From Robiginitalea sediminis (GTDB lineage Bacteria; Bacteroidota; Bacteroidia; Flavobacteriales; Flavobacteriaceae): a stretch of 64,000 nt of DNA. The stretch is taken from positions 1,229,332 to 1,293,331 of the forward strand of contig NZ_NGNR01000001.1 of assembly GCF_002198115.1 (NCBI RefSeq), given 5' to 3'. Both the position numbers and the translations under genes were made by a program. Below are positions 1 to 64,000 of this stretch, piece by piece. Every line of letters starts with the position of its first letter. The first letter of the stretch is position 1. The notes beneath the pieces were generated by a model that worked only from the letters and a program-made list of their open reading frames with translations, was not told where the DNA came from and did no database searches.

Positions 1-2089
1 TGTTCCCTACTCCTGCATCAAAACTTATAGATTGTAAGAGATTATTATTTGATATGAAACAACTTTTGATGCCCTGTAATCCGGGAAGGGTAACCGTCGT
101 GGGATTGTTGGAGAAGGTTAATTGGGTTGGATAGCCATCATCAAGTGTCAGATTCCTGAATACATTATTATCGCTGATTTCCAATTCCTGACTACGACTT
201 TCTACCATATAAACGTCCGACAGACTTTGATTGTTTGAAATTGTGATTCGATTCATCTGGCTAAAAGAGAAATAAACAATTTCTAGATTTTCATTATTTG
301 TTATGGACACATTTTGACTTGGTAAGCTGAAGTTTTCAGAGATATCGATTCTTTGAAGTTGGTTGAGACCATTGATATCCAGCCCATTACTGAATATTAT
401 CGAACCATTGAAATTTAAATTCACTAAAGCTTTACAGGCTTCTAATCCTGTGAAATCAACTTCCACCGGGTAGGGTCCGGGAAAATCTCCAGCGTTGATG
501 CCGAGGCTTACTATCCCACTTAAATTAGCCGTCAAAACATAGTCGTCCAGAAAATCATCATAACCTTTGTCGATAAGGAATTGCTCGAAGCCGTCGTCTG
601 GCACAAAAGTTACTTCACATCCGCTGTTGTTAACTTGTGATCCTTCGGGTGTATCCGGACAATTATCCAAGTTATCTGTCACACCATCCTGGTCGGTATC
701 TTTCTGACTTTCGGAACACCCCAATTCGTCTACCATTTCTCCGACCGGGGTATCCGGGCACTGATCCTGGGTGTTTGAAACGCCATCTCCATCGTCATCC
801 TTCTGACTTTCAGCACATCCTTGACTGTCCACAGGTTCTCCTGTGGGTGTTGCGGGACATTGGTCTTCAGCATCATTCACCCCGTCGTTATCTGAGTCTT
901 TCTGGCTGTCCGAACAACCATTTTCATCTACTGTTTCCCCCACAGCAGTCCCAGCGCAATTGTCTCTATCATCGGTTACTCCATCTGCATCTGAGTCTTT
1001 CTGGCTATCCGAACAACCGTTTGCGTCTACGGACTCTCCTGATGGGGTGTTCGCGCATTGATCCCGGTCATCATTCACACCGTCATTGTCGGTATCCTTC
1101 TGGGATTCGGAACAGCCCTGGGCGTCTACGGCTTCTCCATTGGGGGTATTGGCACATTGGTCGTTTTCATCTGCCACCCCGTCTCCATCGCCATCCTTCT
1201 GGCTGTCAGAACAACCATTTTCATCTACTGTTTCTCCTGCAGGTGTTCCCGGGCACTGGTCCAGATCATTGGTGACACCATCCTGGTCACCATCCGTTTC
1301 CGCTTGGGAGCAACCAAATTGATCTACTTCTTCACCCTGAGGGGTTTGTGGGCATTGATCAAGATCATCGGTTACTCCATCACCATCAGAATCCAGTTGG
1401 CTCGAGGAACATCCGACGTCGTTAACGGCTTCTCCTTCAGGTGTGCCCGGGCATTGGTCAATGGAGTTGGGAACACCATCTTCATCAGCGTCCTTCTGAC
1501 TCTCAGCACATCCGTTGGCGTCTACAGACTCACCTTCCGGCGAGTCAGGACAAAGGTCTAAATTGTCGAAGACCCCATCCTCATCACTGTCCTTTTGACT
1601 TTCAGCGCATCCGCTAGCATCAACGGATTCATCGGAAGGGGTATCCGGACAAAGATCTTTATCATCTTTTATACCATCATTGTCAGAATCCTTTTGTTTT
1701 AAGGAACAGCCGTTTTCATCGGCTATCTCACCAGGTTGGGTGTTTGGGCACAGGTCTTTATCATTAGGCACTCCATCACCATCAATGTCTTGTTTTATAA
1801 AGACAGCGGTAATTTCTATGTCTTTGTTTATTGTGAATTCCAGGGGGTTGGTTTGGCTGTTAATGTCGCCAATCCACCTTTCAAAATCATAACCTTTTGC
1901 TGCAATGGCGGATAGGGACATTGCTTTTCCGGACTCAAAGCTTCCGGAAGAGGGGTTAACAGAACCCGATCCTTCGGGGGTAACTTTAACAGAAAGCAGA
2001 AATTTCTCTGGAGATTCTTTGGAACACCCCAGGTAAAGTGTGGTTAGGGCCAGAATAGCTGCAATCGGAAGATATATTCGCTTGTTCAT
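1..2089 (-). CDS. Thrombospondin type 3 repeat surface lipoprotein (3' end beyond window)
   Basis: The frame is open for about 696 codons from the ATG at 2089 to base 1, so the C-terminus is missing. The N-terminus is a lipoprotein signal with lipobox LYLGC (Cys22). Residues about 35-98 look like a divergent InlB B-repeat, a short beta domain of bacterial surface proteins. Residues about 101-496 are twelve 33-residue thrombospondin type 3 repeats of the form DxDxDGVxDxxDxCPxTPxGExVDxxGC, which in this family bind calcium through Asp loops. The rest is Asn/Ser-rich with irregular leucine-rich-like spacing (for example FTGLEACKALVNLNF). It is probably an exported, calcium-stiffened stalk protein on the outer membrane. 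Codon use is AT-richer than in the housekeeping genes. The ligand or role is unknown. Confidence 0.85.
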   Translation of the reverse strand, partial: MNKRIYLPIAAILALTTLYLGCSKESPEKFLLSVKVTPEGSGSVNPSSGSFESGKAMSLSAIAAKGYDFERWIGDINSQTNPLEFTINKDIEITAVFIKQDIDGDGVPNDKDLCPNTQPGEIADENGCSLKQKDSDNDGIKDDKDLCPDTPSDESVDASGCAESQKDSDEDGVFDNLDLCPDSPEGESVDANGCAESQKDADEDGVPNSIDQCPGTPEGEAVNDVGCSSSQLDSDGDGVTDDLDQCPQTPQGEEVDQFGCSQAETDGDQDGVTNDLDQCPGTPAGETVDENGCSDSQKDGDGDGVADENDQCANTPNGEAVDAQGCSESQKDTDNDGVNDDRDQCANTPSGESVDANGCSDSQKDSDADGVTDDRDNCAGTAVGETVDENGCSDSQKDSDNDGVNDAEDQCPATPTGEPVDSQGCAESQKDDDGDGVSNTQDQCPDTPVGEMVDELGCSESQKDTDQDGVTDNLDNCPDTPEGSQVNNSGCEVTFVPDDGFEQFLIDKGYDDFLDDYVLTANLSGIVSLGINAGDFPGPYPVEVDFTGLEACKALVNLNFNGSIIFSNGLDINGLNQLQRIDISENFSLPSQNVSITNNENLEIVYFSFSQMNRITISNNQSLSDVYMVESRSQELEISDNNVFRNLTLDDGYPTQLTFSNNPTTVTLPGLQGIKSCFISNNNLLQSISFDAGVGN

Positions 2090-2499
2090 ATAGGTCGTTT
2101 GGACGAAGGTTAGAATCCATGAGCGACCTGTCCTGAACCTGATTTACGGTAGAACCAGTGACCTAAAAGAATTGGGGATACGCAAGATAAGGCATGTTCT
2201 TTGACATCCTATGAGGTAAACCGTAATCTGCCGGTTTTTCTGTGTGATTGGTTTTTCTGGTATTAACCGCTTTACTGATAAAGCAATGCTCAATTCCATG
2301 AGATTCATGGTTTAAATGGACAACTGACTTTATTCCTTGGTGTTCGGAGGTGAGCAGAATAGCAACTGGGTAAATCATATTCAATACTAAGATCTATATG
2401 GTGCCATAAATTTTGGTTGATGCCACTTCTGGAACTTTATTTGCAATCCCGCTTTTTTCAGTCTACTTTTTGGGGATATTCACTAAATAAGATCTGCTC
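2090..2499. other. Intergenic region without a convincing gene
   Basis: This 410-base divergent spacer separates the TSP3 lipoprotein (minus) from the DUF885 gene (plus). It contains a 10-bp direct repeat GGTTTTTCTG at 2233-2242 and 2250-2259. A 73-codon minus-strand frame (2163-2384) has no recognisable domain, signal or ribosome site. The promoters of both flanking genes should lie here, but I see no exact TAnnTTTG box at a convincing distance. Confidence 0.5.
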
Positions 2500-4368
2500 A
2501 TGTCATCCACTCTCTCTTATCGCGCCCATTATTATCGGCCCCTGGCCTTCCTGTTCAGCTTGTTTCTGCTGCTTTCCTGTGGGGAAGAGGTGGAGACACC
2601 CCCGGACCAGAAGGAAGCGCTTAACGCCTGGTTCGATGCCAAATTCGAAGAGGAACTGCAGATGAGCCCCCTGCAACTAACCGTTATGGGTCGCAAGGAG
2701 CTGTACGACCAAATCGATGACTTCAGTATGGAAGCCCAGCAGGAGCACCTCGCCTGGAAGGAAGCCACGGTGGAGGAGTTGCGGGCCAAATTCAACTATG
2801 AAGCCCTGGACGATACGGACAAAACCTCTTACGACCTCTGGGTCTACCAGTACGAAATGGAGAAAGAGGGCCAGCCGTTCTGGGGGATGGACTATGTCTT
2901 TGACCAGATGCGGGGCATGCATGCCATGCTCCCCAACTTCCTGATCAATTTCCACCGGGTAGACAGTTTGCCGGATATGGAAGCCTACATTGCCCGCGCA
3001 GGGGAAGTGGGCCGCGCCATGGAACAGCTCACCCAGCGGGCCAAGGCCCAGGCGGCGGAAGGAATTCTTCCTCCCAGGTTCGCCTTCGAGACGGTATTAA
3101 AGCAGACCCAGGCCCTGCTGGAGGGGAAGCCGTTTTCCGATTCGGAGCAAAGCGCCCCGCTCATGGCGGATATGGAACGGAAGATTGCTGCCCTCCTGGA
3201 GGCCGGGGCAATCGACCAGCAGAGGGCCGATTCCCTCACCCAGGCCTCGGCTGATGCCCTCACCGCATCCTTTGAGCCGGCCTACCGGGGGCTGGTGGCC
3301 TGGCTGGAAGCCGAACTGCCGAATGCCCCGGAAACCCCCACCGGGGTGAGCCGCCACCCCAATGGGGAAGCGTTTTACAACTACCGCCTTAAGTCGTCTA
3401 CCACCACGGCCCTGACCGCGGAGGAGGTGCACCAGATTGGCCTGGATGAGGTGGCGCGGATCCAGGGGGAAATGTTGGCGATAAAAGATAAGGTCGGGTT
3501 TGAAGGCGACCTGAAAGCCTTCTTTGAATTTGTCAACACCGATGCCCAGTTTTTCTTTCCGAATACGGATGAAGGCCGGCAGGCGTACCTGGACGAGTCC
3601 ACCGCCTATCTGGATGCGATGTATGAGAAACTGCCCGACTACTTCGGGATCCTCCCCAAGGCGGGCCTGGATGTAAAGCGGGTGGAAGCCTTCCGCGAGC
3701 AGGACGGCGCCCCTCAGCACTATTACCCGGGTACCCCGGACGGGTCCCGCAACGGCACCTATTACGCCCACCTGTCGGATATGACTGCCATGCCGAAATC
3801 CACCATGGAGGGGGTGGCTTACCACGAGGGCGTCCCGGGCCACCACATGCAGATCTCCATCGCCCAGGAACTGGAGTCCGTTCCCACCTTCCGAACCCAG
3901 GCCGGTTTTACGGCCTACAGCGAAGGCTGGGGCCTGTATTCGGAAACCCTGGCCGGAGAAATGGGGGGGTATGAAAACCCGTATTACGATTTTGGGCGGT
4001 TGGTCAATGAAATCTGGCGGGCCATCCGCCTGGTGGTGGATACCGGCCTGCATGCCAAAGGTTGGACCGAGGCCGACGGCATCCGGTACTTTGAGGAGAA
4101 TTCCTCCATTGCCCCCGGGGCCATCAAGGCAGAAGTCCAGCGCTATATGGTGATGCCCGGGCAGGCTACTTCCTATAAGATCGGAATGCTGAAGATCCAG
4201 GAACTGCGCCGGAAAGCCGAACTGGAACTGGGCGAGCAGTTCGATATCCGCAAATTCCACGATGCCATCCTGGGAGGGGGCGCCATGCCGCTCGAGCTCC
4301 TGGAGCGGCGCGTAAATGAATGGATCCAAGAAACCAAGGCCGCTACGCCCCCCATTAAGGAGGGGTAG
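2500..4368 (+). CDS. DUF885 family lipoprotein, putative zinc metallopeptidase
   Basis: The product has 622 residues. It starts with a lipoprotein signal ending LLLSC (Cys about 28), so it should sit on the periplasmic side of a membrane. The body matches the DUF885 family of bacterial secreted proteins. The most telling segment is YHEGVPGHHMQ near residue 442, an HExxxGH-type element that resembles a gluzincin metallopeptidase active site, with a downstream SEGWGLYSE segment that could supply the third metal ligand. Peptidase activity is inferred from this motif and not proven for the family. The gene stands alone, converging on the arsenic operon six bases further on. Confidence 0.85.
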   Translation: MSSTLSYRAHYYRPLAFLFSLFLLLSCGEEVETPPDQKEALNAWFDAKFEEELQMSPLQLTVMGRKELYDQIDDFSMEAQQEHLAWKEATVEELRAKFNYEALDDTDKTSYDLWVYQYEMEKEGQPFWGMDYVFDQMRGMHAMLPNFLINFHRVDSLPDMEAYIARAGEVGRAMEQLTQRAKAQAAEGILPPRFAFETVLKQTQALLEGKPFSDSEQSAPLMADMERKIAALLEAGAIDQQRADSLTQASADALTASFEPAYRGLVAWLEAELPNAPETPTGVSRHPNGEAFYNYRLKSSTTTALTAEEVHQIGLDEVARIQGEMLAIKDKVGFEGDLKAFFEFVNTDAQFFFPNTDEGRQAYLDESTAYLDAMYEKLPDYFGILPKAGLDVKRVEAFREQDGAPQHYYPGTPDGSRNGTYYAHLSDMTAMPKSTMEGVAYHEGVPGHHMQISIAQELESVPTFRTQAGFTAYSEGWGLYSETLAGEMGGYENPYYDFGRLVNEIWRAIRLVVDTGLHAKGWTEADGIRYFEENSSIAPGAIKAEVQRYMVMPGQATSYKIGMLKIQELRRKAELELGEQFDIRKFHDAILGGGAMPLELLERRVNEWIQETKAATPPIKEG

Positions 4369-4374
4369 GGGTGC

Positions 4375-5415
4375 CTAATCCTTGGAGTAATACTTTTTGC
4401 GCAACCAAAACGCTACCCGTACCAAAAGGATCAGTGCGGGAACTTCTACCAGGGGGCCGATAACCCCTGCAAAAGCCTGCCCTGAATTCAACCCGAACAC
4501 GGCAATGGCCACCGCAATGGCCAGCTCAAAATTGTTGCCTGCAGCGGTAAAGGCAATGGCGGCATTTTTATCGTAGGAGGCCCCGGCTGCCCGGGTGAAA
4601 AAGAAGCCGATCAGGAACATCAGGGCAAAGTAGATCAACAGGGGAATCGCGATAAGCACCACGTCCATGGGTATTTCGACAATGAGTTCCCCTTTTAGTG
4701 AAAACATGACCACGATTGTGAATAAAAGGGCAATGAGGGTCAGGGGCGAAATGGTGGGGATAAACCGGGTACTATACCATTGCTCTCCTTTCAGTCGGAC
4801 CAGCACAAGCCTGCTCAAAAAGCCCAGGGCGAAAGGAATCCCCAGATAAATGGCCACGCTTTCCGCTATAGTGCTAATAGAGATATCCACTATGGCGCCT
4901 TCGAATCCGAAATAGGGGGGGAGGACGGTTATGAAAATCCAGGCGTAAAAGCTGTACCCGAACACCTGGAAGATACTGTTCAGGGCTACGAGGCCGGCGC
5001 CGTACTCGCTGCTTCCTTCGGCCAGGTCATTCCAAACCAAAACCATCGCAATACAGCGGGCCAGGCCAATCAGGATAAGCCCCACCATATATTCGGGATA
5101 CTCCCGTAAGAAGGTAATGGCCAGAACAAACATCAGGACAGGCCCAATCACCCAATTCAGGATGAGGGAGATCGAAAGGATTTTGACGTTGCTGAAGACT
5201 TTGGGCAGCAGGTTGTAATTCACCTTTGCCAGGGGGGGATACATCATCACAATAAGCCCGATGGCGATGGGGATATTGGTCGTGCCGGAGCTCAAGGCGT
5301 TAATGGAGTCGGCGATGGAAGGAATCAGGTAGCCCACACCCACACCAATTGCCATGGCGAGGAAAATCCAAAGGGTTAGAAACCGGTCCAGAAAGCCTAG
5401 TTTTTTAGCAGCCAT
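4375..5415 (-). CDS. acr3: Arsenite efflux permease of the ACR3 family
   Basis: This 346-residue integral membrane protein has about ten hydrophobic segments and the typical ACR3 opening ([21 protein letters not shown]). ACR3 proteins export As(III) by exchange with protons across the inner membrane. It is the last gene of the arsR-arsC-acr3 operon, beginning only two bases after the arsC stop, so it is surely co-transcribed. The reductase upstream makes the arsenite that this pump removes. Length is as expected for bacterial ACR3. Confidence 0.93.
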
Positions 5416-5417
5416 AA

Positions 5418-6080
5418 TCAGGGGTTAATCTGTGAAAAAACATACCATAACTCGGTAGCGATCTGAATGCTCCGCTCCAAGTATTTCCGGGATTGTTCCG
5501 GGGTATGGTCAAATGTCTTGGGGTCTTCGAAGGTAATGGGAAACCGCTTTTCGGCCCCGGGTACAAACGGACAAGCCTCATTGGCAGAATCGCAGGTCAT
5601 TATGGCGGCAAATTCAGAAGCCGGATTAAAGGGGTGATCCATCTTTTTGGAAAATCCGATTATGGGAGGTTCATTTTCGGCGTATTTAATGGCATAGACC
5701 GGATTGGCTCCTTCGGAAAGTTTCAAGACGTTAAATCCCTGGGAATGCAGGGTGTCAGCCACCTTAGGGAACAGGGCGGTTTCCTCGGTGCCCCCTGAAT
5801 AGCTGATGACCTTCGCAAGGCCGAAATATTGGGCCAGGGTTTGCGCCCAAACCTGCGATAAATGACTTCTGCGGGAGTTGTGTGTGCAGATAAAGTTCAG
5901 GCGGATAGCCTGCCTGGCGGTTACTTTTGATTGGATGTAAGCCGCGAGGGCGTTCAGGATTTCCCTGCGGTCTGTGGGTATAGACTCAGGGCGAAGGGAT
6001 TTTAAGAAGTCCCCTATTTCCGGGAACAGAACGGATTTGGTTGGTGTCATAGCAAATTGATTAAAGCAGGCAGACTCCAT
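5418..6080 (-). CDS. arsC: Arsenate reductase, low-molecular-weight phosphatase type
   Basis: About 220 residues with the phosphatase P-loop CTHNSRRS (Cys65 to Arg71 in a CX5R arrangement), as in thioredoxin-type arsenate reductases and LMW protein phosphatases. It should reduce arsenate to arsenite in the cytoplasm for the ACR3 pump next door. I chose the ATG at 6080 because it overlaps the arsR stop as TAATG, the usual layout for translational coupling. An ATG three codons earlier (6089) and one at 6050 are also possible. The N-terminal 55 residues before the catalytic domain are longer than in classical ArsC. Confidence 0.88.
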
Positions 6081-6412
6081 TAACAACATTCCTGGCCCAG
6101 GTTCAGGTCCTGATCCAGAAATGCTTTAAACGCATCCACCCTGTTTTTCCATTGGATCTTATCAATACAATAGCAAACCCTTGTACCATCTACTTCCCCT
6201 TTTATCAACCCCATTTTCCGGAGCTCCTTCAGATGTTGGGAAATGGTCGGTTGTGCCAGACCAATCTCATCCACCAAATCCCCGCATATACATGCGTTTA
6301 CAGCAATGAGGTGCTGTAAGATGGCAATCCTGGCCGGGTGGGCAAAGAGTTTGGCTATTTGCGCCAGCTCATTCTGGGTTTCTGTGAATATTTCGGTTTT
6401 AGTAAGTCCCAT
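6080..6412 (-). CDS. arsR: ArsR/SmtB family metalloregulator
   Basis: A 110-residue winged-helix repressor. The segment HPARIAILQHL followed by CICGDLVDEIGLAQPTISQHL is the ArsR fold, with a Cys41-x-Cys43 pair at the alpha-3 metal site, as in arsenite-sensing ArsR proteins. A terminal Cys109-Cys110 pair might add a thiol ligand (inference). It heads the operon and is expected to repress arsR-arsC-acr3 until As(III) binds. A perfect inverted repeat lies just upstream at 6421-6442. Confidence 0.93.
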   Translation of the reverse strand: MGLTKTEIFTETQNELAQIAKLFAHPARIAILQHLIAVNACICGDLVDEIGLAQPTISQHLKELRKMGLIKGEVDGTRVCYCIDKIQWKNRVDAFKAFLDQDLNLGQECC

Positions 6413-6420
6413 ATCTCATA

Positions 6421-6442
6421 TTAATCGCAATAATACGATTAA
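6421..6442 (-). promoter_or_regulatory. Probable ArsR operator (inverted repeat)
   Basis: TTAATCG (6421-6427) and CGATTAA (6436-6442) form a perfect 7-bp dyad with an 8-bp spacer, nine bases before the arsR start. Size and position suit an ArsR-family operator that controls its own operon. A near-match to the Bacteroidetes -7 box (TATTATTG) lies inside it on the minus strand. Confidence 0.6.
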
Positions 6443-6607
6443 AAGTTTTTTGATACTAATTTGGAAGCAAAAAGGGGTGTAAATCCCGGTTTGATGCCAC
6501 CGTTATACAGGGGATGTAGCATCGCGCGTCCTGCCCGAACGAATTGAAAGAGGAAAAGCCAGGTTTTGAGGATGGGACGGGAATTCCTCGTTCCTTCGGA
6601 ACTTCGC

Positions 6608-6713
6608 GAGTCCCGCCCGAACGTGTTGAAGAAGGTATGTCAGTTATTGGAAGACGGGAATTACCTCTCCCGATAGCTATCGGGATCGGTGAGTCCCGCC
6701 CGAACGTGTTGAA
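6608..6713. repeat. 23-bp direct repeat pair
   Basis: The same 23 bases (beginning GAGTCCCGCCCGAACG) occur at 6608-6630 and 6691-6713, 83 bases apart. A degenerate third copy (CTGCCCGAACGAATTGAA) lies near 6532-6549. The interval between the copies contains the 18-bp palindrome described separately. Origin unknown, perhaps tRNA-derived. Confidence 0.7.
6668..6685. repeat. 18-bp palindrome TCCCGATAGCTATCGGGA, copy 1
   Basis: A perfect palindrome. The identical 18 bases occur again at 12500-12517 inside a broken tRNA-Gly copy, so it behaves as a small dispersed repeat associated with tRNA debris. Confidence 0.8.
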
Positions 6714-6721
6714 AATAAAAA

Positions 6722-6748
6722 CCTGAGCCCGTTGGGCTCGGGTTTTTT
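6722..6748. terminator. Rho-independent terminator, probably bidirectional
   Basis: GAGCCC and GGGCTC form a stem around GTT, flanked by an A-rich stretch on the left and TTTTTT on the right. It can end transcription in both directions. Confidence 0.7.
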
Positions 6749-6799
6749 GTTTCGCTCCTGTGTTCGCTCAAGCGAGCTTGGCTCCACAGTTTCGAAACA

Positions 6800-6827
6800 A
6801 AAAACCAGCGCACCTGCGCTGGTTTTT
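6800..6827 (-). terminator. Displaced original terminator of tRNA-Leu
   Basis: CCAGCGC and GCGCTGG form a stem, with an A-run on the left (T-run for minus-strand transcription) and TTTTT on the right. It lies only eight bases beyond the left att copy. Before the element inserted it would have followed the tRNA-Leu 3' end directly on the minus strand. Confidence 0.7.
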
Positions 6828-6835
6828 ATTAATCC

Positions 6836-6856
6836 GTACTCGGGACGGGACTTGAA
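6836..6856. repeat. Left attachment site copy (attL core)
   Basis: These 21 bases are identical to 12241-12261, the last bases of the tRNA-Leu gene. The flanks differ on both sides. This is the orphan tRNA 3' end left at the far side of the insert. Confidence 0.9.
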
Positions 6857-7041
6857 TATAAGTGATATACAATCGACCCAAGGCTTAGTGAGTATGCGGG
6901 ATGTACTGGTATAAGGCCTGCTATGATGAATTTTAGACATCTTTGACATGTAGTGCATACTATTTCCTGGTGGATTATAATTTGGCAAATATGTTAGGAA
7001 GACGTTAGGAAATATGATAAATTAAGGCCAAGCAAAAATAG
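6857..7041 (+). promoter_or_regulatory. Left end of element: integrase upstream region with paired repeats
   Basis: GTTAGGAA occurs at 6993-7000 and 7004-7011, an 11-bp period that places both copies on one face of the helix. They lie 30-50 bases before the integrase start and after a TAATTTGG promoter-like element. They could be arm-type integrase sites or an autoregulatory operator. No gene is seen in this stretch. Confidence 0.45.
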
Positions 7042-8346
7042 ATGGCCATGGCTAAAATTAAGTGCAGACTAAAAACCAACGCTACCAATGCATCTATATT
7101 CCTTCAACTGTCAATGGGCAGAGGAAAAGTATACGAGCGTAAAACGGGCTGGAATATTGATTCACGGGCATGGAGTAAGGAAACAGGCTACCCTAAGCAG
7201 AACTTAGCCGAACATAAGAAATTGGCCCAGGATATAAAGGGCCTGGAGTTAGCCATTTACAAAGAGATAAACAAAGCAGAGACAAAGGGGGATATTATCG
7301 ATGGTAATTGGTTGTCAGATTGCATAGATGTCTTCTTTGGCCGAAAATCTGAAAAGGGATATAGTGAGTCGGTTATATTCTGGATAGACCACATTTTAGA
7401 AAATGCAGAATTGCGGAGGAACTCTAAGGGAGGTCTTGGCCTTAGTAAAAGTAGGATCCAACAATACAAGCAACTAAAGGACAAGTTTGCAGAGTTTCAA
7501 GGCAATAAGAGCATTAGAATAAAAGAAATAGACCAGGCTTTAGGTCAGGAGTTTTTTCGGTTTCTCTACAAGACTAAGAACTATAGCGAATCCTACTCCC
7601 TAAAAATATTAGAAAATCTTAAATCCGTGTGCTATGAAGCGGGGATGTATGTTGAGGTCTCACCTCAACTTAGAAAGATAAAAAGCGGTAAAGTAAAAAG
7701 TAAGTTTATCGTCTATTTAAGCCCTGAAGAATTAAAGAAAATTGCTGATGCTCCCATAATGTCCCCTCATTTAATTAATGCCCGTAAATGGCTTATTTTG
7801 GGTTGCTGGGTAGGGCAAAGGGGAAGCGATTTACTGAAAATGACAGAGGACTCCATAAAGGAGGAAAAGGGATTTAAATACTTCCAAATAATACAAGGCA
7901 AAACGGGCAAGAGGATTCAGGTTCCTTTATTACCAGAAGCACAAAGGATCATAGAAACCGGATTTCCTCATAGAATAGCCATCCAAAATCTAAACAACTA
8001 TATAAAAGAAGTAGGCAAAATAGCAGGTATTGACCAATCAATTAAAGGCAGTAAGAAGGATCCCGCAACCAACCGAAAGGTAGAGGGAACTTATCCTAAA
8101 TATGAACTTTTAGGCACCCACGTATGTAGGCGTTCATTTTGCACAAATCTCTATGGAGAATTACCAACCCCGGTAATAATGCAGGCTTCAGGTCATAGCA
8201 CGGAAAAGGTGTTTTTGGGGTATATAGGTAAGTCAGGAGTAGTAGGCTTTAGAGAGCATTGGCAAAGACTAATGGATCGGCATATAAACAAAGAGAGGAA
8301 TACGCCTCAATTGAAAATAATCACTAAATCCACAAGCGGCACATAA
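7042..8346 (+). CDS. int: Tyrosine recombinase (integrase) of the element
   Basis: The product has 434 residues: an N-terminal Arm-binding-like region (about 1-85), a SAM-like core-binding domain (about 90-205) and a C-terminal catalytic domain. The catalytic set is visible: Arg260 in GQRGSDLLKM, Lys287 in QGKTGK, His360-x2-Arg363 in HVCRRSF, His385 in SGHSTEKV and the nucleophile Tyr394 in LGYIG. It should catalyse integration at, and excision from, the tRNA-Leu 3' end through the 21-bp att core. A second ATG at 7048 is an equally possible start. It resembles the integrases common in Bacteroidetes mobile elements. Confidence 0.93.
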   Translation: MAMAKIKCRLKTNATNASIFLQLSMGRGKVYERKTGWNIDSRAWSKETGYPKQNLAEHKKLAQDIKGLELAIYKEINKAETKGDIIDGNWLSDCIDVFFGRKSEKGYSESVIFWIDHILENAELRRNSKGGLGLSKSRIQQYKQLKDKFAEFQGNKSIRIKEIDQALGQEFFRFLYKTKNYSESYSLKILENLKSVCYEAGMYVEVSPQLRKIKSGKVKSKFIVYLSPEELKKIADAPIMSPHLINARKWLILGCWVGQRGSDLLKMTEDSIKEEKGFKYFQIIQGKTGKRIQVPLLPEAQRIIETGFPHRIAIQNLNNYIKEVGKIAGIDQSIKGSKKDPATNRKVEGTYPKYELLGTHVCRRSFCTNLYGELPTPVIMQASGHSTEKVFLGYIGKSGVVGFREHWQRLMDRHINKERNTPQLKIITKSTSGT

Positions 8347-8384
8347 TCAGCATTGTATCTCGACAACATCAATAATAACTATGC

Positions 8385-8402
8385 TGTTAATAATGTTAAT
8401 AA
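8385..8402. repeat. Perfect 9-bp tandem repeat TGTTAATAA
   Basis: Two head-to-tail copies lie at 8385-8393 and 8394-8402, just after the integrase stop. A second short direct repeat, TAGTGGT, occurs nearby at about 8426 and 8437. They could be iterons, excisionase sites or arm sites. Confidence 0.5.
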
Positions 8403-8456
8403 ATAAGTTTTATACCGCAAGTGCATAGTGGTATCTTAGTGGTGCCTACAATGAAA

Positions 8457-8494
8457 AAAGGCGAAGTCCTACGTAGGCAGGAGCAACGCCCTTT
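8457..8494. other. Nested hairpin, possible replication origin or RNA regulator
   Basis: An outer stem AAAGGCG (8457-8463) with CGCCCTTT (8487-8494) encloses a perfect palindrome CCTACGTAGG (8468-8477). It lies between the integrase and the excisionase/replication genes. A stem-loop there is where a rolling-circle origin or a leader regulating the downstream operon would be expected. A 25-codon frame across it is not convincing as a gene. Confidence 0.4.
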
Positions 8495-8562
8495 GAAAAT
8501 AAAGCACTTCAAAGATACTGTTCCTTAAGGACTTTGCCATAACATTTTAATGCTTTTTAAAT

Positions 8563-8742
8563 ATGGCAAACGAAGAACTAAACGAAAGGTTCCTTACACG
8601 ACGTGAGGTTGCTGAAAAATTCCGTGTAAACGAATCTACGGTTTACAGATGGCGGCAAAAGGGGATAATTAAGGCCTATGGAATCCAAGGCCGAGTCCTC
8701 TATAAGCAAAGCGAAATCCAAAAGCAACTTATAGAACTTTAA
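8563..8742 (+). CDS. Small MerR/excisionase-type helix-turn-helix protein
   Basis: A 59-residue protein. RFLTRREVAEKF-RVNESTVYRWRQKGIIKAYGIQGRVLYKQSEI is the classical HTH_17/excisionase pattern: a helix-turn-helix followed by the K-Y-x-IxGRxLY wing. In mobile elements such proteins direct integrase towards excision or regulate the early operon. It lies between the integrase and the replication genes and ends 11 bases before the next start, suggesting an operon. AAGG occurs in the leader, but no strong ribosome site is seen. Confidence 0.85.
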   Translation: MANEELNERFLTRREVAEKFRVNESTVYRWRQKGIIKAYGIQGRVLYKQSEIQKQLIEL

Positions 8743-8753
8743 AAACTCCGGTC

Positions 8754-9158
8754 ATGGGAAAAATTCCAAGGCCGGTGATCCATCTATACGATGAGGTCAG
8801 CCCTGGCAAATTTGCCACGGTACGGCATTTTCAGTTGTGTGAAACAGTATCTAAACCGCCTGCACTTTCTCCCCATCTCAACATTGCAGAGAATAGGAGT
8901 TTTGCAAAATCCAACCCTGTTTATTGGGTAAAAGAAAGGATAGGTAGTGTCTGGTCTAAAAAGGCCTTAACGGGGATATGGAAGGCGCCTGTGGACGGGT
9001 TCTTTTACGGGGATTCCAACAGAAGGCAAAACCTTTTACTATTTCAGTTTGTAGGGGAGCATTTAAGGGTGTATTTCTTTCGGGATTACTATACCCGAGA
9101 TATATCGTCTGTTATACAGAGTCTTGCCGGTACTTCGGGACATGGTCTAAGAAATTGA
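8754..9158 (+). CDS. Unknown 134-aa protein of the replication operon
   Basis: I do not recognise a family. The product is 134 residues, basic and aromatic-rich, with no membrane segment or signal. It is placed tightly between the excisionase-type gene (11-bp gap) and the replication-type gene (18-bp gap) on the same strand. A role as replication accessory or single-strand-binding-type partner is conceivable from position only. Confidence 0.65.
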   Translation: MGKIPRPVIHLYDEVSPGKFATVRHFQLCETVSKPPALSPHLNIAENRSFAKSNPVYWVKERIGSVWSKKALTGIWKAPVDGFFYGDSNRRQNLLLFQFVGEHLRVYFFRDYYTRDISSVIQSLAGTSGHGLRN

Positions 9159-9176
9159 GACAGTCCAGGACGTACA

Positions 9177-10079
9177 ATGGTAGATTACCTAAAAGCAGAC
9201 GTTTTAGGCATGTCTCCCGATGTGCTAAAGTCAAATGGGCTATTAGACTTCAATACCCAGGTTTCTTTAAGAACTGGAGTATTGGGGTCTTTTGCCCAGG
9301 CTTTTTATAATGGGTTGAAGTTCCGTGTATATGAGCCTACAGATACATACCCTATGGGTAGAGTCACGATAGAAGGTAGCCTACATAAATACTGGAATGA
9401 TGGGCGTCATAACTATAATGATTTTAGTCTAAAAGGGAATCACCAGGCGTTATCAGACATTCAAACGAGGTTTAGCATATCGCCACAACAAATTTCGCTA
9501 AGACAACTTGAATTAGGACTGAATCTTTCAATTGACCATAGCCCTGAAGCAATTATAAAAAACATGATGTTCCACAGAACCGATAGGATATGCAGCCCAA
9601 TTCCGAGTCATCGTGGCACCTATTTTCACGTTGCCAGAAGCCAGAAAGTGCTAAAATGGTATAATAAGTCGAAGCACATGAATAGCAGCGGTATAAAGGC
9701 TCCGGAAAACCTATTCCGTATGGAAAACAAATACCTAAAGATGGCTGAAATCAACGGAATGGGTATTTATTCCCTATCGGATCTTATTTGTGCCGATTTG
9801 CCATGCCTGGTTGAAAATATCCTACTAAGAGAATGGGAGGGGGTAATTTATTATGATGAAAGGGCCCTTGAAGGGCATAAGCACAAAGAGCAATACGGAA
9901 ACCTACGCTTTTGGGAAGGTCTGAAGTACGAGAACTTTAAATACCACAGGAAGCAACTAAAAAGAATTTATACCGATAATCCGCAATGCGTTAAAGAAAT
10001 CATCAGGCGTAAGATCGTAGAAAAATGCAGGCAGTTAAATGACTATACTACCGAAATTGACACTTTATGTATAAGGTAA
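9177..10079 (+). CDS. Putative replication initiator, filamentous-phage gpII/X or RstA-like
   Basis: The product has 300 residues. It opens with MVDYLKADV, recalling the MIDxL starts of phage gpII/X proteins. It continues with VTIEGSLHKYWNDGRHNYNDFS, which resembles the VEGNPxRxxxxDNxFG segment of RstA-like initiators, followed by QLELGLNL, comparable to their conserved RxExR/L strand. These parallels are from memory and weak individually, so the call is tentative. If right, the protein would nick the element at a double-strand origin and start rolling-circle replication after excision. It is the third gene of a compact plus-strand operon. Confidence 0.55.
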   Translation: MVDYLKADVLGMSPDVLKSNGLLDFNTQVSLRTGVLGSFAQAFYNGLKFRVYEPTDTYPMGRVTIEGSLHKYWNDGRHNYNDFSLKGNHQALSDIQTRFSISPQQISLRQLELGLNLSIDHSPEAIIKNMMFHRTDRICSPIPSHRGTYFHVARSQKVLKWYNKSKHMNSSGIKAPENLFRMENKYLKMAEINGMGIYSLSDLICADLPCLVENILLREWEGVIYYDERALEGHKHKEQYGNLRFWEGLKYENFKYHRKQLKRIYTDNPQCVKEIIRRKIVEKCRQLNDYTTEIDTLCIR

Positions 10080-10183
10080 ATTCCGGTAGTGATTATGAAT
10101 ACGACTCTTATTTGTACGAATCAAGCCAAAGCAGCCTTTAAGATGTGATTATTCTAAATGGAAACAAAAGGCATATACATTAT

Positions 10184-10333
10184 TCAAATGTCGTCCTCAT
10201 CGGACTCACTAAACATAGCGTCCCAATGTTTTTTTGCACCCTTGAACAAGAAGGCAACAATGAAGATGGCTAATAGGATTGACCCTCCAATAACATACTC
10301 CATATGATATTTTTTTGGAAAATTATAGGACAT
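10184..10333 (-). CDS. Small membrane protein
   Basis: A 49-residue protein with one strong transmembrane segment (about residues 13-30, YVIGGSILLAIFIVAFLF), then a basic stretch GAKKHW and an acidic tail SESDEDDI. I start it at the ATG at 10333, which has AAGGAT/AAGG 10-15 bases upstream. A longer frame begins at 10393, but that would leave only 11 bases to the divergent gene. Size and layout resemble small holins or filamentous-phage coat-like proteins, but this is only a shape similarity. Confidence 0.5.
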   Translation of the reverse strand: MSYNFPKKYHMEYVIGGSILLAIFIVAFLFKGAKKHWDAMFSESDEDDI

Positions 10334-10404
10334 GAAAGCCTTATCCTTGCGGTAATCCGTAAAGACTATATTCTTACAAGGTTGAATAATCAAAAAAAAT
10401 CAAA

Positions 10405-10671
10405 ATGAGCCGTGGAGGTGTAAGACCTGGAGCCGGAAGGAAATCCAAGGCTGAAGAACAAGAGTTAGTAGAGAAATTAAGCCCTTTAGAGCCAATAGCC
10501 TTTAAAGCACTTACAGAAGCCCTGTCAGAGGGCCAGAGATGGGCTGTAAGGCTCTATTTTGAATATATGTATGGTAGACCTGCACAACAGGTTAATCGTA
10601 GTGAGTTTGTTGAGCAGCCATTGTTCGGGGATATTGAAATAAGGAGGGAAGTTGTATATAAAGAAATATAA
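10405..10671 (+). CDS. Small DNA-binding-type protein with RGGxRPGAGRK motif
   Basis: An 88-residue soluble protein. The N-terminal SRGGVRPGAGRKSK is a motif often found at the start of phage small-terminase-like and mobile-element proteins. The rest (LTEALSEGQRWAVRLYFEYMYGRPAQQV) resembles the helical core seen in such proteins. This suggests a DNA-binding role in the element. It is divergent from the small membrane protein and ends three bases before the stop of the convergent cargo gene. The exact function is unknown. Confidence 0.6.
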   Translation: MSRGGVRPGAGRKSKAEEQELVEKLSPLEPIAFKALTEALSEGQRWAVRLYFEYMYGRPAQQVNRSEFVEQPLFGDIEIRREVVYKEI

Positions 10672-10674
10672 TTG

Positions 10675-11319
10675 CTATAACCCTCCAAAGGGATCTTCAT
10701 AATCAATGAAATCTTCTGGTTTATACCATTTTAATACATAAGAGCAATTACAACCCAAATCACCAAATGGCTTTTTGGTACAATTATTCGGTATCGGTCT
10801 TGATTCAATCAATTCTTCAATTGTAAACCTTTTTCCCTTTTGAGACCTTCCAAAATCGCAGTATTCATCTTGGCAAGTAATCTCAATTCCCCATTCTTCT
10901 GGATTAGTTTTTTGGTTTAACTCTATTTTATAAAGAGTAAGTAATTCACTATTCGCTTTTGTTAAATAATCAATTGGACTAACTCCCTCATATTTCGCTA
11001 CAAACTCGCCCATAGCCCTATAAGTGAACCAATTCTTAAAGTGTATCTCCTTCCTGTCCCTATTGACATCGTTCTCCAGGACTCTCTTAAACATACCCAT
11101 TACTATTTTCCTTAATTCCGGCGGACCATTTTCATATTCCTTATCCCAAGCCATCAACTGGTACAAAGTATCCTCCCAATAATCATTGAAATTTTCAAAA
11201 TCATTTCTTCTTTCAAGAAAATAAGACCAGTTAAAATTTACATAACCTTTATCCAGGTATCTGCTAAATAATCCGCCGTAGTCCCGAACAACCTTTTGAA
11301 TGGTTAGTTTTTCAGTCAT
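10675..11319 (-). CDS. Unknown Cys-rich cargo protein A (paralogue of 11580-12206)
   Basis: A 214-residue soluble protein with no recognised family. The C-terminal part contains Cys149, Cys154, then RS-x-K-x2-RF-x-I, NNCTKKP (Cys180) and Cys190-x-Cys192, a likely metal-binding knuckle. The same order and spacing recur in the other cargo protein: C-x3-RS-x-K-x2-R[FY]-x-I-[DE], N[ND]C, C-x-C. Both also share a FVxxYEGxS segment upstream, so the two are diverged paralogues. The pattern faintly resembles the C-terminal cysteine motif of Mu gpF/SPP1 gp7-like head proteins (inference). It is on the minus strand, opposite to its paralogue, with a divergent 260-bp spacer between them. Confidence 0.75.
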   Translation of the reverse strand: MTEKLTIQKVVRDYGGLFSRYLDKGYVNFNWSYFLERRNDFENFNDYWEDTLYQLMAWDKEYENGPPELRKIVMGMFKRVLENDVNRDRKEIHFKNWFTYRAMGEFVAKYEGVSPIDYLTKANSELLTLYKIELNQKTNPEEWGIEITCQDEYCDFGRSQKGKRFTIEELIESRPIPNNCTKKPFGDLGCNCSYVLKWYKPEDFIDYEDPFGGL

Positions 11320-11579
11320 ATTGCATGAATCTAAATATCAATCAAAATAAAGTTAACCATATTGTACTCTTTGAGTCCAATACGGTCGCGTTTATTATGA
11401 AGAATTTACTTCAGGAATGATGAGTGCCATCAACGCCTTATTTTATGGCTATGGCCAAAATGTAATTACATTGTAGGCTTCGCACTAAATGTTGAGGGCT
11501 TTAAAGTGGATTCGGTTCTTTTAAACCTTATGGAAAGGTGCTGGGAGGCTGTTTCTATTGATTCGTAAACCTATCCTAA
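11320..11579. other. Divergent spacer between the two cargo genes
   Basis: The 260 bases hold the promoters of both cargo genes. A stretch at about 11415-11569 is open for some 50 codons on the plus strand with protein-like composition (ending GFALNVEGFKVDSVLLNLMERCW... then a stop) but has no start codon. It may be the remnant of an older gene. Confidence 0.35.
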
Positions 11580-12206
11580 ATGAAAGAATTTACCCTGAAA
11601 AGAGGTTGGAATAGAAATAAGCATCTTTTTAAAGTTGTGTTAGGTTGGGACTGGGCTGATCTTGAAACGGATTACAAATCCCTAAAAATGAAGAAGGATA
11701 TATCCGAAAAGGACTATTTCTGGGGTTTGTTAAACCGAATGCTGGTTAGGTCCGATGATGACACTCAGAATATACATTCTCTTAATAAGAGCATTTACCT
11801 CACAATGGCCTGGTTTGTTCATTGGTATGAAGGTAAATCTGGCCTGCCATACTCCAGGCTTATGATTCAGGCCGAAATAATGGACTGTAAATTTGGTCAT
11901 ATTCCCAATAGTCACGTGATGTACGAAATTGCAGTTATTCCGGATCCAGAATGTACATATGCGCGAAGTTTAAAAGACACAAGATACCCTATAGATGTTG
12001 ATGACATTCCTTTGGCAACAAATGACTGTTTACGTCCAGTATGCCGATGTTGCCTAAGCGTGGTCCCAAAAAGGGACGAAAACGGGCGACTTGTTTTTAA
12101 AAACAGGCCCTCAAATGGGGAGTTAGTTACAAAAGTGCCCGAAAGAATAGGTTTTTGGGCTATGGTTCGGAAGATGTTAGGAAAAAATAATAAAACAAAC
12201 CCCTAA
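11580..12206 (+). CDS. Unknown Cys-rich cargo protein B (paralogue of 10675-11319)
   Basis: A 208-residue soluble protein. Residues 78-87 (WFVHWYEGKS) and the C-terminal knuckle Cys125-x3-RS-x-K-x2-RYPI, NDC (150), Cys155-x-Cys157-Cys158 align with cargo protein A. After the knuckle it has a 50-residue basic tail (ends MVRKMLGKNNKTNP) that A lacks. Placement at the very end of the element next to attR, AT-rich codon use and divergent pairing with its paralogue are typical of accessory cargo. Function unknown; defence, superinfection control or a structural decoy are all open possibilities. Confidence 0.75.
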   Translation: MKEFTLKRGWNRNKHLFKVVLGWDWADLETDYKSLKMKKDISEKDYFWGLLNRMLVRSDDDTQNIHSLNKSIYLTMAWFVHWYEGKSGLPYSRLMIQAEIMDCKFGHIPNSHVMYEIAVIPDPECTYARSLKDTRYPIDVDDIPLATNDCLRPVCRCCLSVVPKRDENGRLVFKNRPSNGELVTKVPERIGFWAMVRKMLGKNNKTNP

Positions 12207-12236
12207 AAACTTGTTTATAAAGTCAATAGGGGTTTG
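12196..12236 (-). terminator. Element-supplied terminator behind tRNA-Leu
   Basis: CAAACCCCTA (12196-12205) and TAGGGGTTTG (12227-12236) form a perfect 10-bp inverted repeat around a 21-base loop. On the minus strand it is followed by TTTTATT. It lies five bases beyond the tRNA-Leu 3' end and would replace the original terminator now 5.4 kb away. Confidence 0.55.
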
Positions 12237-12240
12237 AAAA

Positions 12241-12261
12241 GTACTCGGGACGGGACTTGAA
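12241..12261. repeat. Right attachment site copy (attR core) within tRNA-Leu
   Basis: The 21 bases are identical to 6836-6856 and cover the 3' end of the tRNA: acceptor strand and 3' side of the T arm. Because they match, the tRNA stays functional after insertion. Confidence 0.9.
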
Positions 12262-12326
12262 CCCGTACGGCCACAATGGCCATTGGATTTTAAGTCCAAC
12301 GTGTCTACCAATTCCACCACCCGAGC
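12242..12326 (-). tRNA. tRNA-Leu (anticodon UAA)
   Basis: An 85-nt class II tRNA on the minus strand. It has D-arm GGTGGAATTGGTAGACAC, anticodon stem TTGGA/TCCAA around loop CTTAAAA giving anticodon TAA, a long variable arm (TGGCCATTGTGGCCGT) and T-loop GTTCAAGTC. The acceptor GCTCGGG pairs with CCCGAGT (a G-U first pair). CCA is not encoded. Its 3' end is the insertion point of the integrative element. Confidence 0.95.
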
Positions 12327-12336
12327 AGGGGCGAAC

Positions 12337-12364
12337 AAAAAAACGCTGACAGGCAGCGTTTTTT
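12337..12364. terminator. Terminator-like hairpin between the two tRNA genes
   Basis: AAACGCTG and CAGCGTT form a stem around ACAGG, flanked by A7 on one side and T6 on the other, so it works in either direction. It sits in the 46-base gap between tRNA-Gly and tRNA-Leu, which are on the same strand. Confidence 0.6.
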
Positions 12365-12372
12365 AAGCTCTG

Positions 12373-12445
12373 AGCGAAAAACGGGATTCGAACCCGCGAC
12401 CTCCACCTTGGCAAGGTGGCGCTCTACCAACTGAGCTATTTTCGC
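12373..12445 (-). tRNA. tRNA-Gly (anticodon GCC)
   Basis: A 73-nt cloverleaf on the minus strand. It has acceptor GCGAAAA/TTTTCGC, D arm AGCTCAGTTGGTAGAGC, anticodon stem CCACC/GGTGG around loop TTGCCAA, and T arm GCGGGTTCGAATCCCGT. The discriminator is U. It precedes tRNA-Leu in the direction of transcription. Confidence 0.96.
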
Positions 12446-12484
12446 GTGTTGCGAAATTGCTTCCGAGCGCGATTCGAGTTTTCG

Positions 12485-12528
12485 AAGGTGGCGCTCTACT
12501 CCCGATAGCTATCGGGAAGCTATTTTCG
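12485..12528 (-). pseudogene. tRNA-Gly 5' fragment split by an 18-bp palindrome
   Basis: AAGGTGGCGCTCTAC (12485-12499) and AGCTATTTTCGC (12517-12528) repeat the 5' half of the neighbouring tRNA-Gly. In place of the intervening CAACTG sits the palindrome TCCCGATAGCTATCGGGA (12500-12517). This looks like a broken tRNA duplicate carrying a small repeat. The other bases between tRNA-Gly and mutS show no gene. Confidence 0.7.
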
Positions 12529-12628
12529 CATGTCAATAAGTCTTGATGCTCCCGAAGGATGCGGATGCAAATTTAATACATTTTGGGGAAAAGCAAAGAA
12601 CTTTTTGGCGAAAAAGGAAGGTTCTGGA

Positions 12629-15244
12629 TCAGGAGGAAGCCCGTTTTTTAGCCGCGAGCAGCCGCTTGATTTCGTTGAGTTTCATCAGGGCTTCCACGGG
12701 GGTAAGCTGGTCGATGTTCAGGTCCAGGATTTCGTCCCGGATCTGTTCCAGCAGCGGGTCGTCCAGCTGGAAAAAGCTCAGCTGCATGTCGTTCTGGGCC
12801 TGTTGCAACCCTTCGGTGAGCTGGTCGGCGGAGTGGCTTTGTTCGAGCTTTTCCAGGATTTTCTGGGCCTTGCGCACCACCTGCCCGGGCATCCCGGCCA
12901 TTTTGGCCACGTGGATCCCGAAACTGTGGTGGCTTCCCCCGGCCTGCAGGGTCCGTAAAAACAGCACCTTGTCCTTGAGCTCCTTTACCGCCACGTTGTA
13001 ATTGCGGATGCGCGGAAAGCGGGAGGCCATCTCGTTGAGCTCGTGGTAATGGGTAGCAAACAGGGTTTTGGGCCGGTCCGGGTGTTCGTGCAGGTATTCG
13101 GCAATGGCCCACGCGATGGAAATCCCGTCATACGTACTGGTACCCCGCCCGATTTCGTCCAGCAAGATCAGGCTGCGGCTGGAGAGGTTGTTCAGGATGG
13201 AGGCCGCTTCATTCATCTCCACCATAAAGGTGGATTCCCCCAGGGAAATATTATCGGAGGCCCCTACCCGGGTAAAAATCTTGTCTACCAGGCCCAGGGT
13301 GGCGCTTTCGGCCGGGACAAAGCTGCCGATCTGCGCCAGCAGGCAAATCAGGGCTGTTTGCCGCAGGATGGCCGATTTACCGCTCATATTGGGTCCGGTG
13401 ATCATCAGGATTTGCTGGCTTTCCCGGTCCAGCCACAGGTCGTTGGGGATGTAGGACTCCCCGGCGGGGAGCTGGTGTTCAATCACCGGGTGGCGGCCTT
13501 TGGTCATGCTCAGGTCCGTCCCGTCGGTCATGGCCGGCTGGACATAGTTGTTTGCAGCGGCCAGGGTGGCAAACCCACACAGACAGTCCAGCTGTGCCAG
13601 GGCGGCTGCGGTTTCCTGAACCGGCCCGATGTACTCCTGCATCCACACCACGAGTTGGGCAAAAAGCTGCTGCTCCAGTTCCAGGATGCGCTCTTCAGCC
13701 CCCAGGATGCGCGATTCGTATTCCTTGAGCTCTTCGGTGATGTAGCGCTCGGCATTGACCAGGGTCTGCTTGCGGATCCATTCCCCGGGCACCTTGTCTT
13801 TATGGGTGTTGCGTACCTCAATGTAGTACCCGAAAACGTTGTTGGAGGCAATTTTAAGGGAGGGGATGCCCGTGCGGGCCGATTCCCGTTCCAGCATCTG
13901 GTCCAGGTAGTCCTTCCCGCTGTGCGCCAGCCCCCGCAATTCGTCCAGTTCCGGGGAAAACCCCGGGGCAATGGTGGTGCCCTTGCCCACCTGGGCCGGG
14001 GCCTCCTCCATGAGCATGGCTTTGATCCGATCCCTCAGGGCGTCGCAGGGGTCCATCTCCCCGGCCAGTTCGGCCAGGGCCTGGGATTCGCAATCCTGGA
14101 GGGCGCCTTTAACCGGTAGCATGGCCTCCAGGGAGTTTTTCAGGTGGACCGTTTCCCGCGGGCTTACCTTCCCGGCGGCTACTTTGGCGATAAGGCGCTC
14201 CAGGTCCCCCATGCGCCTGAGCTGCTCCTGGGTTTTTGACAGGTCCTTGTCGTTGGCTTTCAGGAAGGCCACGGCCTCGTGGCGCCTGCGGATGGGTTCC
14301 AGTTGTTTCAGGGGCAGGGCCAGCCACCGTCGCAACATGCGCCCGCCCATGGGGGATCGCGTTTTGTCGATCACCTCCAGCAGGGACACCCCTTGCCCGT
14401 TGCGGCTGCGGAACAGCTCGAGGTTCTCGGTGGTAAAACGGTCCATCCAAACGTAGTCTTCCGTAGAGAGCCGTTTAATGGCGCGGATATGCGCCAGCTG
14501 CCGGTGCTGGGTTTCCGCCAGGTAGTGCAGGATAGCCCCGGCGGCGATAATGCCGGCTTTCTGGTTTTCCACCCCGAAGCCCTTAAGGCTGGTGGTTTTG
14601 AAATGCCCCGTGAGGGTTTCCTTGGCGTAGTCCTCCTGGAAGACCCAGTCGTCCAGGTAAAAGGTGTGGTAGCGCTCGGGAAAGGTTTCCCGGAACAGGG
14701 CGCGCTGGTTTTTCGGAACAAGTACTTCCTTGGGCCCCATATTCTGCAACCACTTGTCCGCGCCTTCCGAAGAGGCCTCTGCCAGGAGGAATTCCCCTGT
14801 GGAGATGTCCAGGAAAGCCACCCCCATCCGGCGCTGTGAAAAGTGCACCGCAGCCAGGAAGTTATTGGCTTTGGCCTGCAGCAAATCGTCGCTCAGGCTT
14901 ACCCCTGGGGTCACCAGCTCGGTAACGCCCCTTTTGACGATGGTCTTGGTCTGTTTGGGGTCTTCCAGCTGGTCGCAGATGGCCACCCGCTGCCCGGCCT
15001 TGACCAGCTTAGGCAGGTAGGTGTTCAGGGCATGGTGGGGAAAACCCGCCAGGGCCGTCTTATCGCCCCCGTTGTTCCGATTGGTGAGTACAATGTCCAG
15101 GATCTCGGCGGCTTTCTCGGCGTCGGAGCCGAAGGTCTCGTAGAAATCGCCCACGCGAAAGAGCAGCAGGGCATCCGGGTATCGGGTTTTGATACCGTTG
15201 TACTGCTTCATCAGCGGGGTTTCCTTCTTGCTTTTCGATGCCAC
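12629..15244 (-). CDS. mutS: DNA mismatch repair protein MutS
   Basis: An 871-residue mismatch-recognition ATPase. The N-terminal mismatch-binding domain has GDFYETF (Phe34-x-Glu36), which contacts the mispaired base. The connector, lever and clamp domains follow. The ABC-type ATPase near residue 616 has Walker [10 protein letters not shown] and Walker B/signature [16 protein letters not shown]. It acts with MutL on replication errors. The start is GTG at 15244, giving [17 protein letters not shown] as in relatives; the next ATG at 15211 would cut into the conserved start. The tRNA genes lie downstream on the same strand. Confidence 0.97.
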
Positions 15245-15365
15245 GGGCCTGGGGTTTGCGCAATGGAACGAAAATACAGGATTCCCCTTGCCTTCCCAAT
15301 GCCTGTTGATATTTTCGGATAACTTGCCAGGAAGTGATCTGGCCTCCCATTTCCAGCTTTTATGG

Positions 15366-15373
15366 TACTTTTG
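15366..15373 (+). promoter_or_regulatory. Promoter -7 box of the TrmH-type gene
   Basis: TACTTTTG matches the Bacteroidetes TAnnTTTG -7 consensus, 18 bases before the ATG at 15391. Its position excludes the earlier in-frame ATG at 15334. Confidence 0.6.
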
Positions 15374-15390
15374 GCCCTCAACCTTTTTCC

Positions 15391-15918
15391 ATGCGCAAGT
15401 TAACCAACGAGGAACTCGACAGGCTCGACCCCGAAGGCTTCCAGAAGGCCCCGAAAACCCCGGTGGTGGTAGTGCTGGACAATGTCCGCAGCCTGCACAA
15501 CGTAGGGTCGGTATTTCGCTCTGCCGATGCCTTTCGAATCTCTGGGATCTACCTCTGCGGCATTACGGCAACTCCACCCCATAAAGACATTCGCAAAACC
15601 GCCCTGGGGGCTACCGAAACGGTAGCCTGGGAATATGCCGAGGATACCGTAACGCTGCTCCAGGAGCTCCGCAAGACCCACCAGTGCTGGGCCGTGGAGC
15701 AGGCTGAAGGGGCCGTCCCCCTCACCGATTTCCAACCGGAGGCCGGCAAGCCTTACGCCCTGGTAATGGGGCACGAGGTAAAGGGGGTGGGGCAGGAGGT
15801 CATCAACCTCTGTAACGGGGTGGTGGAAATCCCGCAGATTGGCACCAAGCATTCCCTGAATATCTCGGTGGCAGCGGGGATAGTTCTCTGGGATTTCTGG
15901 AGTAAGACCCGGACATAA
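15391..15918 (+). CDS. TrmH/SpoU family RNA 2'-O-methyltransferase
   Basis: A 175-residue SAM-dependent methyltransferase of the SPOUT class. Motif 1 is [20 protein letters not shown], motif 2 [15 protein letters not shown], and motif 3 [21 protein letters not shown], the knot that binds SAM. It should 2'-O-methylate a ribose in tRNA or rRNA; which RNA cannot be told from sequence. I start at 15391 because a -7 box lies just upstream. It is divergent from mutS and convergent with the folK fusion gene. Confidence 0.9.
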
Positions 15919-15944
15919 AAAAACCCGGCTCCAGAGGAGCCGGG
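15917..15944 (-). terminator. Terminator of the folK-dNK gene
   Basis: CCCGGCTCC and GGAGCCGGG pair around AGA, followed on the minus strand by a run of seven T. It abuts the stop codon of the convergent methyltransferase gene. Confidence 0.75.
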
Positions 15945-16033
15945 CTGCATATATACATGCTTTGAGTTAGTTGGGTTCGTTTAAACGGACGCGCAATTAC
16001 GGTTTTTACTTCCAGATTTGCAACTTATCCCCT

Positions 16034-17185
16034 CTATTTAACAGCATCCCGAAGGTGGTAGGCCAGCATCTGGTCCAGGATTTCCAGGTAATCTTCGTCC
16101 CGCTTCACAAAATCTTTCCCTTCCAGGTCAATCACCAGGGCATTCAGGTGAGGGGCGTTTTTCATAAAGTCGAAGTACCCCCGGTGTATCTGTTCCAGGT
16201 ATTCTGCCGGGATGCCCTGTTCGTAGGAGCGGCCCCGCTGGGCAATCTGTTGCAGCAGGCGCTCGGTGCGCTGGTAGAGGTAGACATAAAGGCGGGGCTT
16301 GCGCACTTCGGAATACATCAGCTCAAAGAGTTTCCGGTAGAGTTTGTACTCGTCTTCCTGCAGGGTGATCTTGGCGAAAATCAGGCTTTTGTAGATGTCG
16401 TAGTCGCTCACCATGAACGGGCGGAACAGGTCCAGCTGGGCCGTGTCGTCTATATACTGTTGGTAGCGGTCGGCCAGAAATGACATCTCCAGGGGGAAAG
16501 CATAGCGCTCCCGGTCCTCGTAGAATTTCGGGAGGAAGGGGTTTTCCGCAAAGCGCTCCAGGATGAGTTTGGCATTCATCTCTGAGGCCATACGCCTTGC
16601 CAGGGAAGTCTTGCCAGCCCCGATATTCCCCTCTATGGCCATAAAACCAATATCTGCAAAGGCTGCTGCCCGGTCCGGGTGGAGCCCCAAGGAAGTCTTT
16701 TCAAGGGCCGAACGGTCTTTGCAGGCCTGCAGCATGTTGCGGGTATCCCGTTGCAGTTCCGGGTGGTAGTACTGGGGGGCGAGGTCCGCCAGCGGCTTCA
16801 GGACAAAAGCCCGCTCCGGGATTCGGGGGTGGGGGATCCGGAGCCCTGGCTGGTCTACAATGGCCTCCCCGTAATACAGGATGTCTATATCCAGGGTCCG
16901 GGAGTGGTACCCCGGCCCGCGGTGGCGCTCCCTGCCCAGTTCCCGCTCAATTTCGAGCAGGACCTCCAGGAGGGCCTCCGGGGAGAGAGCGGTATGCAGT
17001 TCCAGGCAGGCATTCAGGAAGGCATCCCCCTCAAACCCCCAGGCCGGGGTCTGGTATACCGGGGAGAGGGCGGCTACCCGCCCGGCCTGGGTACCAATCC
17101 GGAAAACAGCTTTCTGCAGGGCCCAGGCCCGGTTTCCCATGTTGCTGCCCAGGGACAAGTAAACTCGTGTTTTTCGCACTGCCAT
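16034..17185 (-). CDS. folK: HPPK (FolK) fused to deoxynucleoside kinase
   Basis: The product has 383 residues in two enzymes. Residues about 1-160 are 6-hydroxymethyl-dihydropterin pyrophosphokinase (YLSLGSNMGNR, then GPGYHSRTLDIDILYYG), which acts in folate synthesis. Residues about 180-383 are a deoxynucleoside kinase with P-loop IEGNIGAGKTSLARR, the ERF segment and the RTERL/QRGRSYEQ lid. The fusion is known in Bacteroidetes and links folate and dNTP supply. The ATG at 17185 was chosen because a TACTTTG promoter element lies directly upstream and the homology begins there; a longer frame starts at 17227. A second, separate dNK lies at 56223-56837. Confidence 0.93.
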   Translation of the reverse strand: MAVRKTRVYLSLGSNMGNRAWALQKAVFRIGTQAGRVAALSPVYQTPAWGFEGDAFLNACLELHTALSPEALLEVLLEIERELGRERHRGPGYHSRTLDIDILYYGEAIVDQPGLRIPHPRIPERAFVLKPLADLAPQYYHPELQRDTRNMLQACKDRSALEKTSLGLHPDRAAAFADIGFMAIEGNIGAGKTSLARRMASEMNAKLILERFAENPFLPKFYEDRERYAFPLEMSFLADRYQQYIDDTAQLDLFRPFMVSDYDIYKSLIFAKITLQEDEYKLYRKLFELMYSEVRKPRLYVYLYQRTERLLQQIAQRGRSYEQGIPAEYLEQIHRGYFDFMKNAPHLNALVIDLEGKDFVKRDEDYLEILDQMLAYHLRDAVK

Positions 17186-17258
17186 AGTGGGGCAAAGTAC
17201 GTAAAAACACCTGGAATGAGACCACACAGAGCAGAACGCAATTTCCTGTGCGAATGGT

Positions 17259-17266
17259 TATCTTTG
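17259..17266 (+). promoter_or_regulatory. Promoter -7 box of sppA
   Basis: TATCTTTG is an exact TAnnTTTG match 17 bases before the ATG at 17284. Confidence 0.65.
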
Positions 17267-17283
17267 CACTTCCACAAGTGTAT

Positions 17284-19038
17284 ATGGCATTTTTAAGAAA
17301 TCTACTGGCAGCAATCCTCGGGAGCCTGATCGCTTTCGGGCTCGTGTTTTTCCTTTTCCTGATCTTCGCCAGCCTGGCAGGGGCCAGTGAATCGGTGGTG
17401 GTCCGGGAACATTCCGTGTTGGAACTCTCATTTCCCTATCCGGTTAGCGAATATTCGGGCCAGGACCCGGACGATCCGTTCGCAGCCTTCTACGACCCTT
17501 CCCAGGGCCTGGATGAAATCACCAAGGCCATCCGCCTGGCCAAAGACGACGACCGCATTGCCGGGATTAGTCTGAGTACCCCCAACCTCATGGCCGGGAT
17601 GGCGCAGACCCGGGCTATCCGGGAAGCCCTGAAGGACTTCCGGGAGTCGGGCAAGTTCGTCTATGCCTATGGGGATTTCTACATGCAACGGGGCTACTAC
17701 CTGGCCAGCGTATCGGACAGTGTGTTTATCAACCCCAGCGGCACCTTCGATTTCAAAGGCCTTGCCGCCGAGGTCCTTTATTTCGGGGATTTCCAGGAAA
17801 AGTCGGGGTTCCGTATGGAGGTGGTCCGCCACGGCAAGTATAAAAGCGCGGTGGAGCCGTTTCTGGGCGACACCATGAGCGAGGAGAACCGGGAGCAGAT
17901 CGGGCAGTTGCTGCAGTCGGTATGGGAAAATATGCGGGAAGAAATGGCCCAGAGCCGCGACCTTTTAGGGGAGGACCTGGACCGCATTGCCGGGAACCTC
18001 TCGGCGCGCAGCCCCAGTAAGGCAGTTGCCTCCGGCCTGGTAGACGGGGTAGCCTACCAGGACGAGTACGACCAGAAACTCTGGGAGGCCGCAGGCGCTT
18101 TCGGCAGCCGCCTGAGGGTAACCTCCCTGGAGGATTATATGCGGGCCACCCGGAACAAACGGGTCTATAAGGGTGCCGACCGCATTGCAGTAATTTATGC
18201 CCAGGGGGAAATCCTCTATGGGGAAGGCGGCCCGCAGTATATCGGCCAGGGCCAGATGCTGGAAGCCTTGCGCAAGGTGCGGGAAAACGACCGCATCAAA
18301 GCCGTGGTGATCCGGGTAAACTCCCCTGGCGGAAGCGCCCTGAGTTCTGAAATTATCTGGCGGGCCATCAGCGAGACGCGCAAAGAGAAGCCAGTTGTGG
18401 TCTCCCTTAGCGACGTGGCGGCCTCCGGTGGGTACTACCTGGCAGTAGGGGCAGACCATATTGTGGTGGAGCCTACGAGCATTACCGGGTCCATTGGGGT
18501 TTTCCTTACCGTGCCCAATATCAGTGAGCTCAGCAAAAACATCGGGATCAATGCGGAACAGGTGGGCACCCACCCACTTGCCCTGGACTATTCGCTCTTC
18601 GAGCCAATGAGCCCGGAATTCCGCGAAGTACTCCGCGAAGGGGTGGAGGAAACCTACCAGACCTTCCTGCAGCGGGTGGCCGATGGCCGGGGCATTTCCC
18701 TGAGCGAGGCAGACAGCGTGGCCCAGGGTCGGGTCTGGAGTGGTACAGAAGCGGTAGCTAACGGACTTGCCGACGCGTTGGGCGGCATGCCGGAGGCCCT
18801 GGACAAGGCAGCCGAGCTGGCGGGTCTCGAATCTTTCCGACTGGAGTCCTACCCCAAGTACAAAAGCGGTCTGGAGCGCCTCATGGAAGATTTCGGGGGC
18901 ACCAGCGCCGCCACACCGTCCCGGGTTCTGGAGCGGGAGTTGGGGGAGGAATGGGCACAATTGCTGAAACAACTCAAGGGCCAGCTGGAGCAGCAGGGGA
19001 TGCAGGCGCGCCTGCCCTTTACCCTGAAAATCCAGTAG
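17284..19038 (+). CDS. sppA: Signal peptide peptidase SppA (protease IV)
   Basis: A 584-residue membrane-anchored serine protease with one N-terminal transmembrane segment (about 5-30) and two tandem peptidase S49 domains, the long SppA form. The catalytic dyad is visible: Lys about 187 in RHGKYKSAVEP (first domain) and Ser about 351 in NSPGGSALSSE (second domain). It degrades cleaved signal peptides in the membrane. The start at 17284 follows a promoter box at 17259-17266 and gives the expected MAFLRNLL membrane start. The next gene begins one base after its stop. Confidence 0.95.
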   Translation: MAFLRNLLAAILGSLIAFGLVFFLFLIFASLAGASESVVVREHSVLELSFPYPVSEYSGQDPDDPFAAFYDPSQGLDEITKAIRLAKDDDRIAGISLSTPNLMAGMAQTRAIREALKDFRESGKFVYAYGDFYMQRGYYLASVSDSVFINPSGTFDFKGLAAEVLYFGDFQEKSGFRMEVVRHGKYKSAVEPFLGDTMSEENREQIGQLLQSVWENMREEMAQSRDLLGEDLDRIAGNLSARSPSKAVASGLVDGVAYQDEYDQKLWEAAGAFGSRLRVTSLEDYMRATRNKRVYKGADRIAVIYAQGEILYGEGGPQYIGQGQMLEALRKVRENDRIKAVVIRVNSPGGSALSSEIIWRAISETRKEKPVVVSLSDVAASGGYYLAVGADHIVVEPTSITGSIGVFLTVPNISELSKNIGINAEQVGTHPLALDYSLFEPMSPEFREVLREGVEETYQTFLQRVADGRGISLSEADSVAQGRVWSGTEAVANGLADALGGMPEALDKAAELAGLESFRLESYPKYKSGLERLMEDFGGTSAATPSRVLERELGEEWAQLLKQLKGQLEQQGMQARLPFTLKIQ

Positions 19039-19039
19039 G

Positions 19040-19750
19040 ATGAACCTGAAGGACCAAAAAGCGGCATACCGGATATACCTGTTCCTGGGGGCGCTTTTTA
19101 TTACCTCCCTGGTGGTTTCCAACCTGATCTTCCAGAAGTTTTTTGCCTGGCAGCCTTTTGGGGAGGCCACCCTTTTCGGGGCCCCTTTATTTGTGCTCTC
19201 TGTCGGGATTTTGCCTTACCCCATCACCTTCCTGATCACGGACCTGATCTCCGAGATCTTCGGGCAGAAAAAGGCCAACCAGGTGGTAACTGCCGGGATT
19301 TTCGCTTCCTTTTTCTCCATGGGGATTATCCTCTTGGCGAACATAGCCCCTGCAGCTGCGGATTCCCCGGTAAACGATGCCGTGTTCAGCACCGTTTTTG
19401 CCCTTTCGCCCATCGCTGTGCTCGCCTCCATGATGGCCTACCTGGCAGCCCAGTATATCGATATTGCCATTTACCATTTCTGGAAGCGCCTCACCCGTGG
19501 CCGTCACCTGTGGCTGCGCAATAACTTCTCCACGTTTTCCTCCCAGGTGGTGGATACCTTTACGGTGGTCTTCCTGCTCTGTGTCTTCGGGGTTTTGCCC
19601 TGGACGTCCTTCTACGGGCTGATTGTCTCCGGGGTGGTATTCAAGGTTATGGTAGCTGCCCTGGACACCCCCTTGTTGTATTTGTTTGTCTATCTGCTGC
19701 GCAAGCGTTTCGGCCTTGCTGCCGGCGAAGAAATCCGCATGGCATTCTAA
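19040..19750 (+). CDS. Queuosine precursor transporter, YhhQ/QPTR family
   Basis: A 236-residue protein with about six membrane segments. The stretch GILPYPITFLITDLISEIFGQKKANQVVTAG is the signature of the COG1738 family, whose members import queuosine precursors such as preQ0 or preQ1. It is translationally adjacent to sppA (one-base gap) and probably co-transcribed, although no functional link is known. No other queuosine gene is in the window. Confidence 0.9.
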   Translation: MNLKDQKAAYRIYLFLGALFITSLVVSNLIFQKFFAWQPFGEATLFGAPLFVLSVGILPYPITFLITDLISEIFGQKKANQVVTAGIFASFFSMGIILLANIAPAAADSPVNDAVFSTVFALSPIAVLASMMAYLAAQYIDIAIYHFWKRLTRGRHLWLRNNFSTFSSQVVDTFTVVFLLCVFGVLPWTSFYGLIVSGVVFKVMVAALDTPLLYLFVYLLRKRFGLAAGEEIRMAF

Positions 19751-19793
19751 AACGTATGTAAGGTGCGGTTTTCAGTGGCCTTGCCATACGTTT
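19750..19793. terminator. Long stem-loop after the transporter gene
   Basis: AAACGTATG (19750-19758) pairs with CATACGTTT (19785-19793), and inner AAGG pairs with CCTT. There is no T-run, so it may be a weak terminator or an mRNA-end stabiliser. Confidence 0.4.
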
Positions 19794-19864
19794 CCCGGGC
19801 AATCATGCGTTCTTGGAAACAGTAGGTGGAAAAGCGCCCCTGCGTACCCTAAACAAAAAGCAAA

Positions 19865-22579
19865 ATGAAGCGGAAAAAAGGATTGAGGATTGTTTTTGGG
19901 GTTGTACTGTTGGTCGTTGGTGTTGCCATTTTTGCCCCGGTCTTTCTCCAGGCTAAATTCGGGGCCATCCTCCGGGAGAAGGTCAACCAGAACATCCAGG
20001 GCCAATTCGACTTTGAATCGGCGCGGCTCAGCCTGTTCCGCGATTTCCCCAATGCCCGGGTTTCCCTGCAGGGCGTTTCCCTCACTACCCTGGCCCCTTT
20101 TGAGGGGGACACCCTCTTTGCCGCCCGCGAGGCCTACCTGGTCATGGGGATCCGGGAACTTTTCAAAGGCGCGGGCCAACCCATTGGCATACGCGAGATC
20201 TATGTGGAAGGGGCCGATTTACGCCTGGAGGTGGATGCGCAGGAGCGGGTCAATTACCTCATTGCCAAAACGGAAACTCAGACACCCCAACCGGCAGATC
20301 CGGCAGAAGGCTTTACCTTCCAATTGCAGCAGTACGCTTTGGTAGACGGCCACGTCAGCTATACCGACCTGGCTTCGGGTCTTTCCTTTAGTATGGGGGG
20401 CATACAGCACAATGGCAGTGGGGATCTGGCCCAGGACCAATCGGAGCTGCGCACCCATACCGAAGCTACGGTGAGCCTGATAATGGACAGTACGGCCTAC
20501 CTGGAGAACAACCATGTAGAGTTGGACGCCCTTTTGGGTATTGACCTCAGTACCGACACCTACCGCTTTTTGGACGGGAAGGGCAAAATCAACCAGATGC
20601 CGCTGGTGGTAGACGGCTTTGTGCAACTGGTGGAGGACGGCCAGGAGGTGGACCTTACCTTCGGTACCCCCAGTTCGGAATTCAGGAATTTCCTCGCCCT
20701 GGTCCCCGGGGCGTATGCCCAGAACCTGGAAGGGGTGGAGGCTCGCGGCCAGTTTGTCCTGGAGGGACGTGTACAGGGCCGCAATACGGATCCCCGGATC
20801 CCCGGATTTGAGATCCGTATGGAGGCTTCCGATGCGGCATTCCGGTACCCCAGCCTGCCCAAAGGCATGGACGATATTCAGTTCCGGGCTGCGGTGTACA
20901 ATACCACCGGCCTTACCGAGGACACCTACCTGGAAATCCCCACGGCCCGTTTCCGCATAGACCGGGACGAATTTGCCCTCAGCGCGGTGGTGCGTTCCCT
21001 TACCGGGAACCCCCGGGTCGAGGCGGCCCTGAAAGGTACTCTGAACCTGGAACACCTCAGCCAGGCCTACCCGGTAGACCTGGCCCCGGGCATGAGCGGC
21101 CTGCTTACGGCAGACCTCACCACCGCCTTCGATATGGCCGCCGTGGAAGCCAGGCGCTACCAGGATACCCGTACCTCGGGGACACTCGGGCTGCGGGCAG
21201 CCAGTATCCAGACCGAATCCTTCGGGGCCCCGGTACGGATCGAAGCGGCCCAACTGCGGTTTAATCCGGCTTCCGCCCAGCTCGAAAAACTTTCCGGCAG
21301 CTTGGGCCAGAGCGACTTTCAGGTTTCCGGCACCCTGAGGGATTATCTCGGATATGCCCTTGCCGATGCCAGATTGCAGGGGGATTTTACCCTGGAATCC
21401 AGGAAACTGGTGGTATCTGATTTTCAGAGCAGTACCGGTGAAGGGGGCACTTCGGACACTGAGGGCGGCGCCGCGGCGTTCAGCCTCCCGGAAGACCTCG
21501 ACCTCCGGATAAAAGGGAAGGCAGCTGAGGTGCTCTACGATAGCCTGCCCATGCGCAATGTCTCCGGGACCCTCCTGCTGAAGGACGCCAGGCTCCAGCT
21601 GCAGGACGTGCGTTCGGATATGCTGGACGGGGCCATGGCCCTAAACGCTGCCCTCACGGCCCGGGAGGGCAAACCCGTCTTCGAAATGGATCTGGGGCTG
21701 GACGGCTTCCGGATTGGGGAAGCCATGGAGTCCCTGGAGTTATTCCGCACCCTGGCGCCTGTTGCCTCCCTTCTGGAAGGCCGGCTGAATTCCAAACTCC
21801 GCCTCAGCGGGGCATTGCAACCGGACTTCAGCCCGGACCTGATGGCCCTCTCAGGCAACGTTGTGGCCGAAGTCCTCGCTTCCCGCCTGAGTGGTAAGAA
21901 ACCGCCCGTGGTGGAGGCCCTGGACGCCCGCATGGATTTTATCGATATGGATGCCCTGGACCTGAAAGGACTCAAGACCGCACTGGCGTTTGAAAACGGG
22001 CGGGTGGCGGTCCGTCCCTTCCAATTCGCCTACCGGGATATCACGGTAAATGTGGAAGGCGGCCATACCTTCGACCAGCAACTCACCTACACCGCCACCT
22101 TAGATGTGCCTGCCAAATACCTCGGAAATGAGGTGAACCGACTTATCACAGAACTGCAGGAGCCCGGCCTGAAGGAAGCCACCGTCCCCGTAGGAGTAAG
22201 CATCGGGGGTACTTATACCGCCCCCACGGTGCAGACCGACCTGAAACAGGCCGTCACCGGACTTACTTCCCGTTTGGTGGAAGCCCAGAAACAAAAACTG
22301 CTGGCTACCGGAAAGGACAAGGCCCAGCAACTGATCGGGAACATCCTGAAGGAGGAAACAGACCGTCCGGCCACCCCGGCCGATTCTGCACGTACCCGTG
22401 TGGGGGACCTGGTGCAGGGTGTTCTGGGGGGCAAGCAATCCGACAGCACCAGAACCAAGCAGGATACGGCTGCGCCTGCGGCCGGAGGCCAGGTCAAACA
22501 GGCAGCACGGAACATCCTGGGCGGCCTGCTGGGTAAAAAGAAAGATACGGCGCAGGTGAAAAAGGACAGCGTGCAGTAG
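19865..22579 (+). CDS. AsmA-like inner-membrane-anchored protein
   Basis: The product has 904 residues. An N-terminal membrane anchor (GLRIVFGVVLLVVGVAIFAPVFL) is followed by an AsmA-type chain of beta repeats (NQNIQGQFDFESARLSLFRDFPNARVSLQGV near residues 40-70, then repeating LxGxxxL strands). AsmA-family proteins of this shape are thought to bridge the periplasm and move lipids between membranes. The last 120 residues are low-complexity, rich in Gln/Lys/Asp, ending KKDTAQVKKDSVQ. It is transcribed alone after the transporter and converges on the DUF2797 gene with one base between them. Confidence 0.85.
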   Translation: MKRKKGLRIVFGVVLLVVGVAIFAPVFLQAKFGAILREKVNQNIQGQFDFESARLSLFRDFPNARVSLQGVSLTTLAPFEGDTLFAAREAYLVMGIRELFKGAGQPIGIREIYVEGADLRLEVDAQERVNYLIAKTETQTPQPADPAEGFTFQLQQYALVDGHVSYTDLASGLSFSMGGIQHNGSGDLAQDQSELRTHTEATVSLIMDSTAYLENNHVELDALLGIDLSTDTYRFLDGKGKINQMPLVVDGFVQLVEDGQEVDLTFGTPSSEFRNFLALVPGAYAQNLEGVEARGQFVLEGRVQGRNTDPRIPGFEIRMEASDAAFRYPSLPKGMDDIQFRAAVYNTTGLTEDTYLEIPTARFRIDRDEFALSAVVRSLTGNPRVEAALKGTLNLEHLSQAYPVDLAPGMSGLLTADLTTAFDMAAVEARRYQDTRTSGTLGLRAASIQTESFGAPVRIEAAQLRFNPASAQLEKLSGSLGQSDFQVSGTLRDYLGYALADARLQGDFTLESRKLVVSDFQSSTGEGGTSDTEGGAAAFSLPEDLDLRIKGKAAEVLYDSLPMRNVSGTLLLKDARLQLQDVRSDMLDGAMALNAALTAREGKPVFEMDLGLDGFRIGEAMESLELFRTLAPVASLLEGRLNSKLRLSGALQPDFSPDLMALSGNVVAEVLASRLSGKKPPVVEALDARMDFIDMDALDLKGLKTALAFENGRVAVRPFQFAYRDITVNVEGGHTFDQQLTYTATLDVPAKYLGNEVNRLITELQEPGLKEATVPVGVSIGGTYTAPTVQTDLKQAVTGLTSRLVEAQKQKLLATGKDKAQQLIGNILKEETDRPATPADSARTRVGDLVQGVLGGKQSDSTRTKQDTAAPAAGGQVKQAARNILGGLLGKKKDTAQVKKDSVQ

Positions 22580-22580
22580 G

Positions 22581-23375
22581 CTAGCCCAGGCGGATGTCCA
22601 CCACATACCCCTCACTCCCGCGGACGTTGAAAACGGTGTTGTCTTCAAAGATGAGGTACTGCCCTTTGATCCCCTTTAGGACCCCGGAGAAGGATGGGGT
22701 TTTGTCCAGGTTGAGGCTTTTGATTTTTTCAGGGTACCGGAGCACCGGGAATTCCAATTGGATTTCTTTAGCGGTTTCCAGGTAATACGGCGCTACCGCT
22801 TCGGGCAGGAATGGCCGGAGCCGATCCCGCCACTGGGCCAGGTCCAGGTCCTCCAGCTGGTTGGTGAGCATCCGCCGCCAGTTTGTTTTGTCGCTTACGT
22901 GTTCTTTAAGGGCCACCTCAGCAATCCCGGCCAGGTACCGGTTGGGGGTCTCGGCCACGATGATGGCCTCGTGTGCCCCCTGGTCGATCCACCGGGTAGG
23001 GACCTGGGATTTCCGGGTCACGCCCACTTTTACATTGCTGGAATTGGCCAGGTAGACCACGTGGGGCTGAAGCTGCATTTTCTTCTCGAAGTCCAGGTCG
23101 CGGTCTTCCTCCCCCAGGTGGGCCCGGCTGCGTTCCGGGTGCATGATCCACTCGCCTGCCATGGGGGTGTCGAAAAAACAGCTGCGGCAGAACCCCTGGC
23201 GGAAAATGGGGCGGTCCAGCCCGCAACTCAGGCACTGGTAACCCACGAGTTCCAGCCCCATGGGCTGGTCCAGAAGCGGGTTCATGTGGATAAAGTCCGA
23301 TGGCAGCAACAGGTAATACTGGATGGGGCTTCCCATCTCGGTTTCCATTTTCTTCAGGACGCCCTGGTATTGCAT
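22581..23375 (-). CDS. DUF2797 family protein
   Basis: A 264-residue cytoplasmic protein of the DUF2797 family. A CLSCGLDRPIFRQGFCRSCF segment (near residues 48-67) forms a four-cysteine zinc knuckle. It is followed by VYLANSSNVKVGVTRKSQVPTRWIDQGA, a GIY-YIG-nuclease-like region in this family, which suggests nucleic acid binding. No activity is established. It is divergent from the GH3 gene. Confidence 0.85.
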   Translation of the reverse strand: MQYQGVLKKMETEMGSPIQYYLLLPSDFIHMNPLLDQPMGLELVGYQCLSCGLDRPIFRQGFCRSCFFDTPMAGEWIMHPERSRAHLGEEDRDLDFEKKMQLQPHVVYLANSSNVKVGVTRKSQVPTRWIDQGAHEAIIVAETPNRYLAGIAEVALKEHVSDKTNWRRMLTNQLEDLDLAQWRDRLRPFLPEAVAPYYLETAKEIQLEFPVLRYPEKIKSLNLDKTPSFSGVLKGIKGQYLIFEDNTVFNVRGSEGYVVDIRLG

Positions 23376-23438
23376 AGTGCGGGATAGTGAACTGGTGATA
23401 AAATGCTATATTTAGCCGCGGTCCCAAAGATACCAAAA

Positions 23439-24968
23439 ATGCCCATTCCGCTCTTTAATTCCATTGCCTCCTGGCTGCTCAAGAAGCGCTACCACCAGAT
23501 AGAGCTCTTCTTGAAGTACCCGGCGGAAGTCCAGAACGAGCTGTTATTCCAACTCCTGGATTTTGCCGATGAGACCGAGGTGGGTAAGCAGTATGGTTTT
23601 GAGGGGATGCAGCACTACGAGCAGTTTGCCGCGGCCTTGCCGGTGGTGACCTACGAGGACGTGGAACCCATGATAGAGCGGTCCCGCCAGGGCCAGCAAA
23701 ACGTATTCTGGCCCACGGAGATCCGATGGTTCGCCAAGAGCAGCGGCACCACCAATGCAAAGAGCAAGTTTATCCCGGTGAGCGAGGAAGCCCTGGAAGA
23801 CTGCCACTACAAATCGGCCAAGGATTTACTCTGCCTCTACCTGAACAACAACCCGGATTCCCAACTATTTACCGGGAAAGGCCTGCGCCTGGGGGGCAGC
23901 AAGGAACTCTACAAGCACAACGGGACCTATTTCGGGGACCTCTCTGCCATCCTGATCGACAATATGCCCTTCTGGGCCGAATTCAGCAGCACTCCCAGTA
24001 ACAAGGTGTCCCTGATGAGCGAATGGGAAACCAAGCTGGAGGCTATCATCACCGAAAGCATTGCGGAAAACGTGACCAGCCTGGCAGGGGTGCCTTCCTG
24101 GATGCTGGTGTTGCTCAACAAAGTGCTGGAGCGCACCGGAAAGGAGGACCTGCTGCAGGTCTGGGAGAACCTGGAAGTCTATTTTCACGGGGGGGTCAAT
24201 TTTAACCCGTACCGGGAACAGTTTCGCAGCCTGATGCCCTCAGAGCGGGTCAAGTACTACGAGATCTACAATGCTTCGGAGGGCTTCTTTGCCATCCAGG
24301 ACCAAAACGGGAGCCAGGACCTGCTGCTCATGCTCGATTACGGTATTTTCTATGAATTCATCCCCATGGACACCTATGGGACCCCGGGCCAGCGGGTGCT
24401 GCCCCTTTGGGAAGTGGAATGCGGGGTGAATTATGCCATTATCATTACCACCAATGCGGGGCTGTGGCGCTACCAGATAGGGGACACGGTGCGGTTCACC
24501 AGTACCGATCCCTACCGCATCCGCATCACCGGGCGTACCAAGCACCACATCAATGTTTTCGGGGAAGAGCTCATTGTGGAAAATGCCGAGGAGGCCCTGC
24601 GCAAGGCGTGTGGGGTATGTGACGCCAGTATCTCCGAGTATACCGTGGCCCCGGTCTTTATGTCCGGCCGGGAGAAGGGCGGTCATGAGTGGCTCGTGGA
24701 GTTCAATTCCGCCCCTGCAGAATTGGATGTTTTTGGCAGGGCTCTGGACGATGCCCTGAAGGCGGTGAATTCCGATTACGAGGCCAAACGCTACAAGAAC
24801 ATGACCCTGATGCCGCCGCGAATCCACCGGGCACGGCCCAACCTCTTTTACGACTGGTTGAAAGCAAAGGATAAACTCGGGGGGCAGCACAAGGTGCCAC
24901 GCCTTTCCAATTCCAGGGAGTACCTGGAAGAGTTGCTGGAGCTGAACCGCGGGGTAGGTGCCCTCTAA
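23439..24968 (+). CDS. GH3-family acyl-acid-amido synthetase-like protein
   Basis: A 509-residue protein of the ANL-type adenylating superfamily, related to plant GH3 auxin-conjugating enzymes. The ATP-binding signatures are FAKSSGTTNAKSKFIP (near residue 100) and YNASEGFFAIQD (near 280), with the C-terminal RYQIGDTVRFT and GRTKHHINVFGEELI. In Bacteroidetes these stand-alone genes have unknown substrates; ATP-dependent conjugation of a carboxylic acid to an amine is inferred. The ATG at 23439 was preferred because a TATATTTA promoter-like box covers the earlier ATG at 23403. Confidence 0.88.
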   Translation: MPIPLFNSIASWLLKKRYHQIELFLKYPAEVQNELLFQLLDFADETEVGKQYGFEGMQHYEQFAAALPVVTYEDVEPMIERSRQGQQNVFWPTEIRWFAKSSGTTNAKSKFIPVSEEALEDCHYKSAKDLLCLYLNNNPDSQLFTGKGLRLGGSKELYKHNGTYFGDLSAILIDNMPFWAEFSSTPSNKVSLMSEWETKLEAIITESIAENVTSLAGVPSWMLVLLNKVLERTGKEDLLQVWENLEVYFHGGVNFNPYREQFRSLMPSERVKYYEIYNASEGFFAIQDQNGSQDLLLMLDYGIFYEFIPMDTYGTPGQRVLPLWEVECGVNYAIIITTNAGLWRYQIGDTVRFTSTDPYRIRITGRTKHHINVFGEELIVENAEEALRKACGVCDASISEYTVAPVFMSGREKGGHEWLVEFNSAPAELDVFGRALDDALKAVNSDYEAKRYKNMTLMPPRIHRARPNLFYDWLKAKDKLGGQHKVPRLSNSREYLEELLELNRGVGAL

Positions 24969-25059
24969 TCGGTTGCTTCTCCCAGGTAAAGAATTCCCCT
25001 TCCCGCCTTAAGGCGTACCCTGTTTTACCGCGTTAGCCATAGCATGATGTTTTGTCGGT

Positions 25060-25067
25060 TATTTTTG
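25060..25067 (+). promoter_or_regulatory. Promoter -7 box of the small barrel protein gene
   Basis: TATTTTTG is an exact TAnnTTTG match, 55 bases before the ATG at 25123. The remaining bases between 24969 and 25122 show no gene. Confidence 0.5.
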
Positions 25068-25122
25068 GGGCCCGCAGACTTTTCTCAATACTTTTATCCC
25101 ACTAAACATTAACCACCCTGCC

Positions 25123-25638
25123 ATGAAACTGAAACTTGCCCTCTGTGCCCTTTTGCTCTCCTTTGGGGTGTATGCCCAGGAGGATGCCGCCGACCCCGGC
25201 TTGGCCCGGAACGAATTAAAAGGCAACCTTTTGTTTACCCTGCTGGAGTTCCCGGAGATCACCTACGAGCGTGTGCTGGGCGAAGAATCCGCCATGGGGC
25301 TCAGCATTGGGTTTCCATTAGATTCCGATATCGATTACCGCTTTGCTGCCTTGCCGTATTACCGCTTCTATTTTGGGAAGCCCTGGGCCAAGGGGTTTTT
25401 CCTAGAAGTGAATGCTAATGTGGCCTCCGTTCGAGATTCCGAGTTTATCGATTTCGACAATGTGGTGGAGGATAACCAGGTGCTTTTCGGACTCGGGGCT
25501 GCAGCCGGGGTAAAATTCATGTCACGTTCCAATATCGTCGGGGAGGTCTTCCTGGGCCTGGGCAGGTTCTTTAATGAAACCGATTCCATCGAATGGGGGT
25601 ACCCCAGGGTCGGCATCACCATAGGGAAGCGTTTCTAA
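25123..25638 (+). CDS. Small outer-membrane beta-barrel-like protein
   Basis: A 171-residue protein with a cleavable signal peptide (MKLKLALCALLLSFGVYAQ). It then has alternating beta strands with aromatic girdles (NLLFTLLEFPEITYERVL, YRFAALPYYRFYF, GFFLEVNANVASV) and a terminal YPRVGITIGKRF, as expected for a small outer-membrane barrel, possibly DUF3575-like. No specific function can be given. It is preceded by its own promoter box and looks monocistronic. Confidence 0.75.
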   Translation: MKLKLALCALLLSFGVYAQEDAADPGLARNELKGNLLFTLLEFPEITYERVLGEESAMGLSIGFPLDSDIDYRFAALPYYRFYFGKPWAKGFFLEVNANVASVRDSEFIDFDNVVEDNQVLFGLGAAAGVKFMSRSNIVGEVFLGLGRFFNETDSIEWGYPRVGITIGKRF

Positions 25639-25774
25639 TAACGTCGCAGTCCCGGTTTCCGGGCTTATATCGACAAATACCCACCGCTTGACCAAATTTT
25701 GAGGATTTCTCAGGGGTTTGCTGCAACTTGAGATCACCAAATTAACCTGCTACCTCTATCTAATCGCTACCCCT

Positions 25775-26347
25775 ATGGCAGAACGTCTCGTTGTTTTATC
25801 GGATATGTGGGGCTCCCGAAAGGGCCTCTGGATTACCTCTTACCTGGGCTACCTCCAGCAGTATTTCGACATTGTTTACCACGACAGCCAGGTCCTGGCA
25901 GACCTTCAAAACGTGGTGAAAACCCCTGAAAGCCTTTGTGAGGCATTCCTCAAGGGCGGGTATGACCGGGCGGTTTCCGAGCTGTTGCGCAAGGAACAGG
26001 AAGAAAGCCATTACCTGACGTTTTGCGCGGGCGGGACCATTGCCTGGAGTGCTGCCCTGCGCGGGCTCCCCATGAAGTCCCTCCTGGCGGTATCCCCCCT
26101 ATGGATGCACCAGCAGACCGAAACCCCTCATGTTCCGGTAAAGCTCATGTACGGAGAATATATGGACAACCGTCCTTCCGAGGCCTGGGCCGAACAGATG
26201 GGTGTACAGATGGAAGTGGTGCCGCGGTTTGGCAGGGAACTCTACTCGGATGAAAAAATCATCCAACTGGTTTGCCGCGAACTCCTGGAGCGAATCATCC
26301 AGAAGAAGCACAGCCTGCCGGTTATGAAACCGCTTTCAGTTTATTGA
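25775..26347 (+). CDS. Alpha/beta-hydrolase-like protein lacking a GxSxG elbow
   Basis: A 190-residue soluble protein. [15 protein letters not shown] at the start, [15 protein letters not shown] near residue 90 and [15 protein letters not shown] near 130 follow the alpha/beta-hydrolase topology. The nucleophile elbow reads FCAGGT, so the usual Ser is replaced; Cys or no nucleophile is possible. It may be non-catalytic or use the Cys. The ATG at 25775 starts the folded region; an upstream frame from 25718 has no support. It converges with clpX, overlapping its stop by 26 bases. Confidence 0.7.
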
Positions 26348-27557
26348 TCGTCTCGAAGGAGAGTTTTTCCTGGGCATAGGGCTTGGTGACCTTAAACTCG
26401 GTTTCGTCCGAGCTGGGCAGGTCGAACATGGCGTCGGTGAAGACGGCTTCACAGAGAGAACGCAACCCCCTCGCTCCAAGCTTGTATTCAATCGCCTTAT
26501 CCACGATATAATCCAGGGCCTGTTCGGTAATCTCAAACCGGATCCCATCCATGGCAAAGAGTTTCTCGTACTGCTTGATAATGGCATTTTTCGGCTCGGT
26601 AAGGATGGCCCTGAGGGTTTCCCGGTCCAGGGGGTTCATGTGCGTGAGCACGGGGAGGCGCCCGATAATCTCCGGGATTAGCCCGAATTCCTTCAGGTCC
26701 TTCGGGATAATGTACTGCAATACATTTTCGGCATCGATGATGTCCTCCCGTTTGGAGGCGCTGTAACCGATGGCCTGCATATTGAGTCGCTTGCTGATGA
26801 TGCGTTCAATCCCATCGAAGGCACCCCCTGCTATAAAGAGGATGTTTTCGGTATTGACTTCGATGAATTTCTGGTCCGGGTGCTTCCGCCCGCCTTTGGG
26901 CGGCACATTGACCATGGTCCCTTCCAGTAACTTCAGCAATCCCTGCTGCACCCCTTCCCCGGAAACGTCCCGGGTAATGGAGGGGTTGTCGCTCTTGCGC
27001 GCAATTTTGTCGATCTCGTCGATAAAGACAATGCCGCGTTCGGCTTTTTCCAGGTTGTAATCTGCGGCCTGCAGCAAGCGCGTCAGGATACTTTCCACAT
27101 CTTCTCCCACATAGCCGGCTTCCGTCAGTACGGTGGCATCCACAATGGCCAGTGGTACATTGAGCATTTTGGCAATAGTCTTGGCCATGAGGGTCTTCCC
27201 GGTTCCGGTTTGCCCCACCATGACGATGTTGCTCTTCTGGATTTCAATTTCGTCCTGCTTGGACCCCGGTTGCAAGAGCCTTTTGTAATGGTTGTAAACT
27301 GCGACGGACAGTACCTTCTTGGTGCGTTCCTGCCCGATGACGTAGGTGTCCAGGAACCCCTTTATCTCACGGGGTTTTTTCAGGACCAGTTCCGCGCTGA
27401 GGTCATCTGTGCGCGACTGACGGGATTCCTCGGCTACGATGCCGTGGGCCTGTTCAATACAACGGTCGCAGATATGGGCGTCCAGCCCCGCGATAAGCAG
27501 GTTGGTCTCGGGCTTTTTCCGCCCGCAAAATGAACACTCCAGGTTTTCCTTCGCCAT
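26322..27557 (-). CDS. clpX: ATP-dependent protease ATP-binding subunit ClpX
   Basis: A 411-residue AAA+ unfoldase. The N-terminal zinc finger is Cys8-x2-Cys11 and Cys30-x2-Cys33. Walker A GQTGTGKT lies near residue 115, Walker [13 protein letters not shown] near 183, and the [13 protein letters not shown] region further on. The IGF-type loop that docks ClpP is expected near LTHM. With ClpP, encoded just upstream on the same strand, it degrades tagged and regulatory proteins. The last codons overlap the convergent hydrolase-like gene. Confidence 0.97.
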
Positions 27558-27627
27558 AATAGCCTACACTTTCTGTATTAAAACGCGATTTTCACCAAAA
27601 ATTGCCTAATTCCGGCAGGATACGCTG

Positions 27628-28308
27628 TTATTCGGCGTCCCGCTCAAGGATTTCGTCTATCATCCCGTATTTCCGGGCTTCTTCGGCCTTCATCCAGAAA
27701 TCGCGGTCGCTGTCCTCGTAAATTTTGTCGAAGGGCTGGCCGGAATGGTCTGCAATGATGTGGTACAACTCGTCCCTGAGTTTGAGGACCTCGTTGGCCG
27801 CAATTTCGATATCGCTGGCCTGCCCCTGAGCCCCGGACATGGGTTGGTGGATCATCACCCGGCTGTGTTTCAGGCCGGAGCGCTTCCCTTTTTCCCCGGC
27901 ACAGAGCAACACGGCTGCCATAGAAGCGGCCATCCCGGTGCAGATCGTGGCCACATCGGGCTTGATGAACTGCATGGTATCGTATATCCCCAGGCCGGCA
28001 TAAACACTGCCCCCGGGGGAGTTGATATAGATCTGGATATCCTTGGAGGAATCCGCGCTGGCCAGAAACAACAGCTGGGCCTGCACGATATTGGCCACCT
28101 GGTCGGAGATGCCGGTCCCCAGGAAGATGATGCGGTCCATCATCAGCCTCGAGAACACGTCCATGGCGATGGCGTTGAGTTGCCGTTCTTCAATGATATT
28201 GGGGGTCATCCCCACCGGGTACATACTGCTCAGCGTCTGTTCCACATACAGGCTGCTCATGCCCCTGTCCTTTACGGCGAAATTCTGAAATTCCTTGGCG
28301 TAGTTCAT
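27628..28308 (-). CDS. clpP: ATP-dependent Clp protease proteolytic subunit
   Basis: A 226-residue serine protease with the triad visible: Ser129 in GMAASM, His154 in RVMIHQP and Asp203 in DSDRDFW. INSPGGSVYAGLGIYD is the oligomer/handle region. About 30 N-terminal residues before the core may form a propeptide. Fourteen subunits form the chamber that ClpX feeds. The order tig-clpP-clpX is the conserved bacterial proteostasis cluster. Confidence 0.97.
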   Translation of the reverse strand: MNYAKEFQNFAVKDRGMSSLYVEQTLSSMYPVGMTPNIIEERQLNAIAMDVFSRLMMDRIIFLGTGISDQVANIVQAQLLFLASADSSKDIQIYINSPGGSVYAGLGIYDTMQFIKPDVATICTGMAASMAAVLLCAGEKGKRSGLKHSRVMIHQPMSGAQGQASDIEIAANEVLKLRDELYHIIADHSGQPFDKIYEDSDRDFWMKAEEARKYGMIDEILERDAE

Positions 28309-28330
28309 GTATCAAGCACAACAAGAGGTT

Positions 28331-28365
28331 AAAAAAAAGGTGCCGAAAAATCGATTTCCGGCACC
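28331..28365 (-). terminator. Terminator between tig and clpP
   Basis: GGTGCC and GGCACC pair around a further palindromic core (AAATCGATTT). On the minus strand a run of eight T follows. It should limit read-through from tig into clpP. Confidence 0.75.
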
Positions 28366-28426
28366 GTAAAGATACTCAATTTCGGCGTAAAGGCCCGGCT
28401 CTGCCCAAAGTTTGGGAGGACGGGGC

Positions 28427-29749
28427 TTATCCGTATACTTCCTTGACGAACTGCTCGTAGGTAACCTCCTTGGTCTTGAGGTTGGCCTTTTCCTTGTACA
28501 GTTCCAGGAGTTTCTGGCTCATGAGTTGCTCGGAAAGGCGTTTTACCTCGTCCTGGTTGCTCATGACCCGCATGGCAATCTGCTCGAGGTCCTCCTCCTT
28601 GGGGTTGGCCTGTCCATACTGCATCATCTGGGAACGGATAAAGCCTTTGGCAAAGTCCTTGAGCTCGTCGAACTGGATGTTCAGTTCGTGGTCCTTGATC
28701 AGTTTTCCTTCAATCAGCTGGTAGCGCAGCCCTTTTTCGGAACGCTCAAACTCATCGTTGGCTTCCTCCGCGCTCAGGGGCTTTTCGCCCGTGTTTTGCA
28801 TCCACTTCTTAAGAAAGGCGGTGGGCAGGTCAAACTTCACCTCCTCGATGAGTTTTTCGGTAACATCGTTGAGGAGTTTCTGGTCGGACTGCTGCTGGAA
28901 CTGGGCTTCGGAATCTGCCTTGATCTTCTCCCGCATTTCCTTTTCTGAACTCACCTGGTCTTTCCCGAAGAGCTTATCGAAGAGCTCCTGATCCAGGGTG
29001 GCGGGTTCGCGGTGGTTGATTTCCGCTATGGTAAAGGTTACGGTGGTATCCAGGCCTTCGGCTTTGTCCCGGGCGATGCCCAGGGTGCTGGGCAACAGGT
29101 AGTCTTCCTTGAACAGGCCTTTGGTCTTGAGGGCTACGCTTTCACCCACCTTCTTTCCCTTGAGCGCATCCAGGGCTTTTTTGGCCTTTACCTTGCTCAG
29201 TTCCACAGTGGTCTTGTGGTCGATTTCATCTGCCTCGCTAAAGAACTGGCCCGTAACTTCATCTTCGGTGCCCACGGTATCTTTGCTCACCAGTTTCCCG
29301 TATTGCTTGCGGATGCGGGTCACCTGGTCGTCGATCATTTTCTTGTCGGCGACAATCTTGTAATGGGGAACCGCTTTTTTGGTCTTCAAAGAAACCTCGA
29401 ATTCCGGGGCAAGGCCCAGTTCGAATTCGAAGGCCAACTGGTCGGCATCCCAGTTGAAATCGTCTTTCTGTCGGGGCAGGGGGTTGCCCAGCACATCCAG
29501 TTTTTCCTCAACCAGGTATTTATTGAGGTTGTCCTGCAGGAGCTTGTTGATCTCATCGACCAGCACGGCTTTCCCATACTGCTTCTTGATGAGCCCCATG
29601 GGGACCTGTCCCTTGCGGAAGCCCGGGATATTGGCGTTTTTACGGTAGTCTTTCAGGATCCGGTCTACCTTCTCCTGGTAGTCTTCCTTGGTGATTTCCA
29701 CCTTCAGGACGGCATTCAGCGCGTCTATCTGCTCTTTGGTAATGTTCAT
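28427..29749 (-). CDS. tig: Trigger factor
   Basis: A 440-residue ribosome-associated chaperone. The N-terminal ribosome-binding domain carries the signature IPGFRKGQVPMGLIKKQYG (near residues 39-57). A central FKBP-like segment (about 150-250) and a helical C-terminal chaperone domain follow. It receives nascent chains at the ribosome exit. A -7 box lies at 29784-29791. It stands at the head of the tig-clpP-clpX cluster, separated from clpP by a terminator. Confidence 0.95.
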   Translation of the reverse strand: MNITKEQIDALNAVLKVEITKEDYQEKVDRILKDYRKNANIPGFRKGQVPMGLIKKQYGKAVLVDEINKLLQDNLNKYLVEEKLDVLGNPLPRQKDDFNWDADQLAFEFELGLAPEFEVSLKTKKAVPHYKIVADKKMIDDQVTRIRKQYGKLVSKDTVGTEDEVTGQFFSEADEIDHKTTVELSKVKAKKALDALKGKKVGESVALKTKGLFKEDYLLPSTLGIARDKAEGLDTTVTFTIAEINHREPATLDQELFDKLFGKDQVSSEKEMREKIKADSEAQFQQQSDQKLLNDVTEKLIEEVKFDLPTAFLKKWMQNTGEKPLSAEEANDEFERSEKGLRYQLIEGKLIKDHELNIQFDELKDFAKGFIRSQMMQYGQANPKEEDLEQIAMRVMSNQDEVKRLSEQLMSQKLLELYKEKANLKTKEVTYEQFVKEVYG

Positions 29750-29783
29750 TATAACTCTACGGTTTGCGTCTCAAAACGGGATG

Positions 29784-29791
29784 CAAAAGTA
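29784..29791 (-). promoter_or_regulatory. Promoter -7 box of tig
   Basis: On the minus strand TACTTTTG is an exact TAnnTTTG match, 34 bases before the tig ATG. Confidence 0.65.
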
Positions 29792-29848
29792 GCGCATTTT
29801 ACGTGCGCAGACAAGTTTTTAACCCTTTGTGTTCCAAAGCGTCAGGCC

Positions 29849-30196
29849 TCAGCGCTTTTCTTCCTTCAGGAAAGAAAACAGAATGGCCTGGAACAGGGAA
29901 AGCAGCAGGGAAAAAGCCAGGGCCCACCAGATGCCGTCCACGCTGAAACCGCCTACCAGGGCATCGGCCATCAGGATGATCAGCGCGTTGATAATGAGCA
30001 GGAAAAGCCCAAGGGTTATCAGGGTAACCGGAAGGGTCAGAATAATCAGTAAGGGCTTTACCAGCACATTCAGCAGGCTGAGGACTACGGCTACGATAAT
30101 AGCCACCCAATAGGAAGCCACGGTAACCCCGGGAAGGATGTTGGCCAGGACCACCACGGCCAGGGCAGACAACAGGATGCGAAGGAGCATTTTCAT
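29849..30196 (-). CDS. Phage-holin-4-like (PF04020) membrane protein
   Basis: A 115-residue protein with four membrane segments (LLSALAVVVLANILPGVTV, YWVAIIVAVVLSLLNVLVKPLLIILTLPVTLITLGLFLLIINALIILMADAL and a last LAFSLLLSLFQAILF). The NVLVKPLLIILTLPVTLxTLGLF core is typical of the YvlD/PF04020 family. Despite its Pfam name this is an ordinary chromosomal membrane protein of unknown role. The first ATG in frame is at 30196. Confidence 0.85.
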   Translation of the reverse strand: MKMLLRILLSALAVVVLANILPGVTVASYWVAIIVAVVLSLLNVLVKPLLIILTLPVTLITLGLFLLIINALIILMADALVGGFSVDGIWWALAFSLLLSLFQAILFSFLKEEKR

Positions 30197-30210
30197 AGGA
30201 AATGGTTTCA

Positions 30211-30242
30211 AATAAAAAGGGTGTCCCTTTTGCGGGACACCC
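30211..30242 (-). terminator. Terminator of the SGNH hydrolase gene
   Basis: GGGTGTCCC (30219-30227) and GGGACACCC (30234-30242) form a perfect stem, followed on the minus strand by TTTTTATTT. Confidence 0.8.
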
Positions 30243-30264
30243 TAAAGATATATCATTTTCGGGC

Positions 30265-31767
30265 TTAGTTAATATAAAGCCCCGTGTAGGCCAGCGGGTC
30301 CACCTCAGGGAGTTCGGCCCCGTATTTGGCTTCGATGGCCGCTATGAACTGGTTGGCCAGCAAGGCATACCCCCGGGGGGAGGGATGCACCCCGTCCAGG
30401 GAGAACCCGCCACCTGTGCCATAGGAGGCAGTTACCACGCTGCCATCGGCCAGGGGTACCCCGGTGTCGGCAATGGTCTCCAGGTAGGCGTTGGCATCTA
30501 CAAAGGCCAGGTCGTAGGTTTGGGCCAGGGCCTGGATGGTCTGGTTAAAGGCTGCGGTAGCCTGGGCCACGCTGGCTTGTTCTTCCGGGGTCAGTACCCA
30601 CTGGTCTGCCAGCGGAACGGCCACCCCGTTAATACTGGTGGGGTCCTGGGGGTTGGCCAGCGTCCCGATAATGGTCTGGGAGGTGAACACCAACAGGTCT
30701 TCGGCCGTAGCCTGGCGCATATTGACCAGGGCAGGGTTGAAGGCTGTGAGGTCTGTCAGGTCTTCATCGAGTATGACTACGGCGTTGCCGGCACCTGCGG
30801 TGAAGGAGATGGTCCGGCGCTGTACCTCCTCGGCAGAAATCAGCCCAAGCCCCTGCAGTTGCTGCAGCCCGCCGTTATATGCGGCGTACGCGCCGTTGAG
30901 GAGGGCGGCGGTGCCTTCGTCCAGGGGTACCGGGTTGTGCGGGACGGTGGTGAAAAAGGGAATTTTGGTTACATCCGGGATGTTGGCCACCACGCCCTTG
31001 GCCCCATTGGCCGTTAGCGTTTGCAGTACCGTGTTGTACACGTTTGCAAATACGTTGGGGTCGGTAATGTCATTCCCCCCGTACGTGCTCGGGTCGAGGT
31101 TGCCGGCCTGGTCCATACCGGCTCCCCCGGATGTCGCAAAACTCAGGACGTCGTTGTTGCCCAGCCAGAGGGTGAAAAAGCTGGGGCCCTGTGCCGCGGC
31201 GTCGCCCAGGACGGTAGCCCCGGGATTACTGGCAAAACGTGCATAATACGGGTTGGCCAGCCCGGCTGCCACCCCTGCTACGTTTCCGTAGCCCGGCGCC
31301 ACCAGGTGGAAGCTTTTGGCTCCGGGGACCCCCATGTTGTTAAAGGAGCCACTCAGGGTATTGGTGATTTCTGTGGCACCCTGGCCCGAAACAGGTACCG
31401 GGGCGGGAGATCCGGACGAAAAATCCAGGATCAGCCGGTTTCCGGCTATGGGCGTGCCCCCAAGGGTCATCCCCCCGAGGTTGTCTGCCATAAAGGGGAT
31501 GTTGAAGTCCCCACCGCCGGCTTCGGCAAAACTCCCGGCCAGCATGTTGGGGAAGGAAGCGGTCTGCCCGTCTACAAATAGGGCGGCATCCGAATACCCG
31601 GCGGTGAGGGAATTCCCCAGGGCCACGTAGTTGGAAAAGTCGGCAGATCCGCTGCTATAGGCTATGGGATCCGGATCCTGGGGGCCCGGGTCCACGATGG
31701 TGTCATCGTCGCTACACGCAACAAAAAACAGGCTTACAAAGGCCAGAAGGGCCAGAAGTTTTTTCAT
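30265..31767 (-). CDS. SGNH/GDSL hydrolase lipoprotein
   Basis: A 500-residue protein with a lipoprotein signal (VSLFFVACSDDD, Cys18). Block I is YVALGNSLTAGY with the nucleophile Ser, block III WLGNNDVL, and block V DGVHPSPRGYALLANQF with the Asp-x2-His dyad, so all SGNH catalytic blocks are present. It is an outer-membrane or periplasmic esterase/lipase of unknown substrate. The 500-residue length is larger than classical SGNH enzymes (200-300), with long insertions between blocks I and III. It is transcribed alone, with a -7 box at 31820-31827. Confidence 0.9.
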   Translation of the reverse strand: MKKLLALLAFVSLFFVACSDDDTIVDPGPQDPDPIAYSSGSADFSNYVALGNSLTAGYSDAALFVDGQTASFPNMLAGSFAEAGGGDFNIPFMADNLGGMTLGGTPIAGNRLILDFSSGSPAPVPVSGQGATEITNTLSGSFNNMGVPGAKSFHLVAPGYGNVAGVAAGLANPYYARFASNPGATVLGDAAAQGPSFFTLWLGNNDVLSFATSGGAGMDQAGNLDPSTYGGNDITDPNVFANVYNTVLQTLTANGAKGVVANIPDVTKIPFFTTVPHNPVPLDEGTAALLNGAYAAYNGGLQQLQGLGLISAEEVQRRTISFTAGAGNAVVILDEDLTDLTAFNPALVNMRQATAEDLLVFTSQTIIGTLANPQDPTSINGVAVPLADQWVLTPEEQASVAQATAAFNQTIQALAQTYDLAFVDANAYLETIADTGVPLADGSVVTASYGTGGGFSLDGVHPSPRGYALLANQFIAAIEAKYGAELPEVDPLAYTGLYIN

Positions 31768-31819
31768 GGGAATCGTTTTGAGTTAGTTCGTCTTGAAAGC
31801 CCTGATTTCAGGTAGGAAT

Positions 31820-31827
31820 CAAAATTA
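31820..31827 (-). promoter_or_regulatory. Promoter -7 box of the SGNH lipoprotein gene
   Basis: TAATTTTG on the minus strand is an exact TAnnTTTG match, 52 bases before the ATG. About 40 bases further upstream lies TATGCATGCA (31868-31877), similar to the palindrome before etfB. Confidence 0.55.
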
Positions 31828-31897
31828 ACCAAATTTGCGACACTCGCAATAAAGCGTATTAAAATAGTATGCATGCACAATATTGACCCCCTGGTAT

Positions 31898-32668
31898 TCA
31901 GGATTTGATAAAATCCAGGACCTTTTCCAGGAAGGCTTCCGGGGCTTCTGCGTGGAGCCAGTGGCCCGCGCCTTCCAGGGTTTCCAGGCGTGCGAGTGGG
32001 AAATGCGACTGGATTTCAGGCCAGTCCTCATCCCCGATATAGGGGGATTTCCCTCCCCTGAGGAACAGGGTTTCCCCTTCGAACCGGGCATTGGGCGGCA
32101 GGGCAGCGCCTATGGCTTCCATACTCTCCTTCAGCACCTCCAGGTTAAACCGAAAACCCAATTGGCCCGGTTTTACCCAATACAGGTTTTTCAGCAGAAA
32201 CTGGCGGATACCCCAGTCCTTGAGGGATTCTGCCAGCAGGGTGTCGGCTTCCGAACGGGATTTGAGCGCAGCCACGGGCAGGGATTCCAGGGCGTCCAGG
32301 ATGTACTTATGGTGCGGGGGGTAATATTTGGGGGCAATATCGGCCACCAGGAGTTTGCTAACCCGTTCCGGGTAGGCGCACGCCAGGGTCATGGCGGTCT
32401 TGCCCCCCATAGAGTGGCCCAGAACAAGGGCATTGCCCACGCCTTTGGCGTCCATATACCGCACCACGTCTTCGGTCATAAGGGCATAGGAGAACCGGTC
32501 CGACCAAAAGCTGCGGCCGTGGTTGCGCTGGTCTACCAGGTGGACCAGGAGCCCGCTGCTGGCCAGTTGCCTGCCGAGGGTTTTCCAGTTGTCGGACATG
32601 CCCAGGAAGCCGTGGAGGACAATCAGGTCCGGGCCGTTTCCCTCTGTGTTGGCGTGGAGCAGGTTCAT
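31898..32668 (-). CDS. Alpha/beta-fold hydrolase (YbfF-like esterase)
   Basis: The product has 256 residues. [14 protein letters not shown] supplies the oxyanion region, [11 protein letters not shown] the nucleophile Ser (near 95) and [14 protein letters not shown] the catalytic His near the end, closest to YbfF-type acyl esterases. The ATG at 32668 overlaps the pdxJ stop as ATGA, so the two genes are translationally coupled. The longer open frame reaching 32788 runs inside pdxJ and is spurious. Confidence 0.9.
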
Positions 32669-33381
32669 TCCTGCAGGTGTTTGAGGTACAGCCCGATCAC
32701 CTTTTCCAGCCCCAGGTAGAGGGACTCGCAGATCAGGGCATGCCCTATGGATACTTCCAGCAGGTGGGGTACCTGCTGGCGGAACCACCGGATGTTGTCC
32801 AGATTCAGGTCGTGGCCGGCATTAAGGCCGATACCTACTGCTGCCGCAGCCTCAGCGGCGCGCCGGAATGGGGCCACCGCGGCCTCGGGGTCCTTCCCGA
32901 AGGCACTGGCATAGCTTTCTGTGTAGAGTTCCACCCGGTCGGTCCCCGTATCCCTGGCTGCCCGTACCATTTCGGGGTCCGGATCTACGAAAATCGAGGT
33001 GCGGATGCCCTCCTTTTTAAACAGGTCGATGACACCTTTCAGATACTGCCCGTGGGCGCGGGTATCCCACCCGGCGTTGGAGGTTATGGCGTCCGGTGCA
33101 TCCGGTACCAGGGTTACCTGGTCCGGGCAGACCTCCAGTACCAGGTCTATAAATTCCGGGACCGGGTTTCCTTCTATGTTGAGTTCCGTGGTGACCGTTT
33201 TTTTCAGGTCCCTGGCATCCTGATAGCGGATGTGGCGCTCATCCGGCCTGGGGTGGATGGTGATCCCCTGGGCGCCGAAAACCTCGATGTCCCTGGCTGC
33301 CTGGACTAGGTCCGGCATGTTGCCTCCCCTGGCATTGCGCAGGGTGGCAATTTTGTTCACATTCACACTGAGTCGGGTCAT
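32665..33381 (-). CDS. pdxJ: Pyridoxine 5'-phosphate synthase
   Basis: A 238-residue TIM-barrel enzyme that condenses 1-deoxyxylulose 5-phosphate with aminoacetone phosphate to pyridoxine phosphate. Family segments are [17 protein letters not shown] at the start, [16 protein letters not shown] near 55-70, [19 protein letters not shown] and [11 protein letters not shown]. It supplies PLP for the several PLP enzymes of the window, such as the methionine-pathway sulfhydrylase. It heads a two-gene operon with the overlapping hydrolase. Confidence 0.95.
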
Positions 33382-33469
33382 GGGATGTCCGGATTTGGTT
33401 TGGAGCCCAAAAATACAAATTCGGCATGCCTTTTGTGCCCTAAAAAATTAGTAATTTGCAGCATTGCAC

Positions 33470-34126
33470 ATGGAAATGCAGGACCATATCATATCGACCA
33501 TCCCCGTCTTCGACAGTGAAGACTCCCTGAAAGAGGTCATCCACTTCTTTACGCATTCCACCTATTCCCATGTGGCTATTACGGAGGAAGGCAAGTTTTT
33601 GGGGTTGCTGGGTGAGGCGGACCTCGATGCTTTTCAGGAGACCAGCCCGGTGTCGGAATTCCGCTACCAGCTGGAAGGGTTTACCGTACCCCCTGAGGCC
33701 TCCTGGCTGGACATCCTGGAGGTTTTTACCCGGAACGAGGCCAACCTGGTCCCCGTGGTGGACGCTGCTGGTGCGGTCCTGGGTTATTACGACCTGAACG
33801 ATATCGTCGGGATTTTCACCGACATGCCCTTTTTTACCGAACCCGGGGTAATCCTGGTAGTGGCCAAGGCTCTGAAGGACTATAGCTTCAGCGAGATTGC
33901 TCAGATTGTGGAAGGGAGTAACACCCGCCTGCTGGGGGCGTTTATTACCCAGATCCGGGGGGAGGTGGTGCAGATTACCCTGAAGATGAGCGACAACAAC
34001 ATCAACGATGTGTTGCAGACTTTCCGCCGCTACCGGTATTCCATCCTTTTCGGAAGTGTGGACGACCAGTTCCTGGAGGAACTGCGGGAACGCTCCATTT
34101 ACCTGGATAAATATTTAAATGTCTGA
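33470..34126 (+). CDS. CBS-domain pair protein
   Basis: A 218-residue soluble protein. Two CBS motifs occupy about residues 1-125 (FDSEDSLKEVIHFFTHSTYSHVAITEEGKFLGLLGEADL, then NEANLVPVVDAAGAVLGYYDLNDIVGIF). An ACT-like region follows at about 135-210 (EPGVILVVAKALKDYSFSEIAQIVEGSNTRLLG). Such proteins sense adenine nucleotides or amino acids. It overlaps the start of nadK, so a regulatory link with NADP supply is conceivable. ATGs at 33470 and 33476 are both possible. Confidence 0.85.
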   Translation: MEMQDHIISTIPVFDSEDSLKEVIHFFTHSTYSHVAITEEGKFLGLLGEADLDAFQETSPVSEFRYQLEGFTVPPEASWLDILEVFTRNEANLVPVVDAAGAVLGYYDLNDIVGIFTDMPFFTEPGVILVVAKALKDYSFSEIAQIVEGSNTRLLGAFITQIRGEVVQITLKMSDNNINDVLQTFRRYRYSILFGSVDDQFLEELRERSIYLDKYLNV

Positions 34127-35003
34127 CCCCATGAGAGTGGCCATATACGGTTTGCCGTATCACGACGAGGTGCGCGGCCCCGTGGAGGAACTCCTGGACG
34201 AGCTGCAGAAGGCCGGGGCACGCGTAGCCCTGGAAGAAGGTTTTGCCGAATTTCTGGGGATGGCAGGAGACTATGACTGTTTTGGGTTGAACAAGGGCCT
34301 GGACCCCGGTTTCGACCTCTTTGTCAGTTTCGGGGGAGACGGGACCATCCTGCGCGCCATTACCTATATCCGCGACCTGGGCATCCCCATTGTGGGGGTC
34401 AATACGGGTCGCCTCGGGTTTCTTTCCACCTTCCGGAAGGAGGAGGTGCGGACCCTGGTGCGGGAATTCGTGGACGGGCACTACCACCTGGTAGACCGCA
34501 GCCTGGTGGCCGCGGACCTGGAGGGGGAGGTCCCCGGGGGCGACCGGCTGAATTTTGCGCTAAATGAAGTTACCGTAAGCCGGAAGGATACGACCTCCAT
34601 GATTACTGTGGAAACCTTCCTGGACGGGGAATACCTCACTTCCTATTGGGCAGACGGGCTCATTGTGGCTACCCCGACGGGCTCTACCGGCTATTCCCTC
34701 AGTTGCGGGGGGCCGGTTATCATGCCCACTGCACGCTCCCTGGTGATTACCCCTATAGCCCCGCACAACCTGAACGCCAGGCCCCTGGTGATCTCAGACG
34801 ACACCGAAATCCGCCTGCGGGTTTCCGGGCGGGAACCCCAGCACCTGCTGTCCCTGGACTCCCGGATTGCGACCGTGGACAATGGCACGGTCATCACCGT
34901 GAAACGGGCGCCTTTCCAGATCCGGATGGTGGAATACCACTCGGAGAGCTTCTTCAAGACCATCCGCAATAAACTCCTCTGGGGGGAGGATCGTCGCAAT
35001 TGA
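34119..35003 (+). CDS. nadK: NAD kinase
   Basis: A 294-residue enzyme that phosphorylates NAD to NADP. The ATP/NAD site motif is SFGGDGTILRAITY (near residues 69-82), followed by GVNTGRLGFLSTF and the C-terminal WADGLIVATPTGSTGYSLSCGGPVI. Length is normal. The ATG at 34119 overlaps the upstream CBS gene by eight bases; an alternative ATG is at 34131. Tight overlap implies co-translation with the CBS protein. Confidence 0.95.
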   Translation: MSDPMRVAIYGLPYHDEVRGPVEELLDELQKAGARVALEEGFAEFLGMAGDYDCFGLNKGLDPGFDLFVSFGGDGTILRAITYIRDLGIPIVGVNTGRLGFLSTFRKEEVRTLVREFVDGHYHLVDRSLVAADLEGEVPGGDRLNFALNEVTVSRKDTTSMITVETFLDGEYLTSYWADGLIVATPTGSTGYSLSCGGPVIMPTARSLVITPIAPHNLNARPLVISDDTEIRLRVSGREPQHLLSLDSRIATVDNGTVITVKRAPFQIRMVEYHSESFFKTIRNKLLWGEDRRN

Positions 35004-35094
35004 GCGCAGGAGGGGCAATAAATACCCCCAAATCCTGTTAATCAAAAGAAACCAAGTCGAGCGCCTTTCTTGCCCGCCAGGGGCATGAAATTGC

Positions 35095-35102
35095 TATATT
35101 TG
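35095..35102 (+). promoter_or_regulatory. Promoter -7 box of the DUF6089-uppS-bamA operon
   Basis: TATATTTG is an exact TAnnTTTG match 16 bases before the ATG at 35119. A TTG lies about 22 bases upstream. Confidence 0.7.
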
Positions 35103-35118
35103 CAAACTTTCGGAATTG

Positions 35119-35814
35119 ATGAGGATTGTTTTTTCCGCCCTCTTATTGCTGATCATCTCCAATATGCAGGGGCAAACCTACGAGGTGGGAGTCTTTGGCG
35201 GCGGGGCCAACAACATAGGGGACATCGGACGGATGAATTACATCCTCCCAAGCGGCCCGGCCTTTGGCGCCCTCTTCAAATGGAATCGCAGCAAGCGGTA
35301 TGCCTGGAGGGCCCACGCGATGTACGGCACCTTCACCGCGGATGACACCCGTTCAGATATTCCGGCAAGGCAACAACGGGGCCTTCGGATGGAAAATAGT
35401 ATTTTCGAAGTCTCGGGGGGCCTTGAATTCAATTTTGTGGAGTACAACCTTCACAAACTAGGGCCGGCATTTACCCCGTACCTGTACACAGGTGTCACCT
35501 ATTTCAGGTACGATTTTAATTATTTCGATGCCGGGACCATGATCGAAACCAGCCAGAGGGACGGCGCATTTGCCATCCCGATGGTGGCAGGGGCCAAATA
35601 CCGTCTGAACCAGTTCCTGATCCTGGGGGCTGAGGTCGGGGCCAGGTACACCTTTACGGATAACCTGGACGCGAGCAACCCGGAAGGGACGAACTTTGAA
35701 CAGTTCTCAGACGGCCCGTTCGGCAATGTGAACAGTGACGACTGGTACGTATTTTCCGGTCTCACCCTGACATTTACCTTCGGACGCAAACCCTGCTGTG
35801 ACGCTTTTGAATAG
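35119..35814 (+). CDS. DUF6089 family outer-membrane protein
   Basis: A 231-residue protein with a signal peptide (MRIVFSALLLLIISNMQGQ) and a beta-barrel body with the family's early VGVFGGGANNIGDIG and late YVFSGLTLTFTFGRKPCC. In flavobacteria this gene commonly precedes uppS and bamA, so a role in outer-membrane biogenesis is suggested by context only. The true start is the ATG at 35119 directly after a TTG codon. Nine bases separate its stop from uppS. Confidence 0.85.
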   Translation: MRIVFSALLLLIISNMQGQTYEVGVFGGGANNIGDIGRMNYILPSGPAFGALFKWNRSKRYAWRAHAMYGTFTADDTRSDIPARQQRGLRMENSIFEVSGGLEFNFVEYNLHKLGPAFTPYLYTGVTYFRYDFNYFDAGTMIETSQRDGAFAIPMVAGAKYRLNQFLILGAEVGARYTFTDNLDASNPEGTNFEQFSDGPFGNVNSDDWYVFSGLTLTFTFGRKPCCDAFE

Positions 35815-35823
35815 CAGCGCGCG

Positions 35824-36564
35824 ATGAACACTATTGAGGACATTAAAAAGGGTCGCCTGCCCGGGCACCTGGCCATTATTATGGACGGGAACGGCAGGTG
35901 GGCCAAAGAGCGCGGAAAACTCCGCGTCTTCGGGCACCAAAATGGTGTGGAAGCCGTCCGGCAGACTGTCGAAACGGCCGCAAAACTCGGGATAGGCCAT
36001 CTCACCCTCTACGCCTTCAGCACAGAGAACTGGAAACGCCCCAAACTGGAGGTGGATACCCTGATGCGGCTGTTGGTTACCTCCCTCAGGAAAGAACTCA
36101 AGACCCTAAACGAAAACAACATTTCTCTGAATGCCATCGGCCGGGTGGATACCTTGCCGGAAAAGGCCCTCAAGGAGCTCCGGGAAGTCATCCGGAAGAC
36201 CTCCGAAAACGATGGGATGACCCTCACCCTTGCCTTGAGTTACGGCTCCCGCGATGAGATTACCACGGCTGTAAAAGCCATCGCTTCCAAAGTTAAAAAT
36301 AGCATAATTTCCCCCGAAATAATTGATGAATCCATTATTAATGATCATCTTTACACGCGCAATTTGCCCGATGTCGACTTGCTAATCCGAACCAGCGGAG
36401 AGTACCGGATTAGCAATTTTTTACTTTGGCAGATCGCCTATGCTGAATTGTACTTTACAGACGTTTTTTGGCCGGATTTCAGTGAGCAGCACTTGTTGGA
36501 GGCCTTAAAAAGTTATCAGAACCGAGAACGACGATTTGGAAAAATTAGCGAACAACTTAACTAG
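35824..36564 (+). CDS. uppS: Undecaprenyl diphosphate synthase
   Basis: A 246-residue cis-prenyltransferase. IIMDGNGRWAKERG near residue 18 carries the catalytic Asp and phosphate-binding residues; TLYAFSTENWKRP and the late DLLIRTSGEYRISNFLLWQIAYAE are the other conserved regions. It makes the C55 lipid carrier for peptidoglycan and O-antigen. It lies between DUF6089 and bamA and ends four bases before bamA. Confidence 0.96.
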   Translation: MNTIEDIKKGRLPGHLAIIMDGNGRWAKERGKLRVFGHQNGVEAVRQTVETAAKLGIGHLTLYAFSTENWKRPKLEVDTLMRLLVTSLRKELKTLNENNISLNAIGRVDTLPEKALKELREVIRKTSENDGMTLTLALSYGSRDEITTAVKAIASKVKNSIISPEIIDESIINDHLYTRNLPDVDLLIRTSGEYRISNFLLWQIAYAELYFTDVFWPDFSEQHLLEALKSYQNRERRFGKISEQLN

Positions 36565-36568
36565 TGGT

Positions 36569-39199
36569 ATGCGGGCATACATATCACTGAAACACCTTGT
36601 TTTTACCCTCTTCCTTTCCCTTCCCTTACTAACCCTCTCCCAGGAGGTCGACTACCAGAGCGGTAAGACCTACATATTGGGTGGGTTACAGGTAACCGGG
36701 TTACAGAGCTATAACGAGCAGACGGTAAAAACCTACACCGGCCTTCTGGAAGGCCAGCCCATTACGGTGCCCGGGGACAAGATCAGCGAGGTGATCAAGA
36801 AACTCTGGAACCTCGACCTTTTCAGCGACGTTACGTTTTATATAGACCGGGTGGAAGGGGACCGTATTTTCCTGGAACTCGCCATCCGCGAGCGCCCTTC
36901 CCTTAATAATGTCACGTTTTATGGGGTTCCCAAGCGGCAGATTCAGGATCTGGTGGAAGATACGGACCTTAAGAAGGGCAAGAAGATTACCGAAAGCCTG
37001 ATTTCCAACAGCCGGAACTATATCGAGAACAAATACCGCAAGCAGGGTTTCCTCAACGCCAGGGCCCAGATCGCGACTACGGTGGATACCTCTGAGACCA
37101 ATGCCCTCAACATGGTAGTCAACGTGAAGCGGGGCGACCGGGTAAAGGTTAAGGATATCGTCTTTAGCGGGAACGAAAAACTCGCCGATGCCAAGCTCCG
37201 CAAGGCGATGAAGAAAACCAAGGAGAAGCGCCCGGGTCGTTTCTGGAAGAAGTCCAAGTACATCGAAGCCGATTACGAGGAAGATCTTAAGCTCCTCATA
37301 GACAAATACGCCGAGAACGGGTATCGGGATGCCCGGGTAACCATGGACACCATCGTACCCCTGGACGAGAAGAATATCGAGGTGCGCATCGGGGTGGAAG
37401 AGGGAGACAAGTATTATTTCGGGAACATAGATTTTGTCGGGAACACCGTTTATACGGACAGGCAGCTGAACCAGATCCTGGGAATCGACAAGGGCGACAC
37501 CTACAACGGGGTACTGCTGCGCAAGCGAATTGCAGACGACACCAAACCCGATGGGGAGGACCTCACCAACCTGTATCAGAACAACGGGTACCTCTTCTCG
37601 CAGATCAACCCTATAGAGGTCTCGGCTGAGAACGACACTATCGATTTTGAAATCCGTATTATAGAAGGGAAGGAGACCTTCCTGAACCGGGTAGACGTGG
37701 CCGGGAACAACAAGACCAACGACCATGTTATTTTCCGCGACATCCGCACCAAGCCCGGGCAGAAATACAGCAAGGAGGATATCATCCGGACCATCCGGGA
37801 ACTGGGGCAGCTCGGGTTTTTTGACCCCGAGAACATCCGTCCGGAAATCCAGAACCCGGACCCCAATGCCGGGACGGTAGACCTGAAGTTCGATTTGGTG
37901 GAGTCCGGCGCCAGCCAGATCGAGTTGCAGGGCGGTTACGGAGGGGGTGGCTTTATCGGAACCCTGGGGCTGTCCTTTAACAACTTTTCCATTCAAAACC
38001 TGTTCAACGGGGAGGCGTATAAGCCTGTGCCCATGGGGGATGGGCAGACCTTTGCCCTGAGGCTTCAGGCCAGCCGGACCTTCCGGGTGTATTCCCTGAA
38101 CTTCTCAGAACCCTGGCTGGGTGGCCGCAAGCCGGTCCGTTTCAGTCTTTCCCTGTCGCGTACCCAGCAGTTCCTGGCCTCCTTCGGCAGCAACGGACGG
38201 GTACAGGTAGACAAAGACCAGCAGTTTTCCATTACCGGGATCTCCCTGGGCCTGGCCAAACGGGTGCAATGGCCGGACGATTTCTTTGTCCTGAGCCACG
38301 CCCTGAGCTACCAGCTGTACGATTTCCGGAACTACCGCACCGGCCTGTTTAACTTCGGGAACGGGCAGTCCAACTCCCTGGCCTATACCCTGGGGATTTC
38401 CCGAAACTCCTCCGGACCCAGCCCGATCTTCCCGCTTTACGGAAGCCGGATGGAATTCACCGCAAAGTTTACCCCCCCGTATTCCCTGTTCAGCAAAAAG
38501 GATTTCGCCGCCTTGAAGGGCGAAACAGAAGAGATCATAGCGGAACAGGTGGAACGCGCCCAGTTGGGGCTCAGCGGGGAGGCGCGCGATACGGAGCTCC
38601 AGAGCCGCCTCGAAGAACTGGACCAGGAGCGTTTCCGCTGGCTGGAATACTATAAGATCAAGTTCGGGGCAGACTGGTACAACCGCATTGTGGGCAAGCT
38701 GGTACTTCGGACCAATGTGGAATTCGGGTTCCTGGGGGCCTATAACCAGGATGTGGGATACGTTCCTTTCGAGCGCTTTTTCCTCGGGGGAGACGGCCTG
38801 GGCCGGAACTTTACCCTGGACGGTCGGGAGGTGATTCAGCTCCGTGGGTACGAGAACAACTCCCTGACCCCGGTAGACCCCATAACCCAGCAACCTGAAG
38901 GGGGTATCGTCTACAATAAATACTCCGTGGAACTCCGCTATCCGCTTACCTTAAAGCCAACGGCTTCCATCTATGCCCTTGGTTTTATGGAGGCTGGTAA
39001 TGCCTTCAACAATTTTCAGGACTTTAATCCGTTTGAAATAAAGAGATCGGCCGGGATAGGGTTGCGTATTTTCATGCCCGCTTTTGGCCTGTTGGGGATC
39101 GATTTCGGTTACGGGTTCGACGAAGACCTGAGACCCGGTTCTGCAGGTACAGGTCCGAGTGGTTGGCAAACACACTTCGTGATAGGGCAGCAATTCTAA
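36569..39199 (+). CDS. bamA: Outer membrane protein assembly factor BamA
   Basis: An 876-residue outer-membrane insertase. The signal peptide is MRAYISLKHLVFTLFLSLPLLTLSQ. Five POTRA domains follow (about residues 30-430), the later ones recognisable by GNTVYTDRQLNQILGIDKGD and VDVAGNNKTNDHVIFRDIRTKPGQ. The C-terminal barrel contains GGYGGGGFIGTLGLSF and the lid segment GRNFTLDGREVIQLRGYEN, and ends SGWQTHFVIGQQF with the terminal Phe. It assembles beta-barrel proteins. The frame is open upstream to 36536, but the ATG at 36569 gives a proper signal peptide. Two Skp-type chaperones follow. Confidence 0.95.
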   Translation: MRAYISLKHLVFTLFLSLPLLTLSQEVDYQSGKTYILGGLQVTGLQSYNEQTVKTYTGLLEGQPITVPGDKISEVIKKLWNLDLFSDVTFYIDRVEGDRIFLELAIRERPSLNNVTFYGVPKRQIQDLVEDTDLKKGKKITESLISNSRNYIENKYRKQGFLNARAQIATTVDTSETNALNMVVNVKRGDRVKVKDIVFSGNEKLADAKLRKAMKKTKEKRPGRFWKKSKYIEADYEEDLKLLIDKYAENGYRDARVTMDTIVPLDEKNIEVRIGVEEGDKYYFGNIDFVGNTVYTDRQLNQILGIDKGDTYNGVLLRKRIADDTKPDGEDLTNLYQNNGYLFSQINPIEVSAENDTIDFEIRIIEGKETFLNRVDVAGNNKTNDHVIFRDIRTKPGQKYSKEDIIRTIRELGQLGFFDPENIRPEIQNPDPNAGTVDLKFDLVESGASQIELQGGYGGGGFIGTLGLSFNNFSIQNLFNGEAYKPVPMGDGQTFALRLQASRTFRVYSLNFSEPWLGGRKPVRFSLSLSRTQQFLASFGSNGRVQVDKDQQFSITGISLGLAKRVQWPDDFFVLSHALSYQLYDFRNYRTGLFNFGNGQSNSLAYTLGISRNSSGPSPIFPLYGSRMEFTAKFTPPYSLFSKKDFAALKGETEEIIAEQVERAQLGLSGEARDTELQSRLEELDQERFRWLEYYKIKFGADWYNRIVGKLVLRTNVEFGFLGAYNQDVGYVPFERFFLGGDGLGRNFTLDGREVIQLRGYENNSLTPVDPITQQPEGGIVYNKYSVELRYPLTLKPTASIYALGFMEAGNAFNNFQDFNPFEIKRSAGIGLRIFMPAFGLLGIDFGYGFDEDLRPGSAGTGPSGWQTHFVIGQQF

Positions 39200-39253
39200 T
39201 TGGGTTTTTCCTCCTGGTCCGAATTGTTAAATCGTTCATTATAAAAGATTTAA

Positions 39254-39261
39254 TAATTTTG
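39254..39261 (+). promoter_or_regulatory. Promoter -7 box of the first OmpH/Skp gene
   Basis: TAATTTTG is an exact TAnnTTTG match 35 bases before the ATG at 39297. Confidence 0.6.
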
Positions 39262-39296
39262 GCACGATATTTTCTATCCATAAATACCGTTCTGTG

Positions 39297-40121
39297 ATGA
39301 ATTGGAGAATAGCATTTTTCATCCTGGTGTTGGGCGTATGCGGTTGGAGCAACGCACAACGCGGCGTCCGTATCGCTTATGTGGATATGGAGTATATCCT
39401 CGAGAATGTGGAGGAGTACCGGGAGGCAAGCGCGCAATTAGACAACAAGGTGCTGCAATGGAAATCCGAGATCGAGGACCGGCAACGGGCCATCGACCAG
39501 CAAAAGAAGGACCTGCAGGCCGAGCGCGTACTGCTCACTGACGAGCTCATCTCGGAACGGGAAGAGGAAATTGAAATCCTGGAAAAGGAATTGCTGGATT
39601 ACCAGCAGGACCGCTTCGGCCCCCGGGGAGACCTGGTGCTTCAGAAGCAGCGTCTTATCCAGCCCATACAGGACCAGGTTTTCAACGAAGTACAGAAAAT
39701 TGGAGCCAATAAAAAGTATGATTTTATTTTCGATAAATCGGCGGATGTTGTAATGTTGTACTCCGAAAATCGGCACGATATCAGCGACTTGGTCCTCAGG
39801 AGTATCTCGCGGACCCGCAGGGTGAGTGCACCGGCCAAAACCCGCGAGGATAGGCTGGAAGCCTTCGAGGGAGAAACCGAGGCTCCGGTGTCCGAAGCCC
39901 TCCAAGAGCGGCAGGATCGGGCCCAGCAGGCCGAGGAGGCACGGAACCAGGCTGCAGAAGAGCGCCGCAACGAGCAACTACGCCTGAGAGAAGAACGGAA
40001 AAAGGCCTACGAGGCAAGGCGGCAGAAGCTCCTGGAGGAGCGGGAAGCCCGCCGTAAAGAAAAAGAAGATGAACGGCAAAAGGCCGTGGAACAAGAAAAA
40101 GATACAGTTGTAAACAACTGA
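39297..40121 (+). CDS. OmpH/Skp family periplasmic chaperone, long form
   Basis: A 274-residue protein. The signal peptide is MNWRIAFFILVLGVCGWSNAQ. The Skp-like start RIAYVDMEYILENVEEYREA leads into long helices that form the tentacles, then DFIFDKSADVVMLYS, the conserved body strand. The last 90 residues are an extremely charged Glu/Arg/Lys/Gln coiled coil (RQDRAQQAEEARNQAAEERR...) that classical Skp lacks. It probably holds unfolded outer-membrane proteins for BamA, encoded just upstream. Confidence 0.9.
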   Translation: MNWRIAFFILVLGVCGWSNAQRGVRIAYVDMEYILENVEEYREASAQLDNKVLQWKSEIEDRQRAIDQQKKDLQAERVLLTDELISEREEEIEILEKELLDYQQDRFGPRGDLVLQKQRLIQPIQDQVFNEVQKIGANKKYDFIFDKSADVVMLYSENRHDISDLVLRSISRTRRVSAPAKTREDRLEAFEGETEAPVSEALQERQDRAQQAEEARNQAAEERRNEQLRLREERKKAYEARRQKLLEEREARRKEKEDERQKAVEQEKDTVVNN

Positions 40122-40168
40122 GAAACCCGAATCCATAAATACTAAACTCAAATATCAAATTAGACATC

Positions 40169-40678
40169 ATGAAACAATTAGTTAAGGTAGCTGTTGCGGT
40201 TGTAATGTTGGTTGCCTTCACCGCTGGGGTGCAGGCGCAGAGCAAAACAGCCCACATTAATGTGCAGGAGCTTTTGTCGCAGATGCCGGAGATGAAAGCT
40301 GCCCAGGCGGAACTTAAGAAACTGGAAGAAACCTACCGGGCCGATATCCAGGGTTCCCTGAACGAACTGCAAAACAAGTTTACCCAATACAACAACGAGG
40401 CGAGCTCCCTTTCCCAGGAGGAAAACCAGAAGCGCGCCCTGGAGTTGCAGGGGTACGAGCGCAACATCGGTGAGGCCCAGCAAGCTGCACAACAGGAGCT
40501 GGCAAAGAAACAGCAAGAACTCTTCGAGCCCATTTCCCAAAAGGCGCAGGCAGCCATCCAGAAGGTGGCAGCGGCCCAGGGCTTCGATTATGTCCTGGAT
40601 GCCAGCCCAGGGTCTGGTGTTATTGTGGCCACAGGCAAGGATCTGTTGCCCGATGTGAAAAAAGAAATGGGATTCTAA
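40169..40678 (+). CDS. OmpH/Skp family periplasmic chaperone, short form
   Basis: A 169-residue protein with a signal peptide (MKQLVKVAVAVVMLVAFTAGVQAQ) and the normal Skp length. TAHINVQELLSQMPEMKAAQAELKKLEE starts the core, a helical hairpin follows, and FDYVLDASPGSGVIVA closes the body. It is a paralogue of the preceding gene, 47 bases away. A strong terminator follows. Confidence 0.93.
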   Translation: MKQLVKVAVAVVMLVAFTAGVQAQSKTAHINVQELLSQMPEMKAAQAELKKLEETYRADIQGSLNELQNKFTQYNNEASSLSQEENQKRALELQGYERNIGEAQQAAQQELAKKQQELFEPISQKAQAAIQKVAAAQGFDYVLDASPGSGVIVATGKDLLPDVKKEMGF

Positions 40679-40698
40679 AAGCGTCCTTTCAGCTAAAG

Positions 40699-40721
40699 CC
40701 GCCCTACCAGGGCGGTTTTTT
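40699..40721 (+). terminator. Terminator of the bamA-skp gene block
   Basis: CCGCCCT and AGGGCGG pair around ACC, followed by TTTTTT. Confidence 0.85.
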
Positions 40722-40745
40722 GTTTCCACCAAAACGGGGCAATCC

Positions 40746-41534
40746 ATGCAAGAAGCACCAATTGGGATATTCGATTCCGGGGTAGGCGGCCTTACCGTAT
40801 GGGCCGATATTGGGCGTTTGCTACCCGCCGAGGACACCATCTACCTGGCTGATAGTGCCCATGCCCCTTATGGGGAGAAACCACCCGCTGCCATTGTGGA
40901 AAGGAGCCTGGCCTGTACCCGGAAACTCCTGGACCTGGGGGCGAAACTCATTGTGGTAGCCTGCAATACCGCCACCACCAATGCCATTAGCACCCTGAGG
41001 GCGCAGTTCCCGGTCCCTTTTATCGGGATAGAACCTGCCATAAAGCCGGCTGCCCTGCAATCCGACAGCGGCACCATTGGGGTATTGGCCACCCGTGGGA
41101 CGCTTTCCAGCGCCCTTTTTGCCACTACCTCCCGCAGCCATGCCCGCGGGATCCGCCTTGTGGAACAGGAGGGTAAAGGCCTGGTACAGGCTATTGAATC
41201 CGGTAAGCTCGGGGCCGAAGACCTGCAGGACACCCTGCGGGAATTGGTGCAACCCATGCTGGATGCCGGGGTAGACCACCTGGTGTTGGGTTGTACGCAT
41301 TATCCCTTCCTGAAGCCTATCCTGGCTGAGGTCCTTCCGTCAAACGTACGGGTGGTAGACTGCGGGGAGCCCGTGGCCCGTCAGACCCGTGCCGTTCTGG
41401 AGCGGGAAAACCTCCTGTCACCAAAGACTACTGCTGGCAGCCATTTGTTTTATTCCAATGCGGACCCCAGCGTCATGCAGGCCCTGCTCAGTCGCCTGGG
41501 AAGTACGTCCCAGGCCCGTCGCCTGGATTTCTAG
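40746..41534 (+). CDS. murI: Glutamate racemase
   Basis: A 262-residue cofactor-free racemase that makes D-glutamate for peptidoglycan. FDSGVGGLTVWADI at the start, VVACNTATTNA (first catalytic Cys, near residue 76) and LVLGCTHYPFL (second catalytic Cys, near 183) are all intact. It lies after the bamA-skp block but is separated from it by a terminator. It converges with folA, whose stop overlaps by four bases. Confidence 0.96.
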   Translation: MQEAPIGIFDSGVGGLTVWADIGRLLPAEDTIYLADSAHAPYGEKPPAAIVERSLACTRKLLDLGAKLIVVACNTATTNAISTLRAQFPVPFIGIEPAIKPAALQSDSGTIGVLATRGTLSSALFATTSRSHARGIRLVEQEGKGLVQAIESGKLGAEDLQDTLRELVQPMLDAGVDHLVLGCTHYPFLKPILAEVLPSNVRVVDCGEPVARQTRAVLERENLLSPKTTAGSHLFYSNADPSVMQALLSRLGSTSQARRLDF

Positions 41535-42067
41535 GGGCGCCTGCAGAAAGTCTGGTAGGTAAAGGCATAGGAATGCCGCTCGTCCCTGGGGTGGTAAACC
41601 GCAGTTCGAAGTTCCCAGATGGCCGGGTCCAGTTCCGGGAAATGGGTATCTGCCTCGAAAGTCCCATGCACGCGGGTGAGCTCTACACTGGTAGCCAGCG
41701 GCAGGGCCTGGGCATAAATTTCACCCCCGCCTATGACAAAAACCCGGCCGTGCTCCCTTGTGGCCTCCAGGGCTTCTTCCAGGGAGTGCACCACGCGGCA
41801 AAGCGGATGTTCTGCGGCATAGGACTTCCTTCGGGTTATAATAAGGTGCTCCCTTCCGGGAAGGGGTTTGGGAAAGGTCTCGAAGGTTTTCCGCCCCATG
41901 ATCATGGGGTGGCCGGTGGTTAGGAATTTAAAGCGTTTAAAATCGTCCGGGAGGTGCCAGGGCAGGTCGCCTTCCTTACCGAGCTCATTTTCCTGTCCGG
42001 CGGCGGCGATCAGAATAACTTCCCGTTCTTTTTTGGGGTCCAAAGGGTGGAAGTGTTTAGGGGCCAA
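41531..42067 (-). CDS. folA: Dihydrofolate reductase
   Basis: The catalytic protein begins at VILIAAAGQENELGKEGDLPWHLPDDFKRFK and includes GHPMIMGRKTFETFP and VFVIGGGEIYAQAL, a complete DHFR that reduces dihydrofolate with NADPH. There is no ATG close to the start of homology. I propose TTG at 42067, which has AGGTG seven bases upstream; TTG at 42043 is also possible. The nearest in-frame ATG (42163) would overlap the divergent gene at 42147 and add about 45 non-homologous residues. It partners thyA and folK elsewhere in the window. Confidence 0.9.
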   Translation of the reverse strand: MAPKHFHPLDPKKEREVILIAAAGQENELGKEGDLPWHLPDDFKRFKFLTTGHPMIMGRKTFETFPKPLPGREHLIITRRKSYAAEHPLCRVVHSLEEALEATREHGRVFVIGGGEIYAQALPLATSVELTRVHGTFEADTHFPELDPAIWELRTAVYHPRDERHSYAFTYQTFCRRP

Positions 42068-42146
42068 TGAGACGCACCTATAGGGCGGATGCGTCTGGAA
42101 TGGCTTATATTTAGCGCTAAAGATACAAGAATTCCACCCTGCTCCG

Positions 42147-43247
42147 ATGACCGATTTGCTCAAGTTCCGAAAAGGATTCCCCGTCCTCTCCCAATATACC
42201 TACCTCAATACGGCGGCCTGGGGCCCCATGCACGAAGACCTGCACGCCTGGCGGGGCGAACAGGAGCTGGATTTCCTGGTGGGCGGCAGCGATTTCAAAA
42301 TAGACTCCCTGAGCCTGCTGGACCAGGTCCGTGAGCGCATCGGGGTGTGCTTTGGATGCAGCCAGGACCGCATTGCCCTGGTGCCCAATTTTTCCCTGGG
42401 GTTAAATATGTTGCTGGATGGGCTTCCGAAACAGTCCAGGGTTGTGCTCCTGGAAGGGGATTATCCTTCCCTAAACTGGCCGTTTGAGGACCGGCCATTT
42501 CAGTGCCGTCATCTGCCTGCCGATACCCGGGTGGAAGAACGCATCCTGGAGAGCCTCAGGGCCGAGCCGGCTGAAGTGCTGGCCATAAGCCTGGTGCAGT
42601 GGATCAATGGGTTACTGATTAGCCCGGAGTTCCTCGCTACCCTTAAGGAGGAATTCCCGGGACTGCTCATAGTAGCAGACGCCACCCAGTATCTCGGGGC
42701 CTTTGACCTGGATTTTGACGCTTCCGTAATCGATGTCCTGGGGGCCAGTGGGTATAAGTGGATGCTGGGGGGCAACGGCAATGGTTTTCTCCTGCTTTCC
42801 GAGGAGGCTACAACCCGCTTTCACGTTAGGACCATTGGGTTCCAGTCGGTGTTTCATGACCCAAGGCGTAGGGAAAGCGTCTCCCTGGCCCAGCGGCTGG
42901 AACCGGGCCACCTGGATACCCTGAGTTTCGGGAGCCTGTGGTTTGGCCTGGGCCTGCTGCAGGAAGTGGGCCTGGATCGGGTGGAGGCCTACAACCGCGA
43001 GCTCTGGGGGAAGGTCCTCAATGCCCTGGATTCGCGCGGGTTGCTTGCTCCCGGTATAGCCGGCAGGCCGGTACACAGCGGGATTTTCAGCATCCCCAAC
43101 CGGGAGGGCTGGTTCGATGCCCTTGGCGAGCAAGGGGTGGTCTGTTCGCAGCGGGGCGGGGGCATCCGCCTGAGTTTTCACTGCTACAATACGGATGCCG
43201 ACCTGCAGACTGTACTCGAGGTTCTGGACCAGAAGGGCAATCGTTGA
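42147..43247 (+). CDS. Class V aminotransferase-fold PLP protein
   Basis: A 366-residue cytoplasmic PLP enzyme of the NifS/class V fold. QYTYLNTAAWGPMHEDL opens it, LLIVADATQYLGAFDLDF carries the PLP-ring Asp/Gln pair, and GASGYKWMLGGNGNGFLL carries the Schiff-base Lys (near residue 205). The C-terminal RGGGIRLSFHCYNTDADLQTVLEVL is typical of selenocysteine-lyase/desulfurase-like members. The substrate cannot be deduced. A TATATTTA promoter-like box lies at 42106-42113. Confidence 0.85.
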   Translation: MTDLLKFRKGFPVLSQYTYLNTAAWGPMHEDLHAWRGEQELDFLVGGSDFKIDSLSLLDQVRERIGVCFGCSQDRIALVPNFSLGLNMLLDGLPKQSRVVLLEGDYPSLNWPFEDRPFQCRHLPADTRVEERILESLRAEPAEVLAISLVQWINGLLISPEFLATLKEEFPGLLIVADATQYLGAFDLDFDASVIDVLGASGYKWMLGGNGNGFLLLSEEATTRFHVRTIGFQSVFHDPRRRESVSLAQRLEPGHLDTLSFGSLWFGLGLLQEVGLDRVEAYNRELWGKVLNALDSRGLLAPGIAGRPVHSGIFSIPNREGWFDALGEQGVVCSQRGGGIRLSFHCYNTDADLQTVLEVLDQKGNR

Positions 43248-43268
43248 ATAACCCGTAATCCGCACAAG

Positions 43269-43310
43269 CGTAAAATACAAAGGTGAACGCTTTGTAAAGG
43301 GAATTTTACG
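43269..43310. repeat. Nested inverted repeats before the CBM48 gene
   Basis: Outer arms CGTAAAAT (43269-43276) and ATTTTACG (43303-43310) enclose inner arms TACAAAG (43276-43282) and CTTTGTA (43290-43296). Both are perfect. It may be a terminator without T-run, or an operator for the gene 100 bases downstream. Confidence 0.5.
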
Positions 43311-43411
43311 AAATCCATAAATCTGGGATAACAAATTGTCTTTTAGGCCATTTTGATGTTGTTTTGCGGTGAAAATCGGGACGTACATTAATCACTTAAA
43401 AACACCTGATC

Positions 43412-43711
43412 ATGGCAATCAAAAAACAATACCTGAAATCCAAGCCGGTATGCAAAGTAACGTTTACTGTGCCGGCAGAAGAAGCGAGCAAAGTTGCCGT
43501 TGTTGGCGATTTCAATAACTGGAACCCCAAGGGCAGCATGCTCAAGAAACTCAAGAACGGAACCTTTAAAGGTACTTTCGACCTCCCCCAGGAGCAGACC
43601 TTTGAATTCCGCTACCTGGTAGACGGCAGCACCTACATTAATGATGAGGCTGCAGACCGTTACCAGTGGAACGATTACGCCGGTGCCGAAAACGCGGTAC
43701 TCGAGCTGTAA
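43412..43711 (+). CDS. Stand-alone CBM48/isoamylase N-terminal-like domain protein
   Basis: A 99-residue protein that is just one early-set domain. CKVTFTVPAEEASKVAVVGDFNNWNPKGSMLKK and FEFRYLVDGSTYINDEAADRYQWNDYAGAENAVLEL match the glycogen-binding domain of AMPK beta and branching enzymes (the GDFNNW motif). There is no catalytic part. In Bacteroidetes such single-domain proteins are widespread and unexplained; binding of glucan or a protein partner is inferred. A strong terminator follows, so it is probably monocistronic. Confidence 0.88.
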   Translation: MAIKKQYLKSKPVCKVTFTVPAEEASKVAVVGDFNNWNPKGSMLKKLKNGTFKGTFDLPQEQTFEFRYLVDGSTYINDEAADRYQWNDYAGAENAVLEL

Positions 43712-43742
43712 GGGACGACTATCCCATTGCAAAGCAGGAAGG

Positions 43743-43769
43743 GGCCGGCATTAGCCGGCCTTTTCTTTT
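43743..43769 (+). terminator. Terminator of the CBM48 gene
   Basis: GGCCGGC and GCCGGCC pair around ATTA, followed by TTTTCTTTT. Confidence 0.85.
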
Positions 43770-43773
43770 GGGG

Positions 43774-43905
43774 TCACTTGGAAAGCCGGAAGGCGACCGG
43801 GATGGTGAACGCGTAGGCATTCAGCGCAAGCCTTTCTGGAGCCTGCCCCCATCCATTACAAAAAACAAGAAAGAGGCAACATAGGAGGGTCAGGGTTCGC
43901 AGCAT
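43774..43905 (-). CDS. Possible 43-aa secreted peptide downstream of thyA
   Basis: A short frame starts 23 bases after the thyA stop on the same strand. MLRTLTLLCCLFLVFCNGWGQ is a good signal peptide, leaving a mature part of about 22 residues (APERLALNAYAFTIPVAFRLSK). Codon use fits the host. It has no recognised family and could be a truncated remnant of a longer secreted protein, so it is low confidence. Confidence 0.4.
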   Translation of the reverse strand: MLRTLTLLCCLFLVFCNGWGQAPERLALNAYAFTIPVAFRLSK

Positions 43906-43928
43906 GGTCTTTGGATGCTTGGTGTGGC

Positions 43929-44753
43929 CTAGACGGCAACCGCTCCTTTAATATGCGGGTGCGGGTCGTAATTCTCCAGGGTAAAGTCTTCGAATTTGAA
44001 ACTGAAAATGTCCCGGACCTCCGGGTTGAGTTTCATACTGGGCAGCGGGCGGGGCTCCCGGCTGAGCTGGAGCCGGATCTGTTCCATGTGGTTGCTGTAG
44101 ATATGCGCATCCCCGAAGGTGTGGATAAAGTCTCCGGGCTCCAGGTCGCAGACTTGGGCCATCATCAGGGTGAGCAGGGCATAGGAAGCAATATTGAAGG
44201 GCACGCCCAGGAAAATATCGGCCGACCGCTGGTAGAGCTGGCAGGAGAGCCTGCCATTGGAGACGTAAAACTGGAAGAAGGCATGGCAGGGGGGGAGGGC
44301 AGCCTTTCCATCGGCTACATTCTGGGCAAAACTCCGGGAGGTATCCGGCAAAACGGAAGGATTCCAGGCGGCCACCAGCATCCTTCGGCTGTCCGGGTTC
44401 TGGCGGATGGTCTCCACTACCTGGCGGATCTGGTCGATCCCCTCGCTATTCCAGTTACGCCATTGGTGGCCATAAACCGGGCCCAGGTTGCCGTTTTCGT
44501 CTGCCCATTCGTTCCAGATACGCACCCCGTTTTCCTGCAGGTACCCAATGTTGGTATCCCCGCTCAGGAACCAGAGCAATTCATGGATAATCGATTTCAG
44601 GTGGAGTTTCTTGGTGGTCACCATAGGGAAGCCTTCCTGCAGGTTAAACCGCATCTGGTACCCGAAAACACTCAGGGTTCCGGTTCCGGTCCGGTCGGTT
44701 TTGGATTCCCCGTGTTCGAGGACGTGGTGCAACAAGTCGTGGTATTGTTTCAT
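43929..44753 (-). CDS. thyA: Thymidylate synthase
   Basis: A 274-residue enzyme converting dUMP to dTMP with methylene-tetrahydrofolate. [34 protein letters not shown], the catalytic Cys in [13 protein letters not shown] and the dUMP-binding [20 protein letters not shown] are all present. The ATG at 44753 gives the standard [15 protein letters not shown] start; the frame extends to 44798 without support. It produces the dihydrofolate that FolA, 2 kb away, recycles. Confidence 0.97.
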
Positions 44754-44864
44754 CGGGTCAGTATTGGAAATGACGCCCGGGAGGCAGCCTCCCGGCATTG
44801 CTCAAAAATAGGGAATGGGATAAATGCAGGGCAACTGCCCGCAACACGGACTTTTCAAAACTTA

Positions 44865-46241
44865 TCAACCCAGGATCATTCCGGCCATGGTGGCGGAGAG
44901 CAGGGAGGCCAGGGTACCGCCCAGGACGGCCTTCATCCCGAATTCCGATAGGGTCTTGCGTTGGCCGGGGGCCAGGGAACCAATCCCGCCGATCTGAATC
45001 CCGATGGAGGCAAAATTGGCAAATCCGCAGAGCATATAGGTGGCCATGATGATGGATTTCTGGTACCCCAGGTGGGCGCCGGAAGCGATGTCTTTCAGCT
45101 CGGCCAATTGGATGTAACCCACAAACTCACTGGCAGCCAGTTTAATTCCCAGCAGTTGCCCCATGAGCATGATATCTGCCGAGTCTACCCCGATCAGCCA
45201 CATGACGGGCGCAAATACGGCGCCCAGCAGGGCTTCCAGGGACAGGCCGTCGTATGGGGAGTTGGCCGCGATCCAGCCGTTTACGGAGGTGAGGCCGCCT
45301 ACCCAGTCCAGGACCCCGTTGATCATGGCGATAAAGGCCACAAAAACCAGGAGCATCGCACCGACATTTACAGCCAGCTTCAGGCCCTCGGTGGTGCCAT
45401 TGGCAATGGCATCCAGTAAATTGGTACCTATTTTTTCCGTGCTGACCCGTATAGTGGTGTCTACCGGTTCGGTTTGGGGTTGCAGCATTTTCGAGACGAC
45501 GATGGCCCCGGGCGCAGCCATTACGGAGGCGGCGATAAGGTGCCGTGCGAATTCCAGTCGCATCTCAGGGTCGTTGCCCCCGAGGAATCCGATGTAGGCT
45601 GCCAGAACGCCCCCGGCCACCGTTGCCATCCCGCCAATCATGACCAGCAGGATTTCCGAGCGGTTCATTTTTTCGAGGTAGGCTTTGATCAGCAGGGGGG
45701 CTTCGGTCTGCCCCAGGAAGATATTCCCCGCCACGCTGAGGCTTTCAGGCCCTGAAATCCCCAGGAAACGCGTTAGCAGCCAGGCCAGCCCTTTGACGAT
45801 TTTCTGGATAATGCCCAGGTAATAAAGGACCGAGGTCAGGGCGGAAAAGAAGATGATGGTGGGCAGGATCTGGAAGGCAAAGACGTAGCCGATGTTGGCG
45901 TTGTCCAGGTCCATGAGGTTCCCGAAAAGGAAGGTACTCCCCGCGGCGGTGAATTCCAGGATGCCGTTGAAAAATGCCCCCAGGACATTGAAAAACCACT
46001 GGACTGCCGGCACCTTGAGGATGCCTATGGCCAAAAGCAGCTGGAGCCCTAGGCCCACGCCCACGGTCTTCCAGTTGATATGCCTCCGCCTGGCGCTGAA
46101 TGCCCATGCCATAAGCAGGATCACGGCCATACCCAGGGCGCCGCGAAGCAGGGATTGCAGGCTGAAGCCCTGGTTGGGCACAATGCCTTCATGCTGGGCG
46201 GCCAGCCCGGCGGGGAGCAGCACCAGCAGCACGATCAGCAT
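44865..46241 (-). CDS. Concentrative nucleoside transporter (CNT/NupC family)
   Basis: A 458-residue sodium- or proton-coupled nucleoside symporter with about ten membrane segments. Family motifs are GNIFLGQTEAPLLIKAYL, MIGGMATVAGGVLAAYIGFLGG and the late YMLCGFANFASIGIQIGGIGSLAP. It imports nucleosides that the deoxynucleoside kinases of this window could phosphorylate. I prefer the ATG at 46241 because it begins a signal-like segment (MLIVLLVLLPAGLAAQ). The ATG at 46310 would overlap the bifunctional nuclease gene by 29 bases and add a basic 23-residue leader. Confidence 0.92.
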   Translation of the reverse strand: MLIVLLVLLPAGLAAQHEGIVPNQGFSLQSLLRGALGMAVILLMAWAFSARRRHINWKTVGVGLGLQLLLAIGILKVPAVQWFFNVLGAFFNGILEFTAAGSTFLFGNLMDLDNANIGYVFAFQILPTIIFFSALTSVLYYLGIIQKIVKGLAWLLTRFLGISGPESLSVAGNIFLGQTEAPLLIKAYLEKMNRSEILLVMIGGMATVAGGVLAAYIGFLGGNDPEMRLEFARHLIAASVMAAPGAIVVSKMLQPQTEPVDTTIRVSTEKIGTNLLDAIANGTTEGLKLAVNVGAMLLVFVAFIAMINGVLDWVGGLTSVNGWIAANSPYDGLSLEALLGAVFAPVMWLIGVDSADIMLMGQLLGIKLAASEFVGYIQLAELKDIASGAHLGYQKSIIMATYMLCGFANFASIGIQIGGIGSLAPGQRKTLSEFGMKAVLGGTLASLLSATMAGMILG

Positions 46242-46281
46242 GGCCTTATGGCCGTGCCTCCCTACCCGGTTAGGGGCCGGT

Positions 46282-46917
46282 TTAATTTTTGTTGCGTTTG
46301 GAAATTTCATCCCTGAGGTGGGCTGCCTTTTCGTAGTCTTCGCTGGCCACGGCCTTTTCCAGCTCTTTGTGGAGTTCCTCCATGGTCATTTCCTTGTACG
46401 GGGCCGCCCCTGCCGAGTCGATTTCAACAGGTTCGTTTTCCTGCAGGATTTCATCGACCATAATACTGTCGTCCCCTTCCTCCTTATCCTTGTCCTTGGA
46501 GGAGAACTTCAGGAAGATCCCGGCCTTGTCCAGGATGGTCTTATAGGTAAAGATGGGGGCGTCGAACCGCAGGGCCAGAGCTATGGCATCGCTGGTACGC
46601 GCATCGATGATTTCCTCGATTTTGTCCCGCTCGCAGATGATGCTCGAGTAAAAAACCCCGTCCACCAGTTTATGGATAATGACCTGTTTGATCACGATGT
46701 CGAAACGGTCCGCGAAATTCTTGAAAAGATCGTGGGTGAGGGGGCGTGGGGGTTTGATTTCCTTTTCCAGGGCAATGGCGATGGACTGCGCTTCGAAGGC
46801 CCCTATGACTATGGGCAGCTTGCGGTCTCCTTCCACTTCATTCAGGATTAGGGCATAGGCCCCATTCTGGGTCTGGCTATAGGAAATCCCTTTTATCTTT
46901 AACCGTACAAGGCTCAT
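46282..46917 (-). CDS. Bifunctional nuclease family protein (DUF151) with UVR motif
   Basis: A 211-residue protein. The N-terminal DUF151 domain (LPIVIGAFEAQSIAIALEKEIKPPRPLTHDLF and RTSDAIALALRFDAPIF) is the fold of plant-type bifunctional nucleases. The last 40 residues (MEELHKELEKAVASEDYEKAAHLRDEISKRNK) are a UVR motif as in UvrB/UvrC and ClpC partners. DNA/RNA nuclease activity is known for some relatives only. It precedes the nucleoside transporter on the same strand. Confidence 0.9.
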   Translation of the reverse strand: MSLVRLKIKGISYSQTQNGAYALILNEVEGDRKLPIVIGAFEAQSIAIALEKEIKPPRPLTHDLFKNFADRFDIVIKQVIIHKLVDGVFYSSIICERDKIEEIIDARTSDAIALALRFDAPIFTYKTILDKAGIFLKFSSKDKDKEEGDDSIMVDEILQENEPVEIDSAGAAPYKEMTMEELHKELEKAVASEDYEKAAHLRDEISKRNKN

Positions 46918-47002
46918 AAGCAGAAACGAAAAAAAAGGGGAAGCTAAATAGCAGGTAGGTCCTGTTATTTAACAGCCCCTTAAAAGGACAAATTAACAAA
47001 AA

Positions 47003-47971
47003 TTAGGCGTTCTGGGCCTTAAATTCCTTTAATTTTTCGATGAGTTCCGGTACTACTTCGAAGGCGTCGCCCACAATACCGTAATCGGCTGCTTTGAAGA
47101 AGGGCGCTTCCGGATCGTTGTTGATCACCACCTTGACCTTGGAGGCATTCACCCCGGCCAGGTGCTGGATAGCACCGGATATCCCGATGGCGATGTACAG
47201 GTTGCTGGCCACCGGTTTTCCGGTCTGCCCAACGTGCTCGCTGTGGGGCCTCCAGCCCATGTCGGATACGGGTTTGGAGCAGGCAGTGGCTGCGCCCAGG
47301 ACACCAGCGAGTTCTTCGATCAGGTTCCAGTTTTCAGGCCCTTTCAGGCCGCGCCCGCCGGAGACAACGATGTCGGCATCGGCGATGGCGATTTTGTCGG
47401 TGGCCTTGTCTACCGATACGCTCCGGGTCCCGAAGGCGGCATCGGAAACCTCTGGGGCAAAGGCTTCCGCCCGGGCATCGCCCTGGGCCTCCACAGTGCC
47501 AAAAGCATTGCTGGATACCCCTATAATAGCGGTGTTCCCACTGAGTTCGGTATGGGCAAAGCCCTTGTTGCTGAATACGGTACGCCGCACCACCAGGGGG
47601 GAGGTGCTTTCAGGCAGGGCCACTACATTGGGGGCATACCCGGCCTTGAGGTTCCCGGCCAGGATGGGTGCCGCAAATTTGGCATCGGCGCTGGAACCTA
47701 CAACCACTACGCGCGCACCGGTCTCGGCTACCGCTTTTTCCAGGTAGGTCGCCGCAGCACGGGCATTGAAGGTGTCCATGCGCGGATCGTTTACCTGCAG
47801 GACGCGGGCTACCCCGTAGCTGGCCAGGGCAGAAGGGTCCGTTACATTAATAGCAAGGGCAACGGCTTCGGTGCCCATGGCCTTGGCCAACTGGGCCCCG
47901 TAACTGGCAACCTCCCACGCATTTTTCCTGAAGGCGCCGTTTTCGGATTCGGTATATATAAGTACTGACAT
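47003..47971 (-). CDS. etfA: Electron transfer flavoprotein subunit alpha
   Basis: A 322-residue FAD-binding subunit. The C-terminal FAD domain shows the signature VVSGGRGLKGPENWNLIEELAGVLG, then ACSKPVSDMGWRPHSEHVGQTGKPVASNLYIAIGISGAIQHLAG. With EtfB it carries electrons from acyl-CoA dehydrogenases to the quinone pool. It lies 36 bases after etfB on the same strand. Confidence 0.96.
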   Translation of the reverse strand: MSVLIYTESENGAFRKNAWEVASYGAQLAKAMGTEAVALAINVTDPSALASYGVARVLQVNDPRMDTFNARAAATYLEKAVAETGARVVVVGSSADAKFAAPILAGNLKAGYAPNVVALPESTSPLVVRRTVFSNKGFAHTELSGNTAIIGVSSNAFGTVEAQGDARAEAFAPEVSDAAFGTRSVSVDKATDKIAIADADIVVSGGRGLKGPENWNLIEELAGVLGAATACSKPVSDMGWRPHSEHVGQTGKPVASNLYIAIGISGAIQHLAGVNASKVKVVINNDPEAPFFKAADYGIVGDAFEVVPELIEKLKEFKAQNA

Positions 47972-48007
47972 GATATCTCGTGTTAAAGGGTTATGCGAAT
48001 GCCGCGG

Positions 48008-48754
48008 TTAGAGGACCTTGGCTTCTTTGTGGAGAAGTTCCACGAGTTGGCCAACCTGGGAAGGGTCTACCAGCTTTACCGGGCCTTTGGCCGGCGGTTT
48101 CTCGAAAGACACGTCTTTGGTGCCGGCACCCATGTCCACAGGGGGTACCACGTTGAGTTTTTTCTGGCGGGCCATCATAATGCCCCGCATATTGGGGATG
48201 CGAAGGTCGCTTTCCTCCACCAGGCCTTTTTGCCCTCCGATTACCAGGGGCAGGGAGGTCTCGATGGTTTCCTTCCCCCCGTCGATCTCGCGCACCGCCT
48301 TGGCCGAAGTGCCCTCTATTTCGAGGCCAATGCAGGTATTCACAAAATTCATATCGAGCATGGCCGCCAGCATCCCGGGGACCATCCCGCCGTTGTAGTC
48401 GATAGATTCCCGACCGGCGATGACCAGTTCGTAGCTGCCGTTTTTGACTACTTCAGCCAGCTGGCGGGCCACAAATAACCCGTCTGTAGGCTCGGCATCG
48501 ATGCGGATGGCTTCGTCTGCGCCAATGGCCAGGGCTTTACGCATGGTGGGTTCCACCCCGGGACCACCCACGGTGGCTACGTGCACGGTGGCGCCCTGTT
48601 TTTCCTTCATCCACATGGCCCGGGTAAGGCCAAATTCGTCGTTGGGGTTGATCACAAACTGGACCCCTGTGGTATCGAAGGCCGACTGGTCGGCGGTAAA
48701 GTTAATTTTAGAGGTGGTATCAGGGACGTTGCTGATACAGACAAGTATCTTCAT
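48008..48754 (-). CDS. etfB: Electron transfer flavoprotein subunit beta
   Basis: A 248-residue AMP-binding subunit. KILVCISNVPDTTSKI opens it, INPNDEFGLTRAMWMKEK and VIAGRESIDYNGGMVPGMLAAML form the nucleotide fold, and a VEESDLRIPNMRGIMMARQKKL segment forms the recognition loop. It is the first gene of etfBA. A palindrome at 48810-48829 covers the expected -33 region of its promoter. Confidence 0.96.
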   Translation of the reverse strand: MKILVCISNVPDTTSKINFTADQSAFDTTGVQFVINPNDEFGLTRAMWMKEKQGATVHVATVGGPGVEPTMRKALAIGADEAIRIDAEPTDGLFVARQLAEVVKNGSYELVIAGRESIDYNGGMVPGMLAAMLDMNFVNTCIGLEIEGTSAKAVREIDGGKETIETSLPLVIGGQKGLVEESDLRIPNMRGIMMARQKKLNVVPPVDMGAGTKDVSFEKPPAKGPVKLVDPSQVGQLVELLHKEAKVL

Positions 48755-48809
48755 ATCTCGGTTTTTTAGTCCGTAAACGGGTCGCTAAGATAGCTATAAT
48801 ATTTGAAAA

Positions 48810-48829
48810 TTACTATGCATGCATAATAA
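48810..48829 (-). promoter_or_regulatory. Palindromic operator-like site before etfBA
   Basis: TTACTATGCATGCATAATAA is a 20-bp palindrome with one mismatch per arm around a perfect TATGCATGCATA core. It lies 18 bases upstream of a TATCTTAG near -7 box (minus strand, 48785-48792), so a bound repressor would block etfBA. A related TATGCATGCA occurs at 31868-31877. Confidence 0.55.
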
Positions 48830-48880
48830 AAATTTTCCCATTTTTTGGCCCATCCCAAAGGGGAGTTGCCCGATAATTTC

Positions 48881-48888
48881 TATTTTTG
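48881..48888 (+). promoter_or_regulatory. Promoter -7 box of the PDH E1-beta gene
   Basis: TATTTTTG is an exact TAnnTTTG match 46 bases before the ATG at 48935. Confidence 0.6.
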
Positions 48889-48934
48889 TGCCCGCTCGGG
48901 CACTACAGGCCCGGGGTGAAAAAGCAAGACGCAT

Positions 48935-49912
48935 ATGAGGACGATTCAATTCAGAGAAGCCATTGCCGAAGCCATGTCGGAAGAGATGCGCCGGGACGAC
49001 TCTATTTACCTGATGGGCGAGGAGGTAGCCGAATACAACGGTGCCTACAAGGCTTCCAAGGGGATGCTGGACGAGTTCGGGCCCCGCCGGGTGCTGGATA
49101 CCCCCATCTCCGAGTTGGGGTTTGCCGGGGTTGGCGTGGGTTCTGCCATGAACGGAAACCGTCCGATTATCGAATTTATGACCTTTAACTTCTCCCTGGT
49201 GGGAATCGACCAGATCATCAACAATGCGGCAAAGATGCGGCAGATGTCCGGGGGGCAGTTCAACATTCCCATCGTGTTCCGCGGGCCCACTGCCTCAGCC
49301 GGCCAGCTGGCCGCTACCCACTCACAGGCTTTTGAGAGCTGGTTCGCCAATTGTCCGGGCCTGAAAGTGGTAGTGCCTTCCAACCCCTACGACGCCAAGG
49401 GACTCTTGAAATCTGCTATCCGGGACGATGACCCGGTCATTTTCATGGAATCCGAGCAGATGTACGGCGATAAGGGCGAAGTGCCGGAAGGGGAATATAC
49501 CATCCCCCTGGGAGTAGCCGAGATCAAAAGGGAAGGGACCGACGTCACCATTGTTTCCTTCGGAAAGATCATTAAGGAAGTATATACAGCAGCGGAGAAA
49601 CTGGAGGAAGAGGGGATCTCCTGCGAGGTCATTGACCTGCGTACCGTGCGCCCCATGGATATTGACAGTATCCTGACTTCGGTAAAGAAGACTAACCGCC
49701 TGGTTGTGGTGGAAGAAGCCTGGCCTTTTGGCAATGTGGCCACGGAAATTACCTACCAGGTGCAGGACAAGGCGTTCGATTACCTGGATGCCCCGGTGGT
49801 AAAAATCAATACGGCAGACACCCCTGCTCCCTATTCCCCCGTATTGCTGGAGGAGTGGCTGCCCAACAGCGAGGATGTCATCAAAGCTGTTAAGAAAGTG
49901 TTATATGCTTAG
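48935..49912 (+). CDS. pdhB: Pyruvate dehydrogenase E1 component, beta subunit
   Basis: A 325-residue subunit of the thiamine-diphosphate decarboxylase that feeds acetyl-CoA. FREAIAEAMSEEMRRDDSIYLMGEEVAEYNGAYKASKGML contains the ThDP-activating Glu; DTPISELGFAGVGVGSAMNG and VFRGPTASAGQLAATHSQAFESWF are E1-beta signatures typical of the pyruvate form. The alpha subunit and E2 are not adjacent, so the complex is encoded at separate loci. A terminator follows. Confidence 0.95.
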   Translation: MRTIQFREAIAEAMSEEMRRDDSIYLMGEEVAEYNGAYKASKGMLDEFGPRRVLDTPISELGFAGVGVGSAMNGNRPIIEFMTFNFSLVGIDQIINNAAKMRQMSGGQFNIPIVFRGPTASAGQLAATHSQAFESWFANCPGLKVVVPSNPYDAKGLLKSAIRDDDPVIFMESEQMYGDKGEVPEGEYTIPLGVAEIKREGTDVTIVSFGKIIKEVYTAAEKLEEEGISCEVIDLRTVRPMDIDSILTSVKKTNRLVVVEEAWPFGNVATEITYQVQDKAFDYLDAPVVKINTADTPAPYSPVLLEEWLPNSEDVIKAVKKVLYA

Positions 49913-49942
49913 GGCATCGGAAATCTAACCGTAATTTAGTAT

Positions 49943-49972
49943 CGCCGGCCCTAAAGCCGGCGAACCTTTTTT
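49943..49972 (+). terminator. Terminator of the PDH E1-beta gene
   Basis: CGCCGGC and GCCGGCG pair around CCTAAA, followed after AACC by TTTTTT. Confidence 0.75.
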
Positions 49973-50067
49973 ACTCCTGCCTATCCGACACAATTTTACC
50001 CCCGGAAAAGAATAATGGTTTTAAAGCGCCTTAAGGACTATACCTCAAGGGCGAAAAACAAGATACA

Positions 50068-52569
50068 ATGCCCATACGCAAATGGTTGTGGTTTGCCGGT
50101 ATGGTTATGGGGCTGCTGTCAGCCCAGGCCCAGACCAAGGTAGGCGGAATCGTAGTGGACCAGGACGATGTACCGGTGGCCTTTGCCAACGTGGTGCTGG
50201 CCGGGTCCTCGGACGGGACCATCACCAATGACAACGGGAGATTTTACCTGGAGTCCGATGGGGTGTACGATACCCTGGTAGTCTCCTTTGTGGGGTATGC
50301 CACACGCGAAATCGCCTTGCCGGGCCGCGTCAATATGGAGATGCGGATTGTCCTGGAGGAGGGCACCCAGTTGGACGAGGTGGTGGTCTATGTGGGGCGC
50401 CAGTCCAAAAAGAACAACCCCGCGGTGGAAATCCTCCGTAAAATCTGGGCTAAGAAGCGGGCCAACGGACTTCGGAAATTCGACCAGTATACCTACGACG
50501 AGTACGAGAAAATAGAGTTCGATCTCAATACCATAGACAGCGCCCTGATGCAGAGCCGGGTGTTCCGCGGTCTGGAGTTTGTCTTTGACGATTTAGACAC
50601 TTCCCGGATTACAGGGAAGACTTACCTGCCTATTTTCCTGAACGAGAAGTTTACCCGCGTGCATGGAGACAATCGCATGGGGCTGGAAAAAAGGGATATC
50701 CTGGGGAACAAGAATTCCGGGTTCAACAACAACCAGGCGATAATAGCCTTTGTGCAGGACCTCTACTCCCAATACGATATCTACGACAACTACCTGAAGT
50801 TTTTCGACAAGAGTTTTACCAGCCCGCTTTCGCGCACCGGGGTGGACACCTATAACTATGTTCTGGCAGACAGCGCCTTTATTGACAATAAGTGGTGCTA
50901 CAACATCATCTACTACCCGCGCCGCAAGAACGAACTCACCTTTAAGGGGGATTTCTGGGTTAACGATACTACCTACGCCATCAAGAAAATAAACCTGGAA
51001 GTTACCCGCAGTGCCAACATCAATTGGGTAAAGGAAATCTACATCGAGCAGGAATTTGACGTGCTGTCGGATTCGGTTTTCCTGCTCAAACGGGATTACA
51101 TGCTGAGCGACTTCTCCTTCAACAAGAAGGAATCCTCCCGGGGGGTCTATGGCAAGAGGACCACGGTATACGACAACTACCGGTTTGACCAGCCCAAACC
51201 ACGGGAATTCTACAGCGGGGAGGCAGACCCCTTCGACCCCGGCGTGTATGAGCGCCCGGACGAATTCTGGGCCACCAACCGCCTGGAATCCCTCAACAAG
51301 GACGAGAAGGGGATTTACGCCCTTCTGGATACCCTGCGGACCGTCCCGAAATTCCGGTCCTATTACAATTTGGTAAGTATCCTGGGTTCCGGGTATGTGG
51401 AAATAGACAAATGGGACATCGACCTGGGTGATATTTACAGTGTAGTAGGGTTTAACGATGCTGAAGGCTGGCGGTTCCGAGGGGGGGCGCGGACGTTTTT
51501 CGGGCAGAATGACCCCTGGCGCCTGGAGGGGTATATGGCCTACGGGTTCTCGGACCAGAAATTCAAATACGGCATTTCGGGTAAATGGCTGCTGGACAGA
51601 AAGCGGCGGCTGATCCTCTCCGGGGGTAACCGCAGGGATGTGGAACAGATGGGCCTGAACCTGACGGCCACCACGGATGTGCTGGGCCGCAGCATCGCTT
51701 CCGGCTCCGTGCTGACCGTGGGCAACAACGACCGCCTGACCAACATCAACCTTACAACAGCGGCCCTGGAAATGGAACCCCTGCGCAACCTCCGGCTGCG
51801 CTTTGGGGGCTCGTTCCGCACCCTGAAATCGGCCTTGCCGGAAGCCTTTAGCCTGGATTACCTGGATCCGGAGGCCCCGGGCGGCATCGCCTCCCAGATC
51901 AGGCAGTTCGACCTGATTACGACTCTGATCTATACGCCGGGGCGGCGTACCCTGGGCTACGGGGTGGAGCGCCGGGACGTCAATGACAACTACAGCACCT
52001 TGTTTTTACAATACACCCGGGGCCTGGAAGGGTTCCTGGAGAGCGACTTCGATTATGCCAAATGGCAGTTTTCCTATACACAGCCCTGGCAATTGGGCGG
52101 CTTCGGCCGCCTGCGCACGACCCTGGAGGCCGGGAAAACCTTCGGGGAGGTGCCCCTGGGCCTGCTCAGCGTGGTGCCCGGCAACCAGACCTTCTTTTCC
52201 ATCTATACGGCCTTCCCGAACCTGGATTTCTATGAATTCGTGACCGACACCTATGTGGCGGCACACCTGGAACACAATTTCAACGGAAGGCTTTTTTCCA
52301 GGATTCCGCTGCTGCGGGAGCTCAACCTCAGGGAGATAGTGGGCCTGCGCGGGGTCTGGGGGGAGTTGTCGGAGGCCAACCGCCTGCTGAGCAGCCCGGC
52401 CAACATTCCCCTGCGCGCACCGGACGAGCGCATTTACTGGGAATACTCCTTCGGGGTGGGCAACATCTTTAAAATTTTCCGCATCGATTTTAATTTCCGG
52501 GGCAACTACCTGGGCCTCCCCGATGCGCGTGCCTTTAGCGTAACCGGGGCCTTCGGCTTTCATTTCTAG
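50068..52569 (+). CDS. DUF5686 outer-membrane protein with carboxypeptidase-like regulatory domain
   Basis: An 833-residue protein. The signal peptide (about 1-22) ends at AQAQ. Residues about 23-110 form a carboxypeptidase-regulatory-like beta sandwich (GGIVVDQDDVPVAFANVVLAG...DNGRFYLES...VVSFVGYATRE), the domain also found at the front of TonB-dependent receptors. The rest is the DUF5686 barrel-type region, with dense aromatic strands and a terminal FSVTGAFGFHF ending in Phe as in BamA clients. It is a common Bacteroidetes outer-membrane protein without known substrate. Confidence 0.88.
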   Translation: MPIRKWLWFAGMVMGLLSAQAQTKVGGIVVDQDDVPVAFANVVLAGSSDGTITNDNGRFYLESDGVYDTLVVSFVGYATREIALPGRVNMEMRIVLEEGTQLDEVVVYVGRQSKKNNPAVEILRKIWAKKRANGLRKFDQYTYDEYEKIEFDLNTIDSALMQSRVFRGLEFVFDDLDTSRITGKTYLPIFLNEKFTRVHGDNRMGLEKRDILGNKNSGFNNNQAIIAFVQDLYSQYDIYDNYLKFFDKSFTSPLSRTGVDTYNYVLADSAFIDNKWCYNIIYYPRRKNELTFKGDFWVNDTTYAIKKINLEVTRSANINWVKEIYIEQEFDVLSDSVFLLKRDYMLSDFSFNKKESSRGVYGKRTTVYDNYRFDQPKPREFYSGEADPFDPGVYERPDEFWATNRLESLNKDEKGIYALLDTLRTVPKFRSYYNLVSILGSGYVEIDKWDIDLGDIYSVVGFNDAEGWRFRGGARTFFGQNDPWRLEGYMAYGFSDQKFKYGISGKWLLDRKRRLILSGGNRRDVEQMGLNLTATTDVLGRSIASGSVLTVGNNDRLTNINLTTAALEMEPLRNLRLRFGGSFRTLKSALPEAFSLDYLDPEAPGGIASQIRQFDLITTLIYTPGRRTLGYGVERRDVNDNYSTLFLQYTRGLEGFLESDFDYAKWQFSYTQPWQLGGFGRLRTTLEAGKTFGEVPLGLLSVVPGNQTFFSIYTAFPNLDFYEFVTDTYVAAHLEHNFNGRLFSRIPLLRELNLREIVGLRGVWGELSEANRLLSSPANIPLRAPDERIYWEYSFGVGNIFKIFRIDFNFRGNYLGLPDARAFSVTGAFGFHF

Positions 52570-52640
52570 GTGTTTGCGGAAGGGCTGCCGCATGGGCCTG
52601 CAACCGGAAAAAACCCTTTTAAAATCTAAACCGTTTTTAC

Positions 52641-52648
52641 TACTTTTG
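52641..52648 (+). promoter_or_regulatory. Promoter -7 box of hppA
   Basis: TACTTTTG is an exact TAnnTTTG match 32 bases before the ATG at 52681. Confidence 0.65.
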
Positions 52649-52680
52649 CAGCCGTTTCAAACCTCTAAATAACTGACATA

Positions 52681-55074
52681 ATGGAACAAATCGTAAATTA
52701 TTTGTGGGCATTCGGCCTGTTGGGGCTGCTCTTCGTGTTCGTAAGGAACGCCTGGGTATCCAAACAGGAAGTGGGCGATGCCAAGATGGCGCGTATTGCC
52801 AAAAACATCGCCGACGGGGCCATGTCCTTCCTGAAAGCGGAGTACAAAATCCTCGCGATTTTTGTAGCGGCCGTAGCCGTGCTGCTCTTCTTTAAAGGAG
52901 AGAGTGAAGCCGGTTCCAATGGAATGGTTGCCGTATCCTTTGTGGTAGGGGCCATCTGTTCCGCCCTGGCCGGGTTTATCGGGATGAAGGTTGCCACCAA
53001 AGCCAATGTTCGCACTACCAACGCCGCCCGGACCTCCCTGGGCAAAGCCCTGGAAGTGGCTTTTGCCGGAGGTTCTGTAATGGGGATGGGCGTTGTAGGC
53101 CTCGGAGTTCTGGGCCTGAGCGGTTTGTTTATGATCTATAGCGGCCAGGGCTGGGCCATTTCCGAAGTCCTGAACGTGCTGTCCGGATTCTCCCTGGGCG
53201 CTTCTTCCATTGCCCTCTTTGCCCGTGTGGGTGGGGGGATCTACACCAAGGCGGCCGACGTAGGTGCCGACCTGGTTGGGAAGGTTGAAGCCGGTATTCC
53301 GGAAGACCACCCCCTGAACCCTGCTACCATTGCCGATAACGTTGGGGACAACGTTGGGGACGTAGCCGGTATGGGTGCCGACCTGTTTGAGTCCTATGTA
53401 GGCTCCATTATCGGGACCATGGTGCTGGGTGCCACCTTTGTAGGCATTCCGGAGTTTCAACAGGCCTTCGAGGGCCTTGGGGCTGTTTACCTGCCGCTGG
53501 CCCTGGCGGGGGTAGGGATTGTGATGTCCATTATCGGGACTTTCTTTGTCCGGGTAAAGGACGGAGGATCTCCCCACACGGCACTGAACATCGGGGAATT
53601 CGGTTCGGCCGGTCTGATGCTGATCGCGTCTTACTTCCTGATTGACGGCATGCTGCCGGAAAGCTGGATGGAAGGCGGAAAAGAATTCACCTCCTTTGGC
53701 GTTTTCCTGGCTACCATTGCCGGTCTGGTTGCCGGCCTGCTGGTTGGTAAGGTGACCGAATATTATACGGGCACCGGAACCAAGCCGGTAAGCTCTATTG
53801 TGCGTCAGTCCGAAACCGGATCCGCGACCAATATCATTGCCGGACTGGGCGTGGGTATGATGTCCACCGCCATCCCGATCCTGCTGATTGCTGCTGCCAT
53901 CCTGGTATCGCACTACTATGCCGGGCTGTACGGAATTGCGATTGCAGCCGTAGGGATGCTGGCCAATACCGGAATTCAGCTGGCTGTTGACGCCTATGGA
54001 CCGATTTCCGATAACGCGGGCGGAATCGCTGAAATGTCCGAACTGCCTAAGGAGGTGCGTGAGCGCACCGACAAACTGGATGCCGTGGGGAACACCACAG
54101 CTGCCATCGGGAAAGGCTTTGCGATTGCTTCTGCTGCCCTGACAGCCCTGGCCCTCTTTGCTGCCTTTATGAAGACAGCCAACGTAACCTCTATTGACGT
54201 AAGCCAGCCGGACATTATGGCCGGACTCCTGGTAGGTGCCATGCTGCCGTTTGTGTTCTCTGCCTTGGCGATGAATGCCGTTGGCCGCGCTGCCATGGCC
54301 ATGATTGAGGAGGTACGCCGCCAGTTCCGCGACATCCCCGAGCTGAAAAATGCCCTGGAGGTGATGCGTAAGTACAACTCCGATATGAGCAAGGCCTCTG
54401 CCGAAGACCGCAAAGTATTCGATGCTGCGGATGGCAAAGCCGAATACGAGAAATGTGTGGCCATTTCTACAAAAGCTTCCATCAAGGAAATGGTACTGCC
54501 CGGCCTGCTGGCCATTGCCGTACCTGTTGCCGTAGGCTTTATCGGCGGGGCCGAAATGCTCGGCGGGCTGCTGGCAGGGGTTACCTCTGCCGGGGTGCTG
54601 ATGGCGATCTTCCAGTCTAACGCCGGTGGCGCCTGGGACAACGCCAAGAAGATGATCGAGGAGCAGGGCCGCAAGGGTACGGATGCCCACAAGGCAGCTG
54701 TTGTTGGGGATACTGTTGGGGATCCATTTAAGGACACCTCCGGACCTTCCCTGAACATCCTGTTGAAACTCATCTCTGTTGTGGCCCTGGTTATTGCCCC
54801 CAGTATTGCCCTCTCTGCGGATTCCGCCATAGCGTATGCCGAGCAGAAGTCCGAAGTGAGCAAGCGGGTGGAAGTGAAGATGGAGTCTAACGAAGACGGC
54901 ACCTACACTGCCCTGGTGACTACTACCACAGAGCAGGACGGGCAGCAGCAGGTCAGTGAGGAGCAGTTCACCGGAGACCTGGAATCTGTAAAGGCCCAGG
55001 TCGAGCAACTCGGAGAAGCCTCCGGGGCGAAAATCCGAGTGGAGAAAGAGGTAAAGATCGAACAGCAACAGTAA
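52681..55074 (+). CDS. hppA: Membrane-bound, ion-pumping pyrophosphatase
   Basis: The product has 797 residues with about sixteen membrane helices. It uses pyrophosphate hydrolysis to pump H+ or Na+. The active-site segment is [39 protein letters not shown] (near 190-230), with the second Asp-rich site at [23 protein letters not shown] (near 678-700). [10 protein letters not shown] (near 471) has Ala where potassium-independent enzymes carry Lys, so it belongs to the potassium-dependent type. The last 85 residues form a soluble tail (KVQ/E-rich, ending [10 protein letters not shown]) absent from well-known family members. Sodium versus proton transport is not resolved here. Confidence 0.94.
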
Positions 55075-55095
55075 CCGGTTCGTTACCATAAGTAC

Positions 55096-55132
55096 CAGGA
55101 CCCCGGCCATTCGGCCGGGGTCCTGCTTTTTT
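55096..55132 (+). terminator. Strong terminator of hppA
   Basis: A perfect 13-bp stem (CAGGACCCCGGCC with GGCCGGGGTCCTG) around ATTC, followed by TTTTTT. Confidence 0.9.
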
Positions 55133-55217
55133 GGCCCCCGGGTTTGCCCGGTCCGTCCGGTGTGGGTATCTTCAGCCTGCCGGGGCGCAGGTGTTCCGGC
55201 CTGTAAACGAAAAGCGA

Positions 55218-56216
55218 ATGGGCTGGCTGGGAAGAAAGGATCCGCTTCAGATTGTGACGTTCCGCAGTTACGGGACGTCCTCCCACCTGTATGCCCGGGG
55301 CCGCGCCCTGGAAGACGAGGCCATAGACCTGGGCCGCAAAGGGACCCTCCAATTGCTGCTGAGCACCTGGAAGCGCTTCGAAACCGATGAGGTGCGCAAC
55401 ACCCCCTTGCACCTCACCCTGGGGGGTGCCTCCTACGCCCTCCAAACCGACAAGGACGGGTACTATCTCCTGGACCAGGCGCACCCGGGCCTGAATGCCC
55501 TGGCCGATGCTGAGGGCTGGGTGCCCTATACGGTTTCCTATGTTCCGGAAGGCCTGAGCCGGCCCATTCTGCGGGAGAACCGCTTCGGGGGGGAGTTGCT
55601 GATCCCACCCCAAACGGCCCGCTTCGGCATTATTACAGACATCGATGATACCATCCTCCACACCGGGGTTACCTCCTACCTGAAATGGCAGGTGATTGCC
55701 AATACGGTATTCAAGCGGGCAGAGAGCCGGATTCCCCTGCACGGGGCACCGGAACTCTACCACAAACTCCACGGGGGTGTGGGGGGGCAGTGTGGCAATC
55801 CCGTATTCTATGTGAGTCACAGCCCCTGGAACCTCTACCGGTACCTGGATTACTTCCTCACCCGCAATGCCTTTCCAAAAGGCCCCATTCTGCTGCGGTC
55901 CATGGCGAGTTTCCTCTCGCGTCGCCGGGGCGGGGCACCCCATAAACAACACGAAATCGAAAACATCCTGAAAACGTATCCGGATCTTCCATTTGTGCTT
56001 ATTGGGGACAGCGGGGAGCGGGACGCGGATATCTACCTGGAGCTGGCGGGCCGATTTCCGGGGCGTGTGGCGGCGATTTACCTCCGCTCCGTAAGGCACC
56101 GGGGCCGCATGCGGCGGGTGCGGGAGCTCATTTCACGGGAAAAGGAGGTGCCTGTTTTACTGGTTCAGGAGTCGGAAGAGGTGCTGCACCACGCCAGAGG
56201 CCTGGGCCTTGTATAA
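55218..56216 (+). CDS. App1-type phosphatidate phosphatase (DUF2183) protein
   Basis: A 332-residue protein. The HAD-like catalytic motif DIDDTILHTGVTSYL (near residue 140) and VLIGDSGERDADIYLELAGRFPGRVAAIYLR near 260-290 match the App1/DUF2183 domain, named after yeast phosphatidate phosphatase App1. The N-terminal 130 residues form a beta-rich region. Lipid phosphatase activity is inferred from the family. The ATG at 55218 (MGWLGRKDPLQIVTFRSYG) is the first in frame; the upstream frame opens with TTG inside the hppA terminator. It converges with the deoxynucleoside kinase gene. Confidence 0.87.
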   Translation: MGWLGRKDPLQIVTFRSYGTSSHLYARGRALEDEAIDLGRKGTLQLLLSTWKRFETDEVRNTPLHLTLGGASYALQTDKDGYYLLDQAHPGLNALADAEGWVPYTVSYVPEGLSRPILRENRFGGELLIPPQTARFGIITDIDDTILHTGVTSYLKWQVIANTVFKRAESRIPLHGAPELYHKLHGGVGGQCGNPVFYVSHSPWNLYRYLDYFLTRNAFPKGPILLRSMASFLSRRRGGAPHKQHEIENILKTYPDLPFVLIGDSGERDADIYLELAGRFPGRVAAIYLRSVRHRGRMRRVRELISREKEVPVLLVQESEEVLHHARGLGLV

Positions 56217-56222
56217 GGCACC

Positions 56223-56837
56223 CTAAAAAAGGCCGTGGATTTCGGCGTCTATCTTGTTTATGACTTCGCCTAGGTGTTCGGGGTTATCCACAAAATCCAG
56301 GTGGTCTACGTCTATGATCAGCAGGTTCCCTTTTTCGTACCCGTGCACCCAGGCCTCGTAGCGTTCATTCAGGCGGCTGAGGTAGTCAATGGAAATGGAA
56401 TTTTCATAGTCCCGCCCCCGCTTGTGGATTTGGTTGACCAGGTTGGGGATGGAACTGCGCAGGTAGATGAGCAGGTCCGGGGGTTGCACCAGGGATTCCA
56501 TGAGTTCAAAAAGGCTGATGTAGTTCTGGAAGTCGCGGTTGGTCATCAGGCCCATAGCGTGCAGGTTGGGCGCAAAGATGTGGGCATCCTCATAGATGGT
56601 GCGGTCCTGGATCACATTTTTCCCGCTTTCGCGGATTTTGAGGATCTGCCGGTAGCGGTTGTTCAGGAAGTAGATCTGCAGGTTGAAACTCCACCGCTCC
56701 ATCTGGGTGTAGAAATCGTCCAGGTACGGGTTGTCCACGACATCCTCGAAATGGGCCTCCCACTTGTAGTGCTTGGAAAGCAACTGAGTGAGGGTGGTTT
56801 TACCGGCGCCGATATTGCCTGCAACCGCAATGTGCAT
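56223..56837 (-). CDS. Deoxynucleoside kinase
   Basis: A 204-residue salvage kinase. The P-loop is AVAGNIGAGKTTLTQLL (residues 4-20). DRTIYEDAHIFAPNLHAMG carries the DRS/ERS-type catalytic segment, and KRGRDYENSISIDYL is the lid. It phosphorylates deoxynucleosides; specificity is not deducible. It is a paralogue of the C-terminal half of the FolK fusion at 16034-17185, with about the same length as that domain. The minus-strand -7 box TATCTTTG lies at 56885-56892. Confidence 0.93.
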   Translation of the reverse strand: MHIAVAGNIGAGKTTLTQLLSKHYKWEAHFEDVVDNPYLDDFYTQMERWSFNLQIYFLNNRYRQILKIRESGKNVIQDRTIYEDAHIFAPNLHAMGLMTNRDFQNYISLFELMESLVQPPDLLIYLRSSIPNLVNQIHKRGRDYENSISIDYLSRLNERYEAWVHGYEKGNLLIIDVDHLDFVDNPEHLGEVINKIDAEIHGLF

Positions 56838-57141
56838 CTGAGAAATGGTTTAAGGTTGGTCGTTTAAAAACAGGGGGTAATATACAAAGATAAGACGGAC
56901 CCTGAAAGGAGAACCGGGTGGGAAAAACCCCAAAAAAAACCGAAGCTGCCGCGGTTTGATTTTCCCGCAAAACCCTTACCTTTGGCCTTGCGAATAACGA
57001 GGATAGATTTGACTGATTGCAACCTCGGGCCACACCAGCCGCCAAAAATGCTAAAGCAGTTTGCGATCCTTCCCGCTTCGGGGGCCTGCGCCACTGTTTC
57101 CGGCATTTTCCTTCAGTCTGCTGTCCCCAAAGAAATCCAAT
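56838..57141. other. Divergent promoter region of dNK and metK
   Basis: No gene is present in these 304 bases. The minus-strand TATCTTTG (56885-56892) serves the kinase. The plus strand has TTTG (56955-56958) and TACCTTTG (56977-56984) with 18-bp spacing, and a second TAGATTTG at 57004-57011, for metK. The long leader from there to the metK ATG (130-160 bases) shows no SAM-riboswitch consensus. Confidence 0.6.
56955..56984 (+). promoter_or_regulatory. Complete Bacteroidetes promoter of metK (-33 and -7)
   Basis: TTTG at 56955-56958 and TACCTTTG at 56977-56984, spaced 18 bp, fit the TTG/TAnnTTTG promoter of the order. A further -7-like TAGATTTG follows at 57004-57011. Confidence 0.7.
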
Positions 57142-58398
57142 ATGGCATATTTGTTTACCTCGGAGTCCGTAAGCGAGGGGCACCCGGATAAGATTGCGGA
57201 CCAGATCAGCGATGCGCTCCTCGATAATTTCCTGGCCTTCGACCCGGAGAGCAAGGTGGCTTGTGAAACGCTGGTTACCACCGGGCAGGTGGTCCTGGCC
57301 GGCGAAGTCAAGAGCCATACCTATGTGGACCTGCAGCAAATTGCGCGCGATGTCATCAACCGCATCGGCTATACCAAAGGGGAATACCAGTTCAGCGGGG
57401 ATTCCTGCGGGGTGATCTCCCTGATCCACGAACAATCCCCCGATATCAACCGGGGGGTAGACCGGGGGGAAAAGGAACTGCAGGGCGCGGGCGACCAGGG
57501 CATGATGTTCGGGTACGCCAGCCGGGAAACAGATAACTATATGCCCCTGGCACTGGAGATTTCCCATACCATCCTCAGGGAACTGGCCGACATGAGGCGC
57601 GAGGGTACCCAGATCCCTTACCTGCGCCCGGATGCCAAGGCCCAGGTAACGGTGGAATATTCGGACGACAACCAGCCCCTGCGGGTGGATACCATTGTGA
57701 TTTCCACCCAGCACGACCCTTTCGATGCCGATGAGGATGCCATGCTGGCCAAAATCAAAAGCGACATGATTGCTTTGCTGATGCCACGCGTCATCGGGCA
57801 GTTGCCCGAGCGGCTGCAGAAGCTGTTCGGCCCGGACATCACCTATCATATCAATCCTACAGGCAAATTCGTGATTGGCGGGCCCCATGGGGATACCGGC
57901 CTTACCGGCCGTAAGATTGTGGTGGACACCTATGGGGGCAAGGGAGCCCACGGGGGTGGGGCCTTCAGTGGGAAGGACCCCAGCAAGGTGGACCGCAGCG
58001 CGGCCTACGCCGCACGCTATGCGGCGAAAAACCTGGTAGCGGCCGGGGTAGCCGACGAGATCCTGGTACAGGTGAGCTACGCCATCGGGGTGGTGGAGCC
58101 CACCTCGATCTACGTCAACACCTACGGGACGGCACAGGTAGGCCTTTCCGACGGGGATATCGCCCGGAAGGTGGCCGAAGTGTTCGATTTCCGCCCCTTT
58201 GCCATCGAGGAGAAATTGAAATTGCGCCAGCCTATATATGAGGAAACAGCGGCTTATGGCCATATGGGGAAGGCACCCGAGGTAAAAACCAAGGTGTTCG
58301 AGTCCCCGTACAACGGAAAGGTCAGCTGCGAGGTGGAGTTGTTCACCTGGGAGAACCTCGATGCGGTGGAAGATGTAAAGAAGGCCTTCGGGCTTTAA
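57142..58398 (+). CDS. metK: S-adenosylmethionine synthetase
   Basis: A 418-residue enzyme making SAM from methionine and [24 protein letters not shown] is the start, [12 protein letters not shown] the central hexapeptide-type motif, and [44 protein letters not shown] the C-terminal signature. The ATG at 57142 gives the standard [15 protein letters not shown]; the open frame upstream to 57061 is non-homologous. It is followed by the SAM riboswitch locus, so product and sensor are neighbours. Confidence 0.97.
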
Positions 58399-58437
58399 AA
58401 AACAAGGGGGCATAGGCCAATTTCCCGGCGGGTTGCC

Positions 58438-58445
58438 TATATTTG
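58438..58445 (+). promoter_or_regulatory. Promoter -7 box of the SAM-riboswitch transcript
   Basis: TATATTTG is an exact TAnnTTTG match 31 bases before the riboswitch 5' arm. Confidence 0.7.
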
Positions 58446-58475
58446 CCCCCATACGTTCCGTAGTATACTGTTTAC

Positions 58476-58583
58476 GTTATCAAGAAAGGCGGAGGGACTA
58501 GACCCTGCGAAGCCTTAGCAACCCTTCGGTTTTTAGCCGATGAAGGTGCTACGTTCTAACCCGGTTTTGCCGGGGCAGATAAC
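58476..58583 (+). ncRNA. SAM-I (S-box) riboswitch
   Basis: Stem P1 is GTTATC (58476-58481) with GATAAC (58578-58583). The core carries TCAAGAAAGGCGGAGGGAC, then CTGCGAAGCCTTAGCAACC, and AAGGTGCTACGTTC, the diagnostic S-box blocks. The P4 hairpin is CCCGGTTTTGCCGGG. In this family SAM binding stops expression of the downstream methionine gene. After P1 there is a GC stem followed by a T8 run at 58624-58631 (expression platform probable but not modelled). Confidence 0.92.
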
Positions 58584-58648
58584 ACCCCCGGGGCACTCCC
58601 GCTTCCATTTCTTCTTAACGTCATTTTTTTTGAACCGATCCGGCCGGG

Positions 58649-61600
58649 ATGGCCGGAAAATGTGCGCTTATGGAAGCCAATGCCTTGCAACATATCCACC
58701 TGGATGCCTATACCACCTTTAGCGGGGTGACCCAGCCCATCCGCCTTTCATACCAGCATTTCGGGCAACCCCTGGAATCGGCCCCTGTGGTACTGGTTAA
58801 CCATGCCCTGACCGGCAACTCCAATGTGGCGGGTCCTGACGGCTGGTGGACCGCCCTTGTGGGCCCCGGGAAATGCATCGATACCGGGGTGTATGCGGTT
58901 TTGTGTTTTAACGTGCCCGGTAATGGGTATGACGAGTTCCTGATAGACAACTACAAGGACTTTGTGGCGGCCGATATTGCCCGGATTTTCCTCTCGGGCC
59001 TCGATGCCCTGGGGGTAGGCAAATTGTACGCCCTTATTGGCGGTTCTTTGGGCGGAGGGATTGCCTGGGAAATGGCAGCGCTGCGGCCCGGCCTGGCCCA
59101 CCACCTGATCCCGGTGGCTTCGGACTGGAAGTCTACGGACTGGCTTATTGCCAACTGCCAGATTCAGGAGCAATTCCTGGTCAATTCCAAACAACCGGTC
59201 CACGATGCGCGCATGCATGCCATGCTCTGCTACCGGACCCCGGAGTCCTTCAAGCAGCGTTTTCAGCGCAGTACCAACCAGGAGTTGCAGGTCTTTAATG
59301 TGGAAAGCTGGCTCTTGCACCATGGGAAAAAGTTGCAGGAGCGTTTCCAGCTGGCGGCCTACAAGCTCACCAACCAGCTCCTGAAAACCATAGACATTAC
59401 CCGCAACGGGGAGGCAGCCTTCCAGGCCTTGCAGCAGTCCGATACCCATATCCATATCATTGGGGTGGATTCCGACCTGTTCTTTACCGCAGCCGAGAAC
59501 AAGGAGACCTATAAACAACTGGCACAGGCCAGCAGCAAGGTTACCTACGGGGAAATCCGGTCCGTGCACGGGCACGATGCTTTTTTGATCGAGTTCCGGC
59601 AAATGGAGGAGCTGCTGCGCCCGGTCTTTGCCCCGGATGGGGAGACCCGTGGGCTCCGCGTACTCAAGTTCGGGGGGAAATCCCTGGCCAATGGGGACGG
59701 GATTGAACGGGTCCTGGATATCATTTGCGAAAAGGTGGAGCAAGGGGAACGCCTGCTGGTGGTCCTCTCGGCCCGCGAAAAGGCCACCGACCAGCTCGAA
59801 GCCCTGTTGCAGCGGGCCTCGGAGGGGAAGCCTTACCAGGAGGACCTGGAAGCCTTCCGCACCTACCAGGCCCCGGAAGGGGTACAACCCGGCCTGCAGG
59901 ACGCCTTCCAAAACCTGGAACGTCTGCTGGAAGGCGTACAGCTACTGGGGGATTACAGCCTCAAAGTAAAGGATGAGGTATTGGCACAGGGCGAGCTTAT
60001 CTCTGCCCGGTGGGTGACGGGCCTGTTGCAGGAGCGGGGCATCCCGGCTGTGATGGCCGATGCCCGGGAACTCCTGCAAACCGATTCCGGGTTTGGCAAT
60101 GCCCGGATAGACGAGGAGGCTTCGCGCCGGAAGGTAGATGCATTCTTCAGGGAACTCCCACGGGGAAGCGTCCCGGTTGTTACCGGCTTTATCGCATCCA
60201 ATGCCCAGGGGGAAACCACCACCCTGGGGCGGAATGGGAGCAACTATACCGCTTCCCTGCTGGCCAACTACCTCAATGCCGAGGAGTTGCAGAACTTCAC
60301 CCATGTGGACGGGATTTACACGGCCAACCCGGAACTGGTACCCGATGCCCGCCGGATAGAGCAACTCTCTTTCGACGAGGCCAATGAGCTGGCCAATTTC
60401 GGGGCTACCATCCTCCATGCGAAGACCATCATCCCTCTCCTGGAAAAAAACATCCCCCTGCGGATCCTCAATACTTTCGGGGCGGGCAGCGGTGGCACCC
60501 TGATCAGTGCCAAACCCAGCCCGGAGGGCATCCGGTCCCTTTCCGTGATTGAGCAGGAGGCCCTGATCCACCTGGAGGGGCGCGGGCTTCTGGGGAAAGT
60601 CGGGGTGGATGCCCGGATCTTCCGGGCCTTAGGCCAGAGCGGGGTAAGCGTGGGAATCATTTCCCAGGGGTCGTCGGAACGGGGCATTGGCCTGGTGGTA
60701 AAAGCGCAGATGGCTAACCGGGCACGCGCGGCCCTGGAAGCGGAGTTCGAAGAGGATTTCCGCCGGCGCGATATCAGCCGGATCCATATAACGGAAGACG
60801 TCTCTGTCATCTCCATCGTGGGGCAGGACCTGAGCACCTTCCACAAACCGTATAACGCCCTGATCCGCAACCAGGTGGTGCCGCTGCTGTTCAACAATGC
60901 GGTTACCGGGCGCAATGTGAGCCTGGTGGTCCGCAAAGCCGATATGCTCAAGGCGCTCAACGTGATCCACGGGCAGATTTTTGGGATCAGTAAGAAAGTA
61001 AACCTGGCCGTGTTTGGCGTAGGGCAGGTGGGCGGTACCCTGGTGGACCAGCTGCTCGCTTCGGCGGCCAAGATCGAAGCCAGGAAGGGGATACGGCTCA
61101 ATATCTTTGCCCTGGCCAGTTCCAGGCGCCTGGTTACCGACCACAAGGGGGTTGGCCCGGATTGGCGGGACCGCCTGGAAGGGGCACCGGAGGGGTATGA
61201 CCTGAAGGATGTCTTCGCCTACGCCCGGACCCACCACCTGGAGAACCTCATTGCAGTAGACAATACGGCTTCCCGGGAGTTTGTGGGTCATTACGAGGCC
61301 TTTGTTCAGGGGGGGTTCGACCTGGTTTCCTCCAACAAGGTAGCCAATACCCTCCCATACGGTTCGTACCGGGGGCTGAGGGAAAAGCTGCAACGGCATC
61401 AGAAGCAGTACCGGTATGAAACCAATGTGGGCGCCGGCCTTCCCCTGATCGATACCATAGCCCTGCTGCACCTCTCCGGGGAGAACATCACCCGTATCCG
61501 GGGGGTGTTTTCGGGATCCCTGAGCTATATTTTCAATACCTTTTCGACCTCGGACGCCCCGTTCAGCGCCATTTTGGAGGAAGCGGTAAAGCGGGGGTAT

Positions 61601-62077
61601 ACGGAACCGGACCCCAGGGAAGACCTCTCGGGGAACGATGTAGGCCGCAAACTCCTGATCCTGGCCCGGGAGCTGGACCTGAAAAATGAATTTGAGGATG
61701 TCCGCATCCAAAACCTGATCCCGGAAGCCCTCAGGGAAGGGTCTTACGAGGACTTTACCTCCGGTAGTACCCTTTTGGACCGTACCTTCGAGGCCCAGCG
61801 ACAGGCCCTGGAACCCGGGCAGGTCCTGAGGTATGTCGGGGAGCTTTCCGGGGACCTGCAGCAGGACCGGGGCACCCTGGAAGTCAAGCTTATCGCAGTT
61901 TCCGAAGACACTCCCCTGGGGCAGGTCCGCGGGGCAGACAGCCTTATTGAGATTTATACCGAATCCTACGGGGAAAACCCCCTGGTGATCCAGGGTGCGG
62001 GGGCAGGCGCCGCCGTAACCGCCCGGGGAGTCTTCGGGGATATCCTCCGGATTGCCCAGAGGGGACATACACATTAA
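58649..62077 (+). CDS. thrA: Trifunctional homoserine O-acetyltransferase / aspartokinase / homoserine dehydrogenase
   Basis: A 1142-residue polyprotein-like fusion. Residues about 10-335 are a MetX-type alpha/beta hydrolase (NHALTGNSNVAGPDGWW, nucleophile Ser in IGGSLGGGIAWE near 132, GHDAFLIE near 305). Residues about 340-790 are aspartokinase (LKFGGKSLANGDGIERV, later VTGFIASNAQGETTTLGRNGSNYTA, then ACT repeats with SVISIVGQDLS). Residues about 795-1142 are homoserine dehydrogenase (LAVFGVGQVGGTLVDQLL, VGAGLPLIDTIALL). It makes homoserine and activates it, two ends of one branch. The SAM-I riboswitch controls it. A second ATG at 58670 is possible. Confidence 0.95.
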   Translation: MAGKCALMEANALQHIHLDAYTTFSGVTQPIRLSYQHFGQPLESAPVVLVNHALTGNSNVAGPDGWWTALVGPGKCIDTGVYAVLCFNVPGNGYDEFLIDNYKDFVAADIARIFLSGLDALGVGKLYALIGGSLGGGIAWEMAALRPGLAHHLIPVASDWKSTDWLIANCQIQEQFLVNSKQPVHDARMHAMLCYRTPESFKQRFQRSTNQELQVFNVESWLLHHGKKLQERFQLAAYKLTNQLLKTIDITRNGEAAFQALQQSDTHIHIIGVDSDLFFTAAENKETYKQLAQASSKVTYGEIRSVHGHDAFLIEFRQMEELLRPVFAPDGETRGLRVLKFGGKSLANGDGIERVLDIICEKVEQGERLLVVLSAREKATDQLEALLQRASEGKPYQEDLEAFRTYQAPEGVQPGLQDAFQNLERLLEGVQLLGDYSLKVKDEVLAQGELISARWVTGLLQERGIPAVMADARELLQTDSGFGNARIDEEASRRKVDAFFRELPRGSVPVVTGFIASNAQGETTTLGRNGSNYTASLLANYLNAEELQNFTHVDGIYTANPELVPDARRIEQLSFDEANELANFGATILHAKTIIPLLEKNIPLRILNTFGAGSGGTLISAKPSPEGIRSLSVIEQEALIHLEGRGLLGKVGVDARIFRALGQSGVSVGIISQGSSERGIGLVVKAQMANRARAALEAEFEEDFRRRDISRIHITEDVSVISIVGQDLSTFHKPYNALIRNQVVPLLFNNAVTGRNVSLVVRKADMLKALNVIHGQIFGISKKVNLAVFGVGQVGGTLVDQLLASAAKIEARKGIRLNIFALASSRRLVTDHKGVGPDWRDRLEGAPEGYDLKDVFAYARTHHLENLIAVDNTASREFVGHYEAFVQGGFDLVSSNKVANTLPYGSYRGLREKLQRHQKQYRYETNVGAGLPLIDTIALLHLSGENITRIRGVFSGSLSYIFNTFSTSDAPFSAILEEAVKRGYTEPDPREDLSGNDVGRKLLILARELDLKNEFEDVRIQNLIPEALREGSYEDFTSGSTLLDRTFEAQRQALEPGQVLRYVGELSGDLQQDRGTLEVKLIAVSEDTPLGQVRGADSLIEIYTESYGENPLVIQGAGAGAAVTARGVFGDILRIAQRGHTH

Positions 62078-62096
62078 CCTATCAGAAATCTGAACC

Positions 62097-63275
62097 ATGA
62101 AAAAGAACCACCCGGAAACCGACGCCATCCGAATCCAGCTCGAACGCTCGGACTTTATGGAGCACTCGGCCCCCGTTTACCTGAGTTCCAGCTTTGTTTT
62201 CGAAGATGCGGAGGACATGCGGGCGTCTTTTGCAGAGGAAAAGGACCGCATCCTGTATTCCCGCTATTCCAACCCCAATACCTCAGAATGGATCGAGAAA
62301 GTCGCCCGGATGGAAGGGGCCGAAGCTGGTTTTGCCTTCGCCTCCGGGATGGCTGCGGTTTATTCCACCCTGGCAGCCCTGCTGGACAGTGGCGACCACA
62401 TCCTGGCCAGCCGCTCCGTCTTCGGGTCCACCCATACGCTGCTGACCCAGATCTTCCCCAAGTGGAACATAGACCACTCCTATTTCCGGTTCGACCGTTT
62501 GGAGGAGGCCGAGGCCCTGATCCGGCCCAATACCCGGATCCTGTATGCGGAATCCCCCACCAACCCGGGGGTGGATATCCTGGATCTGGAAGCCCTGGGG
62601 AAGCTGGCGAAAAAACACGGCCTGCTGCTGGTTATAGACAACTGTTTTGCCACCCCGTATCTGCAACAGCCCATCCGTTTCGGGGCAGACCTGGTGATCC
62701 ATTCCGGCACCAAACTCATGGACGGTCAGGGCAGGGTCCTGGCCGGGATTACCGTGGGAAGCCACGACCTGATAGACCGGGTGTACCGTTTTGCGCGGAT
62801 TACCGGCCCGGCCCTTTCCCCGTTTCACGCCTGGCTCCTTTCCAAGAGTATGGAAACCCTGCCCGTCCGGGTAGACCGGCATTGCGATAACGCCCTTAAA
62901 GTGGCTGAATTCCTTTCGGCCCACCCCAAGGTAAACTGGGTAAAATACCCGTTTTTAAAGAGCCACCCCCAATACGACCTGGCGCGTAAGCAAATGAAAG
63001 CCGGGGGCTGCGTAGTAGCCTTTGAGGTTGCCGGGGGAGTGGAGGGTGGCCGGACCTTTTTCGACCACATCCGCTTGCTTTCCCTGTCTGCCAATCTGGG
63101 GGACACCCGAAGCATTGTAACCCACCCGGCCTCCACAACGCACAGTAAACTCAGTGCGGAAGAACGGGCGGAAAGCGGTATTACGGATGGGATGGTGCGT
63201 ATTTCGGTAGGATTGGAACACCCGGAGGATATTTGTGCGGACCTGGGTCAGGCTCTGGACCATGTTGGGGGGTAG
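62097..63275 (+). CDS. metZ: O-acyl-homoserine sulfhydrylase (MetZ-type, Cys/Met metabolism PLP family)
   Basis: A 392-residue PLP enzyme. YSRYSNPNTSEWIEKVARMEGAEAGFAFASGMAAVYSTL carries the cofactor phosphate grip. ESPTNPGVDILDLEALGKLAK and VIDNCFATPYLQQPIRFGADLVIHSGTKLMDGQGRVLAG include the Schiff-base Lys of the SGTKLMDG block. It ends near SVGLEHPEDICADLGQAL. It joins the acylhomoserine made by the preceding gene with sulfide to give homocysteine. Cystathionine synthase activity cannot be excluded by sequence alone. It starts 19 bases after that gene and is under the same riboswitch. Confidence 0.92.
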   Translation: MKKNHPETDAIRIQLERSDFMEHSAPVYLSSSFVFEDAEDMRASFAEEKDRILYSRYSNPNTSEWIEKVARMEGAEAGFAFASGMAAVYSTLAALLDSGDHILASRSVFGSTHTLLTQIFPKWNIDHSYFRFDRLEEAEALIRPNTRILYAESPTNPGVDILDLEALGKLAKKHGLLLVIDNCFATPYLQQPIRFGADLVIHSGTKLMDGQGRVLAGITVGSHDLIDRVYRFARITGPALSPFHAWLLSKSMETLPVRVDRHCDNALKVAEFLSAHPKVNWVKYPFLKSHPQYDLARKQMKAGGCVVAFEVAGGVEGGRTFFDHIRLLSLSANLGDTRSIVTHPASTTHSKLSAEERAESGITDGMVRISVGLEHPEDICADLGQALDHVGG

Positions 63276-63302
63276 GAGCATCATTTTTCGTACCTTAGCC
63301 CT

Positions 63303-63710
63303 ATGCTCTCCAAGAAAACCAAATACGGGTTAAAGGCCCTGGCCTACCTGGCCAGCCGGAAGGACCGCCAACCCGTGCAGATCGCCGAAATAGCACGGGA
63401 AGAAAACATCTCCCAGAAGTTTCTGGAGAGCATCCTGCTGACCCTGCGCAAAAACGGGTTTTTAGGTTCCAGGAAAGGTAAAGGCGGGGGGTACTACCTC
63501 ATCAAGGACCCCAAAGACATTCCAATGACCAGCGTAATGCGGGTTCTGGAAGGCCCTATTGCCATGGTACCCTGTGTGAGCCTTAACTTCTACGAACCCT
63601 GTGCCGATTGCCCGGACGAGGCCTCCTGTGCCGTGCATAAGCTCATGTTGCAGGTGCGGGACAGCGCCCTTGAGGTCTACCGTCACAATACTTTGGCCGA
63701 TATCCTTTAG
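63303..63710 (+). CDS. Rrf2 family transcriptional regulator
   Basis: A 135-residue winged-helix protein. MLSKKTKYGLKALAYLA and VQIAEIAREENISQKFLESILLTLRKNGFLGSRKGKGGGYYL are the Rrf2 fold. In the C-terminal part CVSLNFYEPCADCPDEASC holds four cysteines (Cys-x8-Cys-x2-Cys-x5-Cys) suited to an iron-sulfur cluster, as in IscR/NsrR types. It follows the sulfhydrylase by 27 bases and precedes cysH, so it likely regulates sulfate assimilation (inference). A palindrome between it and cysH is a candidate target. Confidence 0.93.
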   Translation: MLSKKTKYGLKALAYLASRKDRQPVQIAEIAREENISQKFLESILLTLRKNGFLGSRKGKGGGYYLIKDPKDIPMTSVMRVLEGPIAMVPCVSLNFYEPCADCPDEASCAVHKLMLQVRDSALEVYRHNTLADIL

Positions 63711-63741
63711 ATTCCGCAAACTCCGTGGCCAGCGGTAACAT

Positions 63742-63785
63742 AATCCATAAAAACCCCTCACGTTTTTTATAAATCTATAAAAACG
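63742..63785. promoter_or_regulatory. Palindromic operator-like site upstream of cysH
   Basis: CGTTTTTTATA (63761-63771) and TATAAAAACG (63776-63785) form an inverted repeat with one bulged T. A third half-site, AATCCATAAAAAC (63742-63754), repeats AATCTATAAAAAC (63772-63784) with one mismatch at exactly 30 bp. It lies 56-99 bases before the cysH -7 box. Confidence 0.55.
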
Positions 63786-63819
63786 ATAGGATTTATGTGA
63801 AAATTAACGCAGTTTGGTA

Positions 63820-63848
63820 TTGGGTTTCCGAAAAGTGATGTAGATTTG
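63820..63848 (+). promoter_or_regulatory. cysH promoter (-33 TTG and -7 TAGATTTG)
   Basis: TTG at 63820-63822 and TAGATTTG at 63841-63848, 18 bp apart, match the Bacteroidetes promoter. The ATG of cysH follows 31 bases later. Confidence 0.7.
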
Positions 63849-63879
63849 AAAAGTCTACCAAATCAATAGGATAAATAAA

Positions 63880-64000
63880 ATGAAGTTTGACGGCGCGCAA
63901 ATCCGACACCTCAACCAACAGCTTCGGGGCATACCCCCGGAGGAGATTATTTCCTGGGCCATAGAGCATGCCCGCAGGCCGGTCCTGACTACGAATTTTG
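63880..64000 (+). CDS. cysH: Phosphoadenylyl-sulfate (or adenylyl-sulfate) reductase, partial
   Basis: Only the first 40 codons are in the window. MKFDGAQIRHLNQQLRG and PPEEIISWAIEHARRPVLTTNF match the N-terminus of CysH, including the TTNF strand of the nucleotide-binding site. It reduces activated sulfate to sulfite for cysteine and methionine synthesis. Whether it uses APS or PAPS cannot be told without the rest. It has its own promoter and a palindromic site upstream. Confidence 0.8.
   Translation, partial: MKFDGAQIRHLNQQLRGIPPEEIISWAIEHARRPVLTTNF

What the first reader, a model, noticed from the sequence alone, without database searches (positions are those of the whole stretch)
6836..12261. 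Small integrative element in tRNA-Leu with no packaging or conjugation genes
The 21-bp att repeats, tyrosine integrase, excisionase-type protein and replication-type protein define a 5.4-kb element with exact boundaries. It keeps replication and mobility functions but no capsid, large terminase or relaxase, so it must depend on a helper or on vertical spread. Its gene set (int - HTH - unknown - Rep-like - small TM - GRK protein - cargo pair) does not match a satellite family I can name.
Basis: partly seen in the sequence, partly recalled or inferred. Interest (0 to 1): 0.7.

Follow-up and report, generated by a model that had tools for sequence, protein, structure and literature searches.

The report
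Small tRNA-integrated, rolling-circle mobile element
A 5.4-kb mobile DNA element sits in a transfer-RNA gene of a Bacteroidota bacterium; it belongs to a family of small elements with one shared core (an integrase, a small regulator and a rolling-circle replication enzyme) and interchangeable cargo that is often anti-phage defence, and how such elements move between cells is still unknown.

The parts
6836..6856 (.). distal att core (21 bp), next to the original downstream terminator of tRNA-Leu
6993..7012 (+). putative integrase arm-type site, tandem GTTAGGAA words with 11-bp period, 157 bp inside the distal att
   Evidence: score 14 against a maximum of 11 in 60 shuffles; 20 of 26 elements exceed all their shuffles
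7042..8346 (+). tyrosine integrase, 434 aa
   Evidence: Pfam PF00589 2e-7, PF13102 2.9e-7; phrog_216 1.2e-18
8347..8562 (+). non-coding stretch with predicted DNA folding, candidate regulatory/origin region (weak)
   Evidence: fold z-score -2.34, 3 of 200 shuffles fold as well; no hairpin seen to be shared among 20 loci (by eye)
8563..8742 (+). HTH protein, excisionase/AlpA/BldC-like, 59 aa (about 90-100 aa in most relatives)
   Evidence: HTH_17 6.7e-12; phrog_66 3e-10; BldC model 5.9e-9, below its cut-off
8754..9158 (+). u134, 134-aa protein of unknown function, found between HTH and Rep in part of the family
   Evidence: no family; matched in L063, L080, L084, L086, L087, L088 and L097
9177..10079 (+). 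Rep: Rep_trans/G2P-superfamily rolling-circle initiator or relaxase, 300 aa
10184..10393 (-). small membrane protein ORF (49-69 aa depending on start; membrane helix judged by eye)
   Evidence: only weak family matches (E 0.03-0.06)
10405..10671 (+). GRK protein, 88 aa, basic N terminus; cargo
   Evidence: one relative (E 3.1e-4) in 199 family genomes, beside a c208 relative
10675..11319 (-). c214, cysteine-containing cargo protein, homologue of c208
   Evidence: hhalign 92.9%, E 3.7e-7
11580..12206 (+). c208, cargo protein with conserved C-x-Y-x-x-S ... C ... C-x-C
   Evidence: 4 further genomes of 199, one of them a stop-ridden match at E 8e-4; alignment of 4
12165..12184 (+). putative integrase arm-type site, 76 bp inside the proximal att (overlaps the 3' end of c208)
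12196..12236 (.). hairpin next to the tRNA, probable replacement terminator carried by the element (inference)
   Evidence: inverted repeat I18, arms 82% complementary; similar-looking hairpins at the three other occupied sites (by eye)
12241..12261 (.). proximal att core = 3' end of tRNA-Leu
12241..12326 (-). tRNA-Leu(taa), integration target, left intact

Best explanation
This is a helper-dependent integrative element of an apparently undescribed Bacteroidota family. Shown by sequence: it is inserted at the 3' end of tRNA-Leu, and its core is int - HTH - (u134) - Rep. Inferred: the HTH protein sets or aids excision; Int, bound at paired arm-type sites, recombines the two 21-bp cores to release a circle and restore the original site; Rep nicks the circle with Y162, the metal held by D3/E112/E183, and drives rolling-circle replication. 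Inferred and least certain (about 0.4 on its own): the nicked strand leaves the cell through the type IV secretion system of a co-resident conjugative element, with Rep acting as relaxase, as Rep_trans proteins do in streptococcal IMEs. The slots beside Rep hold exchangeable cargo, in relatives often anti-phage genes and here the GRK/c214/c208 set, which might repay the host for carrying it. The confidence given is for the identity and the excision/replication steps; the rivals compete over transfer.
For: Ends and empty sites. Rep fold and active site (residues from passages of PMC4797284): spacings E112-Y162 = 50 and Y162-E183 = 21, against D142-Y191 = 49 and Y191-E214 = 23 in RepDE; D3 would fall on D46, as the aligned ranges start at 1 and 44. 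One Rep-profile member, L135 in G011, with int upstream and an HTH-looking gene that my HTH profile did not match, passes PF05144 Phage_CRI; 2 of 50 members match it at E 0.01. Family: 44 of 397 genomes, 14 of 198 (one of the 14 matches only model positions 302-390), 24 loci from a named collection. After removing two duplicates, 51 of 68 loci have int upstream on the same strand and 46 of 68 have int and HTH. Of 28 loci, window included, with int upstream and an antisense t/tmRNA downstream, 25 have a direct repeat of 14 bp or more at its 3' end. Arm sites: 20 of 26 exceed all 60 shuffles. Cargo. A TraG-type conjugation gene lies in the same genome (G000:C9). Rep_trans as IME relaxase: passages of PMC7563843.
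Against: No oriT or double-strand origin was found. Rep is not associated with conjugative TraG across genomes: 14 of 44 Rep-positive genomes against 111 of 397 overall, Fisher p 0.59, phylogeny not corrected; so 30 of 44 hosts lack that helper gene. No coupling protein family was matched in the element. No reads or circular form were seen; an exact junction probe found nothing in viral contigs. Int and Rep distances are only weakly correlated (rho 0.13, p 0.09), so the core is not clearly inherited as one unit. 17 of 68 loci show no int upstream within reach, 3 of the 28 have no repeat by the rule used, and 6 of 26 elements do not beat their shuffles for arm sites. The window Rep itself matches neither PF02486 nor PF05144.
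Confidence: 0.72

Rival explanations
1. Phage satellite: on infection or induction of a helper phage the element excises, replicates by rolling circle and is packaged in stolen capsids, comparable in size and anatomy to PICI/PICMI-type satellites or the jumbo-phage-carried tmRNA islands of Pseudomonas; the HTH or GRK protein might redirect packaging.
For: Int, AlpA/excisionase-like HTH, defence cargo and t/tmRNA target are the same gross anatomy as islands transduced by jumbo phage (PMC12595487, abstract and passages). The HTH protein weakly matches small-terminase families (best 4.1e-4). One relative, L011, carries a TerL-like gene downstream of Rep (phrog_2, 6.5e-39). One of 124 cargo proteins matches a baseplate-hub family (1.2e-19).
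Against: No terminase, portal or capsid family among the 25 families shown for 124 cargo proteins (51 further families not shown). TerL of the phrog_2 kind is not associated with Rep: 2 of 44 against 18 of 397, p 1.0; other TerL families were not tested. GRK has no TerS match; its relative matches only an unknown PHROG. No relative of Rep in IMG/VR viral contigs in two scans, which depend on short conserved patterns. The one phage record with a clear match (MT835707.1) looks like an ICE region.
Confidence: 0.25
2. Satellite of a filamentous (inovirus-like) phage, like RS1 of CTXphi: Rep is a G2P/RstA-type initiator and the ssDNA is exported through a helper inovirus.
For: Inovirus replication proteins are the best viral structural matches (1.4e-7, 2.7e-7), and 2 of 50 family members match Phage_CRI.
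Against: No Zot or coat family matched in the element. Related elements of 10-12 kb and cargo genes of 900-1200 aa and a dedicated integrase are unlike RS1 (recalled). Inoviruses as helpers were not searched across the genomes; the one strong Phage_CRI hit outside this family (G012 contig C18, 8.9e-53), with a Zot-like neighbour recognised by eye, is on a 6.7-kb contig of an 80%-complete genome and may be contamination.
Confidence: 0.08
3. Integrating rolling-circle plasmid without a dedicated transfer route: it maintains itself by excision and replication and moves rarely by transformation or generalised transduction; many copies are fixed genomic islands.
For: No helper association of either kind tested; some relatives are decayed (stops in the Rep of L010 and in int and Rep of L068); the Rep is absent from the nine other genomes of the genus, so rarity or loss is common.
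Against: Att geometry and Rep active site are kept across divergent members, and targets range over eight tRNA kinds and tmRNA, which points to continuing mobility.
Confidence: 0.2

Closest known systems
Streptococcal IMEs with a Rep_trans relaxase (IME_oriT and relatives; PMC7563843, PMC5704250, passages read)
   Same: Integrase, direct-repeat ends, one Rep_trans-type protein as the replication/mobilisation enzyme, no mating-pair genes
   Different: Firmicutes; relaxase recognisable as Rep_trans; 53 of 64 IME_oriTs insert in ICE oriT. The 2017 review says the few Bacteroidetes IMEs then known encode canonical relaxases. Relaxase activity untested here
pT181/RepDE-type plasmid initiators and inovirus G2P (Rep_trans PF02486, Phage_CRI PF05144)
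   Same: Fold, acidic triad, R/K-x-Y-x-K and R-x-E motifs
   Different: The window protein falls outside both Pfam models; the element is chromosomal with an integrase
tmRNA islands I23/I44/I55 of Pseudomonas (PMC12595487, abstract and passages)
   Same: t/tmRNA target, short direct repeat, IntY, AlpA, defence cargo, no transfer genes
   Different: I55 is moved by jumbo phage; no Rep_trans-type protein is mentioned in the passages read; different phylum
PICI / PICMI phage satellites (recalled, and a reference line in PMC11389934)
   Same: Compact, int, HTH regulator, replication gene, defence cargo
   Different: No primase-type replication protein recognised; only weak small-terminase resemblance of the HTH; helper phage unknown
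Bacteroides IMEs NBU1, NBU2, Tn4555, Tn4399 (PMC5704250, passages)
   Same: Bacteroidota, integrated, helper-dependent
   Different: MobP relaxase; no canonical relaxase family matched in the window element

Membership tests
tRNA-targeted integrative element | tyrosine integrase plus direct repeats at a tRNA 3' end, with an empty site in relatives | tested here: met
   (5 of 9 same-genus genomes empty)
Rep_trans/G2P superfamily of rolling-circle nicking enzymes | TBP-like fold shared with RepDE/RepSTK1 | tested here: met
Rep_trans/G2P superfamily of rolling-circle nicking enzymes | catalytic tyrosine in R/K-x-Y-x-K, metal acids on separate strands, R-x-E | tested here: met
   against residues in PMC4797284; correspondence by motif and spacing, not residue-level superposition
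Rep_trans (PF02486) or Phage_CRI (PF05144) as Pfam families | match to the model | tested here: not met
   window Rep none; PF05144 in 2 of 50 relatives, PF02486 not listed for any of the 50 at E 0.01
IME | own integrase, no mating-pair formation genes | tested here: met
IME | relaxase and/or oriT used for mobilisation by a conjugative helper | tested here: inconclusive
   Rep is of a class that includes relaxases, but no oriT was found and there is no helper association
IME | transfer by conjugation | not testable with these tools
   needs mating assay
PICI-type phage satellite | primase-type replication protein (definition recalled) | tested here: not met
   no primase family listed for the eight ORFs; replication protein is Rep_trans-like
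PICI-type phage satellite | TerS or packaging-redirecting gene (definition recalled) | tested here: inconclusive
   HTH protein weakly matches three TerS families (4.1e-4 to 5.2e-3), well below its excisionase match; GRK none
PICI-type phage satellite | induction and packaging by helper phage | not testable with these tools
   no lysate data
Inovirus or RS1-like satellite | Zot/pI ATPase (inovirus) | tested here: not met
   no match in the eight ORFs; a coat protein could go unrecognised
Inovirus or RS1-like satellite | G2P/RstA-type initiator | tested here: met
   fold only: BFVD 1.4e-7, 2.7e-7

The most novel reading that the evidence does not exclude
A phylum-wide family of Bacteroidota elements in which a single Rep_trans/G2P-like enzyme serves as both replication initiator and conjugative relaxase. 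They would be non-canonical IMEs in a phylum where, by the 2017 review read here in passages, only canonical-relaxase IMEs were known, and would act as standard carriers of anti-phage systems. The paralogous c214/c208 cargo, of which c208 also lies beside the tRNA in another element type, would then be an undescribed defence system.
Probability: 0.3. Interest if true: 0.75.

Novelty: new variant of a known kind. Interest (0 to 1): 0.56.

Why it matters
Small helper-dependent elements are suspected to explain many genomic islands with unknown mobility (PMC11389934, passages), and those described are mostly from Proteobacteria and Firmicutes (impression from the papers opened). This core gives a searchable signature (Rep profile, arm sites at about 150 bp and 76 bp, t/tmRNA ends) for a Bacteroidota counterpart. 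It makes two questions testable: whether a Rep_trans-like enzyme can work as a relaxase outside Firmicutes, and whether the cargo slots of these elements can be mined for new anti-phage systems.

Tried and rejected
Sequence families for Rep, u134, GRK, c214 and c208: no meaningful hits in Pfam, PHROGs or NCBIfam; PADLOC none for u134, the membrane ORF, GRK, c214, c208. Solved-structure sequence search for Rep: nothing useful. IMG/VR viral contigs: no relatives of Rep or c208. Phage records: one Rep match at 27.5% identity, 3e-10 (MT835707.1, ICE-like on inspection by eye) and one at 0.2; none for c208 or GRK; plasmids none for Rep. I considered c208/c214 as phage Mu gpF-like minor head proteins from the C...CxC pattern (recalled); no family search supported it, and the c214 model was poor (pLDDT 43.7), so it was dropped without a fold search. 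A conserved origin hairpin was looked for in 20 loci and none was seen to be shared. phrog_2 hits in the genus (5.8e-8 to 4.7e-6, one each in all 10 genomes, ORFs of 318-343 aa, plus one of 6.1e-4 in G007) were read as PhoH-type cross-matches (inference), hence the stricter cut. Int-Rep co-inheritance: rho 0.13, p 0.09 over 26 elements, L068 left out.

Counting rules and rows dropped. Of 49 places, 39 were fetched with wide flanks and two were already held (own, G039); eight were not in the counts (G099, G186:C3, G234, G249, G121, G037, G105:C400, and G011, fetched later as L135). The repeat search looked from 900 bp before int to 9.5 kb after Rep, kept the three longest repeats a locus, and had no shuffled control; by own arithmetic about 0.03 exact 14-mers are expected anywhere per locus for uniform bases. 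The 26 elements were chosen by hand: they include L097 and L105, whose repeats look like tmRNA ends without a tmRNA call there, and omit L076; L009 had no exact repeat. Arm-site search windows reached about 230 bp from each core, so larger distances could not appear. The 397 genomes are taken to be one set from equal counts and handles.

Papers: seven opened. Abstract and outline of PMC12324425; abstract, outline and passages of PMC12595487; passages of PMC4797284, PMC7563843, PMC13107129, PMC5704250 and PMC11389934. Others were seen as search listings only. That this family is not in print rests on searches of one open-access library.


Full report
1. Observation. The two 21-bp copies (6836, 12241) are identical and the second is the 3' end of tRNA-Leu(taa). 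Between them lie int, HTH, u134, Rep, a small membrane ORF, GRK, c214 and c208, at 36-41% GC against richer DNA to the right and, from 3 kb on, to the left. Eight of the nine other genomes of the genus hold the core at this tRNA. Five show the uninterrupted site: their sequence left of the core aligns with the window's left flank (scores 30.5-36.5; shuffles at most 8.5) and not with the element's right end. Three carry other DNA there, so the site is reused; in G005 (L026) an integrase-like fragment and HTH gene recognised by eye lie more than 17 kb upstream of the core, and no second core was found in the stretch fetched, so that element is not delimited. The Rep gene is absent from all nine.

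3. A family. A profile of six Reps matches 44 of 397 Flavobacteriaceae genomes; one of 24 matches 14 of 198 genomes across the phylum, one of them only in the C-terminal part of the model. A scan of a named collection gave 24 loci, among them Polaribacter, Salegentibacter, Flavobacterium, Tenacibaculum, Emticicia, Lacihabitans, Saprospirales and Bacteroidales. Of 68 distinct loci read, 51 have int upstream on the same strand, 55 have the HTH within 1.5 kb upstream of Rep, 46 have both, and 43 of these 46 have an ORF of 100 aa or more between int and HTH; the window element is one of the three that do not (gene list). Of 28 loci, window included, with int and an antisense t/tmRNA downstream, 25 have a direct repeat of 14 bp or more at that RNA's 3' end, giving elements of 5.4-11.8 kb, median 7.9 kb, in tRNA-Leu, -Asn, -Met, -Ala, -Phe, -Cys, -Asp, -Arg and tmRNA.

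4. Att anatomy. The window has a tandem word pair, GTTAGGAAGACGTTAGGAAA, 157 bp inside the distal core, and a near copy 76 bp inside the proximal core. Of 26 elements tested, 20 have a shared word that beats all 60 shuffles; it lies 118-168 bp inside the distal and 61-100 bp inside the proximal core, and in most of the 20 it is a tandem pair of about 11-12 bp period with other letters in each element (by eye; L064 has a single word). The other six (L008, L068, L072, L079, L081, L113) do not beat their shuffles. Shared position with unshared sequence is what element-specific integrase arm sites would give (inference). The element also has its own hairpin next to the tRNA, probably replacing the terminator that integration pushes away (inference).

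5. Cargo. Scanned cargo of relatives includes Dnd, type IIG restriction, SoFic, patatin and YobI/Tmn families (lists cut at 25). Of ten large proteins beside Rep given singly to PADLOC, six have strong matches: Tmn (L064), type IIG (L074, L100), Druantia DruF/L (L083), type I HsdR (L092) and Dnd/Pbe (L079). Two have weak mad8 matches (L059, L068) and two none (L067, L072). These ten were chosen for size, so this is not a rate, and L059, L067, L083 and L092 are not delimited by repeats. The window's cargo is different: c214 and c208 are homologues, of no known family. c208 relatives occur in 4 other genomes of 199, one of them stop-ridden. In G211 a GRK relative and a c208 relative sit side by side next to a tRNA-Leu, in another element whose Rep-like protein carries the same motifs. 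In G203 a c208 relative lies in an island inside a comM-like gene (gene named by eye). They behave like mobile cargo; a defence role is a guess by association.

6. How it moves. Excision and rolling-circle replication follow from the parts but are not shown. For transfer, the literature offers two models: Rep_trans proteins of streptococcal integrative elements proved to be relaxases (PMC7563843, passages), and a tmRNA island of Pseudomonas with defence cargo is carried by jumbo phage (PMC12595487). The window's genome has a conjugation TraG and no strong phrog_2 TerL. But across 397 genomes Rep is associated with neither: TraG 14 of 44 against 111 of 397 (p 0.59); TerL 2 of 44 against 18 of 397 (p 1.0). 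No origin was found. The HTH's weak small-terminase resemblance and the TerL beside one relative's Rep speak for the phage route. I lean to the conjugative route because the only nicking enzyme is of a class with proven relaxases, and because a relative sits in an ICE-like record (MT835707.1, judged by eye); the lean is slight.

7. Verdict. Real, exactly bounded, and a member of a widespread family that seven searches of an open-access library did not turn up. As a kind of thing, a small helper-dependent integrative element, it is known; the combination of phylum, Rep type and att geometry is a new variant. The host is probably Robiginitalea-like (GC, genome size; inference, not tested).

Noticed in passing
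window 6522-6718: Three 82-83-bp-spaced repeats resembling tRNA T-arm/acceptor ends (GTCCCGCCCGAACG; resemblance by eye) just outside the element; pieces of this stretch recur several times near tRNA-Leu in G007 (L015) and in some other genus members.
   Followed up: no
L105 3050-15314: Two Rep genes, apparently two elements in tandem before a tmRNA, in a Tenacibaculum MAG; the far end of the second was not checked. L117 also holds two Rep genes.
   Followed up: partly
L011 5511-7595 (-): A relative in G071 has a TerL-like gene (phrog_2, 6.5e-39) downstream of Rep with two small ORFs between; no other terminase was noticed among the neighbours scanned.
   Followed up: partly
G000:C9:334090-336474: TraG-type conjugation gene (Bac_Flav_CT_G, 7.7e-99) in the window's genome; 2 of 10 genus genomes, own included, have one.
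   Followed up: partly
L144 (MT835707.1): A deposited 'Bacteriophage sp.' record from human faeces holds three integrase matches (one a 61-aa fragment), a 1982-aa protein, three HTH matches, Rep and an RHH-like small protein, and looks like an ICE region (nature judged by eye).
   Followed up: partly
L132 5056-9843: Another small tRNA-Leu element with a different integrase and a Rep-like protein with the same motifs that carries the GRK-c208 pair.
   Followed up: partly
L131 31-11974: Island with recombinase-like genes, an 877-aa protein and a c208 relative splitting a comM-like gene in G203; c208 also lies beside a comM-like gene in G109 (L130) (genes named by eye).
   Followed up: no
window 12499-12533: A 19-bp palindromic sequence also present at 6667, followed by a 16-bp near-copy of the tRNA-Gly 5' end region, beside the tRNA pair.
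   Followed up: no
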